64,000 nucleotides of DNA from Bacteroidales bacterium (GTDB taxonomy: Bacteria > Bacteroidota > Bacteroidia > Bacteroidales > Prolixibacteraceae), in NCBI GenBank assembly GCA_012719495.1, contig JAAYAG010000139.1:1-64000 (forward strand), read 5' to 3'. Each line of letters opens with the position of its first letter. Position 1 is the stretch's first letter. The notes under the pieces were generated by a model, which was given only the letters and a program-made list of their open reading frames with translations, did not search any database and was not told the DNA's origin. The translations under genes and the position numbers were made by a program. Positions 1 through 64,000 of this stretch are shown here, piece after piece.

Positions 1-123
1 TATCGGTAAAGCTTATTGCTAATGGGTTGCTCCCCAGCAGAGCCCATGTCCTCTTCCACTTTACGGCAATAATTTACTAAAACAAAATTTAAAAATCACC
101 AACTATTTTTTGCCACATTACCT

Positions 124-158
124 AAAAAAGAAAGGGCACCAATATGGATACCCTTTGA
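124..158 (-). terminator. Rho-independent terminator after the DUF937 gene
   Basis: Read on the minus strand, a hairpin with arms AAAGGG (131-136) and CCCTTT (151-156) is followed by a run of T. It sits about 22 bases past the DUF937 stop and closes the two-gene minus-strand unit. Confidence 0.7.
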
Positions 159-179
159 TTATTTCTAAGAAATAGCATT

Positions 180-776
180 TTATCTGTTTTTCCTCATCTT
201 TCCAAGGAATGACATTCCCATTTCGGCAATATCGTCGATTACGCTTCCATCGTTATCACGGTCGAGGAGTTGGGCAACAAAACCTTGAGATTTTCCAGAT
301 CCCTGATCTGAAGAATTTAGCACTGAGTTCAGTATACCGCCTAGTACATTGGAGTCGCGTCCGCCCGCACTGCTTTTCCCAAGATACCCCATTACGATAG
401 GGGCTGCAATTTCTAGTATTTTTGAAGCCGCAGAGCCACTCAATCCTGTATCGTTACTTATGTAACTTTCAACTTTTTGTTTTTTTCCTCCCAGAACGTG
501 CTTCAAAATTCCGGCTCCATTTGCCATGGCAGGGTTATTGAGAAAATCGCCAAGGTTATCGAGCAAGCTTCCATCGTGATCACGAGCTATTGCGTTACGC
601 AATGACTCAGCGCCTACGGCAGAACTGTTATTGCGAGCAAGAGCATTCATTAAAATGGGTATAGCATCGCCTAATGCACTTTTTGCTTGCTCAGGAGTAG
701 CTCCAGCTTGCTTACTAATCGTTTGTAACGAGTTATCATCGAATTGAGATAGGATAGAACTTATTAAATCGCTCAT
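180..776 (-). CDS. DUF937 family protein (YidB-like)
   Basis: 198 residues, cytosolic-looking, with no signal peptide. The N-terminal block (about residues 1-75) with SALGDAIPILMNALARN, then a Gly/Asn-rich linker and a second helical block (about 105-140) ending in IAAPIVMGYLGK, is the usual DUF937 layout. Two acidic DHDGSLLDNLGDF / DNDGSVIDDIAEM segments (about residues 66-77 and 172-183) resemble calcium-loop or dockerin-like DxDxDG motifs. The molecular function of the family is not established. It follows the helical protein at 805-1200 by 28 bases on the same strand and probably shares its transcript. Confidence 0.8.
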   Translation of the reverse strand: MSDLISSILSQFDDNSLQTISKQAGATPEQAKSALGDAIPILMNALARNNSSAVGAESLRNAIARDHDGSLLDNLGDFLNNPAMANGAGILKHVLGGKKQKVESYISNDTGLSGSAASKILEIAAPIVMGYLGKSSAGGRDSNVLGGILNSVLNSSDQGSGKSQGFVAQLLDRDNDGSVIDDIAEMGMSFLGKMRKNR

Positions 777-804
777 GATATTAATTATTAGTTAAATAAA
801 CTAT

Positions 805-1200
805 TTACGGTTGACTTCCAGCATGAGAGCCAGTTTCATTATTATCATTTTTCCCTTTTACACGGTCAACTAAATCATCGGTAAAATCGTCGGCTTTATT
901 GACAATGTTTTTACCGGCAACTTTTGCCTTTTCTACAAGATCTTCAGCTTTGTCTTCCATTTTATTGGCAAAACCTTTAATTTTATCTTTTACTCCACTC
1001 TGTTCAAGCTCTTCAATTTTGTCTTCTACAAAATCTTCAGCCTTATCGATCAATTCCCCAGCTTTTTTATACGCTTCGGTTTCTTTAAACTTGTCTGCTG
1101 CATCGTCGAGCAGATCACCTGCTTTGTTTGCAAACTCTCTTGCCTTGTCAAAAATGCTTTCTTTTTTTTGTTCAGAGGCTTCATTAAATTCTTGTTCCAT
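805..1200 (-). CDS. Lys/Glu/Ala-rich amphipathic helical protein (LEA/YtxH-like)
   Basis: 131 residues almost wholly of Lys, Glu, Asp, Ala and hydrophobics at helical spacing, with repeating AxxxAxDLLDxAxDKFK-type units. There is no signal peptide, membrane segment or cysteine. The composition resembles LEA-like, apolipoprotein-like or YtxH-like stress proteins that coat membranes or remain disordered until bound. The Gly/Asn/Ser-rich tail (from about residue 114) looks unstructured. It is the upstream gene of a pair with the DUF937 protein. No family assignment is certain; a stress role is only inferred from composition. Confidence 0.65.
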   Translation of the reverse strand: MEQEFNEASEQKKESIFDKAREFANKAGDLLDDAADKFKETEAYKKAGELIDKAEDFVEDKIEELEQSGVKDKIKGFANKMEDKAEDLVEKAKVAGKNIVNKADDFTDDLVDRVKGKNDNNETGSHAGSQP

Positions 1201-1631
1201 AATTAATTACGCTATTGTTGTTAAAAAATAATTCATTGGGATAATCAAATTGAAAAACAGAGTATCTCAATTGAAAAAAATCTTTAGTGTTGTGATAACT
1301 AAAAGCCTATTTTTAGGATTAACCGTTATCATCACAAATTCATATTTTTTTCAAGTTAAGATATTCAAAGAAAAAAGTCTATTAAAAAAATAAGATTTTA
1401 GAAATAAAATTATTTTAATTATGAAAATAATTTTATTTAACATTAAAAGAATAGAATCTAACTATAAGAAAAAAAGATACTTAATTCATTAAACAGCTTG
1501 TCAAAGTCGTCAACACAACCTAAGTTAAGAAGGAAAAGGATGTTGTTTTTTTTAGAGAAGATACAATACTACCTAATGGCGTTTTCTATAGCATATACTA
1601 TAAAAATAAAAAGGGGCATTGCCCCTTTTTA
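1201..1631. other. AT-rich intergenic region with one imperfect inverted repeat
   Basis: No convincing gene. The arms GTGATAAC (near 1295) and GTTATCATCAC (near 1328) could fold into a long interrupted hairpin on either strand, upstream of the 805-1200 gene. The end of the region is the terminator of the Hpt gene. No consensus promoter could be placed. Confidence 0.4.
1608..1630 (-). terminator. Rho-independent terminator of the Hpt gene
   Basis: A nearly perfect palindrome, AAAAAGGGGC-att-GCCCCTTTTT, begins directly after the Hpt stop codon (1632-1634). Confidence 0.9.
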
Positions 1632-1979
1632 TTAACTTATTTTTTTAATCTCCTCCTGAAGTTCTCCAACTGCTGCATCGCATTGTTCGATGAACATATT
1701 CACATAATCTGGGTAGGTTTCAACTTCGGCATTTGCTTCGGTTAATAACTGGAGTTTTTTAAGGTTTTTCCCAAGTTCTTCCATCCCAACTATAAGTACC
1801 GATGATTTTGCTTTATGTGCCTCTTTTCCAAGATCGACATAATTCTTATCATTGAGATATGTAGTTAGGTTAACCTTAAATTCATCTACTTGCGCAAGGA
1901 ACATTTCCACCATCTCGATTACTATACTGCTCTCTCCGCCTGTAATTTCCTTCAAATAACTAAGATCTGTGTAAGCCAT
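1632..1979 (-). CDS. Orphan Hpt-domain phosphotransfer protein
   Basis: 115 residues forming one four-helix Hpt domain. The phosphoaccepting site is H55 in EAHKAKSS (residues 53-60), matching the HxxKxS pattern of Hpt proteins. There is no attached kinase, receiver or membrane segment, so it would act as a soluble shuttle between a hybrid histidine kinase and a response regulator encoded elsewhere. It is a single-gene unit, opposite to gcvT, with its own terminator overlapping the stop region. Partners cannot be identified from the window. Confidence 0.85.
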   Translation of the reverse strand: MAYTDLSYLKEITGGESSIVIEMVEMFLAQVDEFKVNLTTYLNDKNYVDLGKEAHKAKSSVLIVGMEELGKNLKKLQLLTEANAEVETYPDYVNMFIEQCDAAVGELQEEIKKIS

Positions 1980-2103
1980 TGTATTTTGTATTTATCTTGA
2001 CTCCACAATATTAAGAAAAAATGGTTTTCTACCCAAATAATCACTTATTCTTTTACTTATTAGATTTATGACTTTTTTCATAAAATGGCTTTCTCTTTAG
2101 CTT

Positions 2104-2111
2104 TAGTTTTG
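2104..2111 (+). promoter_or_regulatory. Putative -7 box of gcvT
   Basis: TAGTTTTG matches the Bacteroidota TAnnTTTG -7 element and lies 32 bases before the gcvT ATG. No clear TTTG -33 box is visible, so confidence is moderate. Confidence 0.5.
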
Positions 2112-2142
2112 CGTTGTTTGCATTTGAAAAAAACGTTTTATT

Positions 2143-3225
2143 ATGAAGAACACTCCTTTTACAATGTTTCATGTAGCGGCTGGCGCCAGAATGATGCCTT
2201 TTGCCGGGTACAATATGCCTATAGAATATTCAGGGATCAAAGATGAACACATGATTGTTCGCAATGGGGTAGGGGTCTTCGATGTTTCGCACATGGGCGA
2301 AATATGGGTTAAAGGTCCTGATGCCCTCAATTTTATCCAGAAAGTTTGCTCGAACGATGCTTCAGTATTGGTGCCAGGTAAAGCGCAATATTCTTGTTTT
2401 CCTAACGGGAAAGGTGGAATAGTCGACGATTTATTGGTTTATTTTTTTCAGCCTGATAAATATTTGTTAGTAGTAAATGCGGCTAATATTCAGAAAGATT
2501 GGGAGTGGCTTGTTTCTCAAAATAATATGAATGTTGAACTCGAAAATGCTTCTGATCGCATTGCACAACTTGCGGTTCAAGGGCCTAAGGCTTTACAAGT
2601 TCTACAAAAACTAACCGATGTTGATTTGGCTGCTATTCCGTATTATTCATTTGTTGTTGGTTCAGTTGCAGGCGTTGAAGATGTTATTATATCGGCTACC
2701 GGATATACCGGTGCAGGAGGTTTCGAATTATATTTTTATAATGAATACGCCCCTTTTATTTGGGAGAAATTATTTAGCGCAGGTGAAGAATTTGGTATAA
2801 AGCCAATTGGACTTGGTGCGCGCGATACCCTTCGTCTCGAAATGGGGTATTGTCTATACGGAAACGATATTGACGATACAACATCTCCGATTGAAGCAGG
2901 GCTTGCATGGATTACTAAATTCACTAATAATAAAAATTTTATCGACCGTGATCTCCTTTTTGCTCAAAAACAACAAGGGGTGAACAGAAAACTACGTGGC
3001 TTCAAAATGATTGACAAGGGAATTCCTCGCCATGGGTACGAAATTACCGATGCTAGTGGTAAGATTATTGGGACTGTTACTTCGGGCTCAATTTCTCCAG
3101 TACTGGGTATTGGAATTGGAATGGGTTACATCAATGGTTCATTATCTAATTTAGGATCTGAAATATATATTTCTGTACGAAATAAGCTTCTTAAAGCAGA
3201 AGTTGTTAAGACACCGTTTATCTGA
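2143..3225 (+). CDS. gcvT: Glycine cleavage system T protein (aminomethyltransferase)
   Basis: 360 residues, the normal GcvT length. GcvT transfers the methylene group from the aminomethyl-lipoyl H protein to tetrahydrofolate, releasing ammonia. Family features are the opening [34 protein letters not shown] (about residues 45-54), the folate-binding [11 protein letters not shown] segment and the [19 protein letters not shown] block near residue 230, followed by the C-terminal GcvT_C barrel. It is monocistronic, with the other gcv genes absent here, which is common. It is followed by a strong terminator. Confidence 0.97.
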
Positions 3226-3253
3226 AAAGATAAACTTTACTAACCAAGTATTC

Positions 3254-3282
3254 AGTCCCGTTCAAAAAACGGGACTTTTTTT
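3254..3282 (+). terminator. Rho-independent terminator of gcvT
   Basis: Arms AGTCCCG (3254-3260) and CGGGACT (3270-3276) with a TTTTTTT tail. Confidence 0.92.
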
Positions 3283-3318
3283 GTAACAATAATCACCATG
3301 ATCTGTTGTTAATAAATG

Positions 3319-3326
3319 TATTTTTG
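3319..3326 (+). promoter_or_regulatory. Putative -7 box of trxB
   Basis: TATTTTTG fits TAnnTTTG, 37 bases before the preferred trxB ATG. No -33 element was recognised. Confidence 0.5.
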
Positions 3327-3363
3327 AAAGAAAAATTTGATAATAACTAAAAAAAATAACAAC

Positions 3364-4356
3364 ATGTTTGATTCATTAAATTTAACATCATCGTCGCAAA
3401 CTCAACCTGTTGGCAGTGAAGCTGAGAAGGTGAAGTGTTTGATAATAGGCTCTGGCCCAGCGGGATATACTGCTGCTATATATGCTGCCCGCGCTAATTT
3501 GAAACCCGTAATGTACGAGGGGCTGCAACCAGGAGGGCAATTAACAACAACTACCGAAGTAGAAAATTTTCCAGGATATCCAAATGGCATTACCGGACCT
3601 GAATTGATGGAGGATCTTAAAAAACAGGCTCAACGTTTCGGAACAGATATTCGTTGGGGGCTTGCCACTGCTGCTGACTTATCCCAAAGACCATTTAAAG
3701 TGACCATCGATAGTTCGAAACGTGTAGAAGCAGAGGTTCTTATCATTGCTACTGGTGCTACAGCGAAATATCTTGGGTTACCCGATGAACAAAAATATGC
3801 TGGCGGTGGAGTTTCGGCTTGCGCAACTTGCGATGGTTTTTTCTATCGTGGGAAAGATGTAGCTGTTGTTGGGGGTGGCGATACTGCTGCTGAAGAAGCT
3901 ATTTATTTGGCTGGTTTGTGCAACAAAGTATATTTAATTGTACGCAGAGATGAGCTTCGGGCTTCGAAAGTTATGCAAGAAAGAGTTGCCAAAACTCCAA
4001 ATATTGAAGTGCTCTGGAAACATCAAACCAAGAGTTTGTTCGGAGATAAGGTGGTTGAAGGTGCCGAATTATATAAGAATAGAGGCGAAGCAAACGAAGA
4101 AATCGTGCGCATAAAAATTGATGGTTTTTTCCTTGCCATCGGGCATAAACCGAATTCAGATATTTTCAAAAACTATCTTGAACTCGATGAGGTTGGCTAC
4201 ATAAAGACAATTCCAGGAACATCAAAGACAAATATAGATGGCGTTTTTGCTTGTGGTGACGTGCAGGATCCTCATTACCGACAGGCCATTACTGCAGCCG
4301 GTTCTGGTTGTATGGCTGCCATCGATGCCGAAAGGTATCTTTCTGAAAATGCATAA
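3364..4356 (+). CDS. trxB: Thioredoxin-disulfide reductase
   Basis: 330 residues from ATG 3364; an in-frame TTG at 3337 would add nine Lys/Asn-rich residues and is less likely. The enzyme reduces thioredoxin with NADPH through FAD and a redox disulfide. The FAD-binding GSGPAGYTAA is at residues 29-38, the active-site CATC at residues 153-156, the NADPH-binding GGGDTAAEEA follows, and GVFACGDVQD is near the C terminus. The first 22 residues (MFDSLNLTSSSQTQPVG...) are a short low-complexity extension ahead of the FAD domain. It has its own promoter and terminator. Confidence 0.96.
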   Translation: MFDSLNLTSSSQTQPVGSEAEKVKCLIIGSGPAGYTAAIYAARANLKPVMYEGLQPGGQLTTTTEVENFPGYPNGITGPELMEDLKKQAQRFGTDIRWGLATAADLSQRPFKVTIDSSKRVEAEVLIIATGATAKYLGLPDEQKYAGGGVSACATCDGFFYRGKDVAVVGGGDTAAEEAIYLAGLCNKVYLIVRRDELRASKVMQERVAKTPNIEVLWKHQTKSLFGDKVVEGAELYKNRGEANEEIVRIKIDGFFLAIGHKPNSDIFKNYLELDEVGYIKTIPGTSKTNIDGVFACGDVQDPHYRQAITAAGSGCMAAIDAERYLSENA

Positions 4357-4374
4357 CATTGAGAAGATAATGAA

Positions 4375-4404
4375 GGGCTGGAATTTATTTTCCGGCTTTT
4401 TTTT
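4375..4404 (+). terminator. Rho-independent terminator of trxB
   Basis: Arms GCTGGAA (4377-4383) and TTCCGGC (4390-4396), with one G-U pair, followed by eight T. Confidence 0.85.
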
Positions 4405-4555
4405 ATATGAATTTGTTGGGTGTAAAATTTCGAGAACGCTTTATTTGAAATGTCTTTAATGAAATCTGATACTATTGATTAATCTTTGAAAGGCGAAATG
4501 TTAATGAGAAAACTGAGAAGAAAAAGGAATATATATATAACAAAAAAGTGGATCC

Positions 4556-4618
4556 ACAGTTGTTTTAATCTTATACAACTGTAAAACCACAGCTAAATTT
4601 ATTCAAAACAGAATAAAT
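4556..4618 (-). terminator. Two small hairpins after the first microprotein gene
   Basis: A perfect inverted repeat ATTTATTC/GAATAAAT (4597-4604, 4611-4618) and a second ACAGTTGT/ACAACTGT (4556-4563, 4575-4582) lie just past the stop codon of the 4625-4714 gene on the minus strand. A T-run follows the second after about eight bases. They are AT-rich and therefore weak, but they are the only candidate 3' end for that transcript. Confidence 0.4.
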
Positions 4619-4624
4619 GAAAAA

Positions 4625-4714
4625 TTATGCTGCTTTGGTTCTTTTCATTTCACTTACAAAAGCAATTCCTACTGCAATTAAAAAAACTCCTAATGCGATT
4701 CCTAAGTACAACAT
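4625..4714 (-). CDS. Single-pass membrane microprotein A (29 aa)
   Basis: A 29-residue frame starting MLYLGIALGVF and ending MKRTKAA. One hydrophobic helix (residues 2-20) is followed by a basic tail, giving a likely N-out/C-in single-pass inner-membrane peptide. It is supported as a gene because 15 of its first 20 residues are identical to the microprotein at 4916-5008 and 10 of 20 match the one at 5161-5241, all on the same strand. A TAnnTTTG box lies 28 bases upstream and a 21-bp-period repeat array lies about 80 bases upstream. Function unknown; possible roles are a small membrane-complex subunit, kinase modulator or envelope-stress peptide. Confidence 0.65.
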   Translation of the reverse strand: MLYLGIALGVFLIAVGIAFVSEMKRTKAA

Positions 4715-4742
4715 GGCTTTTTCTTTTAATTAGTTAGTAGTA

Positions 4743-4750
4743 CAAATTTA
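4743..4750 (-). promoter_or_regulatory. -7 box of microprotein A
   Basis: On the minus strand TAAATTTG, a full match to TAnnTTTG, giving a leader of roughly 25 bases. No TTTG -33 element is at the expected distance, which would suit an activator-dependent promoter. Confidence 0.55.
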
Positions 4751-4793
4751 TGCTAAAAATCAATCCATTGAAAGGGGTAAAAGCCTCCTTTTT

Positions 4794-4844
4794 ATGAACG
4801 TGCTTTATTTGTTGACGAACGTTCATAATTTGTTGACGAACGTA
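4794..4844 (-). promoter_or_regulatory. Triple 21-bp-period direct repeat, LytTR-like operator
   Basis: Three nonamers in exact 21-bp register: minus-strand TACGTTCGT (4836-4844), AACGTTCGT (4815-4823) and CACGTTCAT (4794-4802). The first two match the published LytTR-regulator site [TA][AC][CA]GTTN[AG][TG], which occurs as pairs with 12-13 bp spacers; the third misses one position. The array lies 42 bp upstream of the -7 box of microprotein A. A second, weaker array of the same period precedes microprotein C. Confidence 0.55.
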
Positions 4845-4856
4845 TAAAATGGAATA

Positions 4857-4885
4857 AAAAAAATGCCCCCAAAGGGCATTTTTTA
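4857..4885 (-). terminator. Terminator of microprotein B
   Basis: Arms AAAAAATGCCC and GGGCATTTTTT around a CCAAA loop form a strong bidirectional-looking hairpin, 30 bases past the stop of the 4916-5008 gene on the minus strand. Confidence 0.8.
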
Positions 4886-4915
4886 TTGCGAGAGTGGGTT
4901 CTGTTGCAGCTAAGC

Positions 4916-5008
4916 CTAAAATATTGTCTTTGTTTTTTTCGATTTGGTAACAAAGGCAATTGCTACAGCTGTCAAAAATATTCCGAAAACAATTCCTAAG
5001 TACAACAT
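4916..5008 (-). CDS. Single-pass membrane microprotein B (30 aa)
   Basis: A 30-residue frame starting MLYLGIVFGIF and ending KSKKTKTIF: a 19-residue hydrophobic helix followed by a Lys/Thr-rich basic tail. It is a close paralogue of microprotein A (15 of the first 20 residues identical), with substitutions that keep hydrophobicity, which argues for selection at the protein level. It is followed by a strong terminator. No TAnnTTTG box was found directly upstream, and no terminator separates it from microprotein C, so it may be the second gene of a C-B transcript. Function unknown. Confidence 0.65.
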   Translation of the reverse strand: MLYLGIVFGIFLTAVAIAFVTKSKKTKTIF

Positions 5009-5160
5009 GGCTATTTATTTATTAAATTGATAAAGTATTAGTTAATAAGTGTTTAATTCTTTTTTGTTCTTTTTTGTCGACACCATATAATGCTGTGCTA
5101 TTAGAACAAGCTTTTGTCGAATTGTTCATTTTACCTTGTAAAAGAACTTTTCCCGGAGAT

Positions 5161-5241
5161 TTAATTCTTTCCGCTTAGACCTAAATACGATAAGCCAACA
5201 GCCAGAAAGAAAACTCCTATTGCAATTAGTATGTATATCAT
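5161..5241 (-). CDS. Single-pass membrane microprotein C (26 aa)
   Basis: A 26-residue frame, MIYILIAIGVFFLAVGLSYL followed by GLSGKN. It is nearly all membrane helix with a short polar tail. It shares the Y3, G9, F11, A14 and V15 pattern with microproteins A and B and is the most distant of the three. It has its own TAATTTTG box 23 bases upstream and a pair of 21-bp-period repeats whose distance to that box (63 bp) equals the distance of the middle repeat to the box of gene A. Function unknown. Confidence 0.6.
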   Translation of the reverse strand: MIYILIAIGVFFLAVGLSYLGLSGKN

Positions 5242-5263
5242 AGCTGTAATTATTAAATATTTA

Positions 5264-5271
5264 CAAAATTA
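5264..5271 (-). promoter_or_regulatory. -7 box of microprotein C
   Basis: On the minus strand TAATTTTG, a full match to TAnnTTTG. It overlaps the edge of a perfect inverted repeat TAAGAC/GTCTTA (5270-5287) that could be a further operator. Confidence 0.5.
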
Positions 5272-5335
5272 AGACAAAATAGTCTTAAATAAAAGTATTC
5301 CATAAATTATTTTATTGTATTGGTATGAAGTTTTG

Positions 5336-5365
5336 ACAAACGTGTTATTTTGTGTGACGAATGGA
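5336..5365 (-). promoter_or_regulatory. 21-bp-period direct repeat pair, LytTR-like operator
   Basis: Minus-strand CACGTTTGT (5336-5344) and TCCATTCGT (5357-5365) are 21 bp apart. Each misses one position of the LytTR consensus. The placement relative to the microprotein C -7 box repeats that of the 4794-4844 array relative to gene A. Confidence 0.4.
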
Positions 5366-5431
5366 TGTAAATTGTCCACCAAATTTTCGAAATACTTCAC
5401 TAAAAATACACTGGCAGCAGTCTCTATTTGT

Positions 5432-5461
5432 TTTGCGAGGTTGATTGAAAGCTTATCTTTG
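5432..5461 (+). promoter_or_regulatory. Promoter of gltX
   Basis: TTTG (5432-5435) and TATCTTTG (5454-5461) with an 18-bp gap: a full Bacteroidota -33/-7 promoter 18 bases before the gltX ATG. It also shows that the long in-frame extension upstream of 5480 is not coding. Confidence 0.75.
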
Positions 5462-5479
5462 CTAAAAAATTTTAAAGAA

Positions 5480-7006
5480 ATGGAAAGCCAGAAAGTTAGG
5501 GTAAGATTTGCGCCCAGTCCGACAGGGCCATTGCATATTGGGGGAGTACGTACCGCGTTGTTTAACTATTTGTTTGCCAAGAAAAATAATGGTGATTTTT
5601 TGCTGCGTATCGAGGATACCGACCAAACTCGTTTTGTTCCCGGAGCCGAAAATTATATAATGGAAGCACTGGAGTGGTGTGGAATTAAAGTTGACGAGGG
5701 AATCCGTGAGGGCGGTCCACATGCGCCATACCGGCAATCGGAGCGTAAAGCAATGTATAAAAAATATGCCGATCAGCTTGTGGCTGCCGGAGATGCTTAT
5801 TATGCATTTGATACCCCGGAAGAGCTTGACCAGTTGAGAACTGCTGCAGAATCAAAAGGTGAAACCTTTACATATAATGCAGAAACCCGCGTGTCGCTTT
5901 GTAATTCGCTAACCATTACCGAAGCTGAAGTTAAAGCAAAAATGGAAAGAGGCGATCATTACGTGATACGGTTTAAAATGCCATCGAATGTTGACGTCTC
6001 TGAAGTAGATATGATTCGAGGGTTGGTAACCTTTAATACCGACAGGCTCGATGACAAAGTCCTGTTCAAATCGGATGGCATGCCAACATATCATCTTGCG
6101 AATGTAGTCGACGACCACTTAATGGAGATATCCCATGTGATTCGCGGCGAAGAATGGTTGCCATCGATGCCGTTGCACGTTCTTTTATATGAAAAATTGG
6201 GTTGGAAACATCCTCGTTTTGCACATCTCCCGCTGATTCTAAAGCCTGTTGGCAAAGGAAAACTTAGTAAGCGTGACGGAGATAAAATGGGATTCCCTGT
6301 TTTTCCATTATTATGGACTGATCCTTTTACCGGGGAAATTTCAAAAGGGTATCGTGAAGATGGCTATTTCCCCGATGCTTTTGTGAACATGCTTGCTTTT
6401 CTTGGATGGAACCCCGGTACCGAACAGGAGATTTTTTCAATGGATGAACTCATTAAAGCTTTTGATCTTGAGCGGGTAGGAAAGTCGGGATCGAAATTCG
6501 ACCCTGAAAAGACAAAATGGTTCAACCATCAGTATATGCTTCGAAAACCGGACTCAGAAGTTGCCGGTTTGTTTAAAGAGTTTCTTGCTGGACGTGGAAT
6601 TACTTGCGACGATTCATACATTCAACGCGTTGTTTCGATGATAAAGGAGCGCGCTGTTTTTATTCCCGACCTTTGGGCACAAGGATCTTACTTTTTTGAA
6701 GAACCCAGCGAGTATGATGAGCAATCTATTAAGAAACGTTGGAAAGAAGGTGTCCCACAGATGATGTCTGAAATTGGAGATGTACTTTCCAGCTTTGATG
6801 GTACCTGGGAGGCCTCGTCGATTAAAGAATGTTTCTCCGAATTCATGAACAGCAAAGGTTGGGGATTTGGTTTGGTAATGAATGCCTTTCGTATTTGTAT
6901 TGTTGGGGCAGCCATGGGTCCCGATTTATTTGAAATCTGTGAAATGATAGGAAAGGAAGAAACCTTACAGCGCATCGATAAGGCGGTGAAAACAATTGTT
7001 TTGTAA
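5480..7006 (+). CDS. gltX: Glutamate--tRNA ligase
   Basis: 508 residues from ATG 5480. The open frame continues upstream to 5315, but the family begins at this ATG (KVRVRFAPSPTGPLHIGG) and the promoter lies between. It charges tRNA-Glu with glutamate. The class I signature HIGG is at residues 19-22 and the KMSKS equivalent is GKLSKRDG. The insertion after it (FPLLWTDPFTGEISKGYREDGYFP) is typical of Bacteroidota GltX. The anticodon-binding C-terminal helical domain is complete. It is monocistronic with a strong shared terminator. Confidence 0.97.
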   Translation: MESQKVRVRFAPSPTGPLHIGGVRTALFNYLFAKKNNGDFLLRIEDTDQTRFVPGAENYIMEALEWCGIKVDEGIREGGPHAPYRQSERKAMYKKYADQLVAAGDAYYAFDTPEELDQLRTAAESKGETFTYNAETRVSLCNSLTITEAEVKAKMERGDHYVIRFKMPSNVDVSEVDMIRGLVTFNTDRLDDKVLFKSDGMPTYHLANVVDDHLMEISHVIRGEEWLPSMPLHVLLYEKLGWKHPRFAHLPLILKPVGKGKLSKRDGDKMGFPVFPLLWTDPFTGEISKGYREDGYFPDAFVNMLAFLGWNPGTEQEIFSMDELIKAFDLERVGKSGSKFDPEKTKWFNHQYMLRKPDSEVAGLFKEFLAGRGITCDDSYIQRVVSMIKERAVFIPDLWAQGSYFFEEPSEYDEQSIKKRWKEGVPQMMSEIGDVLSSFDGTWEASSIKECFSEFMNSKGWGFGLVMNAFRICIVGAAMGPDLFEICEMIGKEETLQRIDKAVKTIVL

Positions 7007-7024
7007 AGAAACATCAGATCAATA

Positions 7025-7062
7025 CAAAAAAGGCGCTTCCGAAACCGAAAGCGCCTTTTTTA
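7025..7062. terminator. Bidirectional terminator between gltX and the 7076 gene
   Basis: AAAAAGGCGCTT and AAAGCGCCTTTTT arms around a CCGAAACCG loop. A-runs and T-runs on both sides serve the two converging genes. Confidence 0.92.
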
Positions 7063-7075
7063 TAAGGTATATATT

Positions 7076-7828
7076 TTAGAAACAAAAACCAACAGAGAAA
7101 TTCAAACACGGAGAATTGGTTTCTTTATACTTCGGAACATATATTTCATCTTCAAGATCTTCAAAAGATGTAGGTGTCGGAGAATCGCCCAAGTAAACCG
7201 TTTTGTCATCTTCTGACCGGTATTTTAGTTTACCCATATTTAATTCAGCACCAAGCATAATGAAATCGTATCGCACATTAAGCCCGAATGAGTATTTAAA
7301 TCCCATAAATCCGGTGTAGTAGGTAAGCGGGCTATCTTCTTCTTTAATGTCCATTATAGCAATATTAGCCCAAATAGGATTTGCTTTGGCAAATATATCT
7401 GCATTCAGCTTGTCCCAAATGTTATACGAAAAGAGGAGGCCAACCTTTGATCCTAAGTTGTAAAAGTTGTATTCTGGAATGCCAAAACTTATCGAGCCAA
7501 AGTCGAGCCCTGAACCAAAATCAAGGTCAATTTCGAAATCTTCACCGCCTAAGGTATGTTTAGATGCAGAAAAGTAGTTGATATCAATCCCTAATTTTGC
7601 TTTTGGCCCCAGATCGAGAGAATTCAGGTAAAAAATAGAGCCAAACTCGATTGCTCCACCTTTTTTATTGGTGAAATCTTCAATTTCCCAGTCGCCATAA
7701 TTGTAATATCCATCCATTGGAGAGGATATTGCATAGCGAAAATAAAATTTATTTGACAAGGCATCCTGCGCAATTGCAGTATTAAACAGCAATAAAACAG
7801 TTGTAATGGTAAATATTATTTTTTTCAT
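7076..7828 (-). CDS. Putative outer-membrane beta-barrel protein (paralogue 1)
   Basis: 250 residues with a signal peptide (MKKIIFTITTVLLLFNTAIAQ). The mature part has alternating aromatic/polar strands such as GSIFYLNSLDLG, KLGIDINYF and KYSFGLNVRYDFIMLGAELN and ends in an aromatic C terminus, FSVGFCF, as in outer-membrane barrels. It is a diverged paralogue of the 7855-8565 product: GIDxNYxS, the YK(F/V)G segment, the DFxxLxAExN strand and the terminal GFCF line up. The 26-bp gap suggests one operon. Substrate or role unknown. Confidence 0.7.
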   Translation of the reverse strand: MKKIIFTITTVLLLFNTAIAQDALSNKFYFRYAISSPMDGYYNYGDWEIEDFTNKKGGAIEFGSIFYLNSLDLGPKAKLGIDINYFSASKHTLGGEDFEIDLDFGSGLDFGSISFGIPEYNFYNLGSKVGLLFSYNIWDKLNADIFAKANPIWANIAIMDIKEEDSPLTYYTGFMGFKYSFGLNVRYDFIMLGAELNMGKLKYRSEDDKTVYLGDSPTPTSFEDLEDEIYVPKYKETNSPCLNFSVGFCF

Positions 7829-7854
7829 ATCGTATCAATTTAAGTTGGTGAACA

Positions 7855-8565
7855 TTAGAAACAGAATCCAATATTGAAGTTGAAAACTGGCAGTGGTGTT
7901 TTTTTGGAGGGGTTTTCATATTGAGAAGAGTTTTCATAATAATCACTATTTTCACCAACATTACCAAAATATTCATTCGAATAATCAACATTTTTCATAA
8001 TTACCCAACCCGGGTTAAATTCGGCACTGAGTAACAAGAAGTCGAGGTGAGCATTGATTCCTACCTTATATTTCATGCCAGAAAGCCCTAAAAATCCATC
8101 ATCCTCGTCAAAATTAAGGGTCGAAATCCAAGTTGGATTTACTTTGAAATAGGCATCGAAAGCAATGGATTTTGTGACATTATACGTAATGACTGGTCCA
8201 ACAGCAGATCCGGCATATAATCCCCACCATTTGCCTTCTTGCTCATCATCTTTAGGGGTGTTTGTCATGTAGTTAACTGTTAAATAGTTAACATCAATGC
8301 CTACATGTAATTTTTCTCCAAGATTAAGCATATTAATGTAAAAAAGTGATCCCAGATCGAGATTGTACCCTGTGAGTGTGTTATCTTTCCAATACTCTTT
8401 AGCTAAGTTGGGATCTGTTTTTGAGTCGTTAAGTCCCAAATAGTTTTTCCCTTTTAAGGTATACCCCCCCTTCAGATAAAACTTTTTCATGTCGAATGAC
8501 TGTTCTTGAGCCGATGCAATGCATGCTACTGCAAGCAACAGTGTAAGAAGTGCAATTTTTCTCAT
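7855..8565 (-). CDS. Putative outer-membrane beta-barrel protein (paralogue 2)
   Basis: 236 residues from ATG 8565, where a normal signal peptide begins (MRKIALLTLLLAVACIASAQ); the frame continues upstream to 8625 but that stretch does not suit a signal peptide. Mature strands include LDLGSLFYINMLNLG, HVGIDVNYL and HLDFLLLSAEFNPG, with C-terminal FNIGFCF. It is related to the downstream 7076-7828 product, so the pair arose by tandem duplication. A small outer-membrane barrel is inferred; no known family name applies. Confidence 0.7.
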   Translation of the reverse strand: MRKIALLTLLLAVACIASAQEQSFDMKKFYLKGGYTLKGKNYLGLNDSKTDPNLAKEYWKDNTLTGYNLDLGSLFYINMLNLGEKLHVGIDVNYLTVNYMTNTPKDDEQEGKWWGLYAGSAVGPVITYNVTKSIAFDAYFKVNPTWISTLNFDEDDGFLGLSGMKYKVGINAHLDFLLLSAEFNPGWVIMKNVDYSNEYFGNVGENSDYYENSSQYENPSKKTPLPVFNFNIGFCF

Positions 8566-8700
8566 AGAATGGTTTTTAAATTTAGTAATTACAACAAAAG
8601 AAAACATTATTTGATAATTTGACAATTTTCAAGTTATTTATTTCAATGTTCTTTTTTCAGTTCTGGACAATAGTTTAAATGCTTAGAATTTGGAGTAAAA

Positions 8701-8732
8701 AGAAGAGCCTTTCTGTATGAAAAGCTCTTCTT
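8701..8732 (-). terminator. Rho-independent terminator of fumarase
   Basis: AGAAGAGC and GCTCTTCT arms close to the fumarase stop, within an AT-rich context. Confidence 0.8.
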
Positions 8733-8746
8733 TACTACATTATTTT

Positions 8747-10357
8747 TTAGTGCTGAAACTCTTTAAAAAAGTCGTTCCCTTTGTCATCTACAATGATAAA
8801 GGCAGGAAAGTTTTCTACGTAAATTTTGCGTACCGCTTCCATTCCAAGTTCTTCAAAATCTACCACTTCAACTGATTTGATGCTTTCTTTAGCGAGAATT
8901 GCTGCAGGGCCGCCAATAGAACCGAGGTAGAATCCTCCATGCTTTTGGCAGGCATCGGTAACGGCTTTCGAGCGGTTTCCTTTTGCAACCATAATCATCG
9001 AGCCGCCTAGGCGTTGGAATTCATCGACATACGAATCCATTCGTCCGGCAGTAGTCGGTCCAAAGCTTCCCGAGGCCATTCCTTTAGGGGTTTTAGCCGG
9101 GCCGGCATAATATACAGGATGTTTCTTAAAGTATTCAGGCATTGGTTTTCCCGAGTCGATAAGCTTTTTAATTTCGGCGTGGGCAATGTCACGGGCAACA
9201 ATCAGTGTGCCTTTCAGGTTTAAGCGAGTTTTCACCGGGTATTTGCTTAGTTCGGCCAAAATTTCTTCCATTGGGCGGTCGAGATCTATTTCAACCGGGG
9301 CAGCTAATTCAGGTGCTTTTTCCGGCAAGAAACGGCGTGGATTTTTTTCCAACACTTCAAGGAATATGCCCTCTTCGGTAATTTTTCCTTTTACATTGCG
9401 GTCGGCGCTACAGCTAACTCCTAATCCCACAGGACAAGAAGCTGCGTGGCGTGGCAAACGGATTACGCGAACGTCGTGAACGAAATATTTTCCGCCAAAT
9501 TGGGCACCAATGCCACTTTCCTGACAAATTTTCAAAACTTTTTCTTCCCATTCCAAGTCGCGGAAGGCCTGTCCGCCCTCGTTTCCATGCGTTGGCAAAT
9601 GGTCGAAATATCCGGCCGATGCTTTTTTAACGGCCGCCAACGTTGCTTCAGCCGATGTTCCTCCAATTACCAAAGCTAAATGGTAAGGAGGGCAAGCCGA
9701 TGTGCCAAGATCAAGAATTTTTTCTTTGACAAATTTTGTAAGAGCCTCTTCTGTCAAGAGTGCTTTGGTTTGTTGATAAAGAAAAGTTTTATTCCCTGAA
9801 CCTCCCCCTTTAGTGACGAATAAAAATTCATATTTGTTGCCTTCTTCGGCATAAATATCAATCTGAGCTGGCAGGTTTGTACCTGTGTTTTTCTCTTCGA
9901 GCATGGTGAAAGGCACCACTTGAGAATATCTTAGGTTACGGTCGCGATATGTTTCAAATATTCCCTTTGAAAGATACTCGGCATCGTTAACTCCGGTGAA
10001 AACATTTTCTCCTTTTTTCCCAATTACAATGGCAGTACCAGTATCCTGACAGGTTGGCAAATCGCCTTCGGCAGCAACCACTTGGTTAACCAGCATGGTG
10101 TTGGCTACAAATTTATCGTTGTCAGTGGCTTCAGGATCGCTAAGAATAGAACGAACTTTTTCGAGGTGCGATGCACGTAAGTAGAAAGATACATCGGCCA
10201 TAGCTTCGCGGGCAAGCAAGGATAGCCCTTCAGGCGATACTTTCAGTATTTTTCTTCCTTCAAATTCTACCGTCGATACATATTCTTTGGTGAGCAGCCG
10301 GTAATTAGTGCTATCTTTTTGAATGGGATAAGGTTTTTGATATACGAATTCTGCCAT
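8747..10357 (-). CDS. fumA: Fumarate hydratase class I, iron-sulfur dependent
   Basis: 536 residues, typical of the single-chain class I enzyme that interconverts fumarate and malate with a labile [4Fe-4S] cluster. Cluster and active-site blocks are visible: [26 protein letters not shown] and [22 protein letters not shown]. The C-terminal beta domain contains [18 protein letters not shown] and the GGPAAI loop. It is a single gene, separate from the acn-icd-gltA operon. The symbol is by family; fumA and fumB cannot be told apart here. Oxygen sensitivity fits an anaerobic or facultative host. Confidence 0.95.
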
Positions 10358-10397
10358 GATTTTATGTTTTTCTGATTTTTTTTAATTTTTCACCTTG

Positions 10398-10405
10398 CAA
10401 ATATA
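10398..10405 (-). promoter_or_regulatory. Putative -7 box of fumarase
   Basis: Minus-strand TATATTTG, a full TAnnTTTG match, 40 bases before the fumarase start. Confidence 0.5.
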
Positions 10406-10754
10406 ACGAATGGCCTTCTGAAATGCATATCGGGTGGTGTGATTAGATTATCGTTTTCAGGAAAAGATAGCATTGTTCAGTTTTTAGATTTTTCGACATG
10501 CAATGAATTAGGCTGAGTTTTGACAACTTCTCCTGACTTTACATGCGTTTGGACAGTCTTTTACGGATAGATTTTTAGCCAGCATGCAATGTATTGTGTA
10601 AAAAGGTTCTTTCAGGCAATAGATAAATATGCTGTTTGTGCATTGTTTTTAACAAAAGAAATCAATCAATCAGGCGAAAACGTGCTTTTGCCATAGGTTT
10701 CCCGACGTTGGTCAAACTTATTGAAAATACCTGTTTTATGAATTATTTCCGTTC

Positions 10755-10762
10755 TATTTTTG
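10755..10762 (+). promoter_or_regulatory. Putative -7 box of the 10785 gene
   Basis: TATTTTTG, a full TAnnTTTG match, 22 bases before the ATG. Confidence 0.5.
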
Positions 10763-10784
10763 TGACGTTTTTTAAAGTAGAGGG

Positions 10785-11153
10785 ATGAAATTTGCGTTTA
10801 ATTTTGACACAACGGATCACATTTTTTATAAATATTACACAGGCATGGTTTCCTTTAGTGATTTCGTTTCTTCGTGGCAATACATAATCAGTAATAATTT
10901 TTTACCGTCTGATGCAAAAGGAATTTTACTCGATTACCGTAAAGCTACCATACTTTCGCCAATCGACGAGGCATTAAAGGTATCAGATTATTTTTCGGTA
11001 AATGGTAATGTTTTTCAACACAAGAAAATTGCTTTTGTTACCGAAACGCCCGAGCAAATAATTCTTCCTATTTTGATTCAGGAGTATAGTGTCGAATGCG
11101 AATCTCGCCCATTTTCAACAGTAGAGGCTGCAGTTCGCTGGATTACCAGTTGA
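10785..11153 (+). CDS. STAS/SpoIIAA-like hypothetical protein
   Basis: 122 residues, soluble, no signal peptide. The alternating beta/alpha pattern, an early FYKYYTGMVSFSDF strand-turn-helix, a central KGILLDYRKATI strand with an acidic end and a terminal FSTVEAAVRWI helix resemble the STAS/SpoIIAA-like fold common in Bacteroidota proteins of this size. No phosphorylatable Ser context can be assigned. It is monocistronic between fumarase and the GH5 gene. Fold assignment is inference from pattern; function unknown. Confidence 0.6.
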   Translation: MKFAFNFDTTDHIFYKYYTGMVSFSDFVSSWQYIISNNFLPSDAKGILLDYRKATILSPIDEALKVSDYFSVNGNVFQHKKIAFVTETPEQIILPILIQEYSVECESRPFSTVEAAVRWITS

Positions 11154-11324
11154 TGTTGTGTTTATATTTTCTATGCTCTTTTCGTTACACTTTCAGCAAC
11201 GCATTTTATTCGCCCCATTTTTCATCGAACAATAAATATTTGCGTTAATGTGGTTGACGTGCTTGAAAAATCTGTTTTTTTTCCTATTTTGGAAACCCAA
11301 TAACAACCCGAAAATTATCATCAG

Positions 11325-12317
11325 ATGAACACGAATACTTCCAGACCTTTAATTCTTTGCATTGTATTTTTTATGTTGAGTTCAGCACTTATTGCTCGTG
11401 AACCAATTACCCCAGTCGAGAAGTACGGGCAGTTACGTATAGAAGGAACAACAATATTGGGCGAAAACAATGAGGTGGTACAGCTCGCTGGGATGTCGTT
11501 TTTTTGGAGCCAATGGATCGGTAAATATTATAATGCCTCATGTGTTGATTGGCTGGTAAACGATTGGAAGTGCTCGGTTGTGCGTGCAGCCATGGCAGTT
11601 GCCCCCGACGGGTATTCGACAAAACCTGAACGTGAGCGGCGAAAAGTTGAAAAGGTAGTCGATGAGGCCATAAAGCAAGGCATCTATGTAGTGATCGATT
11701 TTCACGAACACCGTGCCGAAAACTTTGTAGAAGAAGCAAAAACTTTCTTTTCGGCTATGGCTCAGAAGTATGGGAATTATCCGAATGTAATATACGAGAT
11801 TTATAACGAACCGTTAAAAGTATCATGGAATAAGGTCGTTAAGCCATACAGTGAAGAGGTGATCAAGACAATACGACAATACGATCCGGATAATATTATT
11901 GTTTGTGGAACCCCTAATTGGTCGCAGGATGTAGATGAAGCAGCCCTCGATCCAATTGAAGGCTCAAATATTGCCTATGCTCTTCATTTCTATGCCGGAA
12001 CCCACAAAGAATGGCTTATCGAGAAGGCCGATAAAGCAATAGAAAAAGGGCTATGCTTGTTTGTTACCGAGTATGGCACAACAGAAGCCAATGGCGATGG
12101 TGCTGTATATGAAAAAGAAATACGCATGTGGTACGATTGGATGGATAAAAACCATATAAGCCACTGTAATTGGTCAATAGCTGACAAAAAAGAGTCGTCC
12201 GCAGTACTTGTGCCCGGAGCTTCACGAAAAGGAGGATGGAGCGAAAAGCAGATAAAACCATCGGGTAAGCTTGTTCAGGCCGAACTCCTCAAAAAGCATG
12301 AGGAAATGTTCAAATAA
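11325..12317 (+). CDS. Secreted glycoside hydrolase family 5 (endoglucanase-like)
   Basis: 330 residues. A hydrophobic signal segment (about residues 8-24, ending LIAREP) predicts export. The TIM barrel follows: GMSFFWSQW (beta 1), VVRAAMAV, YVVIDFHEHRAENF, then YEIYNEP with acid/base E162, HFYAGTH, and LFVTEYGTTEANGDG with nucleophile E249. These are the GH5 catalytic landmarks and look closest to the cellulase (GH5_2-like) branch. It would cleave beta-glucans in the periplasm or outside. No carbohydrate-binding module or sorting domain is attached. The membrane-protein gene at 12331 follows after 13 bases. Confidence 0.92.
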   Translation: MNTNTSRPLILCIVFFMLSSALIAREPITPVEKYGQLRIEGTTILGENNEVVQLAGMSFFWSQWIGKYYNASCVDWLVNDWKCSVVRAAMAVAPDGYSTKPERERRKVEKVVDEAIKQGIYVVIDFHEHRAENFVEEAKTFFSAMAQKYGNYPNVIYEIYNEPLKVSWNKVVKPYSEEVIKTIRQYDPDNIIVCGTPNWSQDVDEAALDPIEGSNIAYALHFYAGTHKEWLIEKADKAIEKGLCLFVTEYGTTEANGDGAVYEKEIRMWYDWMDKNHISHCNWSIADKKESSAVLVPGASRKGGWSEKQIKPSGKLVQAELLKKHEEMFK

Positions 12318-12330
12318 CTTCTTCCAAACC

Positions 12331-12930
12331 ATGCAACAATTTTCTTCCATAGCTGTTTTCAGCATCAACATTATCATTTCAATTAGCTATCTGGTGCTGT
12401 TGATCAAAAAGAAAATCAAGCCAGCACTAGCCATGTGGATATTTTTCAGTTTGGCAGTTTCGATGAGCCTTATTACTTACCTCAAAGAAGGAAATTATGG
12501 GTTTTGGGACAATGTCCTTAACACTGCTGATCTTTTTATGGCTTTTTTTGTGACCTTGGTGATTTTTATTTTTGGCGATAAAAGCACAAAATTCGATTCG
12601 TTCGACATTGCTTGTTTAGGTGTCGTTGTGCTGATCATTATTTTTTGGGTCATCACAAAGAACCACTTGTTGACTAATCTTGGTGTGCAGCTAATCTTAA
12701 TTATTGCCTATATTCCGGTTATCAAACGAATGCTGACGGCCAACGAAAATACCGAGTCTTTTTTCATCTGGATTTTACTTATGATTGCCCCCTTCATCTC
12801 ACTCATATCAAGTAAAGGGGTCTTGGCTACGGTATATGCAGTGAGGGCAATTTTCTGTACCACACTTCTGCTCGTTTTAATGGTTCGTATTGAAACTCAA
12901 AAACGAAAGCAAGCTTCAACAAAAAAATGA
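12331..12930 (+). CDS. Multi-pass membrane protein of unknown function
   Basis: 199 residues from ATG 12331. The frame is open further upstream to 12271, but that part overlaps the GH5 gene and is polar. About six hydrophobic segments alternate with short basic loops (SINIIISISYLVLLIKKK, MWIFFSLAVSMSLITYL, LFMAFFVTLVIFIFG, IACLGVVVLIIIFWVI, LGVQLILIIAYIPVI, FFIWILLMIAPFISLI), with a Lys/Gln-rich cytoplasmic tail. No recognised family. It is probably co-transcribed with the GH5 gene, but a functional link cannot be shown. Confidence 0.7.
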   Translation: MQQFSSIAVFSINIIISISYLVLLIKKKIKPALAMWIFFSLAVSMSLITYLKEGNYGFWDNVLNTADLFMAFFVTLVIFIFGDKSTKFDSFDIACLGVVVLIIIFWVITKNHLLTNLGVQLILIIAYIPVIKRMLTANENTESFFIWILLMIAPFISLISSKGVLATVYAVRAIFCTTLLLVLMVRIETQKRKQASTKK

Positions 12931-12970
12931 GAGAGGGTAAACCTGTTCTCAATCAGTTTTTCAAGCCTAT

Positions 12971-13000
12971 TTGTCAGAAAATGATATACAGTACTGACAA
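12971..13000. repeat. Inverted repeat upstream of dnaK
   Basis: Perfect 7-bp arms TTGTCAG (12971-12977) and CTGACAA (12994-13000), extended by CAAGC/GCTTG outside with a 4-base bulge. It has no T-run and is not a CIRCE element. It may be a weak 3' end of the GH5 unit or a dnaK regulatory site. Confidence 0.35.
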
Positions 13001-13126
13001 GCTTGTTCCAACCGAAACACAAATACGTGTCATTTTTTCATGAAAATCGACTTTTACTGGCATGGCATAATCATTGTTAAACTGCCACCGTAATTCAGAA
13101 AGAATAAATTAAAAACATTACATATC

Positions 13127-15046
13127 ATGGGAAAAATAATTGGAATCGACTTAGGAACAACCAATTCGTGTGTTTCGGTGATGGAAGGGAACGAACCTGT
13201 AGTAATCCCCAACAGCGAAGGAAAAAGAACAACTCCGTCGGTAGTGGCATTTATCGAGAATGGAGAGCGTAAGATCGGAGATCCTGCCAAACGCCAGGCC
13301 ATCACCAATGCGCACAAAACGATATATTCAATCAAACGCTTTATGGGTGAATCGTTCGACAAACTTTCTAAAGAAGTTGGCCGTGTAGCTTACGAAGTGG
13401 TAAAGGGAGACAATAGCACCCCACGTGTGAAAATTGATGACCGCTTGTATTCACCACAGGAAATTTCGGCCATGGTGCTTCAGAAAATGAAGAAAACAGC
13501 AGAAGATTATCTTGGACAAGAAGTTACAGAAGCAGTAATTACTGTACCAGCATATTTCAACGACGCACAACGTCAGGCTACCAAAGAAGCCGGCGAAATT
13601 GCAGGTTTAACCGTTCGGCGAATCATTAACGAACCGACAGCTGCTTCGTTGGCCTACGGGCTCGACAAGCGCGACCGTGATATGAAAATTGCTGTATTCG
13701 ACCTTGGTGGCGGTACTTTCGACATCTCGATACTTGAATTGGGCGACGGTGTATTTGAAGTAAAATCGACTGACGGTGATACACACCTTGGTGGTGACGA
13801 CTTTGATGATGTTATTATTAATTGGCTGGCAGAAGAATTCAAGAGAGAAGAAGGCATCGACCTTCGTCAGGACCCTATGGCTCTTCAGCGACTGAAAGAA
13901 GCTGCCGAAAAGGCAAAGATCGAACTGTCGAGTACCACGTCAAGTGAAATTAACTTGCCATATATTATGCCAGTGAACGGTATTCCAAAGCACTTGGTAA
14001 AAACTCTCACACGTGCTAAGTTTGAGCAGCTTGCCGACCACTTGATTCAGGCTACCATTGAGCCTTGCCGTAGGGCAATGAAAAACGCAGGCATGAATAA
14101 TAGTGATATCGACGAGGTAATTCTTGTTGGAGGTTCAACCCGTATCCCGGCCGTTCAACAAAAAGTTCAGGATTTCTTCGGGAAAGCCCCCTCAAAAGGA
14201 GTTAACCCCGATGAGGTTGTAGCTGTAGGTGCTGCCATTCAAGGTGGTGTGTTAACCGGTGAAGTAAAAGACGTTCTTTTACTCGACGTTACCCCTCTTT
14301 CATTGGGTATCGAAACTATGGGTGGTGTAATGACCCGTTTGATCGAATCGAACACAACCATTCCAACCAAAAAAACCGAAACCTTTACTACGGCTGCCGA
14401 TAATCAGCCTTCGGTTGAAATACATATTCTTCAAGGTGAAAGACCAATGGCCAACGCAAATAAAACTATTGGACGTTTCCACCTCGACGGGCTACCACCA
14501 GCACCACGTGGCATTCCTCAAATTGAAGTTACGTTCGATATCGATGCCAATGGTATACTTCACGTAAGCGCAAAAGACAAAGCAACAGGCAAATCGCAAA
14601 GCATCCGTATTGAAGCTTCGAGCGGGTTGAGTGATGCCGAAATCAAGCGGATGAAGGAAGAGGCTGAAGCCAATGCCGAAGCCGACAAACAAGCCAAAGA
14701 ACGCATTGATAAGTTGAACCATGCCGATGGCCTGATCTTCCAGACTGAAAAGAACCTGAAAGATTTTGGCGACAAATTGCCAGCCGACAAAAAGGGACCG
14801 ATTGAAGAAGCTTTGAAGAAGTTGAAAGATGCCCATGCCCGTCAGGACATACCAGCCATTGATGCAGCTACTGCCGAATTGAACACTGTGTTCCAGGCAG
14901 CTTCTCAAGAGATGTACAATGCTCAGCAAGCACAAGGTGGTGCACAAACCGATCCTCAGGCCGGACAGCAGCAGGCGAACCCTAACCAGGGGCAAGGAAG
15001 TCAGGATGGCGAAGTGACAGATGTTGACTTTGAAGAAGTAAAGTAA
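13127..15046 (+). CDS. dnaK: Molecular chaperone DnaK (Hsp70)
   Basis: 639 residues, full length. The ATPase domain begins [15 protein letters not shown], with [28 protein letters not shown] and [13 protein letters not shown]. The substrate domain (from about residue 385) includes [17 protein letters not shown] and the [15 protein letters not shown] junction to the helical lid. The tail is Gln/Gly/Asn-rich and ends DVDFEEVK, the conserved C-terminal motif that recruits partners. It is a single gene here, without grpE or dnaJ beside it, a usual arrangement in Bacteroidota. The upstream 195 bp show no CIRCE element. Confidence 0.98.
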
Positions 15047-15081
15047 AAGCCACAACCCTTTAATGGGAATCGCATAATTAG

Positions 15082-15119
15082 CAGCCCTATCTGAAATTTT
15101 CAGGTAGGGCTGTTCTTTT
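15082..15119 (+). terminator. Rho-independent terminator of dnaK
   Basis: CAGCCCTATCTGAAA and TTTTCAGGTAGGGCTG arms with a T-rich tail. Confidence 0.9.
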
Positions 15120-15339
15120 ATGGCCATCCTTCATCAGTAAAACCAAAATTGCTCAAGTTGTGAGTTGTTTACAAGCTATATATTCTAAATTGTCAATTTT
15201 GCATTTCCAATTACTTCGTCTCGACTTTTTACATTATATGCTCCACCTTTCAACAGCACTATTAAATAAGATGTTGATGAGTTGATGAAAATCCAAATAC
15301 TTTGAACACCTATCTCTCTGGTTTTTAATTTTGTTTATT

Positions 15340-15347
15340 TACATTTG
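15340..15347 (+). promoter_or_regulatory. Putative -7 box of the esterase gene
   Basis: TACATTTG, a full TAnnTTTG match, 35 bases before the ATG. Confidence 0.5.
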
Positions 15348-15381
15348 TTACTCTCATTAAACTATTTTAATAAAATCTATT

Positions 15382-16839
15382 ATGAAAGTCTTTTATTTAC
15401 TATTGTTTGCTCTTGTAATTTTCAATTGCAGGGCTCAAAATCCTGTGTTGACGATTGAAGGCGGACAGGTTCAAGGCGTAAAAGCCGATATTGAAGGAGT
15501 GTTTGTTTATCGAGGAATTCCGTACGCAGCACCTCCAATTAAAGATCTTCGATGGAAAGCTCCTCAGCCTGTTGTTCCATGGAAAGGTGTAAAACTTGCC
15601 GATAGATTTGGACATCCAGGTTATCAGGCGGTTCACTATCCAGGTGGATATGCTACCGAGTGGGGTTATGGCGATGAATCACCTTATAGCGAAGACTGCC
15701 TTTACTTAAATGTTTGGACAAAAGCACCGGGTAATGCAAATAAGAAACTTCCTGTTGCCCTGTGGATTCACGGCGGCGGTTACAGAGAAGGATGGGGATC
15801 TGAACCAGAATTTGACGGTCAGGAATGGGGTAATAAGGACGTAGTGCTTGTTTCAATTAACTATCGTTTGGGTGTCTTTGGATTTTTGGCACATCCCGAA
15901 CTTTCAAAAGAAAGCCCTAACAAAGTTTCCGGCAATTATGGTATACTTGACCAGATTGAATCTCTCAAATGGATTAAGAAGAATATTGCTCAATTTGGAG
16001 GTGATCCTGACAACGTTACCATTTTCGGTCAAAGTGCTGGTGCCGGTAGCGTAAAAACACTTTGCGAATCACCACTTGCAAGGGGGTTGTTCAAAAGAGC
16101 AATCATCATGAGTGGAGGTGGCATTACAACTACTCCTCCCGCCGCTCCTAATGCAGCACCTGGCGCACGTCCGGGTGGCATGGGTGGATTTGGTCCAGTT
16201 ACACTTGAACAGGCTGAAGCTCAGACCAAGGAAATCCTTGATTGGGCAGGACTTACAACGCTTGAAAAAATGCGTGCTGCTTCAACAGAAACCGTTTACA
16301 CTGTTGGAAGTCTGTATTCTTCGGTTACAGGAAACCGTACCCGAATGACTGGTTCACCAATAGTTGACGGTTATGTTTCGCTCCAGACTTTCGATGCTGC
16401 TGCGATAGACAATAAATTGGCCAATGTTCCTTATATGATTGGGTACACTATGAACGATATGGGTAACATGTCACCTGGCATTGCAGATTTCTGTCTGAAC
16501 CGTGAGGGTTTTGGCAGTAAGGCTTACGCATACGAATTTGCCCGCCCTCTACCAACCGATGGGAGGGAAAATGTTCTCAAAGGAGCATTCCATTCTTCCG
16601 ATCTTTGGTATGTGTTCAAGTCGCTCAAACATTGCTGGAGACCCTGGGCCGCTGGTGACTGGGATCTTTCAGAAGTTATGCTCACTGCCTGGACAAACTT
16701 TGCAAAGTATGGCGATCCAAACGGCAAGAATGGTGGTAAATGGGCTCCTTATACAAAGGAAAATCCTAAGTTTATGGTTTTCAAACTTGATGCCAACAAT
16801 AAAGAGAATTCGGGAATGGGTGACCCATTAAAACCGTAA
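15382..16839 (+). CDS. Secreted type B carboxylesterase
   Basis: 485 residues. Signal peptide MKVFYLLLFALVIFNCRAQ; the Cys is not in a good lipobox, so a soluble periplasmic enzyme is likelier than a lipoprotein. Type B carboxylesterase (alpha/beta hydrolase) features: VFVYRGIPYAAPP, EDCLYLNVW (EDCLxLNV signature), the oxyanion HGGGY (residues 130-134), nucleophile S218 in FGQSAGAGS, and a later His in KGAFHSSDLWYVF. A Pro/Ala/Gly-rich loop (about residues 253-272) is a local insertion. It hydrolyses carboxylic esters; the natural substrate is unknown. Monocistronic. Confidence 0.93.
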   Translation: MKVFYLLLFALVIFNCRAQNPVLTIEGGQVQGVKADIEGVFVYRGIPYAAPPIKDLRWKAPQPVVPWKGVKLADRFGHPGYQAVHYPGGYATEWGYGDESPYSEDCLYLNVWTKAPGNANKKLPVALWIHGGGYREGWGSEPEFDGQEWGNKDVVLVSINYRLGVFGFLAHPELSKESPNKVSGNYGILDQIESLKWIKKNIAQFGGDPDNVTIFGQSAGAGSVKTLCESPLARGLFKRAIIMSGGGITTTPPAAPNAAPGARPGGMGGFGPVTLEQAEAQTKEILDWAGLTTLEKMRAASTETVYTVGSLYSSVTGNRTRMTGSPIVDGYVSLQTFDAAAIDNKLANVPYMIGYTMNDMGNMSPGIADFCLNREGFGSKAYAYEFARPLPTDGRENVLKGAFHSSDLWYVFKSLKHCWRPWAAGDWDLSEVMLTAWTNFAKYGDPNGKNGGKWAPYTKENPKFMVFKLDANNKENSGMGDPLKP

Positions 16840-16903
16840 CATTTCTTTATAAATTCGTGTTGAGGAGATTAGATATTGTTAACGCTTTATAAACAAACAA
16901 TAG

Positions 16904-16937
16904 TAGCCACTCTTTCGAAAGGAAGGGTGGCTTTTTA
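16904..16937 (+). terminator. Rho-independent terminator of the esterase gene
   Basis: AGCCAC...TTTC and GAAA...GTGGCT arms followed by TTTTT. Confidence 0.85.
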
Positions 16938-17012
16938 AATTTGTGATTTTTTTAGCTGGTCAGGCAGATATTCTTTATGAATTCTTACCCCTGAAAACTC
17001 GGTTGTTTTGCC

Positions 17013-17020
17013 TATATTTG
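17013..17020 (+). promoter_or_regulatory. TAnnTTTG box at the left edge of the island
   Basis: TATATTTG matches the -7 element and points into the decayed Bro-N gene and the kinase. It may be the original promoter of the decayed gene, now driving the kinase. Confidence 0.4.
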
Positions 17021-17068
17021 TGTAAATTGGATTGTTCAAATGGTTGATATTATTAAAGATCGAATTGA

Positions 17069-17273
17069 TTTTTCCGAATGATCTATTCTTTCTCCCGAGG
17101 CAGAACCTTTCAAACAATGGATAGCACAGATTGCTAAAGAACGCCTAGATCAACTGCAGGATCCCGAATTATCCATCGAGCAGGCTATGACGGATTATAA
17201 GCGTTTGGGATATTCGGAAAAGTGTATGAACCAACCTTTAAAAAGCATTGAATATGGTAAAAGAATATCTTGA
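17069..17273 (+). pseudogene. Decayed Bro-N family gene fragment
   Basis: The frame from about 17096 reads AEPFKQWIAQIAKERLDQL, then QDPELSIEQAMTDYKRLGYS and NQPLKSIE. This matches residues of the intact Bro-N protein at 19242-20084 (KAEPFKLWLAEVAKQRLDQL... to RLKSIE) almost position for position. Upstream, FFRMIYSF corresponds to LFRIIQSIPS but in another frame, so a frameshift is present and the N-terminal domain is gone. Homology ends at SIE (17252), one base before the ATG of the kinase gene. DNA identity to the intact copy is only moderate, so the two were already diverged paralogues. Confidence 0.8.
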
Positions 17274-19059
17274 TAAAAATGGAGTCCAATTTAAAAAAGG
17301 AGTTGTAATCACAGATAACAAAGTCAGTTATTCTTTGAGTAAATCAATAGGTAACGGAGGTTCTGGTGTGGTTTGGAAGGCACAGTCAAATGACAATCAT
17401 TATGCGATAAAATTTATAAATTCAAATGATAAGACTAAGATTGAAAGGTTTAACAATGAACTTAGGTTTTGTAAAAACAATCCGAATAAAAATATTATTT
17501 CAATAATTGCAGACGGCGAATACGAAGGAAAGCGATATTATATAATGCCTCTATACCCAAAAACTCTTAGAGACGTAATTAATGACGAAAAGGATGCTGA
17601 TGTTTTGATTAAATATATTTTGCAGTTGTGCAATGCTGTGAAATTTACGCATAGTAAAGGTGCAATTCATAGAGACATCAAGCCCGAAAATATTCTAATT
17701 GACGGTAAAAACTTAGTATTGGCAGATTTTGGGATTGCTCATTTCAAAGATTCATCATTAACAAAATCGAGTGATGTATTGGCAAATCGCAATTATTTAG
17801 CGCCGGAACAAAAAACAAAAGGCAATGCAAAGGATATAAAAAAGTCAGCAGATATTTATGCCTTAGGATTAATCCTTAACGAGTGTTTTACAAAAAAAAA
17901 TCCGGCAGGGTCAAGTTTCAAACTTATTGCTAAGGATTATCCATTATATTTCCAACTTGATACTTTGGTTGCGGATATGACTATACAAAATCCAGATGAG
18001 AGATGTTCAATTAATGATGTTATTGTAGGGCTAAAATACAATTACGAAAAAATCAAACGTAATTTACAAGAAACGAGAGAGAGATTACTAGAAGATGAAT
18101 ATCCCGAAGGTATAAGTCAAAAACTTTTGAATAAAATTATAAAACAGGCAAGCGAGGATATATTATTTGCAAAAACAATTTTTGAAAATAAATCTGTTGA
18201 AGAAGCTCGTAAATATCATCCCAATTGGCACATGAAAATAGGATATAAAGTGGATGGCTTTTTGTTCAATCTGTATATGCAAGAAGAGATATTTGAAGAG
18301 TGTAAACCTAAATTCAATTATGAAAGTAATGGATATACAAATGAGCAAACTTACACCCCTCTTAATTTAGTGGACAACGAAGAGCACAAACAAATTTATC
18401 AACAGATAAAAGATATTGTTTCGCAATATCCATTAAATAATCGAAACGAGAAAACTTTTGATTTATCAGGTAAGATTCTTAAATATTTTGCGTCCTGTGA
18501 GGATTATCATTGCAAAGAGATTTTGGCAAGATTACAATCCGCAGATCTTTTACGAAATGCCAGATACTGTCTGCTTAACGCTCCTATTTTATCGATTGTA
18601 AGAACGTTGAAAGAAACAATTAAAGAAAATATTGATAACATTAAAAAATTAAATCTGGAAGAACATATTTCTATAGACTGGTGTAGAACAATAGATTATG
18701 AGACTAACGATGATGAAACCGCATTGCTTGATGATAGTTGTGTTGATAAAGAAAATAAGATTAAACAAATACTGTCAGAGTTTCAGCGTCAGTGGAAAAT
18801 TGCGTACAACAAAATAGATGAGGATTATTATTCTATCAAATTTAAAAGTTATCAGCAGTTTAATAAGTTCAGAAAACATACGCTTACAGTTTCCAATTCA
18901 CCAATTTCTACTGGTGCCATTAAAGGCGATGTATTAGACATAGTCAGGCATTATAATTATGCTAATGGTATCGTTGAAATAAAATTATCCAAAGTATTTG
19001 ACATCCCATTGCCATTGGCAATTATACTTGGAATAAGAACAGACTATAATAATTACTAA
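17254..19059 (+). CDS. Hanks-type Ser/Thr protein kinase with an unassigned C-terminal half
   Basis: 601 residues from ATG 17254; a TTG six bases upstream is possible. The kinase domain (about 28-270) looks active: glycine loop GNGGSGVV (33-40), VAIK-type K53, HRDIKPEN (139-146, catalytic D141), DFG (158-160) and APE (183-185). Residues 271-601 hold charged helices and no membrane segment, unlike PknB-type kinases with PASTA domains; this half is not recognised. The gene is visibly more AT-rich than its neighbours and sits between two Bro-N copies, suggesting acquisition by transfer. A role in phage defence or stress signalling is possible, but nothing in the sequence proves it. Confidence 0.85.
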   Translation: MVKEYLDKNGVQFKKGVVITDNKVSYSLSKSIGNGGSGVVWKAQSNDNHYAIKFINSNDKTKIERFNNELRFCKNNPNKNIISIIADGEYEGKRYYIMPLYPKTLRDVINDEKDADVLIKYILQLCNAVKFTHSKGAIHRDIKPENILIDGKNLVLADFGIAHFKDSSLTKSSDVLANRNYLAPEQKTKGNAKDIKKSADIYALGLILNECFTKKNPAGSSFKLIAKDYPLYFQLDTLVADMTIQNPDERCSINDVIVGLKYNYEKIKRNLQETRERLLEDEYPEGISQKLLNKIIKQASEDILFAKTIFENKSVEEARKYHPNWHMKIGYKVDGFLFNLYMQEEIFEECKPKFNYESNGYTNEQTYTPLNLVDNEEHKQIYQQIKDIVSQYPLNNRNEKTFDLSGKILKYFASCEDYHCKEILARLQSADLLRNARYCLLNAPILSIVRTLKETIKENIDNIKKLNLEEHISIDWCRTIDYETNDDETALLDDSCVDKENKIKQILSEFQRQWKIAYNKIDEDYYSIKFKSYQQFNKFRKHTLTVSNSPISTGAIKGDVLDIVRHYNYANGIVEIKLSKVFDIPLPLAIILGIRTDYNNY

Positions 19060-19079
19060 GAATTTTCTCAAATATAATA

Positions 19080-19217
19080 ATGATTATCCGCAAAGATCCG
19101 AATTTTAAAAAGAATTAACTGATTTCCAATAATATAAAAGCGAAATAGAGTATTGTATGCAAAATCCGCACCATCAGTAAGTTAGGGTTTATATTGGGGC
19201 TGTTTGCGGATAATCAT
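19080..19217. mobile_element. 138-bp element with 15-bp terminal inverted repeats (MITE-like)
   Basis: ATGATTATCCGCAAA (19080-19094) is the perfect reverse complement of TTTGCGGATAATCAT (19203-19217). The nonamer AAATATAAT occurs directly outside both ends (19070-19078 and 19218-19226; one extra A on the left), as expected for a target-site duplication. The interior has no transposase. It lies between the kinase and the intact Bro-N gene. Alternatives are a large regulatory hairpin or a recombination site. Confidence 0.5.
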
Positions 19218-19241
19218 AAATATAATTAACGAGAGCGTGAT

Positions 19242-20084
19242 ATGGAAAAAGATAACTCAATGAAACTTTTTGAAAATAAAGCAATTCGATCTGTATGGAA
19301 TGAAGAAGAGGAAGAATGGTATTTCTCTGTTGTAGATGTAATTGCGGTACTTACCGACAGCGTCAACCCTACCGATTATTTAAAAAAGCTACGTAAACGC
19401 GATACAATACTCGGCGATTACATAGGGACAAATTGTCCCCAGGTAGCAATGACCACCGAAACGGGCAAACAACGTAAAACATTAGCTGCCAGCACCTCTC
19501 AACTTTTTCGTATTATCCAGTCCATTCCATCGAAAAAAGCCGAACCGTTTAAATTGTGGTTGGCTGAAGTTGCAAAACAACGGCTCGACCAACTGCAAGA
19601 CCCCGAACTATCCATTGAACAGGCAATGACCGATTACAAGCGCTTAGGATATTCGGATAATTGGATAAACCAACGGTTGAAAAGCATTGAAATAAGAAAG
19701 AATTTAACCGATGAATGGAAACGGTTGGGCTTGGAAGAAGGTATAGAATTTGCCGCATTAACCGATATTATTTATAAAACCTGGGCAGACAAAACAGCTC
19801 GTGAATACAAGCAATTCAAGGGGTTGAAAAAAGAGAACCTGCGTGACAATATGACGAATAAGGAGCTGGTTTTGAATATGCTTGCCGAATTGTCAACCAC
19901 GGAAATATCAGAAGTAACCAATCCGGAGTCGTTTCCCGAACACGAAGATGTGGCACGGCGTGGAGGAAATATTGCCAAAGATGCCCGATTGAAATTGGAA
20001 GCCGAAACAGGCAAGAAAGTTGTTAGTCCACTTAATGCAAAAAGCATAAAATCAATTGAAGATAAAAAGGATAATCAGAAGTAG
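19242..20084 (+). CDS. Bro-N family protein (phage antirepressor-like)
   Basis: 280 residues. The N-terminal Bro-N domain runs over roughly residues 6-110: MKLFENKAIRSVWNEEEEEWYFSVVDVIAVLTDS, then NPTDYLKKLRKRD and the LFRIIQSIPSKKAEPFKLWLA segment. A helical middle (RLDQLQDPELSIEQAM...) and a C-terminal domain with TNKELVLNMLAELSTTEIS and GGNIAKDARLKLEAETG follow. Bro-N proteins bind DNA and are typical of phages and islands. An internal ATG at 19260 is an alternative start. A frameshifted relative lies at 17069-17273. Confidence 0.85.
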   Translation: MEKDNSMKLFENKAIRSVWNEEEEEWYFSVVDVIAVLTDSVNPTDYLKKLRKRDTILGDYIGTNCPQVAMTTETGKQRKTLAASTSQLFRIIQSIPSKKAEPFKLWLAEVAKQRLDQLQDPELSIEQAMTDYKRLGYSDNWINQRLKSIEIRKNLTDEWKRLGLEEGIEFAALTDIIYKTWADKTAREYKQFKGLKKENLRDNMTNKELVLNMLAELSTTEISEVTNPESFPEHEDVARRGGNIAKDARLKLEAETGKKVVSPLNAKSIKSIEDKKDNQK

Positions 20085-20090
20085 TCTGAT

Positions 20091-20195
20091 CATTTTCGTG
20101 AGATTCTGAACAGGGACTTTGGAAATTTCCTTACTGAGGAATACGAGAAATCAAAGTGGTGGATTGGTTGGATCAAAATTATGTCCAAAGTATAA
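20091..20195 (+). other. Coding-like remnant without a start
   Basis: Directly after the Bro-N stop and in the same frame, 34 codons read HFREILNRDFGNFLTEEYEK, then SKWWIGWIKIMSKV and a stop. The composition is protein-like rather than random AT-rich DNA. It may be the lost C terminus of an older gene cut by the island, or a former read-through extension. No family is recognised. Confidence 0.35.
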
Positions 20196-20241
20196 TCCTT
20201 GAGCGTTCCGATACAGCGTTTTTAAAATCAACAAACTATAT

Positions 20242-20272
20242 AAAAAAATCCCGAAGCATTAGCCCCGGGATT
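20242..20272 (-). terminator. Rho-independent terminator of fabD
   Basis: Minus strand: AATCCCG ... CGGGATT followed by TTTTTT, 22 bases past the fabD stop. Confidence 0.88.
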
Positions 20273-20293
20273 AATATTGTTGTTTTTGTTTTC

Positions 20294-21187
20294 TTACAAT
20301 TCATGCAATTTATCGTAACCAGTTGTAAAAATATCTTTATCTACTTTGTTTACTAAACCTTGCAGAACCTTACCGGGTCCAAGTTCTGTAAATGATGTTG
20401 CACCATCGGCGATCATGTTTTTTACGGTTTGTGTCCAGCGAACCGGCCCGGTTAACTGGGCAATCAGGTTTTGTTTGATTACAACAGGGGCGGTTTGTGG
20501 TTTTGCATCCACATTTTGGTAAACGGGGCAAATTGGCGTATTTATGGTTGTTGCTTCAATTGCAGCAGCCAATTCTTCGCGGGCAGGTTCCATCAACGGT
20601 GAGTGAAAAGCACCACCAACAGGGAGAACTAAAGCCCTTTTTGCACCTTTGGCTTTCAATAGTTCACAGGCATTGTTTACTGCTTCAACAGCGCCCGAGA
20701 TAACCAATTGCCCGGGACAGTTGTAATTGGCAGGAACAACCACACCCTCAACTTCGGCACAAACCTGTTCTACCTGTTCGTCTTCGCAACCTACAATGGC
20801 CGCCATAGTCGATGGTTGTGCTTCACATGCTTTTTGCATAGCCTGTGCTCGCTTCGAAACCAGCTTCAATCCATCTTCGAACGAAAGGGCGCCTGCAGCA
20901 ACCAATGCTGAAAACTCACCCAGTGAGTGACCGGCAGTCATTTCAGGCTTAAACTGATCACCCATAACCTTAGATAGGATCACCGAATGAAGAAAAATGG
21001 CAGGTTGGGTTACCTTGGTTTGTTTCAGTTCGTCGGCTGTGCCTTCAAACATTATTTTTGTGATTTCGAAACCAAGAATTTCATTGGCCTTGTCGAAAAG
21101 CTCGCGGGCAACGGGAGAATTATCATACAAATCTTTGCCCATGCCGGGGTACTGTGCTCCTTGTCCTGGAAAAACGTACGCTTTCAT
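20294..21187 (-). CDS. fabD: Malonyl-CoA:ACP transacylase
   Basis: 297 residues from ATG 21187; the longer open frame to 21295 lacks family similarity, and the enzyme classically begins MKAYVFPGQGAQ. It loads malonyl groups onto acyl carrier protein for fatty-acid synthesis. Nucleophile S88 lies in AGHSLGE (85-91), the catalytic His is in GGAFHSPLM, and GQLVISG and PVYQNVDA are family blocks. It stands alone, not in a fab cluster. A TAnnTTTG box 125 bases upstream implies a long leader of about 120 bases. Confidence 0.96.
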   Translation of the reverse strand: MKAYVFPGQGAQYPGMGKDLYDNSPVARELFDKANEILGFEITKIMFEGTADELKQTKVTQPAIFLHSVILSKVMGDQFKPEMTAGHSLGEFSALVAAGALSFEDGLKLVSKRAQAMQKACEAQPSTMAAIVGCEDEQVEQVCAEVEGVVVPANYNCPGQLVISGAVEAVNNACELLKAKGAKRALVLPVGGAFHSPLMEPAREELAAAIEATTINTPICPVYQNVDAKPQTAPVVIKQNLIAQLTGPVRWTQTVKNMIADGATSFTELGPGKVLQGLVNKVDKDIFTTGYDKLHEL

Positions 21188-21311
21188 TTCTACTCTTTTT
21201 ATGGTTTTACAATAGCCGGGACTAGCCTTGGCTTTTTTATTGGTTATGAAAATGTTACATGAAGCGTCGATACAGCCTGTAACAATAATCCTCATGGTAG
21301 GTGAGGAGGGG

Positions 21312-21319
21312 CAAAAATA
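21312..21319 (-). promoter_or_regulatory. Putative -7 box of fabD
   Basis: Minus-strand TATTTTTG, a full TAnnTTTG match, 125 bases before the fabD ATG. Confidence 0.4.
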
Positions 21320-21564
21320 TGTTTTTATGAATATCTATTGGTCTTCGTTTACAATTTGCCACAGAACTTTTTTATGTAAAAGTATTTTTTGTTTTGATAA
21401 ATATCAGTATTTCAGGAGTATGTAATTAATTGTGTTGGAAAGTAGAAATTTGGGAGCTTGTTGAACTTTCAACTGAAAAATATGAATTTCAAAGTTTGTG
21501 ATGGTGACAAGAAGTGTGTTTTTTATTACGATGCCCTGCATGTTGAAATTTTATCCTCTAGCGA

Positions 21565-21600
21565 TAAAAAAAGGCTGCCGTATTCGGCAACCTTTTAAAA
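21565..21600 (-). terminator. Rho-independent terminator of the lipoprotein gene
   Basis: AAAAGGCTGCCG and CGGCAACCTTTT arms with A/T-runs, about 20 bases past the stop at 21621. Confidence 0.85.
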
Positions 21601-21620
21601 GTATATTGTAAATCAGTGTT

Positions 21621-22418
21621 TTATTCGCACCAATCGTCGATAAGTTTATCGTTCCAGCAGTGCCATATGTCATCCTTGTAGAATGACGGACTGCTCACTC
21701 TGCCATCTCTGGCCAGCGCATTCCATTCAATATTTATACTTGAATTGTCGTCGGTAAACAAGATATTGTATGCACGGTCGAAATTTTCACCCGGTTTCTT
21801 TTCAAAAGCGATAGTGCTGTTTTTGCGGTTCGAACCGTTATTTTTATAAGTATATTTCAGCACTGAGCCTGCATTTGCACCTTCAGTCTGCCAGTGAATA
21901 TCGAAGAGAACCGATGGAGTTGTAGGATTTTCATAGATTGTCCACGAAGCATTTTTTTTGTCGCTGGTTGTTGTCCCTTCAAACCAGAGAAAATTGGCAA
22001 ACGAGTTAATCCCGCTTCTGTCGATATACATTTCCCATTTTACATCATTGTTTTTTAAGGTTATACCGTTCAGTGTTGCATGGTAAGTGGCCCCCAATCC
22101 ATCAAAACTGTATGACCATTGCCAAGTTTGATCGCCAATATAGGTTGGGGTTTGATCGAACGATTTATTAAAAGCAATAGTTGGGATAACCATGTTGGTC
22201 GAAACAATGGTGTTGAAAAAAGTTACGCAAAGAACGCTGTAAGTCCAGTTTCGAACCAAGGCTCCCGTGCTTTTTGTTTCATTGAAATTGTCGAATTCCA
22301 TAATAAACGATTCATCGGGAGGCAGCGTTGGTATCGATGGTGTTTCATCTTTTTTGCAGCCATTAAGCAAGGTGGCCGCGGTGAGGATTATAATCAGCAC
22401 ATTCTTAATACGATTCAT
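21621..22418 (-). CDS. Secreted lipoprotein of unknown function
   Basis: 265 residues. Lipoprotein signal MNRIKNVLIIILTAATLLNGC with lipobox LNGC, so the mature protein starts at C21. The rest is rich in beta strands with Trp/Tyr/Asn (TYIGDQTWQWSYSFDGLGATYHATL and similar), suggesting a periplasmic or surface beta-sandwich. Two Trp-rich ends (WTYSVL..., DIWHCWNDKLIDDWCE) stand out. No known family is recognised. Monocistronic with its own terminator. Confidence 0.75.
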   Translation of the reverse strand: MNRIKNVLIIILTAATLLNGCKKDETPSIPTLPPDESFIMEFDNFNETKSTGALVRNWTYSVLCVTFFNTIVSTNMVIPTIAFNKSFDQTPTYIGDQTWQWSYSFDGLGATYHATLNGITLKNNDVKWEMYIDRSGINSFANFLWFEGTTTSDKKNASWTIYENPTTPSVLFDIHWQTEGANAGSVLKYTYKNNGSNRKNSTIAFEKKPGENFDRAYNILFTDDNSSINIEWNALARDGRVSSPSFYKDDIWHCWNDKLIDDWCE

Positions 22419-22455
22419 TCTATTTATGTTTATGGGTTAATACCTTGTAAAAATA

Positions 22456-22485
22456 GAAAATCCGTCTCAGAAGAAACGGATTTTC
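22456..22485 (-). terminator. Terminator of the acn-icd-gltA operon
   Basis: Perfect 10-bp arms GAAAATCCGT/ACGGATTTTC; on the minus strand a T-rich tail follows. It lies between the gltA stop and the lipoprotein gene. Confidence 0.82.
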
Positions 22486-22623
22486 TCGTGTATTATTTTT
22501 CTTATTGAAAGTATGAACGCAAAGTTGTTGACGGAAAGGTGTTTTACTTAACTGCCTGAATCCAACATTTATCAATAAGAAAATTTGTTTCTGATGAGAG
22601 AAGCATAATTTGCGTGTTTGGTT

Positions 22624-23940
22624 TTATTTGCAACTTTTCCCAGTGGCTTTTTCCATATACCACCCCAGTGGATGTGAATCGGGTCGCTCAATTGGCATTC
22701 CATACAATCGGTCTAAAACCAAAGATGATAAAACGCCCAAAGCTCTCGATACTCCAAAAAGTACGGTATAGAACGAGTACTCCTTAATTCCGTAGTGATA
22801 AAGAAGTGCACCCGAATAGGCATCAACATTTGGCCATGGGTTGCTAATTTTACCAATATCTCCCAAAATAGGAGGAACTACCTCGTAAAGGTTGTTCACA
22901 ATATTGATCAGATTGTCATCCTTAATGTATTTGTTAGCAAATTCCATTTGAACAATAAACCGAGGATCTGTTTTTCGTAAAACGGCATGGCCATAACCAG
23001 GAACAACACGACCTTCGTTTAGGGTTTTCTTCACATAATCAGCCAATTGTTCTTTTGTTGGGGTATCGGTTCCAATGTTTTCAATCAACTCAAAAATCCA
23101 ATGAATCACATCCTGATTGGCATAGCCATGTAAAGGCCCTGCCAGCCCTAGCATTCCGGCAGCATAAGAATAATGAGGGTTGCTCAAAGCAGAACCCACT
23201 AGATGTGTTGCGTGAGCCGAAACATTTCCGCCTTCGTGATCAGCATGGATAACCATATAGAGCCGCATCAACCGCTTAACTTCTTCCGAATCATGTCCCA
23301 TCATGTGTGCAAGGTTTCCTGCCCAATCGAGGCGTGGCTCCGGATCAATATGTTTATCCTTAAAATAAAGGTGACGATAAATATATGCAGCAATGTGAGG
23401 AAGCCTGGCAATGAGGTTCATCACATCGTCGTACATAAAATCCCAATAGTATTTCTTGTTAATACCTGAATGATAAGCTTTTTGGAAAACCGACTCTGTA
23501 GCTTCGGCCACAATGGCCGCACTAAAAATTGTCATTGGTTTTGCTGTTCGTGGCATGGCATCAATAACATCAAAAACGTGTTGAGGCACTTGCGAACGGG
23601 CTGCCCACGCTTTCGATATATTCATTACATCCTCGTATTCAGGGATTTCTCCAATCAACATCAAATAGAAAAGGCCTTCAGGTAAAGGTTCTCCACCAGA
23701 AGAAAGCTTAGGTAGTTTTTCCCTAAGCTCGGGAATTGAAAATCCACGAAACCGAATCCCTTCATTCGGATCAAGGTCTGACGTATCGGTCACCAACGCC
23801 GGAATTCCTTTCATACCAGTCAAAACCTGACCAATCGTAACATTGTCAATCACAACATCGCCATACTCTTTTTTTAGTTTGTTGTATTCAACAACGCACT
23901 TACTAGCTTTCTCAAAGAAACGGTTCTTGATGTATTCCAT
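22624..23940 (-). CDS. gltA: Citrate synthase, eukaryotic-type
   Basis: 438 residues. It condenses oxaloacetate and acetyl-CoA to citrate. The sequence follows the mitochondrial type rather than the E. coli type: RFRGFSIPELREKLPK, LYMVIHADHEGGNVSAHATHLVGSALSNP, AGPLHGYANQ and the catalytic Asp in GHAVLRKTDPRF. The N-terminal NADH-binding region of the E. coli-type enzyme is absent. It is the last gene of acn-icd-gltA, 12 bp after icd, and is closed by a terminator. Confidence 0.96.
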   Translation of the reverse strand: MEYIKNRFFEKASKCVVEYNKLKKEYGDVVIDNVTIGQVLTGMKGIPALVTDTSDLDPNEGIRFRGFSIPELREKLPKLSSGGEPLPEGLFYLMLIGEIPEYEDVMNISKAWAARSQVPQHVFDVIDAMPRTAKPMTIFSAAIVAEATESVFQKAYHSGINKKYYWDFMYDDVMNLIARLPHIAAYIYRHLYFKDKHIDPEPRLDWAGNLAHMMGHDSEEVKRLMRLYMVIHADHEGGNVSAHATHLVGSALSNPHYSYAAGMLGLAGPLHGYANQDVIHWIFELIENIGTDTPTKEQLADYVKKTLNEGRVVPGYGHAVLRKTDPRFIVQMEFANKYIKDDNLINIVNNLYEVVPPILGDIGKISNPWPNVDAYSGALLYHYGIKEYSFYTVLFGVSRALGVLSSLVLDRLYGMPIERPDSHPLGWYMEKATGKSCK

Positions 23941-23952
23941 ACCTTTATCGTG

Positions 23953-25179
23953 TTAATTTAATTTTCGTTTCAAATTTTCGTTGATGGCTTCGAGGAAGGC
24001 CTCGGTGGTGAGATAGTGTTCTTCCTTGAGGTTTTCACCATGAACAATTAACGCTAAATCTTTTGTCATTTTACCGCTTTCAACAGTCTCAACGCAAACT
24101 TTTTCGAGAGTTTCAGCAAAGCGGATCAATTCAGGCGTGTTATCGAGTTTTCCACGGAAGGCCAAACCGCGTGTCCATGCAAAAATGGAAGCAATGGGGT
24201 TGGTCGATGTGGGTTTTCCCTGCTGATGCAAACGGTAGTGACGGGTTACTGTTCCATGAGCAGCTTCGGCTTCCATAGTTTTTCCATCAGGAGTAACTAA
24301 AACCGAAGTCATCAAACCCAACGATCCAAAACCTTGCGCCACGGTGTCGCTTTGAACGTCGCCATCGTAGTTTTTGCAGGCCCACACAAATGCGCCTTCC
24401 CATTTAAGGGCTGCTGCAACCATGTCGTCTATTAAACGATGTTCGTAAGTGATTCCGGCAGCTTTGAATTGATCTTTGAACTCTTTTTCATAGATTTCCT
24501 GAAAGATATCCTTGAAACGTCCATCGTATTTTTTTAGAATAGTATTCTTGGTACTCAGGTAAAGTGGCCAGCCTTTTACTAACGCCTGATTCATGCAAGC
24601 ACGGGCAAAACCTGAAATCGATTCGTCGGTATTGTACATAGCCAATGCCACACCATCGCCATCGAAATTATATACTTCGTGGGAAATGGGTTCTGAACCA
24701 TCATCGGGCTGGAAGGTGATGGTGAGTTTCCCTTTTCCTTTGGTCACAAAATCGGTAGCACGGTACTGATCGCCAAAGGCATGACGGCCAATGCAGATGG
24801 GCTGTTTCCAACCCGGAACCAATCGGGGTACATTGCTGATAATAATAGGTTCGCGAAAAACAGTTCCATCTAAAATATTGCGAATGGTTCCATTAGGTGA
24901 CTTCCACATTTTTTTCAGTCTAAACTCTACAACCCGCGCTTCGTCGGGCGTAATGGTGGCACACTTGATGCCCACACCGTATTTTTTAATGGCATTTGCT
25001 GCGTCAACCGTAATCTGATCGTTGGTTTCGTCGCGTTTTTCGATGCCCAAATCGTAATATTTTAAATCGATGTCGAGGTACGGTAATATTAATTTTTCTT
25101 TGATAAACTGCCAAATCACACGGGTCATTTCATCGCCGTCGAGCTCTACTACCGGATTGATAACTTTAATCTTTGCCAT
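23953..25179 (-). CDS. icd: NADP-dependent isocitrate dehydrogenase, eukaryotic-type
   Basis: 408 residues of the homodimeric IDH1/IDH2-like class. It oxidatively decarboxylates isocitrate to 2-oxoglutarate, making NADPH. Landmarks: [14 protein letters not shown] at the N terminus, [20 protein letters not shown] (substrate loop), [12 protein letters not shown], and the cofactor segment [12 protein letters not shown]. It is the middle gene of the operon. The intergenic region to acn (86 bp) contains two copies of a palindromic repeat. Confidence 0.96.
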
Positions 25180-25196
25180 TTTATGTGTGTTTAATC

Positions 25197-25272
25197 GTCG
25201 ACCACAAAGGGACGCCCTTACTATTATTTTTCTTATTGGTCGACCACAAAGGGTCGCCCTTACTACTATTTT
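25197..25272. repeat. Two tandem copies of a GTCGACCACAAAGGG-type dispersed repeat
   Basis: GTCGACCACAAAGGG followed by ACGCCCTTACTATTA (copy 1, from 25197) and by TCGCCCTTACTACTA (copy 2, from 25239), 42 bp apart. Each copy contains an imperfect palindrome AAGGGNCGCCCTT and so can form a hairpin in the operon mRNA. Copy 2 supplies the acn stop codon (TAG at 25266-25268, followed by a second TAG and TAA on the minus strand). It resembles REP-like repeats of the GTAGGGGCGACC type seen in many environmental genomes; that resemblance is from memory. Confidence 0.7.
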
Positions 25273-27536
25273 CCTTGTAACTTAATCAGATTCAACGCCG
25301 AGCCGGCTTTGAACCAGCCAATCTGCTGTTCGTTGTAAGTGTGGTTCACTGCAATTATCTCTTTCGATCCATCAGAATGTGCTAGCTCCAGTTCAATTTG
25401 TTTGCCCGGGGCAAACTTATCGAGGTTGAGAAAGTTGATCGTGTCGTCTTCCTGAATTTTGTCGTAATCGGCTTCGTTGCTGAAAGTTAATGCCAGCATT
25501 CCTTGTTTCTTCAGGTTGGTTTCGTGAATGCGTGCAAACGATTTTACGAGTACGGCTTTCACTCCCAAATGACGAGGTTCCATGGCCGCATGTTCGCGCG
25601 ACGAGCCTTCGCCATAGTTGTGGTCGCCAACCACAATTGTTGGGATTCCCGCAGCTTTGTATGAGCGTTGAACGGCAGGCACTTCGCCGTATTCACCTGT
25701 AAGTTGACTTTTCACCTTGTTGGTTTCGCCATTGAAAGCATTTACTGCGCCAATCAAGCAGTTGTTCGAAATGTTGTCGAGATGGCCACGGAACTTCAAC
25801 CAGGGACCAGCCATTGAAATATGGTCGGTAGTGCATTTGCCTTTTGCCTTGATGAGCAATTTTGCGCCTGTAATATTTTTGCCGTCCCATGCAGGGAACG
25901 AATCGAGCAGTTGCAAGCGTTGCGAATCGGGCTTCACGATCACTTCAACACCACTGCCATCTTCGGCAGGAGCAAGGTAACCAGCATCTTCTACATCGAA
26001 TCCATTAACAGGAAGTTCCCAGCCTGTTGGCGGATCGAGTTTCACGGCTTTTCCTTCTTCATTAACCAGTGTGTCGGTAATCGGGTTGAACGTTAAATCG
26101 CCGGCAATGGCCAAAGCCGTAACCAACTCGGGCGAAGCAACGAAAGCGTAGGTATTGGGATTTCCGTCAGCTCGTTTTGCAAAGTTGCGGTTAAACGAAT
26201 GCACAATAGTGTTTTTTTCTCCCTTTTCAGAACCTTCACGGTGCCACTGCCCAATACAAGGCCCACAGGCATTGGCAAACACATTGCCGCCAATTTTGCT
26301 AAAAGTGTCGATAAATCCGTCGCGTTCAATGGTGTATCGGACAAGTTCAGATCCAGGAGTAATGGTGTACATGGCTTTCGCTTTCAGTCTTTTGTCAACG
26401 GCCTGTTGTGCAAGTGACGCTGCGCGCGAAATATCTTCGTATGATGAGTTGGTACAGGAACCAATCAATCCCACTTCAACTTTGGTTGGCCAACCGTTCT
26501 TTTCAGCTTCCTTTTTTATTTTGCTGATTGGCGTAGCTAAATCGGGAGTAAACGGGCCATTCAGATGCGGTTCAAGTTCCGACAGATTGATTTCAATGAC
26601 CTGATCGAAATATTTCTCAGGATTTGCGTACACTTCGGGATCACCGGTAAGGTAATCGGCCACTTTGTCGGCAGCTTCAACCACTTCTTTTCTTCCAGTT
26701 GCTTCGAGATAACGGCGCATAGAGTCGTCGTATCCAAAGGTTGATGTGGTGGCCCCAATCTCTGCACCCATGTTGCAAATGGTTCCTTTTCCGGTACAGG
26801 AAATGGATTGTGCCCCTTCACCAAAATATTCAACTACGGCACCTGTTCCTCCTTTTACGGTAAGGATTCCAGCCACTTTTAAAATAATATCTTTAGGGGC
26901 AGCCCAACCATTCAGTTTTCCTGTGAGCTTAATCCCGATGAGTTTCGGCATTTTCAATTCCCAGGCCATTCCGGCCATCACATCAACGGCATCGGCACCG
27001 CCCACGCCAATGGCAATCATTCCAAGTCCTCCTGCATTCACGGTGTGCGAGTCAGTACCGATCATCATTCCACCAGGGAAAGCATAGTTTTCGAGCACTA
27101 CCTGATGTATAATCCCAGCACCAGGTTTCCAAAAACCGATACCGTATTTGTTTGATACCGATTCGAGGAAGTTATACACTTCGTTGTTTTTATTGAGTGC
27201 TTCCTGTAAATCTTTGTCGGCACCAATGTGTGCTTGAATCAGGTGGTCGGCATGAACGGTTGAAGGAACTGCAACCTTATTTTTACCTGCCTGCATAAAT
27301 TGAAGCAGTGCCATTTGAGCCGTTGCATCTTGCATGGCTACACGGTCGGGCGCAAAATCGACATAGTCGGAACCCCGTTTGAAATCTTTTAGATCGGCTT
27401 GATCAAAAAGATGGGCGTACAAAATTTTTTCAGTGTAAGTTAATGGCCTTTTTAACTGTTTTCGGGCAATATCAACTTTTGTGGTAAATGTTTGATATAC
27501 ACCAGTTATAAGATCGAAATCGAAAATTGAGCTCAT
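25266..27536 (-). CDS. acnA: Aconitate hydratase, mitochondrial-type
   Basis: 756 residues. It isomerises citrate to isocitrate with a [4Fe-4S] cluster. The cluster ligands are in [14 protein letters not shown] and [35 protein letters not shown] is in the first domain and [22 protein letters not shown] in the swivelling C-terminal domain. The sequence pattern and order (AcnA/Aco2-like, not AcnB) match mitochondrial aconitase. It is the first gene of the operon. Its stop codon is formed by the downstream repeat unit, so the last residues (LQGK) may be altered from the ancestral end. Symbol by family only. Confidence 0.96.
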
Positions 27537-27859
27537 ATATATTATATAAAATAGATAGCGATTGAAAACATATTACATTTTACAACAAGTGCTTAATACT
27601 ATTTGTTTCAAAAAAGTAAGTCAGTCAACTATTTTTTTGCTTAATGGGGTTTGTTCTCGCATCATTTTTTGATGTATGCTAAAATCTTGTTTTAAATTTT
27701 ATAATGAAAGTAAAAAGAGATTTTAATTATCAATATTCAAAAATTATTAATAAAAGTATGATATTTTGATGTTTTTTCTTTTAGTGCTTATTTCAGCTAT
27801 TTTGATAAAAGATATTTGAAATTTTCTTTTTAAATTGAAGCGTTACAATAAGGCGATTA
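27537..27859. other. AT-rich divergent intergenic region
   Basis: 323 bases between acn (-) and the secreted pseudoprotease gene (+). Very AT-rich with poly-A and poly-T tracts. No full TAnnTTTG match was found for either gene; several TATTTTG forms are one base short. No RNA gene was seen. Confidence 0.45.
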
Positions 27860-29386
27860 ATGCATCGGATAATTTTAACACTTTTGTTGGTTTTACTGGC
27901 TGCAAATTTGTTTGCACAGGTCAGGTTTGGTTGGAGATCGATTTATGATACTTCCGGTCGTTTGTCGCGTATGAATTACTATGTTAACGGTGTTAGTGTT
28001 CCCGATTCCAACTATTTTTTTCAATATTACACAGGCAATGTGTTAAAGGCAATTGTCAGGGGGGAGATAACTCCAAACCAAGGGTGCAAAACCGGTTCGG
28101 TGATGCTTTTTGACGAAGCAGGAAGCCTTACTTCTTATTCTGTAAAAAGAAATGGTCAGAATGTTTTTACGATCAATTGTGACAATTCATCGCAATGTCT
28201 TGCTTCTTGGAGTGACCAGTTTGATACTTACAGCGGATGTTGGGGGAGCGATAGCATTGGAGTTGCTGGAGGTAAATTATTGCTGAGCAGTAATAAAACA
28301 GAGAAGTTCTCTATTTTCGAGTCTCCGCTCCCAATCGATTTAAGCAATGATTTTGAATTACATACCGTTATTCCAACTACGGAAAAAACATCGCGTCTTG
28401 GTGTCGTTTTAGGCTGGAAGGATGAAAAGAACTATTTAGTGATAGAAATTCTTTATGGAGAATACTATTCAATTTCATTAGTAAAAGATGGACAGGTTAA
28501 ACAGTATGGCGATACACGAATTCCTATTTCTAAGAAAAATCAGGTAGAGAATGAGGTCTCTATTATTCGGAAAAATAAAGATTTGATTTTTGAAATAAAC
28601 AATTCAATTGAAACGGTAATGTCCGTTCCTGATTTTGCAGGGAGTAAAATTGGTTTTATTTCCCGGTCAAGAGGGGAGGCGACATTCGATAATTTTGTAT
28701 TCCGTCAGTTCCTAAATACGGAACAAAAAAATCTTAAAGACTATTGGGTAGGTAGGGGGTCAGGTTTTTTTATTTCTACAACAGGCAGAATATTAACTAC
28801 ATATGATGTTGTTTCTGGAGCCGGAGATATTCGGGTAAAAGGGTATAAAAATGGAAAAGCGTTTTCGTTGCCTGCGGTGATTGTTGGAGAAGAAGAAGAG
28901 ACTAATCTGGTTATTCTTCAGGTTACCGACAAGTCTTTTTCTCCTTTTACCCAGTTGCCTTTTGGTTACACTAATATCAAACCGATTAGTGAGTCAACCG
29001 TTTTTTCTGTCGGTTATCCGGGTGCTGCAAGCGATATACTCATTAACCCTGAATATTTTTCAGGGAAAGTAATACCAGCCTCTGCATCTTCAACGAATAT
29101 GTTGATTGAAATGCCTTTTAGATACGGGATGATTGGTTCTCCAATTTTCGATACTGATGCCAATTTGGTAGGTATAGTTTCAAACAGAGGATTGGAAATA
29201 AAATATACAGAAGCTATTGACTTTCTTCAGAATGCGCGTTTGCTTCAAGGATACATGGGCCGAACTGAACGAATCTATGAATCTCCCAACAAACGTTCTT
29301 CTCAAAAGAAAATGGTTAAAGCCCTGATGGAGAGTGTGGTAATTATAGAGTCGAATATTTTTAATACAAATAACAACGGGTATTAG
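27860..29386 (+). CDS. Secreted three-domain protein with a degenerate trypsin/HtrA-like domain
   Basis: 508 residues. Signal peptide (1-20, ending LFAQ); a MORN-like stretch (about 25-105, SIYDTSGRLSRMNYYVNG); a concanavalin/LamG-like beta-sandwich (about 118-284, WSDQFDTYSGCW... to ATFDNFVFRQF); then a trypsin-fold domain (about 296-470). In the last, the HtrA landmarks GSGFFIS, ILTTYDVVSG, TNLVIL, VGYPG and GMIGSPIFD are all present. However, the catalytic His position is D316, Asp is N349 and Ser is I425, so it should not cleave peptides. It probably binds a ligand or partner in the periplasm or at the surface. Monocistronic. Confidence 0.8.
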   Translation: MHRIILTLLLVLLAANLFAQVRFGWRSIYDTSGRLSRMNYYVNGVSVPDSNYFFQYYTGNVLKAIVRGEITPNQGCKTGSVMLFDEAGSLTSYSVKRNGQNVFTINCDNSSQCLASWSDQFDTYSGCWGSDSIGVAGGKLLLSSNKTEKFSIFESPLPIDLSNDFELHTVIPTTEKTSRLGVVLGWKDEKNYLVIEILYGEYYSISLVKDGQVKQYGDTRIPISKKNQVENEVSIIRKNKDLIFEINNSIETVMSVPDFAGSKIGFISRSRGEATFDNFVFRQFLNTEQKNLKDYWVGRGSGFFISTTGRILTTYDVVSGAGDIRVKGYKNGKAFSLPAVIVGEEEETNLVILQVTDKSFSPFTQLPFGYTNIKPISESTVFSVGYPGAASDILINPEYFSGKVIPASASSTNMLIEMPFRYGMIGSPIFDTDANLVGIVSNRGLEIKYTEAIDFLQNARLLQGYMGRTERIYESPNKRSSQKKMVKALMESVVIIESNIFNTNNNGY

Positions 29387-29487
29387 CCGGAGTTTAATCA
29401 TATGTTCAAACTTTAGATTAGCTAAATCTTTTTTCCCCCTTAACAGATCAGTAACGAGAAAAACTAAGAAAAGGCAGAACCCAAATT

Positions 29488-30573
29488 TTAAATTTCACTT
29501 TCTTTCAAGCGTTCAGCATTTTCTTCAATCTGAAGTTTTTCTATTATTTCAGAAATATCTCCATCGATGATTGCTGGTAAATTATAAAGAGTCAGTCCGA
29601 TTCTGTGATCGGTGACACGACCTTGTGGCCAGTTGTAGGTGCGTATTTTTGCCGAACGGTCGCCTGTTGATACCATTGTTTTCCGTTTTGAGGCAATTTC
29701 ATCAATGTACTTTTGATACTCCATGTTGTAGATACGAGTCCGCAACTCGCCCATTGCCTTGGCGAGGTTCTTAATCTGCGACTTTTCATCTTGACAAGTT
29801 ACCACAATGCCTGTTGGTATGTGTGTTAAGCGAATGGCTGAATATGTGGTGTTAACACTTTGCCCGCCAGGCCCCGAAGAACAGTATGTGTCTTTTCTAA
29901 TGTCGCTTTCTTTCAGTTCAACATCAAATTCTTCAGCTTCGGGCAGTACGGCAACCGATGCAGCAGATGTATGAACGCGACCTTGGGTTTCAGTTTGGGG
30001 CACACGTTGTACCCGGTGTACACCTGATTCGTATTTTAAGATTCCGTATACACCTTCGCCTGATACTTTGGCAACAATTTCCTTGTATCCGCCAGCTGTT
30101 CCTTCGCTAACGTTTGTTACTTCGAGGCGCCATCCTTTTCGCTCACAAAACTTTGAGTACATACGGAAAAGGTCGCCAGCAAAGATACTGGCCTCATCGC
30201 CACCTGTTCCGGCACGAACTTCGAGTATTGCATTTTTGCCGTCTTCAGGGTCAGCAGGAACTAGCAAAAGTTTGATTTCTTTTTCTTTGGGTTCTACTTG
30301 TCCCTCGAGTGTTTCTATTTCTTCGCGAGCCATTTCCCGCATTTCCTCATCGGTTTCAGTAGACAGAAGTTCTTTCGATGATTCAATATTGTCAACAATA
30401 TTTTTATATTCTGAAAAGGCAATTACTAACTCTTCCAGACGCTTGTATTCTTGGTTCAGCTTTACAAACCGTTTCATGTCTTTCATAACGTCTGGGTCGG
30501 TGATTTGTTGACCAATTTCGTCGAACCTGAATTTTATTGCTTCAAATTTCTCTAATAAGCTTCTGTCTGCCAT
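29488..30573 (-). CDS. prfA: Peptide chain release factor 1
   Basis: 361 residues, full length. RF1 recognises UAA and UAG and triggers peptide release. The catalytic GGQ is in SSGPGGQSVNTTYSAIRL. EIRAGTGGDEA appears here as EVRAGTGGDEASIFAGDLFRMY, and the C-terminal domain contains GDRSAKIRTYNWPQGRVTDHRIG. It lies 97 bp downstream of purM on the same strand, an adjacency common in Bacteroidota, and probably shares its transcript. Confidence 0.97.
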   Translation of the reverse strand: MADRSLLEKFEAIKFRFDEIGQQITDPDVMKDMKRFVKLNQEYKRLEELVIAFSEYKNIVDNIESSKELLSTETDEEMREMAREEIETLEGQVEPKEKEIKLLLVPADPEDGKNAILEVRAGTGGDEASIFAGDLFRMYSKFCERKGWRLEVTNVSEGTAGGYKEIVAKVSGEGVYGILKYESGVHRVQRVPQTETQGRVHTSAASVAVLPEAEEFDVELKESDIRKDTYCSSGPGGQSVNTTYSAIRLTHIPTGIVVTCQDEKSQIKNLAKAMGELRTRIYNMEYQKYIDEIASKRKTMVSTGDRSAKIRTYNWPQGRVTDHRIGLTLYNLPAIIDGDISEIIEKLQIEENAERLKESEI

Positions 30574-30670
30574 ATACTTAATTGTATTCTTTGTGTATTG
30601 ATCTTAATTTATTCGGTTTTTCGTCGAATGAATACTGCTTTTTCTCCAGATTCATCTTACATGTCGTCAG

Positions 30671-31840
30671 CTAATATTCGAAGATTCCGTATAACGAGTT
30701 TATGGTGAGCTTCTTTCCTGTGAAAGGTTCAACCCTTCCAATTATTCGGGCATCGATATTAAATGAGCGTGAGATAGCAATAATTTCTTCGGCAATTTCG
30801 GGACTCGTATAAATTTCGAACCGGTGCCCCATATTGAAAACCTTGTACATTTCTTTCCATTCAGTACTTGATTCTTGTTGAATTATTTCAAACAAGGGTG
30901 GGGTGGGAAAGAGATTGTCTTTGATAACGTGGGCATTGTTGATGAAATGAAGCACTTTAGTTTGAGCACCACCCGAGCAGTGGATCATTCCGTCGATCTG
31001 TTTTCTGAATTGGTCGAGAATCCGTTTAATTACCGGAGCATAGGTGCGGGTGGGCGAAAGAACCAGTTTCCCGGCATCAATTCCCAGTTTATCAATTGTT
31101 TGTGTGAGTTTGTAGCTCCCTGAGTATACTAAGTTTGAAGGAACTTCGTGGTCGAAACTTTCGGGGTATTTTGTTGCCAGATAGTTGGCAAAAACATCGT
31201 GGCGGGCTGAAGTGAGGCCGTTGCTGCCCATTCCTCCGTTGTATGATTTTTCATATGTTGCCTGGCCTGAAGATTCCAACCCTACGATTACATTGCCTGG
31301 TCTGATGTTTCCCGCATCAACCACCTCGTCGCGCTTCATACGGCAGGTTACCGTAGAATCAACTATAATGGTTCGTACAACATCGCCAACATCGGCAGTT
31401 TCGCCTCCTGTAGGGATAATGGTGACACCCATACTGGAGAGTTCTGCACAAAGTTCGTCGGTGCCGTTGATTATTGCTGCAATTACTTCACCCGGAATTT
31501 TGTTTTTGTTCCGCCCAATCGTCGATGAAAGTAAAATATTGTTTGTTGCACCAACGCAGAGCAAGTCGTCGATATTCATAATCAAGGCATCTTGCGCAAT
31601 CCCTTTCCAAACAGAGAGGTCGCCTGTTTCTTTCCAGTAAAGGTAGGCAAGCGATGATTTTGTTCCGGCTCCGTCGGCATGCATAATATTACACCAATCA
31701 GTGTCTCCGCCCAAAAAGTCGGGGACAATTTTGCAGAAGGCATTAGGGAACAGTCCTTTATCAATGTTTTTTATAGCATTGTGAACATCTTCTTTCGATG
31801 CTGAAACGCCTCGTAAATCGTATCTGCCGTTATTGCTCAT
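30671..31840 (-). CDS. purM: Phosphoribosylformylglycinamidine cyclo-ligase (AIR synthase)
   Basis: 389 residues from ATG 31840 (MSNNGRYDLRGVSASKEDV); the longer frame to 31882 crosses the promoter box. It makes aminoimidazole ribotide in purine synthesis. The AIRS fold is shown by HADGAGTKSSLAYLYWK, IAQDALIMNIDDLLCVGA, PTGGETADVGDVVRTI and the C-terminal MGHRFEIYTSPEIAEEII. It is longer than the E. coli enzyme (about 345 residues), as usual for the Bacteroidota form. The substrate-binding segments are conserved. Confidence 0.95.
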   Translation of the reverse strand: MSNNGRYDLRGVSASKEDVHNAIKNIDKGLFPNAFCKIVPDFLGGDTDWCNIMHADGAGTKSSLAYLYWKETGDLSVWKGIAQDALIMNIDDLLCVGATNNILLSSTIGRNKNKIPGEVIAAIINGTDELCAELSSMGVTIIPTGGETADVGDVVRTIIVDSTVTCRMKRDEVVDAGNIRPGNVIVGLESSGQATYEKSYNGGMGSNGLTSARHDVFANYLATKYPESFDHEVPSNLVYSGSYKLTQTIDKLGIDAGKLVLSPTRTYAPVIKRILDQFRKQIDGMIHCSGGAQTKVLHFINNAHVIKDNLFPTPPLFEIIQQESSTEWKEMYKVFNMGHRFEIYTSPEIAEEIIAISRSFNIDARIIGRVEPFTGKKLTINSLYGIFEY

Positions 31841-31861
31841 TACGTAAAAAATATTTTGGCG

Positions 31862-31869
31862 CAAAGGTA
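31862..31869 (-). promoter_or_regulatory. Putative -7 box of purM
   Basis: Minus-strand TACCTTTG, a TAnnTTTG match, 22 bases before the preferred ATG; it supports the shorter purM start. Confidence 0.5.
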
Positions 31870-31979
31870 ATATTTTTTGCAATTCTGCATTGTCTTCAAT
31901 TCTACTCCCCTAATAATTGGGAGTCGCAATTTCTTGCAATGTCTGGTTATGCCGAGGTTGGAAAATTATAGCCGCTAAG

Positions 31980-32723
31980 TCAGGCTTTAAAGAGTTTAGT
32001 AATAATCGATGTCACGATGTATAATACGATAACCAATGAAAGCCCTGGTATTTTAAATAAGATCAAAACAAAGCAAGCCAATACAATGAATATATATCGT
32101 ATGGCGTTCCCCTTCAATGAAAAGCTTTTAAATTTTAACGCGAAAAGCGGAATTTCTGAGACTAGAAGAAACGAAAATACGACAATAACGGCTACGATGA
32201 TTAACGGGTTATTAAGGGTTGATAGCCAATGTTCAGGCTGATAGACAAACGTATAACTAAGGGCTGCAATAAATAGGGCATTTGCAGGTGTTGGAAGTCC
32301 AATGAATTCACTTTTTTGCCGTTCGTCGATATTAAACTTTGCTAACCTTAGTGATGAAAAGACAGGGATTAAAACAGTCGATAGTAATATAATCCATTGT
32401 AAAAAAGATAGTTCAGCGCCAAGGTGAAAATCCTGAATGTGGCTTTTCTGTATATAGAATAACATGGCTCCCGGTACAAAACCAAAAGAAATAACGTCGG
32501 CCAACGAATCGAGCTCTTTGCCAAAATCACCTGATACTTTTAAAAGCCGGGCTACAAAACCATCAATAAAGTCGAAAAGAGCGGCAATAATCATAAGTGC
32601 GAGGGCAATATTTATTTTTCCTTCAAACGAGAGGTAGGTGGCAATAACACCGCAAACCAAATTCATCGAGGTGAAAAAGCTTGGTACAAAGCTGTACCAT
32701 TTTTGTTTATTTTGAGTTGTCAT
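31980..32723 (-). CDS. pssA: CDP-diacylglycerol--serine O-phosphatidyltransferase
   Basis: 247 residues, multi-pass membrane protein. It makes phosphatidylserine from CDP-diacylglycerol and serine. The CDP-alcohol phosphotransferase signature DGFVARLLKVSGDFGKELDSLAD (DG-xx-AR-x8-G-x3-D-x3-D) is complete at about residues 49-71. About seven further hydrophobic segments follow. It is the last gene of DUF2007-cdsA-psd-pssA, and its start overlaps the psd stop by 4 bp, so translation is coupled to the next enzyme in the pathway. Confidence 0.95.
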   Translation of the reverse strand: MTTQNKQKWYSFVPSFFTSMNLVCGVIATYLSFEGKINIALALMIIAALFDFIDGFVARLLKVSGDFGKELDSLADVISFGFVPGAMLFYIQKSHIQDFHLGAELSFLQWIILLSTVLIPVFSSLRLAKFNIDERQKSEFIGLPTPANALFIAALSYTFVYQPEHWLSTLNNPLIIVAVIVVFSFLLVSEIPLFALKFKSFSLKGNAIRYIFIVLACFVLILFKIPGLSLVIVLYIVTSIITKLFKA

Positions 32724-33379
32724 TTCTTTAGTCTGGCAATTACGGATTGTGATCCTATTACTTTTTCATCAAGTGCTACTTTGATTTCGTAGTCGTTTGG
32801 AATATAAAGATCGACTCGAGATCCAAATTTTATAAACCCAAGATGTCCGTTTTGTTGGGCATAGGTGCCTTCTTTGGCATAGCAAACTACACGACGGGCA
32901 ACTGCCCCTGCTATTTGGCGTACTAATATTTTTTTGTTATCGGCAGTTTCAATTAAGACTGTCGAACGTTCGTTGTGTGTTGATGATTTTGGAGCCCAAG
33001 CGACCAAATGACTACCTTTTGTGCGCGAAGCATGAAGAATGTTCCCACCCACAGGAAACCAATTGATGTGAACATCGAGTGGTGACATGAAGATTGAAAT
33101 TTGTTTACACTCACATTGGAGGAAATCTTTCTCAAATACATCTTCAATTACTACAATCTTTCCGTCGCAAGGAGATATGATGCCATTTACATCCTCAATT
33201 GATTGTCGATTGGGCACCCTAAAAAAGTGACGAACAAAGAGATAAAGTAACAGTGAAGCAATAAGTAAAGGATATACAATTAGTTTCTCGTTTGTTAATT
33301 GTAAAACAATGTAATCAACTATTAATATGAATGCTGCAACTACAAAAAGTGAAACGAGACCTTCTTTGTGAATTTTCAT
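32720..33379 (-). CDS. psd: Phosphatidylserine decarboxylase, short form
   Basis: 219 residues from ATG 33379 (a TTG at 33385 adds two residues). It converts phosphatidylserine to phosphatidylethanolamine with a pyruvoyl group made by self-cleavage. The cleavage Gly-Ser is in IKFGSRVDLYIP near the C terminus. MSPLDVHINWFPVGGNI and the SPCDGKIV segment are typical of the short, archaeal-like Psd class. Two N-terminal hydrophobic segments anchor it in the membrane. It sits between cdsA and pssA, so the whole route to phosphatidylethanolamine is encoded together. Confidence 0.95.
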   Translation of the reverse strand: MKIHKEGLVSLFVVAAFILIVDYIVLQLTNEKLIVYPLLIASLLLYLFVRHFFRVPNRQSIEDVNGIISPCDGKIVVIEDVFEKDFLQCECKQISIFMSPLDVHINWFPVGGNILHASRTKGSHLVAWAPKSSTHNERSTVLIETADNKKILVRQIAGAVARRVVCYAKEGTYAQQNGHLGFIKFGSRVDLYIPNDYEIKVALDEKVIGSQSVIARLKK

Positions 33380-33385
33380 AATCAA

Positions 33386-34210
33386 TTATTTTAAGAAGCT
33401 TATAATCATTACATAGTATACCGGAGCAGCGAAAAGCAGGCTATCGAACCGGTCGAGAAGCCCTCCATGTCCGGGGAGCATATTGCCCGAATCTTTTACG
33501 TTGAAATTTCTTTTAATCATAGATTCGGTTAGGTCACCCATAGTACCTGCAATTACTGTTGCAAGAGAGATAAAAACAGTTTCGGAAGGCGTGAATAAAT
33601 TTGTAAAATGGAAATAGAGAATGGCAAAGAGGATGGCAAATACAGCTCCACCAATAGCTCCTTCCCATGTTTTATTTGGAGAGATTTTCTCTGCAAGTTT
33701 GTTTTTCCCAATCATACTTCCAATTAAATATGCCCCGGTGTCGTTAGTCCAAATAATGACAAAAACTCCAATCATTAGCCATGGATTGTATGCCCCTGAT
33801 TCATTGTTTAGAGGGTTAGGAATAAGGTTAAAAAAAGAGAATGGAATAGCAGTGAGCATGATGCCAGCAAAAGTAAGTGCCATGTTTTCAATGGGTTCTT
33901 TCTTTTTTCTGGTTAGTTCGGCAAAAGGTATAAGTAGAACTAAAAGCCCAAAGGGAAATATTTCCTGAAAAGTAAAAAGATTGTATTGAAGCAGAAACAT
34001 ACCCGCATAAAAAAGTAACCCAAAGGTGATTCCGCTATAAACTTGTGGCTCATAGCCGTTTAAATAACATAGGCGATAAAATTCCCAAAGTGTAAAAGCG
34101 AGAACAATTGCAAAAAGGGCAAAAAACGTAAACCGGCTAACAAACAAAGCCCCAATAAGTACTGTAGCGTATAGTATTCCGGTTAATGAGCGAATTAATA
34201 GCTTTTTCAA
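33386..34210 (-). CDS. cdsA: Phosphatidate cytidylyltransferase
   Basis: 274 residues with about eight membrane segments. It makes CDP-diacylglycerol, the precursor for pssA downstream. The family signature SMIKRNFNVKDSGNMLPGHGGLLDRFDS is near the C terminus (about residues 236-263), with the KTWEGAIGG segment before it. Its first codons overlap the end of the DUF2007 gene by 4 bp, and psd starts 6 bp after its stop, so it belongs to a tightly coupled operon. Confidence 0.96.
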   Translation of the reverse strand: MKKLLIRSLTGILYATVLIGALFVSRFTFFALFAIVLAFTLWEFYRLCYLNGYEPQVYSGITFGLLFYAGMFLLQYNLFTFQEIFPFGLLVLLIPFAELTRKKKEPIENMALTFAGIMLTAIPFSFFNLIPNPLNNESGAYNPWLMIGVFVIIWTNDTGAYLIGSMIGKNKLAEKISPNKTWEGAIGGAVFAILFAILYFHFTNLFTPSETVFISLATVIAGTMGDLTESMIKRNFNVKDSGNMLPGHGGLLDRFDSLLFAAPVYYVMIISFLK

Positions 34211-34413
34211 CTTTTCAGGTTTTTTAGAATTTCGAGCGCTTTAGCCTCGTCAGTTTCATTTACATACACTTCGATGTCTCCAAATACTTGGTAAACTTTA
34301 TCTTTTTTGTCGAGTATTACTGCTTCAATGCCATTCATTTCCAGTAGTTCCCTCGCTATTTCTGCCTGATACAATTCACCGGTCAAAAATACCTGTTTCC
34401 AATCTTTTTCCAT
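34207..34413 (-). CDS. DUF2007 family small protein
   Basis: 68 residues: WKQVFLTGELYQAEIARELLEMNGIEAVILDKKDK followed by IEVYVNETDEAKALEIL. This is a ferredoxin-like alpha/beta fold of the DUF2007 (putative signal-transducing) family, similar to PII-like or ACT-like small domains. It is the first gene of the phospholipid operon and overlaps cdsA by 4 bp. A regulatory role toward the lipid enzymes is plausible from context but not shown by sequence. Confidence 0.85.
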   Translation of the reverse strand: MEKDWKQVFLTGELYQAEIARELLEMNGIEAVILDKKDKVYQVFGDIEVYVNETDEAKALEILKNLKS

Positions 34414-34492
34414 GACAATGCTTTTAATCTTTTTTTATTGGTTAAGATAGTCAAAAAAAATGGGCTTACCGAGTAAATTGATTTAATATAAC

Positions 34493-34530
34493 CAAAAAAG
34501 AACCGGGCAAGCTTTTTTCTTTCCCGGCTC
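34493..34530 (-). terminator. Rho-independent terminator of ftsH
   Basis: Minus strand: GAGCCGGG and CCCGGTTC arms followed by TTTTTT, just after the ftsH stop. Confidence 0.88.
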
Positions 34531-34551
34531 TGTTTTCTTGATAGAGATTAA

Positions 34552-36600
34552 TTATGCTTTTTCTGATTGTTCGTTACTCGAGCTGTTAATGATCACCGAC
34601 TCATCGGCAATGGCATGCTGTAGCGAACTATTTCTTGGGCCGAAGATTTCTTCCAAATCATCGCTAAAAATAACTTCTTTCTCCAGAAGCCTATCTGCTA
34701 GTTTTTTGTGTCCGGTTGAATTGGCCGATAGTACTTCTTTTGCACGCACATAAGCCTCACCAATTAGGTTTTTAATTTCTTCGTCAATAAGTTCTGCCGT
34801 TTTCTCGCTGTATGGTTTGGTGAAACCATAGTCTGATTGCCCTGAGGAATCGTAGTAACTCAGGTTGCCCACTTTTTCACTCATGCCAAAATAGCAGACC
34901 ATAGCATAGGCTTGTTTAGTAACTCGCTCAAGGTCGTTTTGGGCTCCCGAAGAAATACTGCTGAACGCAAGTTCTTCTGCAGCGCGGCCACCCAAGGTAG
35001 CACACATTTCGTCGAGCATTTGCTCTTTTGTTGTAATAGACCGTTCTTCAGGCAGGTACCATGCTGCTCCAAGTGCTTTCCCGCGAGGTACAATGGTTAC
35101 TTTTACCAAAGGATGGGCGTGTTCAAGTAGCCAGCTCACCGTAGCATGCCCAGCTTCGTGATATGCAATTGTCCTTTTCTCTTCGATGGAAATTATTTTG
35201 TTCTTCTTCTCCAAGCCACCAACAATACGGTCGACAGCTGACATAAAGTCTTGTTTTTCAACTTTTTCATGGTTATTTCGTGCAGCAATCAAGGCGGCTT
35301 CGTTACATACGTTAGCTATGTCGGCTCCGGAGAATCCTGGTGTTTGCTTGGAGAGGAAATCGGAGTTTATTTCTTCCGATATTTTTATTGGACGCAGGTG
35401 AACATTGAATATTTCTTTTCTTTCGTTCAAGTCGGGGAGTTCAACATGTATCTGGCGATCGAAACGGCCAGCGCGCATCAATGCCCGATCAAGAATATCG
35501 GCACGGTTAGTGGCTGCCAAAATGATTACCCCCGAGTTCGTGTCGAACCCGTCCATTTCGGTAAGTAATTGGTTAAGAGTGTTTTCTCGTTCATCGTTTG
35601 ACCCCATATTCGGGTTCTTTCCACGGGCACGGCCAATGGCATCAATTTCATCGATAAACACAATGCACGGGGCTTTTTCTTTGGCTTGTTTGAAGAGGTC
35701 ACGAACGCGTGATGCACCAACCCCAACAAACATTTCCACAAAATCGGAGCCCGACATTGAGAAAAACGGCACGTTTGCTTCGCCAGCCACTGCTTTGGCT
35801 AACAAAGTTTTACCTGTTCCCGGAGGGCCAACAAGCAATGCACCTTTGGGTATTTTACCTCCCAGTTTTGTGTATTTCGAAGGGTTTTTAAGGAAGGATA
35901 CAATTTCTTCAATTTCTTGTTTCGCTTCTGAAAGACCAGCAACATCTTTAAAAGTGGTAGATACTTTTTGGTCTTTGTCGAAGAGCTTCGCTTGTGATTT
36001 TCCTACCGAGAAAATATTTCCGCCCGGGCCTCCGCCTCCTTTTGACATCCTTCTGAAAATAAACCAATAGAAAAAAATAATGATCGCTATTGGCAGTAAA
36101 AAGCTGATGACACTTCCCCAATCGAAAGGATTATTGTATGATGGAGACACGTAATTACTGTCTGATATGCCATATTCCTGTTGTGCTTTTTCTAAATTTT
36201 CTTCAAACTTATCAACCGAGCCGATAACAAAGTAAAACTGTGGGCCATGCTTGCTGGGCTTGTTAAACCCGCTAATTCCCATCTTATCTTTGTATTTTTC
36301 AAAACTTTCTTCTTTGAGGTAAACATTGGCATTGGTATTATTTATAATAACAATTTTCTGAATGTCGTTATTCTTCAACATTGTTGTTTTAACCTCGTGC
36401 CAAGTGGTTTCAACGGCTTTGTTTCCACTCATGAATAAATTTATTCCCAGTAGAATGAGAATTAAGGCCAGATAAAAGAAGGTCATATTGAACTTACCTT
36501 TACCATTGTTTGGCTTCATTTTAAGGTTTGGATCCTGTTTTTGGGGTTGTTCCTGATCCTTGCTCTGCTGGTTATTTTTTTTCGAATTATCTTCAGCCAT
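34552..36600 (-). CDS. ftsH: ATP-dependent zinc metalloprotease FtsH
   Basis: 682 residues. Membrane-anchored hexameric AAA+ protease for membrane and cytosolic quality control. A Lys/Gln-rich N terminus precedes the first membrane segment (about residues 38-60), then a periplasmic domain and a second membrane segment (about 160-182). The AAA domain has Walker A GPPGTGKT, Walker [12 protein letters not shown] and the pore motif FVEMFVG; the zinc site is HEAGH with a downstream acidic ligand. It follows rsfS by 7 bp and shares its promoter. Confidence 0.97.
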
Positions 36601-36607
36601 TTCTTAT

Positions 36608-36982
36608 CTAATTTTCTGATTTGTAAATGTTTATTTGTGCATCTGCCCAGAGTGATTCAAGATCATAATGGTTACGGAATTCCTTTTGAAATACATGAAC
36701 CATTACATCAGAATAGTCGAGCAAAATCCATTGAGCGTTTCTGTAACCATCCGCATGCCATGCATTTTGCCCTGTATATTCTTCTACTGTTTCTTCAACT
36801 GAACGGGCTATTGCTTCAACTTGGGTGTTTGAATTTCCGTGGCAGATTATAAAGTGGTCACATTGTGAATTTTCTAGCATTATCATGTCAAGGTCAACAA
36901 TGCTTTCTCCCTTTTTTCGTCTTACTCCTTCAACAATTGCGTCAATTAATGTATTTGATGTGTTGTTATTTGTTTGATCCAT
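36608..36982 (-). CDS. rsfS: Ribosomal silencing factor RsfS
   Basis: 124 residues. RsfS binds uL14 on the large subunit and blocks 70S formation on starvation. The family blocks are DHFIICHGNSNTQVEAIARSVEE and WILLDYSDVMVHVFQKEFRNHYDLESLWADA. It is first in an rsfS-ftsH operon, which is a frequent Bacteroidota arrangement, and its start lies 21 bases from a TAnnTTTG box. Divergent from birA. Confidence 0.95.
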   Translation of the reverse strand: MDQTNNNTSNTLIDAIVEGVRRKKGESIVDLDMIMLENSQCDHFIICHGNSNTQVEAIARSVEETVEEYTGQNAWHADGYRNAQWILLDYSDVMVHVFQKEFRNHYDLESLWADAQINIYKSEN

Positions 36983-37002
36983 ATTTGTATTTTAGCACTT
37001 TG

Positions 37003-37010
37003 CAAAATTA
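37003..37010 (-). promoter_or_regulatory. -7 box of rsfS-ftsH
   Basis: Minus-strand TAATTTTG, a full TAnnTTTG match, giving a leader of about 15 bases. Confidence 0.55.
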
Positions 37011-37041
37011 ATCTTTTTACCTAATTAATACACCTGAAATT

Positions 37042-37788
37042 ATGTCAGTAAATTCTTTTAATCCAATCATAAAATTACTGTCTGTTGATTCGACCAATAA
37101 CTATGCCACTGCAAGGCTTGAAACAGAAAATTGGACTGAAGGGACTTTGGTTTTAAGCGAAAACCAAACAGCTGGTCGTGGTCAGGTGAATAACTCATGG
37201 CAGAGTGAAACAGGAAAGAATATTTTGGCCAGCATGGTTTTCTACCCTACGTTTCTGCCAATTCAATTTCAATTTTTATTGTCAAAGACTATTGCCTTGG
37301 CTATTCACGAATTAGTTTCATTATATGCAGATAATGTGTCTATTAAATGGCCAAATGATATTTATATAGGACAGAAAAAGGTGGCAGGTATTCTGCTCGA
37401 AAACGCAATTCTGGGAAGTAAAATTAATTGGGCTGTGGCAGGGATTGGTTTGAACGTTAATCAGAAAGTTTTTAGCTCAGGTGTGCCTAATCCAACTTCG
37501 CTGGCGCTCGAGGTTGATCGGGAGTTTATTATCGATGAGGTTGTGCTGTTGATGATTGATTTGATAAATAAATGGTATCAACAATTAAAGTCTGGCAATT
37601 TGCAGTATATTGATGAAGAATACATTAGCAAACTTTATCGGTTTGGGGTTACGTCTGTTTTTTCTGATTGTGAAGGGCAATTTACCGGAAAAATTACTGG
37701 GATTAACCCTTATGGGCATCTTATTGTTTTAAAAGAAAGTGGTGAGTTGAATTCATATGCTATGAAAGAAATCTCATTTATTGCATAA
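37042..37788 (+). CDS. birA: Biotin--[acetyl-CoA-carboxylase] ligase (no repressor domain)
   Basis: 248 residues. It attaches biotin to carboxylase carrier domains. The catalytic core is seen as STNNYA, the biotinyl-AMP loop AGRGQVNNSW (GRGR in E. coli; the second Arg is Gln here), KWPNDIYIGQKKVAGILLE and GIGLNVNQ, followed by the small C-terminal SH3-like domain. The N-terminal winged helix of E. coli BirA is missing, so it is an enzyme only. The stop is 3 bp from the converging SRPBCC gene. Confidence 0.95.
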   Translation: MSVNSFNPIIKLLSVDSTNNYATARLETENWTEGTLVLSENQTAGRGQVNNSWQSETGKNILASMVFYPTFLPIQFQFLLSKTIALAIHELVSLYADNVSIKWPNDIYIGQKKVAGILLENAILGSKINWAVAGIGLNVNQKVFSSGVPNPTSLALEVDREFIIDEVVLLMIDLINKWYQQLKSGNLQYIDEEYISKLYRFGVTSVFSDCEGQFTGKITGINPYGHLIVLKESGELNSYAMKEISFIA

Positions 37789-37791
37789 TTG

Positions 37792-38241
37792 TTAGTGATA
37801 AGGAAGCATAGTGAGAGCATCGGCAATTTTGTCTAAGCCGTCTTTTAATTTTTTCCCTGCCAGCATTTTGAGCATCATGTTAAGTTCGGCATGAAGAGTT
37901 AACCTGATTTTTGTTTCGTAAGCCGATGTTGGCAATAGTTGAATCCAAAATAACATTTCGAATGGCAGCTTACCTTCGCCGGTTAGTTTTATGGTTTTGG
38001 GACATTCACGTTCGATTATCTTCACGCCCCCCTGACTGTTATTCGAGAGGGTGAACAAACAACTGTCAGCGTCGCATACACAATTGGTTATTTCCATGTT
38101 GGGCAATTGTTTCGATAATTGCGCCAGGGTATATTCATTGAACAGTAAACGAAGGTTATTAAAGTCGCTTAAAAAATTGTACACCACAATATTGTTGTGT
38201 TTAATTATTTTAACGTCGCTAACAAATTTACTTGTGCCCAT
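37792..38241 (-). CDS. SRPBCC (START-like) family protein
   Basis: 149 residues of a helix-grip fold: SDVKIIKHNNIVVYNFLSDFNNLRLLF at the start, mid strands FTLSNNSQGGVKIIERECPKTIKL, and the long C-terminal helix MLAGKKLKDGLDKIADAL. SRPBCC proteins bind hydrophobic small molecules or act as cyclases; the ligand cannot be told. It lies 67 bp after pyrE on the same strand but beyond the pyrE terminator, so it may have its own promoter or depend on read-through. Confidence 0.75.
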   Translation of the reverse strand: MGTSKFVSDVKIIKHNNIVVYNFLSDFNNLRLLFNEYTLAQLSKQLPNMEITNCVCDADSCLFTLSNNSQGGVKIIERECPKTIKLTGEGKLPFEMLFWIQLLPTSAYETKIRLTLHAELNMMLKMLAGKKLKDGLDKIADALTMLPYH

Positions 38242-38256
38242 TTTTTATATATCTAT

Positions 38257-38285
38257 GAAAAAGCCGGTATCGTGTGATCCGGCTA
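38257..38285 (-). terminator. Rho-independent terminator of pyrE
   Basis: Minus strand: AGCCGG ... CCGGCT followed by TTTT; it overlaps the leader of the SRPBCC gene. Confidence 0.78.
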
Positions 38286-38308
38286 ATGTTATAATTTGCA
38301 AATGATTA

Positions 38309-38941
38309 TTATCTGCCCCATTCAGCCGGGTTTTTTCTCCAGTTTTGAAGGTTTTCCATTTCTTCAAGGGTTACTTCGCCCTCATCGAATGCTAATTTTA
38401 TAAGGGTTTGATAGTTACTAAGCGTGCTTAACTCAACTCCTGCTTTTTTGAAGTTTTCATTTGCCACGGGAAAATCGTAGGTGAAAATAGCAACCATACC
38501 CAGAACATCACCGCCAAAATTGCTCAATGCTTCAGCAGCTTTTAGACTGCTTCCTCCTGTAGAAACAAGATCTTCAATGATTACAACTTTTTGTCCAACC
38601 TGTAAATCACCTTCAATGAGGTTTTCCAGTCCATGATCTTTGGGTTTGCTGCGAACGTAAACAAAGGGCAATCCAAGTTTCTCGGCCACTAACACCCCAT
38701 GAGCTATAGCTCCGGTAGCAACACCGGCAATTATCTCGGCCTGAGGGTATTTTTCTTTTATGATGCGGACAAATTGGTCGCAAATAAATGTTCTTGTGGC
38801 TGGGTACGACAGCACTTTACGGTTGTCGCAATATATAGGCGAAAGCCAACCCGATGCCCATGTGAAAGGCGATGAAGGTTGTATTTTTATTGTATTAATT
38901 TCTAAAAGTTTTTTTGTTACTTCAAGCTGATAATCGTTCAT
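38309..38941 (-). CDS. pyrE: Orotate phosphoribosyltransferase
   Basis: 210 residues from ATG 38941 (the open frame runs on into the Nudix gene region). It makes OMP from orotate and PRPP. The PRPP-binding signature is VVIIEDLVSTGGSSLKAAE, with SPIYCDNRKVLSYP and YVRSKPKDHGLENLIEG as substrate and catalytic-loop blocks. It is divergent from the Nudix gene with only 25 bp between starts; both have candidate -7 boxes inside that gap. Confidence 0.95.
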   Translation of the reverse strand: MNDYQLEVTKKLLEINTIKIQPSSPFTWASGWLSPIYCDNRKVLSYPATRTFICDQFVRIIKEKYPQAEIIAGVATGAIAHGVLVAEKLGLPFVYVRSKPKDHGLENLIEGDLQVGQKVVIIEDLVSTGGSSLKAAEALSNFGGDVLGMVAIFTYDFPVANENFKKAGVELSTLSNYQTLIKLAFDEGEVTLEEMENLQNWRKNPAEWGR

Positions 38942-38953
38942 TGTTTTTCCTTT

Positions 38954-38971
38954 TAATTTTGGCCAAATGTA
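38954..38971. promoter_or_regulatory. Facing -7 boxes of the Nudix gene and pyrE
   Basis: TAATTTTGGCCAAATGTA reads TAnnTTTG on the plus strand (38954-38961) and TAnnTTTG on the minus strand (38964-38971). The plus box would start RNA at about the Nudix ATG (38967), so that mRNA may be leaderless; the minus box overlaps that ATG and serves pyrE. Both cannot be occupied at once. Confidence 0.5.
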
Positions 38972-39599
38972 CAAAGTTTTTTTTAATGACCGGATCATAT
39001 ATTGTGGTGCTGGTTCCAAAAATTCTAGAATAGATAATAGTCCTTCTTTTTATGTGACTGACTCTAAAGAAGCTGGCAATGCATGGCAGATTTTCCTTGG
39101 CGACCCTATGTTGCGTGACATGTATTTCTTTTCTGAAAGTGATGAAATTGCCTGGAGGCTTTTCAATAATCTTTTTCAGGGAATTGATGCTGCTGGTGGA
39201 CTTGTGTTAAATTCTGAAGGAAAGTTGTTGTGTATTAAGCGATGGGGCAAGTGGGACTTGCCAAAAGGAAAAATGGAGAAAAGTGAAGAACCTGCTCAGA
39301 CGGCTTTGCGTGAAGTTGAGGAAGAATGTGGGATTTTTCCGCTAATCGAACATGGGTTCGTTTTGCATACTTTTCATATCTATCAGCATCCCAAAAAACA
39401 AGATATATGGGTTTTGAAGAAAACACATTGGTATTCAATGGTGTATGAGGGAGTTCGGCGATTGGTACCTCAGGTAGATGAAGATATTACCGAGGCTTAC
39501 TGGTTTACCCGGGATGAAGTAAAATCGAAGGTATTGCCCAATACTTGGAAATCGTTGCTGACAGTATTTGAACGCTTTATTCGCTCTGAGCCGATTTGA
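38967..39599 (+). CDS. Nudix hydrolase
   Basis: 210 residues. The Nudix box GKMEKSEEPAQTALREVEEE-CGI (residues 101-123) is complete, so Mg-dependent hydrolysis of a nucleoside-diphosphate-linked substrate is expected. An N-terminal domain of about 70 residues (MYKVFFNDRIIYCGAG...) precedes it, and this start is typical of a Bacteroidota subfamily. Substrate unknown. Its last 23 bases overlap the 3' end of the converging 39577-40974 gene. Its promoter box abuts the start codon. Confidence 0.9.
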   Translation: MYKVFFNDRIIYCGAGSKNSRIDNSPSFYVTDSKEAGNAWQIFLGDPMLRDMYFFSESDEIAWRLFNNLFQGIDAAGGLVLNSEGKLLCIKRWGKWDLPKGKMEKSEEPAQTALREVEEECGIFPLIEHGFVLHTFHIYQHPKKQDIWVLKKTHWYSMVYEGVRRLVPQVDEDITEAYWFTRDEVKSKVLPNTWKSLLTVFERFIRSEPI

Positions 39600-40974
39600 G
39601 GATATTTGCAAATTGCATTTCGAAATTTTCATCGGGCCAAGGAGCCTGTGAACCAGCGAGCCTGCCTTGTGGGTCAATGAGGAAATATGTTGGCATAATA
39701 CGGACGTTAAATGATTCATACACTTCACGTCTCGACATGCCTCGCAATACTGTCCACTCAAAACCTGTCGCATTTAATGCTTCGGCGTTTTTCTCAAAGT
39801 CTTCATCTTCAATTACAATAACCAGAGCAAGGTTGTCCTTGTATTTCTGGTAAAATTCCTTCATCAAATCTTTATGAGGTATGAATTTTTCATTGTCAGA
39901 TCGGGTGAAGCACAGATAAACATATTTTCCTTCAAAGTTTTCCCAGCCTACAATATTCCCGTTAGTGTCGAGCAGCGAGAGCTCTGGTGCAAGAGCGCCA
40001 TACATTGTACGGGCAAGTTCGTTGAAAACTTTGTTCGATGTTGTTTGATGAATTGTCAATTCCGAAGTATCGGTAATTTTTTGCAAAAGATTGAACAGCC
40101 CTACCGTATTGAATTTTTTTGAATAGAAGAGTGGCTTTATCCCTTTTAATATTATGGCTTCTGAAAGCGGAACGTCGAAGCCCATATCAAGGGTAAGCCA
40201 ATCTAATAATTGATCGTAAGAGCCGGAATTGAGCATGACACTTGTCTTTTGTCCATCGACTTGTTGTGTAGCATATTGTAAGTATTTGGTAAATAGTTTA
40301 TCGAAGAGTTCACTGTACTCCGGATGGTGGTATAGGATTGGTTTGTCAACAAAAAACTCCTGGATAACTGGGGTTGGGTCTTGTATCAAGGCCATATATT
40401 TAATGTAGGCATATTTGTAGGTCTTGAACTGTTCAAAGTAGAGGTTGTTGGTTTCGGGGAATTTTGCTTTCAGTGAATCTACAACTTTCTCAGATGTTTC
40501 TATAGAACGTCTGTAGAAAATCTGGTTCATGTTGCGATTCATGAGGAAATTATATTGCCTCATAAAGTTATCGACCAATAAATTTGTTGATTCTGGGGAG
40601 GGATTCTTTATTCCCAATATTTTTGGTATCGGCTTGAAATACGGATTCGAACTTTTCTTTTCTTCTTTAGGTGGAAGGATTAATTCATAGGAAACATTTG
40701 GATCGGCAACAAACCAACCTTTATAAACGCCAAATTCGCTGTATACAGGAATGGTGCTTTCCACTTTAATTTCGGCCTTGAATTCTCCTTTTTCATCCAC
40801 AACACCTTCGGCAATAATCTCCTGTTTGTCGGTGAGAAAATTGGGAACGGTATAAAATGTGAAAGAACTCCCGGCATACTCAGTAGCAGTAAAACGTATT
40901 TCAGCACCTTTCAATGTTGTGCCGAAAAGAAGCGTTAGAACTATTAAAGTCAGAATCTTATTTAACATCCCCAT
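39577..40974 (-). CDS. Periplasmic thioredoxin-like protein lacking the CxxC
   Basis: 465 residues. Signal peptide (about 1-22, LTLIVLTLLFGTTLKGA), a long N-terminal region (about 25-320) and a C-terminal TlpA/AhpC-like fold: APELSLLDTNGNIVGWENFEGKYVYLCFTRSDNEKF ... VRIMPTYFLIDPQGRL. Where TlpA has WCxxC the sequence reads FTRSDN with one Cys just before it, so disulfide chemistry is not expected. It overlaps coaD by 17 bp and the converging Nudix gene by 23 bp. Probably a binding or structural relative of TlpA; alternative start at 40968. Confidence 0.82.
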   Translation of the reverse strand: MGMLNKILTLIVLTLLFGTTLKGAEIRFTATEYAGSSFTFYTVPNFLTDKQEIIAEGVVDEKGEFKAEIKVESTIPVYSEFGVYKGWFVADPNVSYELILPPKEEKKSSNPYFKPIPKILGIKNPSPESTNLLVDNFMRQYNFLMNRNMNQIFYRRSIETSEKVVDSLKAKFPETNNLYFEQFKTYKYAYIKYMALIQDPTPVIQEFFVDKPILYHHPEYSELFDKLFTKYLQYATQQVDGQKTSVMLNSGSYDQLLDWLTLDMGFDVPLSEAIILKGIKPLFYSKKFNTVGLFNLLQKITDTSELTIHQTTSNKVFNELARTMYGALAPELSLLDTNGNIVGWENFEGKYVYLCFTRSDNEKFIPHKDLMKEFYQKYKDNLALVIVIEDEDFEKNAEALNATGFEWTVLRGMSRREVYESFNVRIMPTYFLIDPQGRLAGSQAPWPDENFEMQFANILKSAQSE

Positions 40975-41446
40975 TTCGTAAATATTTATTTAAATCCAAT
41001 TTTTCGGGGACAAATAAACTCACATCGCCCCCATGTGTAATAATATCGCGCACAACCGATGAATTGATTGGTGTATGCTCAGGCATTGTCAGCAGAAAAA
41101 AGGTTTCAATAGGTGGAAACATTTTCTTATTAACCTGAGCAATAGCCCTTTCATATTCAAAGTCGGCAGAGGTGCGTAGCCCACGTAATATATGAGTTGC
41201 CCCAATTTGCTTGCAAAAGTCAACAGTTAATCCATCGTAAATATATACCTCTACTTTCGGTTCGCCGGAAAAAATCTCCTCAATCATCATTTTTCTGCTC
41301 TCGATGCTGAAAAGCGTTTTTTTCGTATTGTTTACCCCAAGCATCACTACAATCTTGTCGAATAATGGTAATGCCCTTTTCAACACCGACTCATGTCCGA
41401 TAGTAAACGGATCAAACGAACCCGGAAATACTGCAACCTTTTTCAT
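40958..41446 (-). CDS. coaD: Pantetheine-phosphate adenylyltransferase
   Basis: 162 residues. It makes dephospho-CoA from phosphopantetheine and ATP. The nucleotidyltransferase motif is AVFPGSFDPFTIGHESVLKRA (TxGH), with GLRTSADFEYERAIAQVNK and the C-terminal INSSVVRDI, which corresponds to ISSTxVR. The downstream thioredoxin-like gene begins inside its last codons (17-bp overlap), so the two are co-transcribed. A TAnnTTTG box lies 19 bases before the ATG. Confidence 0.96.
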   Translation of the reverse strand: MKKVAVFPGSFDPFTIGHESVLKRALPLFDKIVVMLGVNNTKKTLFSIESRKMMIEEIFSGEPKVEVYIYDGLTVDFCKQIGATHILRGLRTSADFEYERAIAQVNKKMFPPIETFFLLTMPEHTPINSSVVRDIITHGGDVSLFVPEKLDLNKYLRNGDVK

Positions 41447-41464
41447 TACTTAATCTTCAATCTA

Positions 41465-41472
41465 CAAAACTA
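41465..41472 (-). promoter_or_regulatory. -7 box of coaD
   Basis: Minus-strand TAGTTTTG, a full TAnnTTTG match, 19 bases before the coaD ATG. Confidence 0.5.
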
Positions 41473-41680
41473 AAATTTTTCTTCAATCTACATTGAAAAA
41501 AATGAGAAATTCCATTCGTATTTTGCTCAACAATTTCAAGTAAATTTAGCTTTTCTTTGTTCTATTTAAAACAGAAATGCGAAAAATGATGTTCCTTTTT
41601 AGTATTCATATTCGCTTTCCATTTTATAATGATCTCTTTAGCCGTTTTTTAAGTATAATTTTTGCTTTCTTTTATTGATT

Positions 41681-42940
41681 ATGTTGGAATATAGCAATAT
41701 CGGTATTTTCGGAAAAATGAACTCGGGGAAAAGTACCCTGATGAATCTTCTCACGCAACAGGAAACGTCGATTGCCGATGCTACCCCTGGCACGACTGCT
41801 GATGTGAAAATGTCGCTCATGGAAATTCACGGACTGGGTCCGACCCGGCTTTTTGATACTGCAGGAGTTGATGAACCCGACGTTCTTGGTGAAAAAAAGC
41901 GAGCTAAAACTTTGCAGCTGATTAAAGAATGCGATTTGGTTCTTGTTGTTATCGATCCATCAACCAGCAATTTTACTTATGAAAATGAAATTATTGGAAT
42001 GGCCAGAGAACTCGATAAACAGGTTGTCATTATTTTTAATCTTTTCAACCCCTTTGATGATGATGTAATTGTACAGTGCAAGGAAAAATTGTTGGCGGGG
42101 ATTCTCATTCCTGTGTTTTCATTGGTTGCTGTAGATGTAACTTTTCGGCAGCCACTTATCGATTTTATTCTGGCAAATTTTGAACCTGATTTCAAGCCCA
42201 TGCCTTTGCTGCCATTTGTTGATGCGAACAAGTATTATGTGTTAATAATTCCTATGGATGAAGAAACCCCTGATGGCCGTTTTCTTCGTCCTCAGGCTTT
42301 GGCAATGGAATATATTACCCGTAACTGGGCGTTTCCAGTAGCATACCGTCTCGACCTATCAAAAGCTCGAGGTGCAGTGAATGAGTCGAATACCGAGAAA
42401 GAACGTTTTCAAAGGTTTATCAATAGTTTTACGGATAAGCCACATGCAATAATTACTGATTCTCAGGCTATTGACATTATGTCACGCTGGGTTTCAGATG
42501 ATATTTTGCTTACGACCTTTTCGGTGATGATGATTAATTACACGAGCAAAGGACGCTTAGCTGAGTTTTATAATGGGGTTAAAGCCCTCGAAACCTTAAA
42601 GACTGGTGATAAAGTGTTGATTGCTGAAGCCTGTAACCATTCAAGGGTAAATGAAGATATCGGGACGGTTCAAATTCCTGCTATTATTTCAAAACGCTTT
42701 CCTGGTGTTGTTGTAGAGCATAATTTTGGTCGGGAATTTCAATCGAACAGTTCCCTCGAAAAGTATAAACTGATTATTCATTGCGGAGGATGCATGATCA
42801 GTCATCAAAAATTACAGGCCCGATTACGTGATCTTCGGCAAGTAGGAGTGCCAGTTACTAATTATGGGATTTTCTTATCATGGGTACAAGGTATTGCGGC
42901 ACTCGAAAAAGTTGTTAACCCATGGTTGTTCCAGAAATAA
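41681..42940 (+). CDS. hydF: [FeFe]-hydrogenase maturation GTPase HydF
   Basis: 419 residues from ATG 41681. HydF is the scaffold on which HydE and HydG assemble the 2Fe subcluster of [FeFe] hydrogenase. The GTPase domain has the P-loop GKMNSGKS (11-18), a TPGTTAD switch and DTAGVDEP. The C-terminal cluster-binding domain carries EACNHSRVNEDIG and the HCGGCM pair that ligate the [4Fe-4S] centre. HydE, HydG and the hydrogenase itself are not in the window. The next gene is a DapB-like oxidoreductase. Implies H2 metabolism in the host. Confidence 0.95.
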   Translation: MLEYSNIGIFGKMNSGKSTLMNLLTQQETSIADATPGTTADVKMSLMEIHGLGPTRLFDTAGVDEPDVLGEKKRAKTLQLIKECDLVLVVIDPSTSNFTYENEIIGMARELDKQVVIIFNLFNPFDDDVIVQCKEKLLAGILIPVFSLVAVDVTFRQPLIDFILANFEPDFKPMPLLPFVDANKYYVLIIPMDEETPDGRFLRPQALAMEYITRNWAFPVAYRLDLSKARGAVNESNTEKERFQRFINSFTDKPHAIITDSQAIDIMSRWVSDDILLTTFSVMMINYTSKGRLAEFYNGVKALETLKTGDKVLIAEACNHSRVNEDIGTVQIPAIISKRFPGVVVEHNFGREFQSNSSLEKYKLIIHCGGCMISHQKLQARLRDLRQVGVPVTNYGIFLSWVQGIAALEKVVNPWLFQK

Positions 42941-43062
42941 AGTTATTAATCTATTAATGATTTGATGTTCAGAATATAAAGCCATTTTTGATTTTCATTA
43001 TTTTTTGTAATTTTATAGAATTGATCAAATAAATCATAATATTAAATATAAAAGATAGTGAA

Positions 43063-43812
43063 ATGAGGATAGGTTTAATCGGGTTTGGCCGGACAGGAAA
43101 GGCTGTTGCTTCAGTTTTGCTTGCAAGCGAGAAATGTAGTCTAATGTGGGTATATAGGCAAAAGACTCTTTTGGAAAAAAGACGTGTTGCGGAGTATCTT
43201 GGCATTGAAAACGATGCTGAAGGAGAAGTATATTCCAGTTCAAATACTTCAATTGACGAGCTCCTCGATAATCACCCGGTCGATATAATAATCGATTTCT
43301 CTTCAGCAACGGGTATTTATGCTTACGGAGAAGCAGCAGCCAAAAGAAGAATAAAAATAATCTCAGCTATTTCGCACTATAGCGAGAAAGAAAAAATGTT
43401 TTTATCAGAGCTTGCAAAAACGACAACTGTGTTTTGGTCGCCGAACATTACTTTAGGCGTTAACTTTCTGTTGTTTTCGGCAAAGTTTTTAAAGAGGATT
43501 GCTCCTTGGGTAGATATTGAAATTATTGAAGAGCATTTTAAAGGAAAAGAAGGGGTTTCGGGGACTGCTGTTAAAATTGCCGAGTCGCTCGATTTGGAAA
43601 AATCTGATATTAATTCCGTTCGTGTTGGGGGAATTGTTGGAAAGCACGAAATAATTTTTGGATTTCCTTATCAAACCGTTCGCCTTATTCATGAGTCAAT
43701 TTCGCGTGAGGCTTTTGGGAATGGTGTGCTTTTTGTCGCTGAAAATCTTGTAGATAAGGGGATCGGTCTCTTTACTTTCGAAGACCTGATGCTGGCTTAT
43801 GTGAAAGAGTAG
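43063..43812 (+). CDS. Dihydrodipicolinate-reductase-like protein
   Basis: 249 residues with the DapB fold order: dinucleotide site LIGFGRTGKAV at the N terminus, DIIIDFSSATG, SPNITLGVNFLL, the active-site block IIEEHFKGKEGVSGTAVKIAE and RVGGIVGKHEIIFG. The core HHxxKxDxPSGTA motif of true DapB is altered: one His pair member is Phe, the Asp-Ala-Pro is replaced and one residue is missing. It may be a functional Bacteroidota DapB or a paralogue with another substrate. It lies 122 bp after hydF on the same strand. The name is therefore given without a symbol. Confidence 0.8.
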   Translation: MRIGLIGFGRTGKAVASVLLASEKCSLMWVYRQKTLLEKRRVAEYLGIENDAEGEVYSSSNTSIDELLDNHPVDIIIDFSSATGIYAYGEAAAKRRIKIISAISHYSEKEKMFLSELAKTTTVFWSPNITLGVNFLLFSAKFLKRIAPWVDIEIIEEHFKGKEGVSGTAVKIAESLDLEKSDINSVRVGGIVGKHEIIFGFPYQTVRLIHESISREAFGNGVLFVAENLVDKGIGLFTFEDLMLAYVKE

Positions 43813-43829
43813 ATCCCGTTACTTCTTTT

Positions 43830-44783
43830 TCAAAATTTTCTTGGGTCGAAAGTTAAAACGGCTCCAAGTTTAAATGATTGGTAGTGGTAGTCGCGAAAAC
43901 CTGTTTGATACTCAACGTGTAACTCAACTCTTTTGATTTTTCTTTCTACTCGCGTACGTATAATAAGAGGGTCGTTATGATCATCAATCAGGTTGGTTCC
44001 ATTGGCGCGGTCGATAAATTCATAGGCATCCCATCCGTTATATCCCCCGAACTCTGCAAAAACCGACCATTCTTTCTTCCGGAATTGGATGCCAAATTCG
44101 TATAATTTTCCTTCGTCTTGCCCCATTTCTACTTTGTTGGTTTGCCAGACATAGAAGCCTAAGAGGCCAGCCAACCGTATTTCGTCGATAAGAAACCGGT
44201 TGAATTCGAAACTTTTTCCCGCTGCCATGTAGAAATAATTCATTTCAGCATCGGTATACCGACCATCGGTATTGCTGCCAGTAGTAGTTTTCATGGTGTA
44301 ATTGATGGAAACCGACGGGATAAATTTTCTTTCATTTAAAAGTTGAACATAAGTGCTGATAATTAGGTCACCAGCTTGTGTTACCCAACCGTTGTCATCA
44401 GTGTAAATTTGTCGTTTATCGCGTATCTCGTTGTCCATATGAAATGTTTCGGTGGGTTGTCCCCAAATTTCGATAGCTGCCCTGCCAGGGGCAATAACCC
44501 AATAGAAGCTTACAAATGAATTGATTGCGGTGTCGCCTTTCATTTGGTGGAAATGCCCTCCAAGTTCAGCACGGTTCATTTTGCCAACTTTGGCATAATC
44601 CATTCGCGGTACAGGGAGCGCGTTAGGGCCAAGCTGACCGGGAGCAATCTGTAGCCATTTGCTTGTATGGTTGCCCCCAAAGTTTATCCATTGGCTATAA
44701 TCACGTTCCTGACCGAAGCTCGAAAAAGTACTCCAGACAAGGAACAATGCTAAAATTAAAGGACGGAAGCTATCCATTTTCAA
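43830..44783 (-). CDS. Putative outer-membrane beta-barrel protein
   Basis: 317 residues. Signal peptide (about 1-24, FRPLILALFLVWSTFSSFGQ); start at 44783, or at 44777 two codons in. The mature part is rich in alternating aromatic strands (INSFVSFYWVIAPGRAAIEIWG, KFIPSVSINYTMKTTTG, WSVFAEFGGYNGWDAYEF, RVELHVEYQTGF) and ends SFKLGAVLTFDPRKF. This suggests a barrel of about 12-14 strands. No characterised family is recognised. A TAnnTTTG box lies 24 bases before the start. Its stop nearly abuts the converging DapB-like gene. Confidence 0.7.
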   Translation of the reverse strand: MKMDSFRPLILALFLVWSTFSSFGQERDYSQWINFGGNHTSKWLQIAPGQLGPNALPVPRMDYAKVGKMNRAELGGHFHQMKGDTAINSFVSFYWVIAPGRAAIEIWGQPTETFHMDNEIRDKRQIYTDDNGWVTQAGDLIISTYVQLLNERKFIPSVSINYTMKTTTGSNTDGRYTDAEMNYFYMAAGKSFEFNRFLIDEIRLAGLLGFYVWQTNKVEMGQDEGKLYEFGIQFRKKEWSVFAEFGGYNGWDAYEFIDRANGTNLIDDHNDPLIIRTRVERKIKRVELHVEYQTGFRDYHYQSFKLGAVLTFDPRKF

Positions 44784-44806
44784 AAGTTTTGTGGCTTTAT
44801 AATTTT

Positions 44807-44814
44807 CAAATGTA
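44807..44814 (-). promoter_or_regulatory. -7 box of the 43830-44783 gene
   Basis: Minus-strand TACATTTG, a full TAnnTTTG match. Confidence 0.5.
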
Positions 44815-44936
44815 AGAAATTACTTATAATTCACTCGTTAAAGAACCCCATCAGACCCCACTTAAAATTTTTTAGATAATATTTGTAACAAAAACTTTTT
44901 TGCGATACCAATATAATGTCATAAAAAAAAACTTCT

Positions 44937-45851
44937 ATGGAATTTTTTAGAATTGAAAATGTCAATAAAAATTATTCGGGATTTCAGGCGCTTACCGATG
45001 TGTCTCTTTCAATTGACCAGGGGCAAGTGTTTGGTCTTTTAGGCCCGAACGGTGCAGGAAAAACAACCTTAATCCGTATCATAAACCAAATTACAGCCCC
45101 CGACAGTGGAGCAGTATATTTTGAAGGAAAGCTGCTCGGGGCCAACGATATTTATCGTATTGGCTATTTGCCTGAAGAACGAGGCCTTTATAAGAAAATG
45201 AAAGTGGGTGAACAGGCATTGTATCTTGCCCAGCTTAAGGGGTTAGACCGGCGAACAGCCTTGAAACGACTTAAATTTTGGTTCCAAAAATTTGAGATTG
45301 AAAGTTGGTGGGATAAAAAGCTTCAAGAGTTGTCGAAAGGGATGCAGCAAAAAGTACAATTTATCTGTACTGTTCTCCATGAGCCAAAATTATTGATTTT
45401 TGATGAACCTTTCAGTGGTTTCGACCCAATTAATGCCAATCTGTTGAAACAAGAGATATTGAGTTTGCGCGACAAGGGGGCTACCATTATTTTTTCGACC
45501 CACAATATGAGTTCTGTTGAAGAAATTTGCGATCATATTGCGTTGATCAACAAATCGAAAAAAATACTCGACGGCAACATCAACGAAGTGCGTGCCAGCT
45601 TTAAAACCAATACTTTCGACGTTGTTTACCGCGGAGAATTTGCCACGGTTGAAAAACAGCTGAACCATGGGTTCGAAATTCTTTCGCATAAAGAAGACGA
45701 TTGGATCAATAGCCTTACAATTAAGCATTCGGGGGGCAATAATAACGAATTGCTGCAGCTAATTACCCCTCATGTTGAAATTGTCTCATTCAGCGAACGC
45801 ATACCAAGTATGAATGAAGTATTTATCAGAGTAGTCGAAAATAACAAGTAA
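44937..45851 (+). CDS. ABC transporter ATP-binding protein (NatA-like)
   Basis: 304 residues. Walker A GPNGAGKTT (near residue 36), signature LSKGMQQK, Walker B LLIFDEPFSGFDP and the H-loop STHNMSSVEE make a complete, probably active ATPase. The C-terminal part (from about 220) is the extra domain of the NatA/DrrA type. It pairs with the permease 13 bp downstream. Exporters of this class move Na+, drugs or lipids; the substrate cannot be read from sequence. Confidence 0.93.
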   Translation: MEFFRIENVNKNYSGFQALTDVSLSIDQGQVFGLLGPNGAGKTTLIRIINQITAPDSGAVYFEGKLLGANDIYRIGYLPEERGLYKKMKVGEQALYLAQLKGLDRRTALKRLKFWFQKFEIESWWDKKLQELSKGMQQKVQFICTVLHEPKLLIFDEPFSGFDPINANLLKQEILSLRDKGATIIFSTHNMSSVEEICDHIALINKSKKILDGNINEVRASFKTNTFDVVYRGEFATVEKQLNHGFEILSHKEDDWINSLTIKHSGGNNNELLQLITPHVEIVSFSERIPSMNEVFIRVVENNK

Positions 45852-45864
45852 AACCTTAAGCGAA

Positions 45865-47217
45865 ATGAATAAAACATTACTCATATTCAAGAGAGAATAC
45901 CTGACCCGGGTAACTAAAAAGACGTTCCTGATAATGACATTGCTGATGCCGATACTGATGGGAGCCCTAATGGTTGTTCCAACTTATCTTGCTAATAAAG
46001 AAAGCACAAGCGAACAACTTGTTGGAGTTGTTGACCGGTCATCAATATTTCTTGGGGAACTTGAAAATTCCAAATCAACTAAATTCCAATTTATTAAGCC
46101 TGAAGAGTACGATAAAATAAAAGATAATTTACAGGCAAAAGGTTTTTATGCCCTTCTTGAAATACCCGGCAATATCCTTACAACCAATAAGGTAGTGGTG
46201 TCTTCTCAGAAGCAGATTTCTATTGATGTGAAATCACACATCGATTCACAACTGGAGCGTGTATTAGAGAACCAAAAGAGGGCTGAATTGATTTCCCGTG
46301 TTGGTATTCCTGATTTGGAGGAACAGTTAAAAGCTACAAAAACAAATATTTCTGTCGAAACTATCAAAATTGGCGATGATGGTCTCGCCCGGAAAGGCTC
46401 TACCGAAATTGCCATGGGCATTGGTTTTGCCGCAAGTTTCCTTATTTACATGTTTGTTTTCATGTATGGAGGGATGGTAATGCGCGGGGTTTCAGAAGAA
46501 AAGCAGAACCGTATTGTTGAGGTAATTATTTCTTCTGTGAAGCCAATTCAATTGATGATGGGGAAAATTCTGGCAATTGCAGCCGTTGGGTTAACCCAGG
46601 TTCTCATTTGGTTAGTGTTGTTGTTAGGCATTTTTACCGGAGCTAAGTCGATGCTTGGTTCAGATCCGAAGATGCAGCAACTAGCCCAGTCTCAGGCTGA
46701 GAATATCATGATGGGAACCAATCCATCTGTTCAGGTGATGCAAACTATTGAACCCAACCAATTCGATCAGATTGCAGAACAGATAACTTCTCTCAATTTA
46801 CCGATGCTGATTATTAGCTTTATAGTGTATTTTATTCTTGGATATTTGCTCTATAGTTCGCTTATGGCAGCCATTGCCGCAGCTGTTGATTCTGAGGAAG
46901 ATGTGAACCAATTTATGTTGCCGGTTACCATACCGTTGGTGGCTGCTATTGTTATGATGGCAAATGTTGTGAAAAATCCTGATGGGGCAATTGCAATATG
47001 GGGCTCTCACATTCCTTTTACTTCGCCCATTATTATGATGGTAAGGATTCCTTTTGGCGTACCATGGTGGGAACTGTTGATTTCTATTTCAGTGTTGGCC
47101 GTAACTATGTTTGGGGCTGTTTGGGTAGCTGCGAAGATTTACCGTACCGGAATCTTGATGTATGGGAAAAAACCTACATGGAAAGAGTTGGGCAAATGGC
47201 TTAAGTATAAAAGCTGA
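45865..47217 (+). CDS. ABC-2 type permease (NatB-like)
   Basis: 450 residues. One N-terminal membrane segment (about 21-42), a large extracytoplasmic loop (about 43-180, with TSEQLVGVVDRSS), then five further segments (GIGFAASFLIYMFVFMYGGMVM, ILAIAAVGLTQVLIWLVLLLGIF, LPMLIISFIVYFILGYLLYSSLMAAIAAAV and others). The conserved SEEKQNRIVEVIISSVKPIQLMMGKI cytoplasmic helix is that of ABC-2/NatB permeases. It forms an exporter with the upstream ATPase and is closed by a strong terminator. Confidence 0.92.
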   Translation: MNKTLLIFKREYLTRVTKKTFLIMTLLMPILMGALMVVPTYLANKESTSEQLVGVVDRSSIFLGELENSKSTKFQFIKPEEYDKIKDNLQAKGFYALLEIPGNILTTNKVVVSSQKQISIDVKSHIDSQLERVLENQKRAELISRVGIPDLEEQLKATKTNISVETIKIGDDGLARKGSTEIAMGIGFAASFLIYMFVFMYGGMVMRGVSEEKQNRIVEVIISSVKPIQLMMGKILAIAAVGLTQVLIWLVLLLGIFTGAKSMLGSDPKMQQLAQSQAENIMMGTNPSVQVMQTIEPNQFDQIAEQITSLNLPMLIISFIVYFILGYLLYSSLMAAIAAAVDSEEDVNQFMLPVTIPLVAAIVMMANVVKNPDGAIAIWGSHIPFTSPIIMMVRIPFGVPWWELLISISVLAVTMFGAVWVAAKIYRTGILMYGKKPTWKELGKWLKYKS

Positions 47218-47228
47218 TTAAGAGATAT

Positions 47229-47260
47229 AAAAAAGGCTGGTATTTTTACCAGCCTTTTTT
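47229..47260. terminator. Bidirectional terminator between the ABC pair and the 47276 gene
   Basis: AAAAAAGGCTGG and CCAGCCTTTTTT arms around TATTTTTA. Confidence 0.93.
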
Positions 47261-47275
47261 ATGATAACAGCAATA

Positions 47276-48082
47276 TTAGTTTTTGTATTGACCGTTAATT
47301 GTAACTTTTGTTCCGGCAGTAACTGATTCAACTTTGCCATTGGTAATGTGAATCATGTAGTAAACATCCTGATAAATCACACCTAATACATAGTCATAAG
47401 TGGCTGATTTAGATGCAGAAATTTTGCTCCATTTTCCATCGGTGATTGCAGTTGCTGCGTCAATCGCAGTTTTCAATGCTTCAGCAGTAGTGATGGTTAT
47501 CCATGCAGTCGATTCAAGTTCTACAAATTTTGTAGCTCCGTTCGATGCAACTTCAATACGGGCAAAGAATCCGTCTTCAACAGAACCAATAGTTTTAGTG
47601 AAAGAAAGTCCAAAAATATCAAGGCCAGTAGCTGGCACACCACCTTCGCGTATCCAAGTGAAGTCTTTAGCTGCGCTAAGAGGAGTTTCGCCTACAACGA
47701 TATATTTCTTTGCATTGGCCGATTTTTCTGCATCGGTAACAGTGAAAATCACCTCAATAACAGTACCAACAGGAACAGCATTGGTAACTGTAGCTGTCAA
47801 AGAAACAGTTTCGCTTGCAGTACTCGAAAACGAGAAACTTTCTTTTGAGAACTCAACTCCAGCAACATTCGACACTGGTGTAAGAGAAACCAACCCATTT
47901 TCTGAAGTTAGGGTAATGTTGAATTCAACAGCATCGCCCATTTTAACAGTAGTTGTGTCCGACGTAGGGCTGGTGACAGTTATTGTTGGCGGGTCGATTT
48001 CTGTAGCCTCTGGTGTACATGAGGTGTAGAACCCTAAACTAATAACAGCTAACACAAGAATTAAATTTAACTTCTTTTTCAT
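47276..48082 (-). CDS. Surface or periplasmic lipoprotein with an Ig-like domain
   Basis: 268 residues. Lipoprotein signal (MKKKLNLILVLAVISLGFYTSC, Cys at residue 22, a loose Bacteroidota lipobox YTSC) followed by an acidic-Pro linker (TPEATEIDPP) that resembles a surface-export spacer. Residues about 33-130 form an Ig/Calx-beta-like beta sandwich (TITVTSPTSDTTTVKMGDAVEFNITLTSENG...). The rest is a second beta-rich domain containing FTWIREGGVPATGLDIFGLSF. It resembles uncharacterised Bacteroides lipoproteins; function unknown. It has its own terminator. Confidence 0.75.
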   Translation of the reverse strand: MKKKLNLILVLAVISLGFYTSCTPEATEIDPPTITVTSPTSDTTTVKMGDAVEFNITLTSENGLVSLTPVSNVAGVEFSKESFSFSSTASETVSLTATVTNAVPVGTVIEVIFTVTDAEKSANAKKYIVVGETPLSAAKDFTWIREGGVPATGLDIFGLSFTKTIGSVEDGFFARIEVASNGATKFVELESTAWITITTAEALKTAIDAATAITDGKWSKISASKSATYDYVLGVIYQDVYYMIHITNGKVESVTAGTKVTINGQYKN

Positions 48083-48260
48083 ACTTTTAAATTTTTACAA
48101 TAGAAATAGATATTAATGTTTATGTTTTGGATAAACCTTAATTCGCAACAATCTTTCTTAGTTTATCCCTTTAATTACGTTTTTACGGCAAATTTGTTTC
48201 TTTATTGTTGATATTTATTTTTTATGCCAGAAAATAGATGTCATTTAATTACAACTTAAA

Positions 48261-49079
48261 CTATGAAATGTGTTCGTACAGGTCGGGAACAAGTGTTTGT
48301 TCTTCAATTGGTGTGCGAACATAGCCGCTCGAGGCTGGGCGTGGCCCCAGTTCTATTTTGGTCGGAATTTCATTGTCGTATGGGATCAACGAGAGTAAAT
48401 GGCTTATGCAGTTGAGCCGGGCTCGTTTTTTATCGTCGCTTTCTACAACATACCATGGCGACTGTTTTGTATCGGTATAAGAAAACATTTCGTCTTTTGC
48501 TTTTGAATATTCTACCCATTTCCCACGGGAAACAACATCAATGTCGCTGAATTTCCATCGCTTTGTTGGGTCGTTTATGCGGTCTTGGAAACGTTTTTCC
48601 TGTTCTTCTTCGCTAACAGAGAACCAATATTTTATCAGAAATATTCCTGAACGGATGAGCATTTTTTCGAACTCGGGGCATGAGCGCAAGAACTCCCAAT
48701 ACTGGTCTTCGGTGCAAAAACCCATTACCTTTTCAACTCCTGCCCGGTTGTACCAGCTACGGTCGAACAGAACAATTTCACCGGCGGCAGGCAAGTGTTG
48801 AACGTAACGTTGAAAGTACCACTGTGTTTTTTCTTTTTCGGTAGGTACACTTAATGCTACTACCCTACAAATGCGAGGATTAAGTGCTTCGGCTATTCGT
48901 TTTATTACACCGCCTTTTCCTGCAGCATCTCTGCCTTCAAAAAGTACTACTACTCGTAATCCTTTTTTCTTAACGGTGGTTTGTAGTTTTACTAGTTCGA
49001 TATATAGCCGCTCAAGTTCTTGTTCGTAAAATTTCTTGTTCAGTTTCTCCATCGGTGACAAATTTGGTCCGGGATTCAA
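48261..49079 (-). CDS. ppk2: Polyphosphate kinase 2
   Basis: 272 residues. PPK2 uses polyphosphate to phosphorylate nucleoside diphosphates or monophosphates, or the reverse. Walker A FEGRDAAGKGGVIKR (47-61), Walker B EIVLFDRSWYNRAGVE and the lid-module arginines in KRFQDRINDPTKRWKFSDID are intact. There is a single P-loop domain, so a class I or class III-like enzyme, and direction cannot be decided here. An internal ATG at 49052 is an alternative start. No operon partner is evident. Confidence 0.94.
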   Translation of the reverse strand: MNPGPNLSPMEKLNKKFYEQELERLYIELVKLQTTVKKKGLRVVVLFEGRDAAGKGGVIKRIAEALNPRICRVVALSVPTEKEKTQWYFQRYVQHLPAAGEIVLFDRSWYNRAGVEKVMGFCTEDQYWEFLRSCPEFEKMLIRSGIFLIKYWFSVSEEEQEKRFQDRINDPTKRWKFSDIDVVSRGKWVEYSKAKDEMFSYTDTKQSPWYVVESDDKKRARLNCISHLLSLIPYDNEIPTKIELGPRPASSGYVRTPIEEQTLVPDLYEHIS

Positions 49080-49192
49080 GTTACGGATATTTGTTTTATT
49101 GCATGCAATTAGTTTTCATTTTTCGTTGAATTCTTATGCATCTTATGTGTTTTCAATTTTATCTCTCATTGTTTTTGACAATGATAAATGGT

Positions 49193-49771
49193 TTATGCTT
49201 TCAGTTTATTCAAAAGCCATGCCATATTCTCGCCCAGCCGTTTCATCGTTTGCATTCCTTCGGTATCATTAAGAACATCGCCGGGTTCGCGACCTTGGGC
49301 CATGTTCCAATACGAAGATCCAGGCACAATCATCTGGTTAATCATGAAGAAATTATTCATGCTGTTGAGGGCATGTATTTCTCCGGCACGCCTTACTGCA
49401 ACAACTCCGGCACCTACTTTTCGGGCAAGTAAATGTCCGTTTCCCCGGGTAACATAACCAGCAACATCAATCAACGCTTTCATTTCGGATGTAACGTCTG
49501 CAAAATAAACGGGTGATCCTAGAATTATCCCGTTGGCTTCAATCATTTTTTCTATGCAGGTATTTAGTAAGTCGTTTTTAATTTGGCATCTTTTGTTTTG
49601 TACTTCGCGGCATTTTCCGCATCCGGTGCAGCCGTGTACGTTTTTATTTCCAAGTTGGATTACTTCGGTTTTGATGCCTTCGTTGTTTAGTACTTCAAAA
49701 ACTGAGTGAATAAGAATACCTGTATTTCCCTCTTTTCGGGGACTACCATTAAATGCTACAACTTTTATCAT
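49193..49771 (-). CDS. NADPH-dependent FMN reductase / iron-sulfur flavoprotein-like
   Basis: 192 residues of flavodoxin-like fold: the FMN phosphate loop FNGSPRKEGNTGIL at residues 6-19, GIILGSPVYFADVTSEMKALID for the isoalloxazine, and a Cys cluster GCTGCGKCREVQNKRC (about residues 48-63) as in Isf-type flavoproteins. It likely transfers electrons or reduces quinones or aromatics. It follows the DUF4159 gene by 11 bp and is probably co-transcribed with it. Confidence 0.88.
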   Translation of the reverse strand: MIKVVAFNGSPRKEGNTGILIHSVFEVLNNEGIKTEVIQLGNKNVHGCTGCGKCREVQNKRCQIKNDLLNTCIEKMIEANGIILGSPVYFADVTSEMKALIDVAGYVTRGNGHLLARKVGAGVVAVRRAGEIHALNSMNNFFMINQMIVPGSSYWNMAQGREPGDVLNDTEGMQTMKRLGENMAWLLNKLKA

Positions 49772-49782
49772 GTTGATCTTGA

Positions 49783-50469
49783 TTAAGGTACGCTTTCTTT
49801 TCTGTCGAAAACGTATGATACAATGTTGGCTCCCATTTGCAGTGCCAGAAGACGGATATGCTCAGGGTCTTTGTGAACTGCGTACGATTCCCAGCCGTCA
49901 CCTAAATCGCATTCGTAGGTGTAAAATACAACTAAACGGTTATCGTGGAAAAGCCCAAAGCCTTGAGCCGGTTTGTTATCGTGTTCGTGAATTTTTGGCA
50001 AGCCTTTGTCGAAATTGTAGTGCTGGTGATAAATTGGATGTGTCACAGGCAATTCTACAAACTCCTGATCGGGGAAAATTTTCTTCATCTCACGGCGTAT
50101 ATATTCGTCGAGCCCATAATTATCGTCGATGTGCAGAAAGCCGCCTCCCATTAAATAGGTACGTAGCATTTCTACTTCATAGTTGGAAAATATCACGTTT
50201 CCATGCCCTGTCATGTGGATGAGGGGGTAGCTGAAAAGTTCCATACTTCCAGGTTCTACTGTGCCTGGTTCCGGGTGAATATTGGTATTAAGGTTCTTGT
50301 TGCAAAAGTCAATAAGATTGGGTAACGAGGTAGGGTTGGCGTACCAATCTCCCCCTCCGTTGTATTTCAATAGTCCTATTTTCACTGTGGTTTTTTGCTG
50401 CCCAGATGCAGCAAATGCAATGAAAAACAGTACTATAAAATAGATTCTTCCCTGTATGTTCTGTGTCAT
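49783..50469 (-). CDS. DUF4159 domain secreted protein
   Basis: 228 residues. Signal sequence (about 9-24, RIYFIVLFFIAFAASG) and then a single DUF4159 domain: GLLKYNGGGDWYANPTSLPNLIDF, PLIHMTGHGNVIFS, LMGGGFLHIDDNYGLDEYIRREM and the conserved THPIYHQHYNF. DUF4159 is related to glutamine-amidotransferase-like (ThuA-type) folds; its function is unknown. The 14-bp palindrome at 50493 lies 24 bases before its start. It probably forms a two-gene unit with the flavoprotein downstream. Confidence 0.88.
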   Translation of the reverse strand: MTQNIQGRIYFIVLFFIAFAASGQQKTTVKIGLLKYNGGGDWYANPTSLPNLIDFCNKNLNTNIHPEPGTVEPGSMELFSYPLIHMTGHGNVIFSNYEVEMLRTYLMGGGFLHIDDNYGLDEYIRREMKKIFPDQEFVELPVTHPIYHQHYNFDKGLPKIHEHDNKPAQGFGLFHDNRLVVFYTYECDLGDGWESYAVHKDPEHIRLLALQMGANIVSYVFDRKESVP

Positions 50470-50492
50470 CTGTCCAATTCTTTTTTTGTTTG

Positions 50493-50506
50493 TGACAAAT
50501 TTGTCA
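50493..50506. promoter_or_regulatory. 14-bp perfect palindrome upstream of the DUF4159 gene
   Basis: TGACAAATTTGTCA, placed 24 bases before the DUF4159 ATG. The size and symmetry suit a dimeric repressor, but no regulator gene is adjacent. Confidence 0.35.
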
Positions 50507-50553
50507 ACTTTTTCTATGTAATGAAGATAATCACCTGTGTGCGAGTAATGATT

Positions 50554-51267
50554 TCACAACAAGGTTATTTCATTTGCCAAGCGTATTATTTCACAGGCTA
50601 CAACCCCTGCTGTTTCGGTGCGAAGGCGGCTTTCTCCTAATGTAACTGCCTTGAAACCTGATTCGATGGCTTTCTGTATCTCGGTGGTCGAGAAATCCCC
50701 TTCTGGGCCAATTAAAACCACAGAATTATTGAATGGTTTTGCGGCAGTAAAAAGGTGCTGCTTAGCTTCTTCTTCGCAATGTGCAATGAATTTTCCATCG
50801 CATTTTGTTCCCGAAATTAACGTTTCAAAATTAGTTAAATTATTCAACTTTGGCAGTTGAGCTTTTAGCGATTGCTTCATTGCTGAGATTAGTATTTTTT
50901 CAAGTCTTTCATTATTAATTTGTTTTCGCTCAGAATGCTCGCATAAAAGGGGGGTGATTTCATCAATTCCAATTTCGGTTGCCTTTTCAATAAACCATTC
51001 AAACCGGTCGATGTTTTTTGTTGGGGCAATAGCCAAATGCAGGGAGTAGTTTCTTTTTCCAAAGTTGGGAATTGTATTTTTTACTTCAATGCTGCACCTT
51101 TTGGGATTGTCGTCGATTATAGTGGTTTGATAATACCCTCCTTTTCCATCAACAAGAATGATTTCGTCTCCTTTAGTTTTTCGCAATACGCGGATACAAT
51201 GCTTCGACTCGTTTTCATTAAGCGTATAGTGCGAACCGTTAATATCGGGTGTGTAAAATATGTTCAT
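50554..51267 (-). CDS. rsmE: 16S rRNA (uracil-1498-N3)-methyltransferase
   Basis: 237 residues. RsmE methylates U1498 of 16S rRNA using SAM. The N-terminal PUA-like part (NENESKHCIRVLRKTKGDEIILVDGKG) is followed by the SPOUT domain with knot motifs VVLIGPEGDFSTTEI and VTLGESRLRTETAGVVACEII. Start MNIFYTPDINGSHY is typical. It lies 28 bp after sixA on the same strand, probably as an operon. Confidence 0.95.
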   Translation of the reverse strand: MNIFYTPDINGSHYTLNENESKHCIRVLRKTKGDEIILVDGKGGYYQTTIIDDNPKRCSIEVKNTIPNFGKRNYSLHLAIAPTKNIDRFEWFIEKATEIGIDEITPLLCEHSERKQINNERLEKILISAMKQSLKAQLPKLNNLTNFETLISGTKCDGKFIAHCEEEAKQHLFTAAKPFNNSVVLIGPEGDFSTTEIQKAIESGFKAVTLGESRLRTETAGVVACEIIRLANEITLL

Positions 51268-51295
51268 GATTGTAGCGAATTAAAAATTAGCTTTT

Positions 51296-51787
51296 TCAAT
51301 ATTGGCTGGGACACAGGTGAATTATGAGCTTTCCTTGTCGTGCTTCAACTTTTTTCCATGAAGAAATATCAAAATCAATTACTATCGTTGAGCAGGTGGG
51401 CATATCGCCCCCAAAATGCTGGCAAAGGTTTTCAGCCATAAAGTAGATAAAAGGGTTGTGCCCAAAAACAGCAACTGTTTCGTATTTGTCGTCAATTTCG
51501 TTGAGCATTTCAATAAAATCATTGGTTGTATAGTCGAAATAAAGTCCCTTTTGCTCTACGATTTTGCTTTTATCGAAACCAGTTTCTTCGGCGAAAATGC
51601 GGGCTGTGGTTAAGGCTCTTTTTGCAGGGCTGGCAATAAAATAATCAGGAATAATTCCCCTTCGTTTTATGTCGGAAGAAATGGTATGGGCATCGTTTTT
51701 CCCCCGGTCGGTGAGTTCCCTCGCGAAGTCGTTGCTATAACCGCCTTGTTCAGCTTTGGCATGTCTAACCAATATTAATCGTTTCAT
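51296..51787 (-). CDS. sixA: SixA-type histidine phosphatase
   Basis: 163 residues from ATG 51787, where the family begins (MKRLILVRHAKAEQGGYS); the open frame to 51883 is not coding. The RHG-type nucleophile His is in VRHAKAE (residues 7-13). The second catalytic His is in AVFGHNPFIYFM, and SPAKRALTTARI carries the phosphate-binding Arg. It removes phosphate from Hpt-type histidines or other substrates, so it could act on phosphorelays such as that of the orphan Hpt at 1632, which is inference. Upstream of rsmE. Confidence 0.88.
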   Translation of the reverse strand: MKRLILVRHAKAEQGGYSNDFARELTDRGKNDAHTISSDIKRRGIIPDYFIASPAKRALTTARIFAEETGFDKSKIVEQKGLYFDYTTNDFIEMLNEIDDKYETVAVFGHNPFIYFMAENLCQHFGGDMPTCSTIVIDFDISSWKKVEARQGKLIIHLCPSQY

Positions 51788-51864
51788 CTGTAATGCTTTT
51801 TTTGTTGTTCTGATGTTGGACAAAGAGATTTTTGATTTTAACTTTTTGCAACCATTCCAAGATA

Positions 51865-51872
51865 CAAAAATA
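51865..51872 (-). promoter_or_regulatory. Putative -7 box of sixA-rsmE
   Basis: Minus-strand TATTTTTG, a full TAnnTTTG match, 78 bases before the sixA ATG. Confidence 0.4.
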
Positions 51873-51919
51873 CGGTTCAACAAGCTTTTTTTGTTACTTT
51901 TCGACGTTAAAAATTTATA

Positions 51920-52447
51920 ATGAGGAAAATAGGTTTACTCTCAGATACTCACTGTTTTCTCGATGAAAGAATTTTTTCGTTTTTCGAGAGTTGTGATGAA
52001 ATTTGGCATGCAGGCGACTTCGGCGATGTTGCTACGGCTGATCGTTTGGCTGCTTTTAAACCACTTAGGGGGGTGTATGGAAATATCGATGGGCAGGAAA
52101 TCAGAACGATGTTTCCCAAACATTTAAAATTCAAATGTGAAGGGGTTAAGGTTTGGATGACCCATATCGGAGGTTACCCCGGGCGTTACGATTCAAGCGT
52201 AAAACCGGGCATTTATGATGATCCACCAAATTTGTTCATTTCGGGTCATTCCCATATCCTTAAGGTTATTAATGATAAGAAATTAAAGTTGTTGCACATT
52301 AACCCCGGGGCTGCTGGAAATTATGGATTTCATCACGTGAAAACCCTCGTGCGTTTTACTATTGATGGTGTTGATATTAAAGATCTTGAATTGATGGAAA
52401 TGGAAAGGAACAATAAAATCGGTTATTCCACTTTTGATAAAGGATAA
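51920..52447 (+). CDS. YfcE-type metallophosphoesterase
   Basis: 175 residues. The calcineurin-like metal motifs are complete: LLSDTHC (D-x-H), HAGDFGD, GNIDG, MTHIGGYPG and SGHSHI with NPGAAG at the end. A small cytosolic phosphodiesterase of the YfcE/MJ0936 class is expected; the substrate is unknown. Divergent from sixA with a short intergenic space. No signal peptide. Confidence 0.92.
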   Translation: MRKIGLLSDTHCFLDERIFSFFESCDEIWHAGDFGDVATADRLAAFKPLRGVYGNIDGQEIRTMFPKHLKFKCEGVKVWMTHIGGYPGRYDSSVKPGIYDDPPNLFISGHSHILKVINDKKLKLLHINPGAAGNYGFHHVKTLVRFTIDGVDIKDLELMEMERNNKIGYSTFDKG

Positions 52448-52537
52448 ATTTGTCTTAAAAATCCTCTGTTTCGACTATGAATTTAGGTGGGATTACCCTG
52501 CAAAGTTGTACTTTCGCAACTTTTATTATCAACCATT

Positions 52538-53857
52538 ATGACCGAAAAGGATTATACAGGAAAGAAAGTGGCTTTTTGCACCTTAGGCTGCAAACTTAAT
52601 TTCTCCGAAACTTCGTCGATGGCACGAAAATTCGAAGCGCTTGGTTTCGAGCGAGTCGACTATAAAGAAGTTGCCGACGTTTATGTGCTTAATTCCTGTT
52701 CGGTTACTGCTGAAAGTGACAAAAAAAGCCGGAACCTTATCCGTTCTGCTATCAAAAAAAATCCACAGGCAGTAATGATGGTCACAGGTTGTTATGCACA
52801 ACTTCGAAGTAGTGATATTGCAGGTATCCAAGGGGTAGATTATATTCTTGGTTCAGGCGAGAAAATGAATATTACGAGTTATGTGAACGATCTTGCCAAG
52901 TGTGAACAACCTGTAATAAAAGTTACCGATTATCGTAAGATAAACAATTATTTTTCAGCATATTCGTATGGCGATCGTACCCGGACCTTTTTAAAAGTTC
53001 AGGATGGATGCAACTATTTTTGCACGTATTGCACTATACCTATGGCGCGTGGCAAAAGCAGGAACGATTCAATTGAAAATATAGTTGCTGAAGCCCGGAT
53101 AATTGCAGAAAAACAGATCAAAGAGATAATTCTTACCGGGGTTAATATTGGTGATTTTGGGCGAAGCTCCAACGAAACTTTTTTGCAACTGGTCGAGGCT
53201 CTCGATGAAGTAGAAGGGATAGAACGTATCAGGATTTCATCAGTTGAGCCCAACTTGCTTACCGATGATATTATTGATTTTGTAGCTTCATCGAAACGTT
53301 TTGCCCCACATTTCCATATCCCATTACAATCGGGTTCGAACGATGTTTTGGCATTGATGAAACGAAAATATAAGCGCGAAGTATTTGCTTCAAGAGTTCA
53401 AAAAATAAAACACTTGATCCCTGATGCATTTATTGGGGTAGATGTTATTGCCGGAACAAATGGCGAAACTGAAAGCTTTTTCAACGATTCGTATAATTTC
53501 ATCAGGGATCTGGACGTCAGTCAACTCCATGTATTTCCCTACTCTGAACGGCCAGATACTTTTGCCCTTCAAATTCCTCATGTAGTGCCAGTACCCGAGC
53601 GGCACGAGCGTGTAAAAAAACTAATCGATCTTTCAGAACGAAAGCACAGGCTTTTTTACGAGAGTCAATTAGGAAAAACCAGTGACGTGTTGTTCGAAGG
53701 TGATAAAAAGCATAACTTAATTGCTGGTTGGACTGATAATTATGTGCGTGTGGTTACACATTGGGATGAGTCGCTCGTTAACCATATTGTTCCTTTTCAT
53801 TTGCAATCGGTTGTTAACGATGGAAGCATTACCGGGGAAATAGTCAGGAAAGCTTAG
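52538..53857 (+). CDS. mtaB: tRNA (N6-threonylcarbamoyladenosine-37-C2)-methylthiotransferase MtaB
   Basis: 439 residues from ATG 52538; the open frame upstream to 52487 includes a promoter-like TTG-TACTTTCG region. Radical-SAM enzyme that adds a methylthio group to t6A37 of tRNA. The N-terminal UPF0004 cluster cysteines are in FCTLGCKLNFSE, VLNSCSVT and VTGCYAQ. The radical-SAM triad is CNYFCTYC, followed by IPMARGKSRN. The C terminus has the TRAM-like region. Monocistronic. Confidence 0.95.
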   Translation: MTEKDYTGKKVAFCTLGCKLNFSETSSMARKFEALGFERVDYKEVADVYVLNSCSVTAESDKKSRNLIRSAIKKNPQAVMMVTGCYAQLRSSDIAGIQGVDYILGSGEKMNITSYVNDLAKCEQPVIKVTDYRKINNYFSAYSYGDRTRTFLKVQDGCNYFCTYCTIPMARGKSRNDSIENIVAEARIIAEKQIKEIILTGVNIGDFGRSSNETFLQLVEALDEVEGIERIRISSVEPNLLTDDIIDFVASSKRFAPHFHIPLQSGSNDVLALMKRKYKREVFASRVQKIKHLIPDAFIGVDVIAGTNGETESFFNDSYNFIRDLDVSQLHVFPYSERPDTFALQIPHVVPVPERHERVKKLIDLSERKHRLFYESQLGKTSDVLFEGDKKHNLIAGWTDNYVRVVTHWDESLVNHIVPFHLQSVVNDGSITGEIVRKA

Positions 53858-53972
53858 TTTTATTTTGTAATTAGCACTTTTTTAAGTTACTTCACCATTC
53901 CACCAAATAAGATATTTTAATATAGAAATGTCTTTCTTCTACAGGGGAGTTTTACAGGGTTAATTTGGGGTT

Positions 53973-56900
53973 ATGGGTAAGTATTTATTTTTTGTACTTC
54001 TTTTTGTTTTTCTCGGCATGGGAAAATTGCCGGCTCAATTAGTTCTCAACGAATTTCAGCCATCAAATATTTCAGGGATTACCGATGAGGACGGTAACCA
54101 TTCCGATTGGATAGAATTATATAACGCATCCGATAATCTTTTGAATCTGAGCGGTTATTCATTGAGTGACAAACGCGATACTGAACATAAGTGGGTTTTT
54201 CCTGACGTAAGCATTCAACCTCGTTCTCATTTTTTAGTATTTGCCTCGGGCAAAGACCGTAATGGCGTTGCACCCCGATATCGAACAATAATCAGGCGTG
54301 GAGACTCGTGGCGTTATTTTGCATCCACTTCGTTGCCAAGCGGGACCTGGAGAACCCAGAGTTATAACGACTCCCATTGGAAAACAGGCCCGAGCGGTTT
54401 TGGGTATGGAGATAACGACGACGCAACAGAATTGCTTGGTTCGACAGTAATAATACTTCGAAAAGAATTTCAAGTTGATAATCCGGCTCTAATTAGTGAA
54501 ATGCTTCTTCATGTTGATTACGACGATGGTTTTGTTGCTTACATTAATGGACAGATGGTGGCTATGGCTGGTATTTCCGAACATAACGACGATTTTTCGA
54601 GTGTTGAAGTTTCGGGGCACGAGGCGGTGATGTACACGGGTGGTCAACCTGAGAAATTTGATATTTCATCAGCAATCCCAACATTAGTTCGCGGCACTAA
54701 CCTTATTGTTATTCAAGGCCATAATATTGATTCAGGGTCTACTGATTTTTCGTTGATCCCATTTCTAACCCTTGGTTCTGAAAGTTTTGCTACGAATGAT
54801 GCAGAAAGTTTCATTCCCGTTAGTGATGGATCTTTACATTCCGATTTTAAATTATCGAAAGAGGGGGAGGCAATATATCTCTGGAATGCCAGCTCACAAA
54901 TTATCGACTCGTCGGTAGCCATACTTGTTCCCGACGATGCATCGTATGGCCGTTTCCCCGATGGTGGCAATTCTTGGGCTTATTTCACTGAGCCGACTCC
55001 GGGTGCCGTGAATTCAAATCCGTCTGATCAGATAGTGCGCGATTCTGTTTTTTTTAGTTATCCGTCAGGGTATTATACCAAGCCTTTTGAGTTGAACATT
55101 AGCCACCGGTCTGTTTCCGAAGGCCAAATTCGCTTCACAACCGATGGTTCGGTACCCGATAAAAATAGCAGCTTATATTTTGGGCCGATTCAAATTTCGG
55201 CGACAACGGTAGTCCGTGCAGCGTGGATTGGAAATGAAGGTGTTGATAACCCAGTTATTACATCAACCTACATATTTGAAGAACCTTCAGGCTTGCCTGT
55301 AATTTCACTTTCTACCGATCCAAAGAATTTTTTCGATTGGTATGAAGGTATTCTGGTCGATGGCCCCAATGCATCTCCCGAAGATCCACATTACGGGGCC
55401 AATTACTGGATGGATTGGGAGAAGCCTGTTTTTATGGAATATTTTAATGCTAATAATGATTTGGTAATCAAGCAGGGAGCTGGGGTAAAAGTGACTGGTA
55501 ACTGGTCAAGGATGCACGCGCAGAAATCGATGGCTCTTTTTGCCCGCAAAGAATACGGGAAAGGATCGTTTGATTATCCTTTTTTTTCCGATCGCCCAAA
55601 TCAATCTTACGAATCGTTCATTCTTCGTAATTCGGGAAACGACTGGTATAGTACCATGTTTCGCGATGGATTAAGCTCGGAAATTGCTCGCGACATGAAT
55701 ATGGAACGACTTGCTTTTCAGCCCACTCGTGTTTACCTGAACGGGGAGTACTGGGGAATTCTTAACATGAGGGAAAAACCTAACGAGCATTACTTTTTTG
55801 ATAACTATGGGGTGAAAGAAGAGAACCTTTTATTGCTCGAGAATAATGGAAGTGTAATTCAGGGAAGTAGTCAGGAATACAATAAGTTGCGTAATATTAT
55901 CTCTGGTGCTTTGCTTGAAAAGGAGAGCGAATACGCCCGTGTTTGTTCAATGCTCGATATTGAGTGTTTTATTGATTATCAGATTCTTGAAATTTTTATC
56001 GATAACCGTGACTGGCCTGGTAATAATATTAAGTTTTGGAAAGCAGCCGGAGATGCCGGTCGTTGGCGTTATCTGTTGTTTGACAGCGATTTTGGGTATA
56101 ATATTTATGGGGCAAACGGGAATACGCTTGAGTTTGCCACTGAACCTTATGGCCCATCGTGGCCCAACCCTCCCTGGTCTACTCTTTTCCTTCGTAAATT
56201 ACTGGTGAACAATGATTTTAAGAATCAGTTTATAACGCGTTTTTCCGATTGTTTGAATAGTACTTTTCTTGTCGAAAATCTTACAGACAAAGTTGATTCA
56301 ATTGTTCGTATAATTTCAAGGGAAATTCCGTCTCATCTTGGACGGTGGTATTTCGATTACGAAAATTGGAAAATGAATGTTTCAACGGTGAAATCCTTTA
56401 TTTATGGGCGGCGTGCAGATATGCGAGAATATATCAGGGAATATTTTGGGTTTGACTACGATAAATTATTGACAATCTCCCTTTCCGAAAAAAATAGTGG
56501 AAAAATAAGGGTTAACACTATTATTCCTGAAAGATACCCATTTCAAGGGTATTATTTTAGTGAAGTTCCTGTTGCAATTGAAGCTTTGCCAAACCCCGGT
56601 TACCGCTTTGTTCGTTGGGGGGGATCAGTAAGCTCGAATGAACGGGTAATTACTTTCTCGATGAACGCCAATTTTAGTATTACTGCTTATTTTGAGCCTG
56701 TCACATCTGTCGAAGAACAGGTAGTTATCAATGAAATAAATTATAAATCGCCCAACGATTTTGATTCGGGTGACTGGATCGAATTGTATAATAACGGGAG
56801 CCAAACTGTTGACTTATCAGGGTGGGTGCTTGCCGACGAAGGCGATCCTGAAAAAGTGTTTGTTTTTTCGAATGGAACATATTTATACCCGGGCCAATAT

Positions 56901-57479
56901 TTGGTTGTTGCTTCTAAAATATCGACATTCAGGTCTGTTTTTCCCAGTATCCGGAATGTAATTGGAGATTTGTCGTTTGGGCTAAGCGGTAGCGGCGAAA
57001 CCATTTGGCTATATAACAATTCTGGAGTGCTTATCGATCAGGTTCGATACGACATACGGACCCCTTGGTCTCCTCTTGCGTGCGGTTTTGGGCCTTCGTT
57101 AGAGCTGAAAAGCCCATCGCTCGACAATGCCTTGGGAAACAATTGGGGAACAGGAGAAAAAGGGGGAACACCAGGGCGAGTCAATGCTTTTACTGTAGAT
57201 TCAAAGCAACTTGTTCAACAGAAAGGTTTCGCTATTTGTTATCCAACGGTTTTTACTCACCAAACAACTTTACAATTTTTTGATGAAAATGCAGGGAATT
57301 ATTCAGTGCAGGTCTTAGATTTGCAAGGCCGATTGTATGAAACAATAACAGGCCAGTCAATTGGCGGAAATACATCAGTTAATTTATTCATAAACAGCGA
57401 AAAATATACAACAGGAATTTATTTGATTAAATTGCAGACCACAGGCTGGACAGAAATACTTAAGGTGGTAAAACGGTAA
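53973..57479 (+). CDS. T9SS-exported CotH / lamin-tail-domain protein
   Basis: 1168 residues. Signal peptide (1-21); lamin-tail domain (about 22-100, LVLNEFQPSNISG... DWIELYNASDN); a beta-sandwich with GPSGFGYGDNDD (about 105-265); a chitobiase-C-like domain (about 360-430, IRFTTDGSVPDKNSS); a CotH kinase domain (about 430-790, with VYLNGEYWGILNMREKPNEHYF and WRYLLFDSDFGYNIYG); an InlB-B-repeat-like unit (about 835-910); a second lamin-tail domain (about 915-1040); and a C-terminal type A sorting domain (about 1085-1168, YSVQVLDLQGRLYET... GIYLIKLQTTGWTEILKVVKR). It is secreted through the type IX system. CotH members phosphorylate proteins in spores; the target here is unknown. Monocistronic. 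Confidence 0.9.
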   Translation: MGKYLFFVLLFVFLGMGKLPAQLVLNEFQPSNISGITDEDGNHSDWIELYNASDNLLNLSGYSLSDKRDTEHKWVFPDVSIQPRSHFLVFASGKDRNGVAPRYRTIIRRGDSWRYFASTSLPSGTWRTQSYNDSHWKTGPSGFGYGDNDDATELLGSTVIILRKEFQVDNPALISEMLLHVDYDDGFVAYINGQMVAMAGISEHNDDFSSVEVSGHEAVMYTGGQPEKFDISSAIPTLVRGTNLIVIQGHNIDSGSTDFSLIPFLTLGSESFATNDAESFIPVSDGSLHSDFKLSKEGEAIYLWNASSQIIDSSVAILVPDDASYGRFPDGGNSWAYFTEPTPGAVNSNPSDQIVRDSVFFSYPSGYYTKPFELNISHRSVSEGQIRFTTDGSVPDKNSSLYFGPIQISATTVVRAAWIGNEGVDNPVITSTYIFEEPSGLPVISLSTDPKNFFDWYEGILVDGPNASPEDPHYGANYWMDWEKPVFMEYFNANNDLVIKQGAGVKVTGNWSRMHAQKSMALFARKEYGKGSFDYPFFSDRPNQSYESFILRNSGNDWYSTMFRDGLSSEIARDMNMERLAFQPTRVYLNGEYWGILNMREKPNEHYFFDNYGVKEENLLLLENNGSVIQGSSQEYNKLRNIISGALLEKESEYARVCSMLDIECFIDYQILEIFIDNRDWPGNNIKFWKAAGDAGRWRYLLFDSDFGYNIYGANGNTLEFATEPYGPSWPNPPWSTLFLRKLLVNNDFKNQFITRFSDCLNSTFLVENLTDKVDSIVRIISREIPSHLGRWYFDYENWKMNVSTVKSFIYGRRADMREYIREYFGFDYDKLLTISLSEKNSGKIRVNTIIPERYPFQGYYFSEVPVAIEALPNPGYRFVRWGGSVSSNERVITFSMNANFSITAYFEPVTSVEEQVVINEINYKSPNDFDSGDWIELYNNGSQTVDLSGWVLADEGDPEKVFVFSNGTYLYPGQYLVVASKISTFRSVFPSIRNVIGDLSFGLSGSGETIWLYNNSGVLIDQVRYDIRTPWSPLACGFGPSLELKSPSLDNALGNNWGTGEKGGTPGRVNAFTVDSKQLVQQKGFAICYPTVFTHQTTLQFFDENAGNYSVQVLDLQGRLYETITGQSIGGNTSVNLFINSEKYTTGIYLIKLQTTGWTEILKVVKR

Positions 57480-57552
57480 TTAATTTGGTTTACGAATTTT
57501 AACAAATCACTTGTTCGATGGGCGTAGTTTTTTCTTAGTTAATGTAAAGGAT

Positions 57553-58347
57553 ATGATTTATAGTGAATTGTGTGATAAAGTAAAGTTGATTGTAGAAGGC
57601 ACCGGAAAATATATTCAAGCAGAACGAAAGAATTTCTCGGCACAAAACGATGTTGAACGAAAAGGGCATAGCAACTTTGTTACCTATGTTGATAAGGCGT
57701 CAGAGAAACGTTTGGTCGATGCGTTGGGGAATTTAATTTCCGGCTCAGGTTTCATTGCTGAAGAAGGTACGTCGGTGCTGAGGGGCGAAAAATATAATTG
57801 GATTATCGATCCGCTCGATGGAACCACAAACTTTATTCATGGGCTTGCGCCCCATTCTATAAGTGTTGCACTTCAGGAGGACAACATACTGGTGCTTGGC
57901 GTGGTTTATGAGATTAATTCCGGTGAGATGTTTCATGCTGTCAGGGGCGGTGGCGCTTTTTTAAACAACAAAGCGATATCTGTGTCGGTTAACGCTACTC
58001 ATCAGCAGGCTCTTATCGCCACAGGGTTCCCATATAGTAATTTTTCAAAATTAGACAACTATATGTTGGCAATGCGTGAAATTATGGAGAAAACCAGCGG
58101 GATACGTCGCTTGGGTTCAGCTGCTATTGATTTATGTTATGTCGCTTGTGGGCGTTTCGATGCTTTTTGGGAAACTCACCTTAACCCGTGGGATGTTGCC
58201 GCAGGTGCTTTATTGGTGATGGAGGCAGGTGGGCGTGTTTCAGATTTCTCTGGTGGAGAAAATTATTTGACCGGGAACCAGATTATAGCTTCAAATTCAC
58301 TTTATTATTCTGATTTTTACAAAATTGTGAATAAATACCTTGGATAA
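57553..58347 (+). CDS. Inositol monophosphatase family protein
   Basis: 264 residues from ATG 57553; the frame is open to 57511 but the shorter start matches family length. Mg-dependent sugar or inositol phosphatase fold: EEGTSVL (metal Glu), WIIDPLDGTTNFIHG and the C-terminal WDVAAGALLVMEAGG. It could be SuhB-like inositol-1-phosphatase or a related sugar phosphatase; the sequence alone does not decide. The next gene starts one base after its stop. Confidence 0.93.
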   Translation: MIYSELCDKVKLIVEGTGKYIQAERKNFSAQNDVERKGHSNFVTYVDKASEKRLVDALGNLISGSGFIAEEGTSVLRGEKYNWIIDPLDGTTNFIHGLAPHSISVALQEDNILVLGVVYEINSGEMFHAVRGGGAFLNNKAISVSVNATHQQALIATGFPYSNFSKLDNYMLAMREIMEKTSGIRRLGSAAIDLCYVACGRFDAFWETHLNPWDVAAGALLVMEAGGRVSDFSGGENYLTGNQIIASNSLYYSDFYKIVNKYLG

Positions 58348-58348
58348 C

Positions 58349-58801
58349 ATGGAAAATACAAAAAAACAAGTTTTAGCCAATTTGCTAAGCGATCTCGAAA
58401 GTAAAACATTTGAGATTGAAGCATGGAAACAGAAAGCAACGTTGCTGATTAAACGGATTTTTGGAGACAATGATCCAAAACTTGCACTAATTGAAGAACT
58501 GCACTACGATTTTTCAAGTTGGTCGTTACGTGACAGCTCAGGCGGAAAGTCTAACGATAAAGTAAAAGAAGCTGCCCGCGGAATTATCGATGCTGCGATC
58601 GCTGAAATTTCGCTCGAGAGTGGTGATAATGTTGTTGTTGAGGTGCTTAGATATGAACTTTCAGGGAAAGATTTTGAAACGCTGAGCTCAATTATGGCTT
58701 CAGACAAGAATAGAGAAACTCTTTTGCCGGGTTTTATTGCCTCAGTTTCAAACGAAGTTAAAGATTTAATCATTAAAAAGTTAATCGAAAAATCGATGTA
58801 G
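58349..58801 (+). CDS. Hypothetical helical protein
   Basis: 150 residues from ATG 58349, one base after the phosphatase stop, so the genes are translationally coupled. It is all-helical and charged: VLANLLSDLESKTFEIEAWKQKATLLIKRIFGDNDPKLALIEEL, then a Gly/Ser stretch (about 56-65) and a C-terminal helix bundle ending EVKDLIIKKLIEKSM. No signal peptide or membrane segment. Not recognised as any family; it resembles small adaptor or chaperone-like proteins only in composition. Confidence 0.7.
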   Translation: MENTKKQVLANLLSDLESKTFEIEAWKQKATLLIKRIFGDNDPKLALIEELHYDFSSWSLRDSSGGKSNDKVKEAARGIIDAAIAEISLESGDNVVVEVLRYELSGKDFETLSSIMASDKNRETLLPGFIASVSNEVKDLIIKKLIEKSM

Positions 58802-58903
58802 CTGCTTATTTGAATTATTGTTTACTGATTGAGACAACGCTATTGTTCACTTTAATAATTGAGATACAATCACATCGGCAATAATTGATATAAAAACATA
58901 ACC

Positions 58904-59782
58904 ATGAATAAAACGTTCGGATACTATGTTTTAATGGTCATTACCTGGCCTATGCAATTTTTTCCATTGAGGCTTCATTACGTTTGGTCCGATCTCTTCT
59001 ATGTAATTTTATATCATCTTGTCGGATACCGAAAAGAGGTGGTGGCATTAAACCTAAAGAATTCTTTTCCGGAAAAAACCGAAAGCGAACGAAAAGAAAT
59101 TGCCCGGAAATTTTATCACAATTTTGCCGATATGTTTATCGAGACCTTGTATTTTGCCCATGCCAGCGAAAAGAAAACAAACCGCTTGCTTCATGTCGAG
59201 AATATTGAATTGGTTCACGAACTTCTCGATAAGGGGAAAAGCATTATTCTAATTGCCGGGCATTTAGGCAACTGGGAATATTCGCACCTGTTCAGGGATA
59301 AATTGAAGGCCAAGAGGTACTATGTTTATAAACACCTTGAAAGTAAGACCTTTGACCAGTATTATAAGAAATTACGTTCGCGTGGTGCTGAGCCGCTTGA
59401 GATGGCCGAGACCTATCGAAAACTTTATTCCTGTGTTAAAAGCGGACAGCAATATTTGGCTCTTTTTATTAGCGACCAACGTCCTCTTGCGAAAGAATTA
59501 TATTATTGGGTTACTTTTATGAACCAGGATACGCCTGTGTATACCGGTACCGAAAAGATAGCCCGCAATACCAATGCAGCCGTAGTTTATACCGAGATTA
59601 CACGTATAGCAAGGGGACATTGTCGCTTGAAACTTGAATTATTGAAAGAAGATATTGGAGTTCCAAAGGGGTATGAAATAACCGATATGTTTATGGCACG
59701 GCTGGAAGAATCGATCAGGCAATACCCCGATCAGTATTTCTGGACCCATAAACGATGGAAATATTCCCGAACCAGCAAATAG
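58904..59782 (+). CDS. LpxL-type lipid A acyltransferase
   Basis: 292 residues with an N-terminal membrane anchor (about 7-25). Acyltransferase HX4E active site in LIAGHLGNWEY (H126-E131 region), the KNSFPEKTESERKEIARKFYHNFADMFIE segment and ISDQRP are hallmarks of LpxL/HtrB-type lysophospholipid acyltransferases. It adds a secondary acyl chain to lipid A. It precedes a GT2 gene, and lpxK lies about 3 kb away on the other strand, consistent with an envelope-lipid neighbourhood. The exact position acylated cannot be told. Confidence 0.92.
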   Translation: MNKTFGYYVLMVITWPMQFFPLRLHYVWSDLFYVILYHLVGYRKEVVALNLKNSFPEKTESERKEIARKFYHNFADMFIETLYFAHASEKKTNRLLHVENIELVHELLDKGKSIILIAGHLGNWEYSHLFRDKLKAKRYYVYKHLESKTFDQYYKKLRSRGAEPLEMAETYRKLYSCVKSGQQYLALFISDQRPLAKELYYWVTFMNQDTPVYTGTEKIARNTNAAVVYTEITRIARGHCRLKLELLKEDIGVPKGYEITDMFMARLEESIRQYPDQYFWTHKRWKYSRTSK

Positions 59783-59861
59783 TTGCCTTGGTTATTTCAT
59801 TTTTACACTGAAAAGTCGAAATTGATCATTAGTAGTTTACCATCTTTCAAAGCAGAAAATA

Positions 59862-60899
59862 TTGAAGATAGCGATAGTAATATTAAATTGGAACGGGCGG
59901 CAACAATTGGAAAAGTATTTGCCTTCGGTTATTGAACACAGCACCCAGAACAATGCTTCGGTTATTGTCGCCGATAATGGCTCAACCGATGACTCTATTG
60001 CATATCTTACTGCCAGTTATCCTGAGGTAAAACTGATTCAACTTGATAAAAATTATGGTTTTGCAGGCGGATATAATAATGCCCTCTGTCAGGTTGATGC
60101 CGATATTTTCTGTCTGTTGAATAGCGACGTGCGTGTTACTCAGGGGTGGTTAAACCCGGTACCTGGCATTTTCGAGTCAGATGCTTCAATTGTTGCTCTT
60201 CAACCTAAAATATTGTCAGACCGCGACCATTCAAAATTTGAACATGCAGGTGCTGCCGGAGGGTTCATCGATAAGTACGGATATCCCTTCTGCAAGGGGC
60301 GAATTATGGATAAAATTGAAACCGATAACGGGCAATATAACCAATTTTCCGATATTTTTTGGGCCTCAGGTGCCTGTTTGTTCATTCGGGCTCAGCAGTT
60401 CATGGCTGTAGGCGGATTTGATGCCGATTTTTTTGCTCACATGGAGGAAATTGATTTGTGCTGGAGGCTGAAAAACCAAGGTTTCAGAATTGTATATTCA
60501 CCACAAATAACTGTTTTTCATTGGGGGGGAGCTACACTTGAATATAATAATCCCCGCAAACTTTTTCTTAATTTCAGGAATAGCTTATGGTCGCTATATA
60601 AAAATTACACAGGAAACCATTTGCGACTGACCATGTTTCTTCGTATGTGTATCGATACTTTTGCAATAGCTAAGTATTTGGCAACATTCGATTTGAAAAA
60701 TTCAACGGCCATTATAAAAGCCCATCTCGAGTTTTATCGTTCGTTAGCGAACATAAAAGCCAAAAGGAAGGCTTTACAACCTGGTATTGTTACAACGGTC
60801 CATCGGGAGATGCTGAAATCAAGTATAATATGGAATTTCTTTGCCTTATCGAAAAAAACGTTCAGTGCGTATCATGAATTTTCGTCGTTAGGCCGATAA
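59862..60899 (+). CDS. Glycosyltransferase family 2 protein (TTG start)
   Basis: 345 residues. The start is TTG at 59862: the GT2 N terminus, KIAIVILNWNGRQQLEKYLPS, begins exactly there and no in-frame ATG is close. The GT-A fold shows VIVADNGSTDDS, the metal-site LLNSDVRV and the acceptor-side FFAHMEEIDLCWRLKNQG. The rhamnosyltransferase-like layout suggests cell-surface glycan synthesis. Its last 28 bases overlap the converging prsW gene. Confidence 0.93.
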   Translation: MKIAIVILNWNGRQQLEKYLPSVIEHSTQNNASVIVADNGSTDDSIAYLTASYPEVKLIQLDKNYGFAGGYNNALCQVDADIFCLLNSDVRVTQGWLNPVPGIFESDASIVALQPKILSDRDHSKFEHAGAAGGFIDKYGYPFCKGRIMDKIETDNGQYNQFSDIFWASGACLFIRAQQFMAVGGFDADFFAHMEEIDLCWRLKNQGFRIVYSPQITVFHWGGATLEYNNPRKLFLNFRNSLWSLYKNYTGNHLRLTMFLRMCIDTFAIAKYLATFDLKNSTAIIKAHLEFYRSLANIKAKRKALQPGIVTTVHREMLKSSIIWNFFALSKKTFSAYHEFSSLGR

Positions 60900-61600
60900 T
60901 CTTTCACTTTGCTAAAATCGATGCCCAGATCGAAGTCGTTTCTGAAAATAGAGGCATTGTTCATTTGTTTCATTCGCTTGAAGCCTGAAATCCAAAGGTA
61001 TATCACAAAGGGAATGAAAAGAGCGAGCAGGTATATATGTCCTACCATCAAAATAAAATCATAGATACCATGTAGGGCAAACGGGATCAGAAATGACATC
61101 CAAAGATACTTTTTTCGTTTTTTAGGATAGAATTTTGCCAATCCGAAGAAAAAGCCCATCGTAATACCAAAGAACGCGTGTGCAGGGACTGCTGTAATGG
61201 CTCTGGCAATCCCGGTTGAAAAGCCATGCTGAAAAACGTACATTACATTTTCTATCGCGGCAAAACCCAGCGAGATAAAAGAGGCATACACAATACCATC
61301 GAATTTTTCGTTGAAATCCTTGCTTTTCCAAATCAACAGTGCGAGTGCACCAAGTTTAAACGCTTCTTCGTTGAGCGAGGCCACCATGAATGCGTCCCAA
61401 AATGCTTTGAAATACCCATCGCTTTGGCCAGTAAAAGAGGCAAACAATGTTTCAAAAACAGATACTGGCAGAGCGATGAATACACCTGCCATAAAAGCGG
61501 TAATCAATTTCATGACAGGCTCTTTCTCATACTTGTCCCTGAAATAAATGTAAAAAGCTATGGCGAAAACCGGTGCCAGCGCCAGTATTAGGTACTCCAT
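60872..61600 (-). CDS. PrsW-family intramembrane metalloprotease
   Basis: 242 residues with about seven membrane segments. PrsW site-1 protease motifs are all present: NEEAFK (EExxK) after the third segment, ENVMYVF, HAFFGITMG and HGIYDF. The first residues MEYLILALAPVFAIAFYIYFRDKYEKEP are typical. In Bacillus the family cleaves an anti-sigma factor; the substrate here is unknown. It starts 4 bp after the punA stop, so it is the third gene of lpxK-punA-prsW, and its stop overlaps the GT2 gene. Confidence 0.9.
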   Translation of the reverse strand: MEYLILALAPVFAIAFYIYFRDKYEKEPVMKLITAFMAGVFIALPVSVFETLFASFTGQSDGYFKAFWDAFMVASLNEEAFKLGALALLIWKSKDFNEKFDGIVYASFISLGFAAIENVMYVFQHGFSTGIARAITAVPAHAFFGITMGFFFGLAKFYPKKRKKYLWMSFLIPFALHGIYDFILMVGHIYLLALFIPFVIYLWISGFKRMKQMNNASIFRNDFDLGIDFSKVKDYRPNDENS

Positions 61601-61604
61601 TTGC

Positions 61605-62420
61605 TTATTCTATTGCCGCAATGAGGCTTGTAAATATGGCTTCAAGTTTTGGTCCGGCAAGTGAGGCAACATCGAGTACTTCGGTGTGTTTATTGCCTTC
61701 TTCGGGAATCATCAGCCCATTGTTGGTAATTACCGACATGCCAAAAACTTTCATTCCGGCATGGTTTGCCACGATAACTTCGGGGACTGTTGACATGCCA
61801 ACTGCATCGCCACCAATAGTATGCAGAAAACGGTATTCGGCTGGCGTTTCGAAACTTGGGCCTGTGCCGCCAACATAAACCCCTTCGTGCATTACAATGT
61901 GTTGCGACAGGGCAATTTCGCGTGCTTTGGCACAAAGTGCAGGGTTGTACGCTTTACTCATGTCGGGGAAACGAGGCCCCAGCTCATCGATGTTTTTGCC
62001 AATCAACGGGTTTGTTCCGAATAGATTGATATGGTCGGTAATCATCATTATATCACCTACTTCAAATGAATAGTTGATTCCCCCGGCAGCATTAGAAACC
62101 ATGAGATATTCAACCCCAAGCATTTTGAAAACTCTTATAGGAAAGGTGACTTGCTGCATAGGATATCCTTCGTAAAAATGGAAACGTCCCTGCATAACCA
62201 TAATTTCTTTTCCGCCAAGTTTTCCAAAGAGCAATTTGCCGCTATGCCCTTCAACGGTCGATACCGGAAAGTTTGGGATTTCGGCATAGTCGAGTGCTGT
62301 GGTAATTTCTACTTTTGATGCAAAACCGCCAAGGCCTGAGCCGAGGATTACAGCTATCTTTCCATTGAAGCCTGTTTTACTTTTTATAAAACTTGCTGTT
62401 GCTTTTATTTTCTCTAACAT
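61605..62420 (-). CDS. punA: Purine nucleoside phosphorylase
   Basis: 271 residues of the trimeric (mammalian-like) PNP class. It splits purine nucleosides with phosphate for salvage. Visible blocks: VILGSGLGGFA, PVSTVEGHSGKLLFGKLGGKEIMVMQGRFHFYEGY, LMVSNAAGGINYSF and TIGGDAVGMSTVPEVIVA. Its start codon lies 44 bases inside the end of lpxK, an unusually long same-strand overlap, so translation is likely coupled. Confidence 0.95.
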   Translation of the reverse strand: MLEKIKATASFIKSKTGFNGKIAVILGSGLGGFASKVEITTALDYAEIPNFPVSTVEGHSGKLLFGKLGGKEIMVMQGRFHFYEGYPMQQVTFPIRVFKMLGVEYLMVSNAAGGINYSFEVGDIMMITDHINLFGTNPLIGKNIDELGPRFPDMSKAYNPALCAKAREIALSQHIVMHEGVYVGGTGPSFETPAEYRFLHTIGGDAVGMSTVPEVIVANHAGMKVFGMSVITNNGLMIPEEGNKHTEVLDVASLAGPKLEAIFTSLIAAIE

Positions 62421-63456
62421 GTGTCAGGATTTTTTTGTTAAATGATTCTTTCGATCTATCAAGAAATTTTATTTCGATTGGAATATAGTACACAAAACCG
62501 GTAAAATCGGGCGGCAGATTTTTTACTGCTTTAATTCTCACCATATCTTTTTCGGTTGTGATGATAATTTTTCGAGGGTTCTCGATTTTGTTATACTCTT
62601 CTTTTAGTTGTTCTATATCGCTTAATTTAAATGAATGATGGTCGGGGTAGCTACGATGGATTATTTTGCCGACTTGTTTCTCAACATATTCAACAAGGGG
62701 CGCGGGGTTTCCTATTCCGGTAACTAACACAACGGTGTATCTGTGTAAGTCGTCGCTAAAAAGGGAAAGTCCTTTCTCGGCCGGAGTAATTTCACCATAG
62801 TGAATACTGGTGAAGAACAGATTTTGATATGGCCTTATATCAAGTTTATTCTTGTAAATGCGTTGTTCTATGGGCTGCAAATGATCCGGGCATTTAGTTA
62901 CCACGATAAAGTTGGCTCGGTGGAACGCCTTTAACGATTCGCGCAAACGACCATATGGCAGGAAAGTATCTTCGAAAACAGGTTGGGTATAATCGAGCAA
63001 TAGCATGTTGATGCTAGGTTCTACGCGGCGGTGTTGGAAAGCATCGTCGAGAATAATCACATCTTTATTAATTGTTGGGTCTTCGATAAGTTTTCGAATT
63101 CCTTTTCGCCGGTTTTCACAAACGGCAACTGCAATTTCTGGAAATTTTTGTTTTATCTGAACCGGTTCATCGCCAATGTCGAAAAGGGTAGAGTTCATTG
63201 TTGCCAGCAAATATCCTTTGGTTTTGCGCTTATAACCACGGCTGAGGAAGGCAACAGAAAATTCTTTTTTTAGTAATGAAATAATATATTCGGCGTGAGG
63301 GGTTTTACCAGTACCTCCCACAGTTATGTTTCCCACCGAAATAATAGGCAGTTTGAAGTCGCTCGATTTCAGAATTTTTGAATCGTACATAAAATTCCGG
63401 AACGATACGACCAGTCGGTAAATCAGCGATAAAGGGTATAAAAAAAGTTTAATCAT
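62377..63456 (-). CDS. lpxK: Tetraacyldisaccharide 4'-kinase
   Basis: 359 residues from ATG 63456; the open frame to 63561 crosses a terminator and is not coding. LpxK phosphorylates the lipid A precursor at the 4' position. The N-terminal membrane-associated helix (MIKLFLYPLSLIYRL) is followed by the P-loop ISVGNITVGGTGKTPHAEYI and the RGYKRKT, DEPVQIKQKFP, ILDDAFQHRRV blocks of the family. It is the first gene of lpxK-punA-prsW. Shares the lipid A pathway with the LpxL-type gene at 58904. Confidence 0.95.
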   Translation of the reverse strand: MIKLFLYPLSLIYRLVVSFRNFMYDSKILKSSDFKLPIISVGNITVGGTGKTPHAEYIISLLKKEFSVAFLSRGYKRKTKGYLLATMNSTLFDIGDEPVQIKQKFPEIAVAVCENRRKGIRKLIEDPTINKDVIILDDAFQHRRVEPSINMLLLDYTQPVFEDTFLPYGRLRESLKAFHRANFIVVTKCPDHLQPIEQRIYKNKLDIRPYQNLFFTSIHYGEITPAEKGLSLFSDDLHRYTVVLVTGIGNPAPLVEYVEKQVGKIIHRSYPDHHSFKLSDIEQLKEEYNKIENPRKIIITTEKDMVRIKAVKNLPPDFTGFVYYIPIEIKFLDRSKESFNKKILTHVRENKSNSKFYKK

Positions 63457-63504
63457 TTTAAGTAAAATAGTTTCGTAAGTTACGAAGATGTAGGTAGTAT
63501 ACAA

Positions 63505-63535
63505 AAAAAAATCCCGCCGGAGCAGGATTTTTATA
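63505..63535 (-). terminator. Rho-independent terminator downstream of sppA
   Basis: Minus strand: AAAATCC ... GGATTTT with a long T tail, about 125 bases past the sppA stop and before lpxK. Confidence 0.75.
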
Positions 63536-63659
63536 ATGTATTTAACCCAGTTTTGATTCAAGTGTGTTTCGGGGGCTAAACCCGATAATTTTCAATGTTT
63601 CCTTTTTTTTTCGAAGCTACAATTGTTGATTTTCAGACTCAGGTTAACAATAGGCTTGA

Positions 63660-64000
63660 CTATTCAAGTTCAAGTCCATGAGGAATACGGGCCATAATGC
63701 CGCTGCTGTTCTTTATCGATTCGAGGCTTTTGTAATATTTAACTGCGCTGCCAAGTTCTTTTTCAAGGATAGACATTTTCATTTTTGTTGAAAAGCCTTT
63801 CATCAGTTCTTCTATCGGATCGGTTTCTTTTGGAAGTTTTACCACGCGATAAGTGTCGAGTTTCGCCATATTCTTTGCAATGGCAATGGCATCATCAAGG
63901 TTTCCAAGTTTGTCGACCAATCCTAATTTTAAAGCATTTTCGCCAGTCCAAACCCGGCCTTGCCCAATCGCATCAACCTGTTCGTAGGTCATATTCCTAC
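63660..64000 (-). CDS. sppA: Signal peptide peptidase SppA, C-terminal part (runs off the window)
   Basis: Only the last 113 or so codons are in the window; the frame stays open to base 64000. It has the SppA C-terminal signature AIGQGRVWTGENALKLGLVDKLGNLDDAIAIAKNMA, which follows the catalytic Lys/Ser core in the full protein, then an amphipathic tail ending RIPHGLELE. The enzyme is a membrane-bound serine protease that digests cleaved signal peptides. The missing N terminus and active site lie beyond the right edge. Confidence 0.88.
   Translation of the reverse strand, partial: RNMTYEQVDAIGQGRVWTGENALKLGLVDKLGNLDDAIAIAKNMAKLDTYRVVKLPKETDPIEELMKGFSTKMKMSILEKELGSAVKYYKSLESIKNSSGIMARIPHGLELE

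Follow-up and report, generated by a model that had tools for sequence, protein, structure and literature searches.

The window, by which we mean the whole stretch of 64,000 nucleotides analyzed (contig C132 of a Prolixibacteraceae genome, G000, of 4.19 Mb in 151 contigs), harbors, on its minus strand, three short open reading frames flanked by trxB (plus strand, ending at 4356) and gltX (plus strand, starting at ≈5480); these two gene names, like ispE below, come from a reading of the translations. We denote the products microprotein A (MLYLGIALGVFLIAVGIAFVSEMKRTKAA, 4625–4714, 29 residues), microprotein B (MLYLGIVFGIFLTAVAIAFVTKSKKTKTIF, 4916–5008, 30 residues), and microprotein C (MIYILIAIGVFFLAVGLSYLGLSGKN, 5161–5241, 26 residues), and a profile of the family discussed below recovers them with E values of 2.0e-15, 8.9e-15, and 1.6e-10, respectively. 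A preliminary description of this DNA had proposed three tandem genes for one-helix membrane peptides here. All three frames are present with the positions and lengths it gave, and the similarity it reported is likewise confirmed, with 15 of the first 20 residues identical between A and B and 10 between A and C (counted by eye on the translations).

Microprotein A is preceded on the minus strand by a −7 promoter box, TAAATTTG (4743–4750), and by three candidate LytTR-type half-sites with a period of 21 bp (4791–4841), namely GTTCATAAA at 4791–4799 and GTTCGTCAA at both 4812–4820 and 4833–4841, which lie 49, 70, and 91 bp upstream of the box. A probable terminator, a hairpin followed by T6, is found 3′ of A at 4548–4590 on the same strand (coordinates from the RNAfold structure line), and the entire stretch after A (4530–4624), which contains two hairpins, folds at −23.9 kcal/mol. 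Microprotein C has its own −7 box, TAATTTTG (5264–5271, minus strand), and two candidate LytTR-type half-sites 21 bp apart (5333–5362, minus strand), ATTCGTCAC at 5354–5362 and GTTTGTCAA at 5333–5341, positioned 91 and 70 bp upstream of that box. C further harbors a perfect palindrome, TTAAGACTATTTTGTCTTAA (5269–5288, minus strand), which overlaps the start of the −7 box and is a candidate second operator. The two frames to which TAnnTTTG boxes had been ascribed are thus A and C; B has no such box nearby and no convincing LytTR repeat upstream (score of 11.5), and the 21-bp layout is seen in the window at A and C, not at B. The strong terminator described as closing B is indeed there, with a hairpin core at 4863–4879 (minus strand) and a T-run (−13.9 kcal/mol for 4846–4890). 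A scan for a hairpin plus T-run found no terminator 3′ of C. Because C lacks a terminator, C and B probably form one transcript, and because B lacks both a box and a good repeat, it is probably transcribed from the C promoter, with A probably making up a transcript of its own. The statement that the intergenic DNA does not align captures only part of this arrangement: the flanks do share little by eye, but the regulatory repeats common to them had been overlooked.

Family membership, selection, and genomic position

A search of 140 Prolixibacteraceae genomes with a profile of 15 sequences reveals 28 microproteins in 10 genomes (one to five per genome), which represent three of 23 genera. These are our own genome (G000, five members), both genomes of genus g4, and seven genomes of genus g17; beyond G000, four members each are found in G003 and G024, three each in G150 and G154, two each in G033, G149, G152, and G153, and a single one in G016. 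The two G000 copies outside the window, D and E, are located on contigs C118 and C38, respectively. At E ≤0.1 the search returned 16 genomes, six of which (G119, G124, G125, G145, G008, and G158; E values of 0.001–0.04, one with an internal stop) we dropped as chance matches, together with weak second matches on contig C64 of G033 and contig C224 of G016. We retained L049 of G149 (E 0.0028) as a diverged member with a TAnnTTTG box and a repeat score of 13.0, the count being 27 without it; a further member, L187, was added from the reading of a later locus and is counted among the 28. The profile recovered members that had escaped a search of 61 genomes with a single sequence. Outside this set, a sample of 394 other genomes from the phylum gave no further member at E ≤0.001, and 392 others sampled from the order gave no accepted member and only two weak partial matches, one where the DNA does not give a family peptide (L057) and one that follows a tRNA with no in-frame start codon nearby (L058). 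Among named public genomes, 11 of 12 loci are labeled as Prolixibacteraceae, and the other (L070, bacterium S4R_St_43) is a false match in which the frame is longer and the similarity stops early. As far as these searches extend, the family appears confined to three Prolixibacteraceae genera.

Codon substitution argues strongly that these are protein-coding genes. Over codons 2–22, 13 disjoint pairs give a pS of 0.60 versus a pN of 0.13 (Fisher p ≈1.5e-37), where picking the pairs by protein identity biases pN low, and all 351 pairs of 27 members, which are free of that bias and non-independent, give 0.61 versus 0.24. Synonymous sites are near saturation, and the amino acid sequence is conserved. 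Homologous short frames with synonymous-biased divergence were one of the two refutation tests named in the preliminary description, and the frames pass this one. Chance reading frames are ruled out by the homologues, the selection, and the conservation of the promoters, and we regard A, B, and C as genuine genes; our confidence in the family, in strong purifying selection on the peptide, and in the promoter layout is very high.

Residues M1, F11, and A14 are invariant in all 28 members, followed by G16 (27 of 28), G9, V15, and A18 (26 of 28), Y3 and A7 (24 of 28), and E22 (23 of 28), with positions 3, 7, 11, 14, 18, and 22 predicted to fall on one face of a helix. The mean hydropathy of residues 2–20 is 2.3–2.8 in every member, which supports a single-span character and a probable location in the membrane. 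The homologues, selection, and hydropathy uphold what had been proposed of the coding nature, paralogy, and membrane character of these peptides; the basic tails, taken earlier as the signature of an N-out/C-in orientation, turn out not to be a family feature, as the net charge of the tail is positive in 14 members, zero in 11, and negative in three. These one-helix peptides of 26–34 residues appear to constitute an uncatalogued family. A, B, and C have no match in NCBIfam, and in Pfam only sub-threshold ones (TarH at 12.4 bits for A, and FixS for C, discussed below), such that no family fits; PHROGs gave no match with B as the sole query, the phage records gave no match, one viral contig was noted, and no such family was found in the literature searched (open-licence PMC only).

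BLAST of the neighboring genes reveals that one neighbor, gltX in the window, is common to seven members at four loci, which are A, B, and C here, one member each in G003 and G154, and a tandem pair in G150. A second neighbor is common to seven other members, including E, and in six of these seven ispE (as read in L004) is present as well. As each of the two syntenic sets spans all three genera, at least two copies probably predate the split of these genera. Tandem copies occur here, on contig C138 of G024, and on contig C9 of G150, with all other copies solitary; the tandem arrangement on which the preliminary description centered is therefore not the essence of the family. Among 27 members, six have no hairpin plus T-run on the 3′ side, and of the 21 that do, two have a weak one (above −3 kcal/mol).

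Promoter architecture and other genes carrying the same sites

With a score and threshold fixed after the motif had been seen, a repeat of the approximate form VTTCRTCAA with a 21-bp spacing reaches a score of at least 13 in 24 of 28 upstream regions (260 nt), the exceptions being B, E, L069, and L187; the graded score does so in at most 10 of 28 at other spacings from 11 to 35 bp and in 17 at 42 bp (2 × 21). Exact VTTCRT pairs 21 bp apart are found in 15 of 27 upstream regions (300 nt), in seven at 42 bp, and in at most four at each of the remaining spacings between 15 and 44 bp; in 300 shuffles, regions with 21-bp pairs number 0.05 on average and never more than 1. A TAnnTTTG box lies within 70 nt of the gene in 21 of 27 members. 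Among the 54 half-sites located 30–130 bp before such a box, 16 are found at 48/49 bp, 15 at 69/70 bp, 7 at 90/91 bp, and 16 elsewhere, which places 38 of 54 at three positions. The half-site itself presumably fits an older LytTR consensus. PMC4847170 describes LytTR sites as repeats of 9–11 nt separated by 11–13 nt and lacking a common consensus sequence, and our argument therefore rests on spacing and not on letters. In the LytTR regulatory systems described in PMC6193735, the repeats typically sit 10 bp before the −35 element, and in Bacteroides LRS-like operons such repeats precede a TATCTTTG box. Since 21-bp repeats at a fixed distance from the box resemble these published sites, we read the microprotein repeats, with high confidence, as LytTR-type sites.

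A site of fixed geometry allows targets to be listed across genomes, and these include the microproteins, a secreted protein of 153 residues, a candidate small RNA, and other secreted proteins. A strict motif (RTTCGTCAA-N12-RTTCRTAAA) occurs at nine places in the 140 genomes and at one in the reversed control; six of the nine are directly 5′ of microprotein genes, and the remaining three fall inside what is seemingly one homologous coding gene of genus g11. A looser motif gives 41 matches in the 10 microprotein genomes (present in nine of them) and one in the reversed control. As assigned by reading, 16 of these belong to microproteins, four to the 153-residue protein gene, two to the candidate small RNA, two to metallo-beta-lactamase-like secreted proteins (one was checked and scores 23.1 bits with Lactamase_B_2, below the cut-off of 27), three to positions within large frames, and 14 to other secreted proteins or nothing assignable. 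At least one looser match is present in 91 of 140 genomes. The 130 genomes without microproteins mostly have zero to two, and 18 have at least three, led by G147 and G148 (seven each), G006 (six), and G141 (five); G147, G006, and G148 make up genus g7, with six to seven looser sites per genome and no microproteins, and of twelve sites inspected (in G147 and G006), none lies 5′ of a microprotein. With looser sites also present in genomes devoid of microproteins, this type of motif extends beyond the microprotein family.

The 153-residue secreted protein is found in 11 of 140 genomes, which correspond to exactly the three microprotein genera; in one of these, G151 (56% complete), the protein is present and no microprotein was found. 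Twelve upstream regions of its 13 copies were scored (L207 was left out, and an internal Met served as the start of L201 and L205), and 11 of 12 reach a score of 13 at 21 bp, ten of them convincingly (the exception being L205, with 13.0 at −198), compared with at most five at other spacings. The protein has no match in Pfam; its AlphaFold2 model (mean pLDDT of 77) is mostly beta, and since the best match in the PDB has an E value of 0.0096 and a TM score of 0.32, we assign no fold. The candidate small RNA is encoded on contig C46 of G000 and contig C193 of G149, which represent two genera, and is nearly identical between them over ≈80 nt, with an inverted repeat and T-run at the 3′ end. Half-sites lie 90, 69, and 48 bp before the box in G000 (L123) and 90, 69, and 50 bp before it in G149 (L128), the last of these weaker. 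Rfam gives no match to the two loci up to an E value of 0.1.

The palindrome at C belongs to a second pattern, AAGAC-N6-GTCTT, which is found upstream of seven members including C, runs into the TAnnTTTG box in C and L187, and has a 5-N6-5 geometry that we take to be FNR/CRP-like. Microprotein promoters thereby fall into classes with LytTR-type repeats alone, with the palindrome added, or with the palindrome instead. All seven palindrome-class members, C included, have Leu17, compared with two of 21 others, an association that could also come from shared descent. A tree of the 28 peptides, in which the columns are too few (2 of 25 inner branches starred), does not establish a single origin of the palindrome class; the palindrome label requires four changes on this tree, and 10 of 500 shuffles are as low. 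The suggestion that the paralogues are condition-specific variants is strengthened: they differ in promoter class, and Leu17 follows the palindrome class.

Across the 10 microprotein genomes, WAAGAC-N6-GTCTTW occurs at 23 sites, compared with 28 in the reversed control, and is thus not enriched. Six of the 23 are at microprotein promoters, a count that is partly circular since the motif was first seen there. Superoxide dismutase genes follow three of the sites, spread over three genomes (one gene identified by Pfam, two by reading), and there is one site each before a hybrid-cluster protein gene (Prismane, Pfam-checked) and a gene of the 153-residue family. Two others lie before genes for large secreted proteins (a LytTR-type repeat is present as well in one case), and the remaining 10 include an ECF sigma gene and a kinase-like gene or are unassigned. 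No regulator for the palindrome was found among the neighbors of the hcp, sod, and ECF sigma genes. We considered HcpR because the hcp gene carries the site, and the section of PMC13370916 consulted offers no HcpR motif for comparison. A redox-linked regulator acting at the palindrome is a fair guess.

Candidate regulator and proposed roles of the peptides

A site on contig C50 of G000 (547–576) lies between a two-component operon, encoding a His_kinase (PF06580) protein and a LytTR response regulator, and a gene for a 153-residue protein. With up to 19 candidates scored per genome, the closest relatives of this regulator among the matches listed (63–72% identity) are found in eight of the nine other microprotein genomes, the ninth being G150, which is 80% complete; the next relatives among the matches listed (at most 55% identity) come from genomes without microproteins. 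Such co-occurrence would also follow from kinship, as the three genera may be close relatives. No strict site is present within ≈1.5 kb of the regulator gene in the eight relatives, and the looser pattern is found near it at one place (L082), inside the kinase frame; in the two relatives whose neighbors were listed, no 153-residue protein gene stands beside the regulator. Adjacency on C50 together with co-occurrence makes this LytTR protein the leading candidate, held with moderate confidence, and a LytTR protein would be expected to bind the repeats.

We consider it likely that these genes belong to a LytTR-controlled, perhaps partly redox-linked regulon and that its output, a one-helix membrane peptide, acts by tuning a partner in the membrane. 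A LytTR response regulator would act on the 21-bp repeats that precede the TAnnTTTG box by ≈49, 70, and 91 bp and would turn on most copies, and a second regulator would act at AAGAC-N6-GTCTT on a subset that includes C and, by read-through, B; genes for superoxide dismutase and hybrid-cluster protein may share this second operator. As a single helix, the peptide would then insert into the inner membrane, with its small/aromatic face (Y3, A7, F11, A14, and A18, ending with E22) packing on a membrane partner and tuning it, as MgrB and other stress-induced regulatory peptides do. For partner binding itself the evidence is conservation, and we put the chances at about even; we propose it because of the signaling-type promoter, the conserved face with E22, and the small size of the peptide. 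The microproteins thus resemble the membrane output of a bacterial signaling system. Since the peptide and the layout of its promoter are conserved jointly, the sequence by itself brings to light both an uncatalogued family of membrane microproteins and the circuit that likely controls it, and motif geometry combined with codon substitution makes peptides of fewer than 35 residues testable. Bacteroidota LytTR regulons are scarcely covered in the literature searched. Mimicry of a membrane helix of the kinase was also tested and gained no support, as the family profile scores 1.6 bits with the histidine kinase orthologue at L082 and 4.0 bits with another histidine kinase.

Control of MgrB is of the OmpR type. 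PMC2789325 describes MgrB as a small inner-membrane peptide within a two-component regulon, and this 47-residue PhoQ/PhoP feedback peptide of Enterobacteria is comparable to the microproteins in its small size and in the inner-membrane location and two-component-type control that we propose for them. All 28 microproteins qualify as single-span peptides by hydropathy, with their placement in the membrane predicted, and microprotein promoters carry a response-regulator-type site for which the regulator is a candidate. In contrast to MgrB, the family peptides are shorter, have several paralogues per genome, and are under apparent LytTR-type control. The LytTR regulatory systems HdrRM and BrsRM and the Bacteroides LRS-like operons, as presented in PMC6193735, also combine tandem repeats with a membrane protein of the circuit, whereas the membrane protein here is a helix of 26–34 residues encoded outside the regulator operon in the loci read. 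By arithmetic on a table from the same paper, half-sites here lie some bases farther from the −7 box than in the Bacteroides LRS-like example.

A more elaborate form of the regulon model, which we think unlikely, would have the paralogues act as interchangeable one-helix subunits, derived from one ancestral gene, mostly scattered in the genome, and controlled by distinct stress operators (LytTR repeats, AAGAC-N6-GTCTT, or both). These would mix or compete on one partner, such that the mix records the stress. Variants with differing actions would be expected to show the association of Leu17 with operator class, though common ancestry would produce it too.

The type I toxins Ibs, Ldr, TisB, and TimP are very short hydrophobic peptides that are often multi-copy or stress-induced. 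That the microproteins are stress-induced, membrane-acting peptides of this kind (as TisB, Ibs, and Ldr), which depolarize or arrest the cell, would account for their size, hydrophobicity, multiple and in places tandem copies, mostly individual promoters and terminators, and stress-type promoter control. We nonetheless judge it quite unlikely, since the flanks share little beyond promoter elements (by eye) while the peptide is strongly conserved, since two loci are syntenic over genera, and since a conserved helix face with E22 exceeds the apparent needs of a general membrane disruptor. The microproteins differ from these toxins as well in having no known antisense RNA; Rfam, the sole search that bears on this point, gave no match in the window at gathering score, and an antitoxin RNA absent from Rfam may exist.

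Accessory subunits of small size that serve a respiratory or transport complex (cf. CydX, CcoS/FixS, and KdpF) and are made on demand would also be single helices with small-residue faces, and the palindrome common to sod and hybrid-cluster genes is compatible with such a role, which we regard as improbable. Microprotein C is similar to FixS/CcoS (PF03597) over 21 residues, but at 13.1 bits (E 0.08) it falls short of the cut-off of 23.1 bits, A and B have no FixS match, and no curated family matches otherwise; one to five mostly dispersed paralogues with differing promoters would be unusual for a stoichiometric subunit, and the recurrent neighbors that we recognize (gltX, trxB, and ispE) are housekeeping genes. 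Finally, we all but dismiss the notion that the transcripts are small RNAs with incidental or secondary frames, which the short units with terminators and the candidate noncoding RNA under the same promoter type might suggest, as amino acids are conserved with synonymous sites near saturation, untranslated regions differ between copies (by eye), and an RBS-like AAGGA is found near the start in 5 of 27 members.

LytTR-type repeats beyond the microprotein genes

Two loci from different genomes, L123 (G000:C46) and L128 (G149:C193), each contain a candidate small RNA at positions 1480-1740, where a stretch of ~80 nt is almost identical between the two, has a terminator-like end, and is preceded by LytTR-type repeats and a TAnnTTTG promoter box. 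This stretch finds no match in Rfam and, judged from sequence, reads as a conserved small RNA that would belong to the same LytTR-type regulon as the microproteins. Genomes of genus g7 (G147, G006, and G148) harbor 6-7 LytTR-type repeats each (e.g., L159-L170), several of which include a third copy in phase and have linkers that are alike; the regions downstream lack microproteins, and these repeats perhaps mark a different but related regulon.

Two copies of the gene encoding the 153-aa secreted protein (L053, 1-462; L054, 7712-8173) are 97% identical, and each sits at a contig end (C50, C91); this repeat is thus probably where the assembly was interrupted.

Palindromes upstream of hybrid-cluster protein and superoxide dismutase genes

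In three genomes, superoxide dismutase genes have an AAGAC-N6-GTCTT palindrome upstream, as does a hybrid-cluster protein gene (sites at G000:C48:35238 in L188; L179; L183/L195; L193); the palindrome is a possible redox operator.

A viral protein resembling microprotein A

Microprotein A shares 60% identity with the first 25 residues of an 82-aa protein encoded on viral contig IMGVR_UViG_3300049726_000068 (L212, 3001-3249), the single such case found. An endolysin gene (PHROG 9589, E 1.6e-14) follows directly, and the 82-aa protein may be a microprotein captured in a lysis cassette or else a product of convergence.
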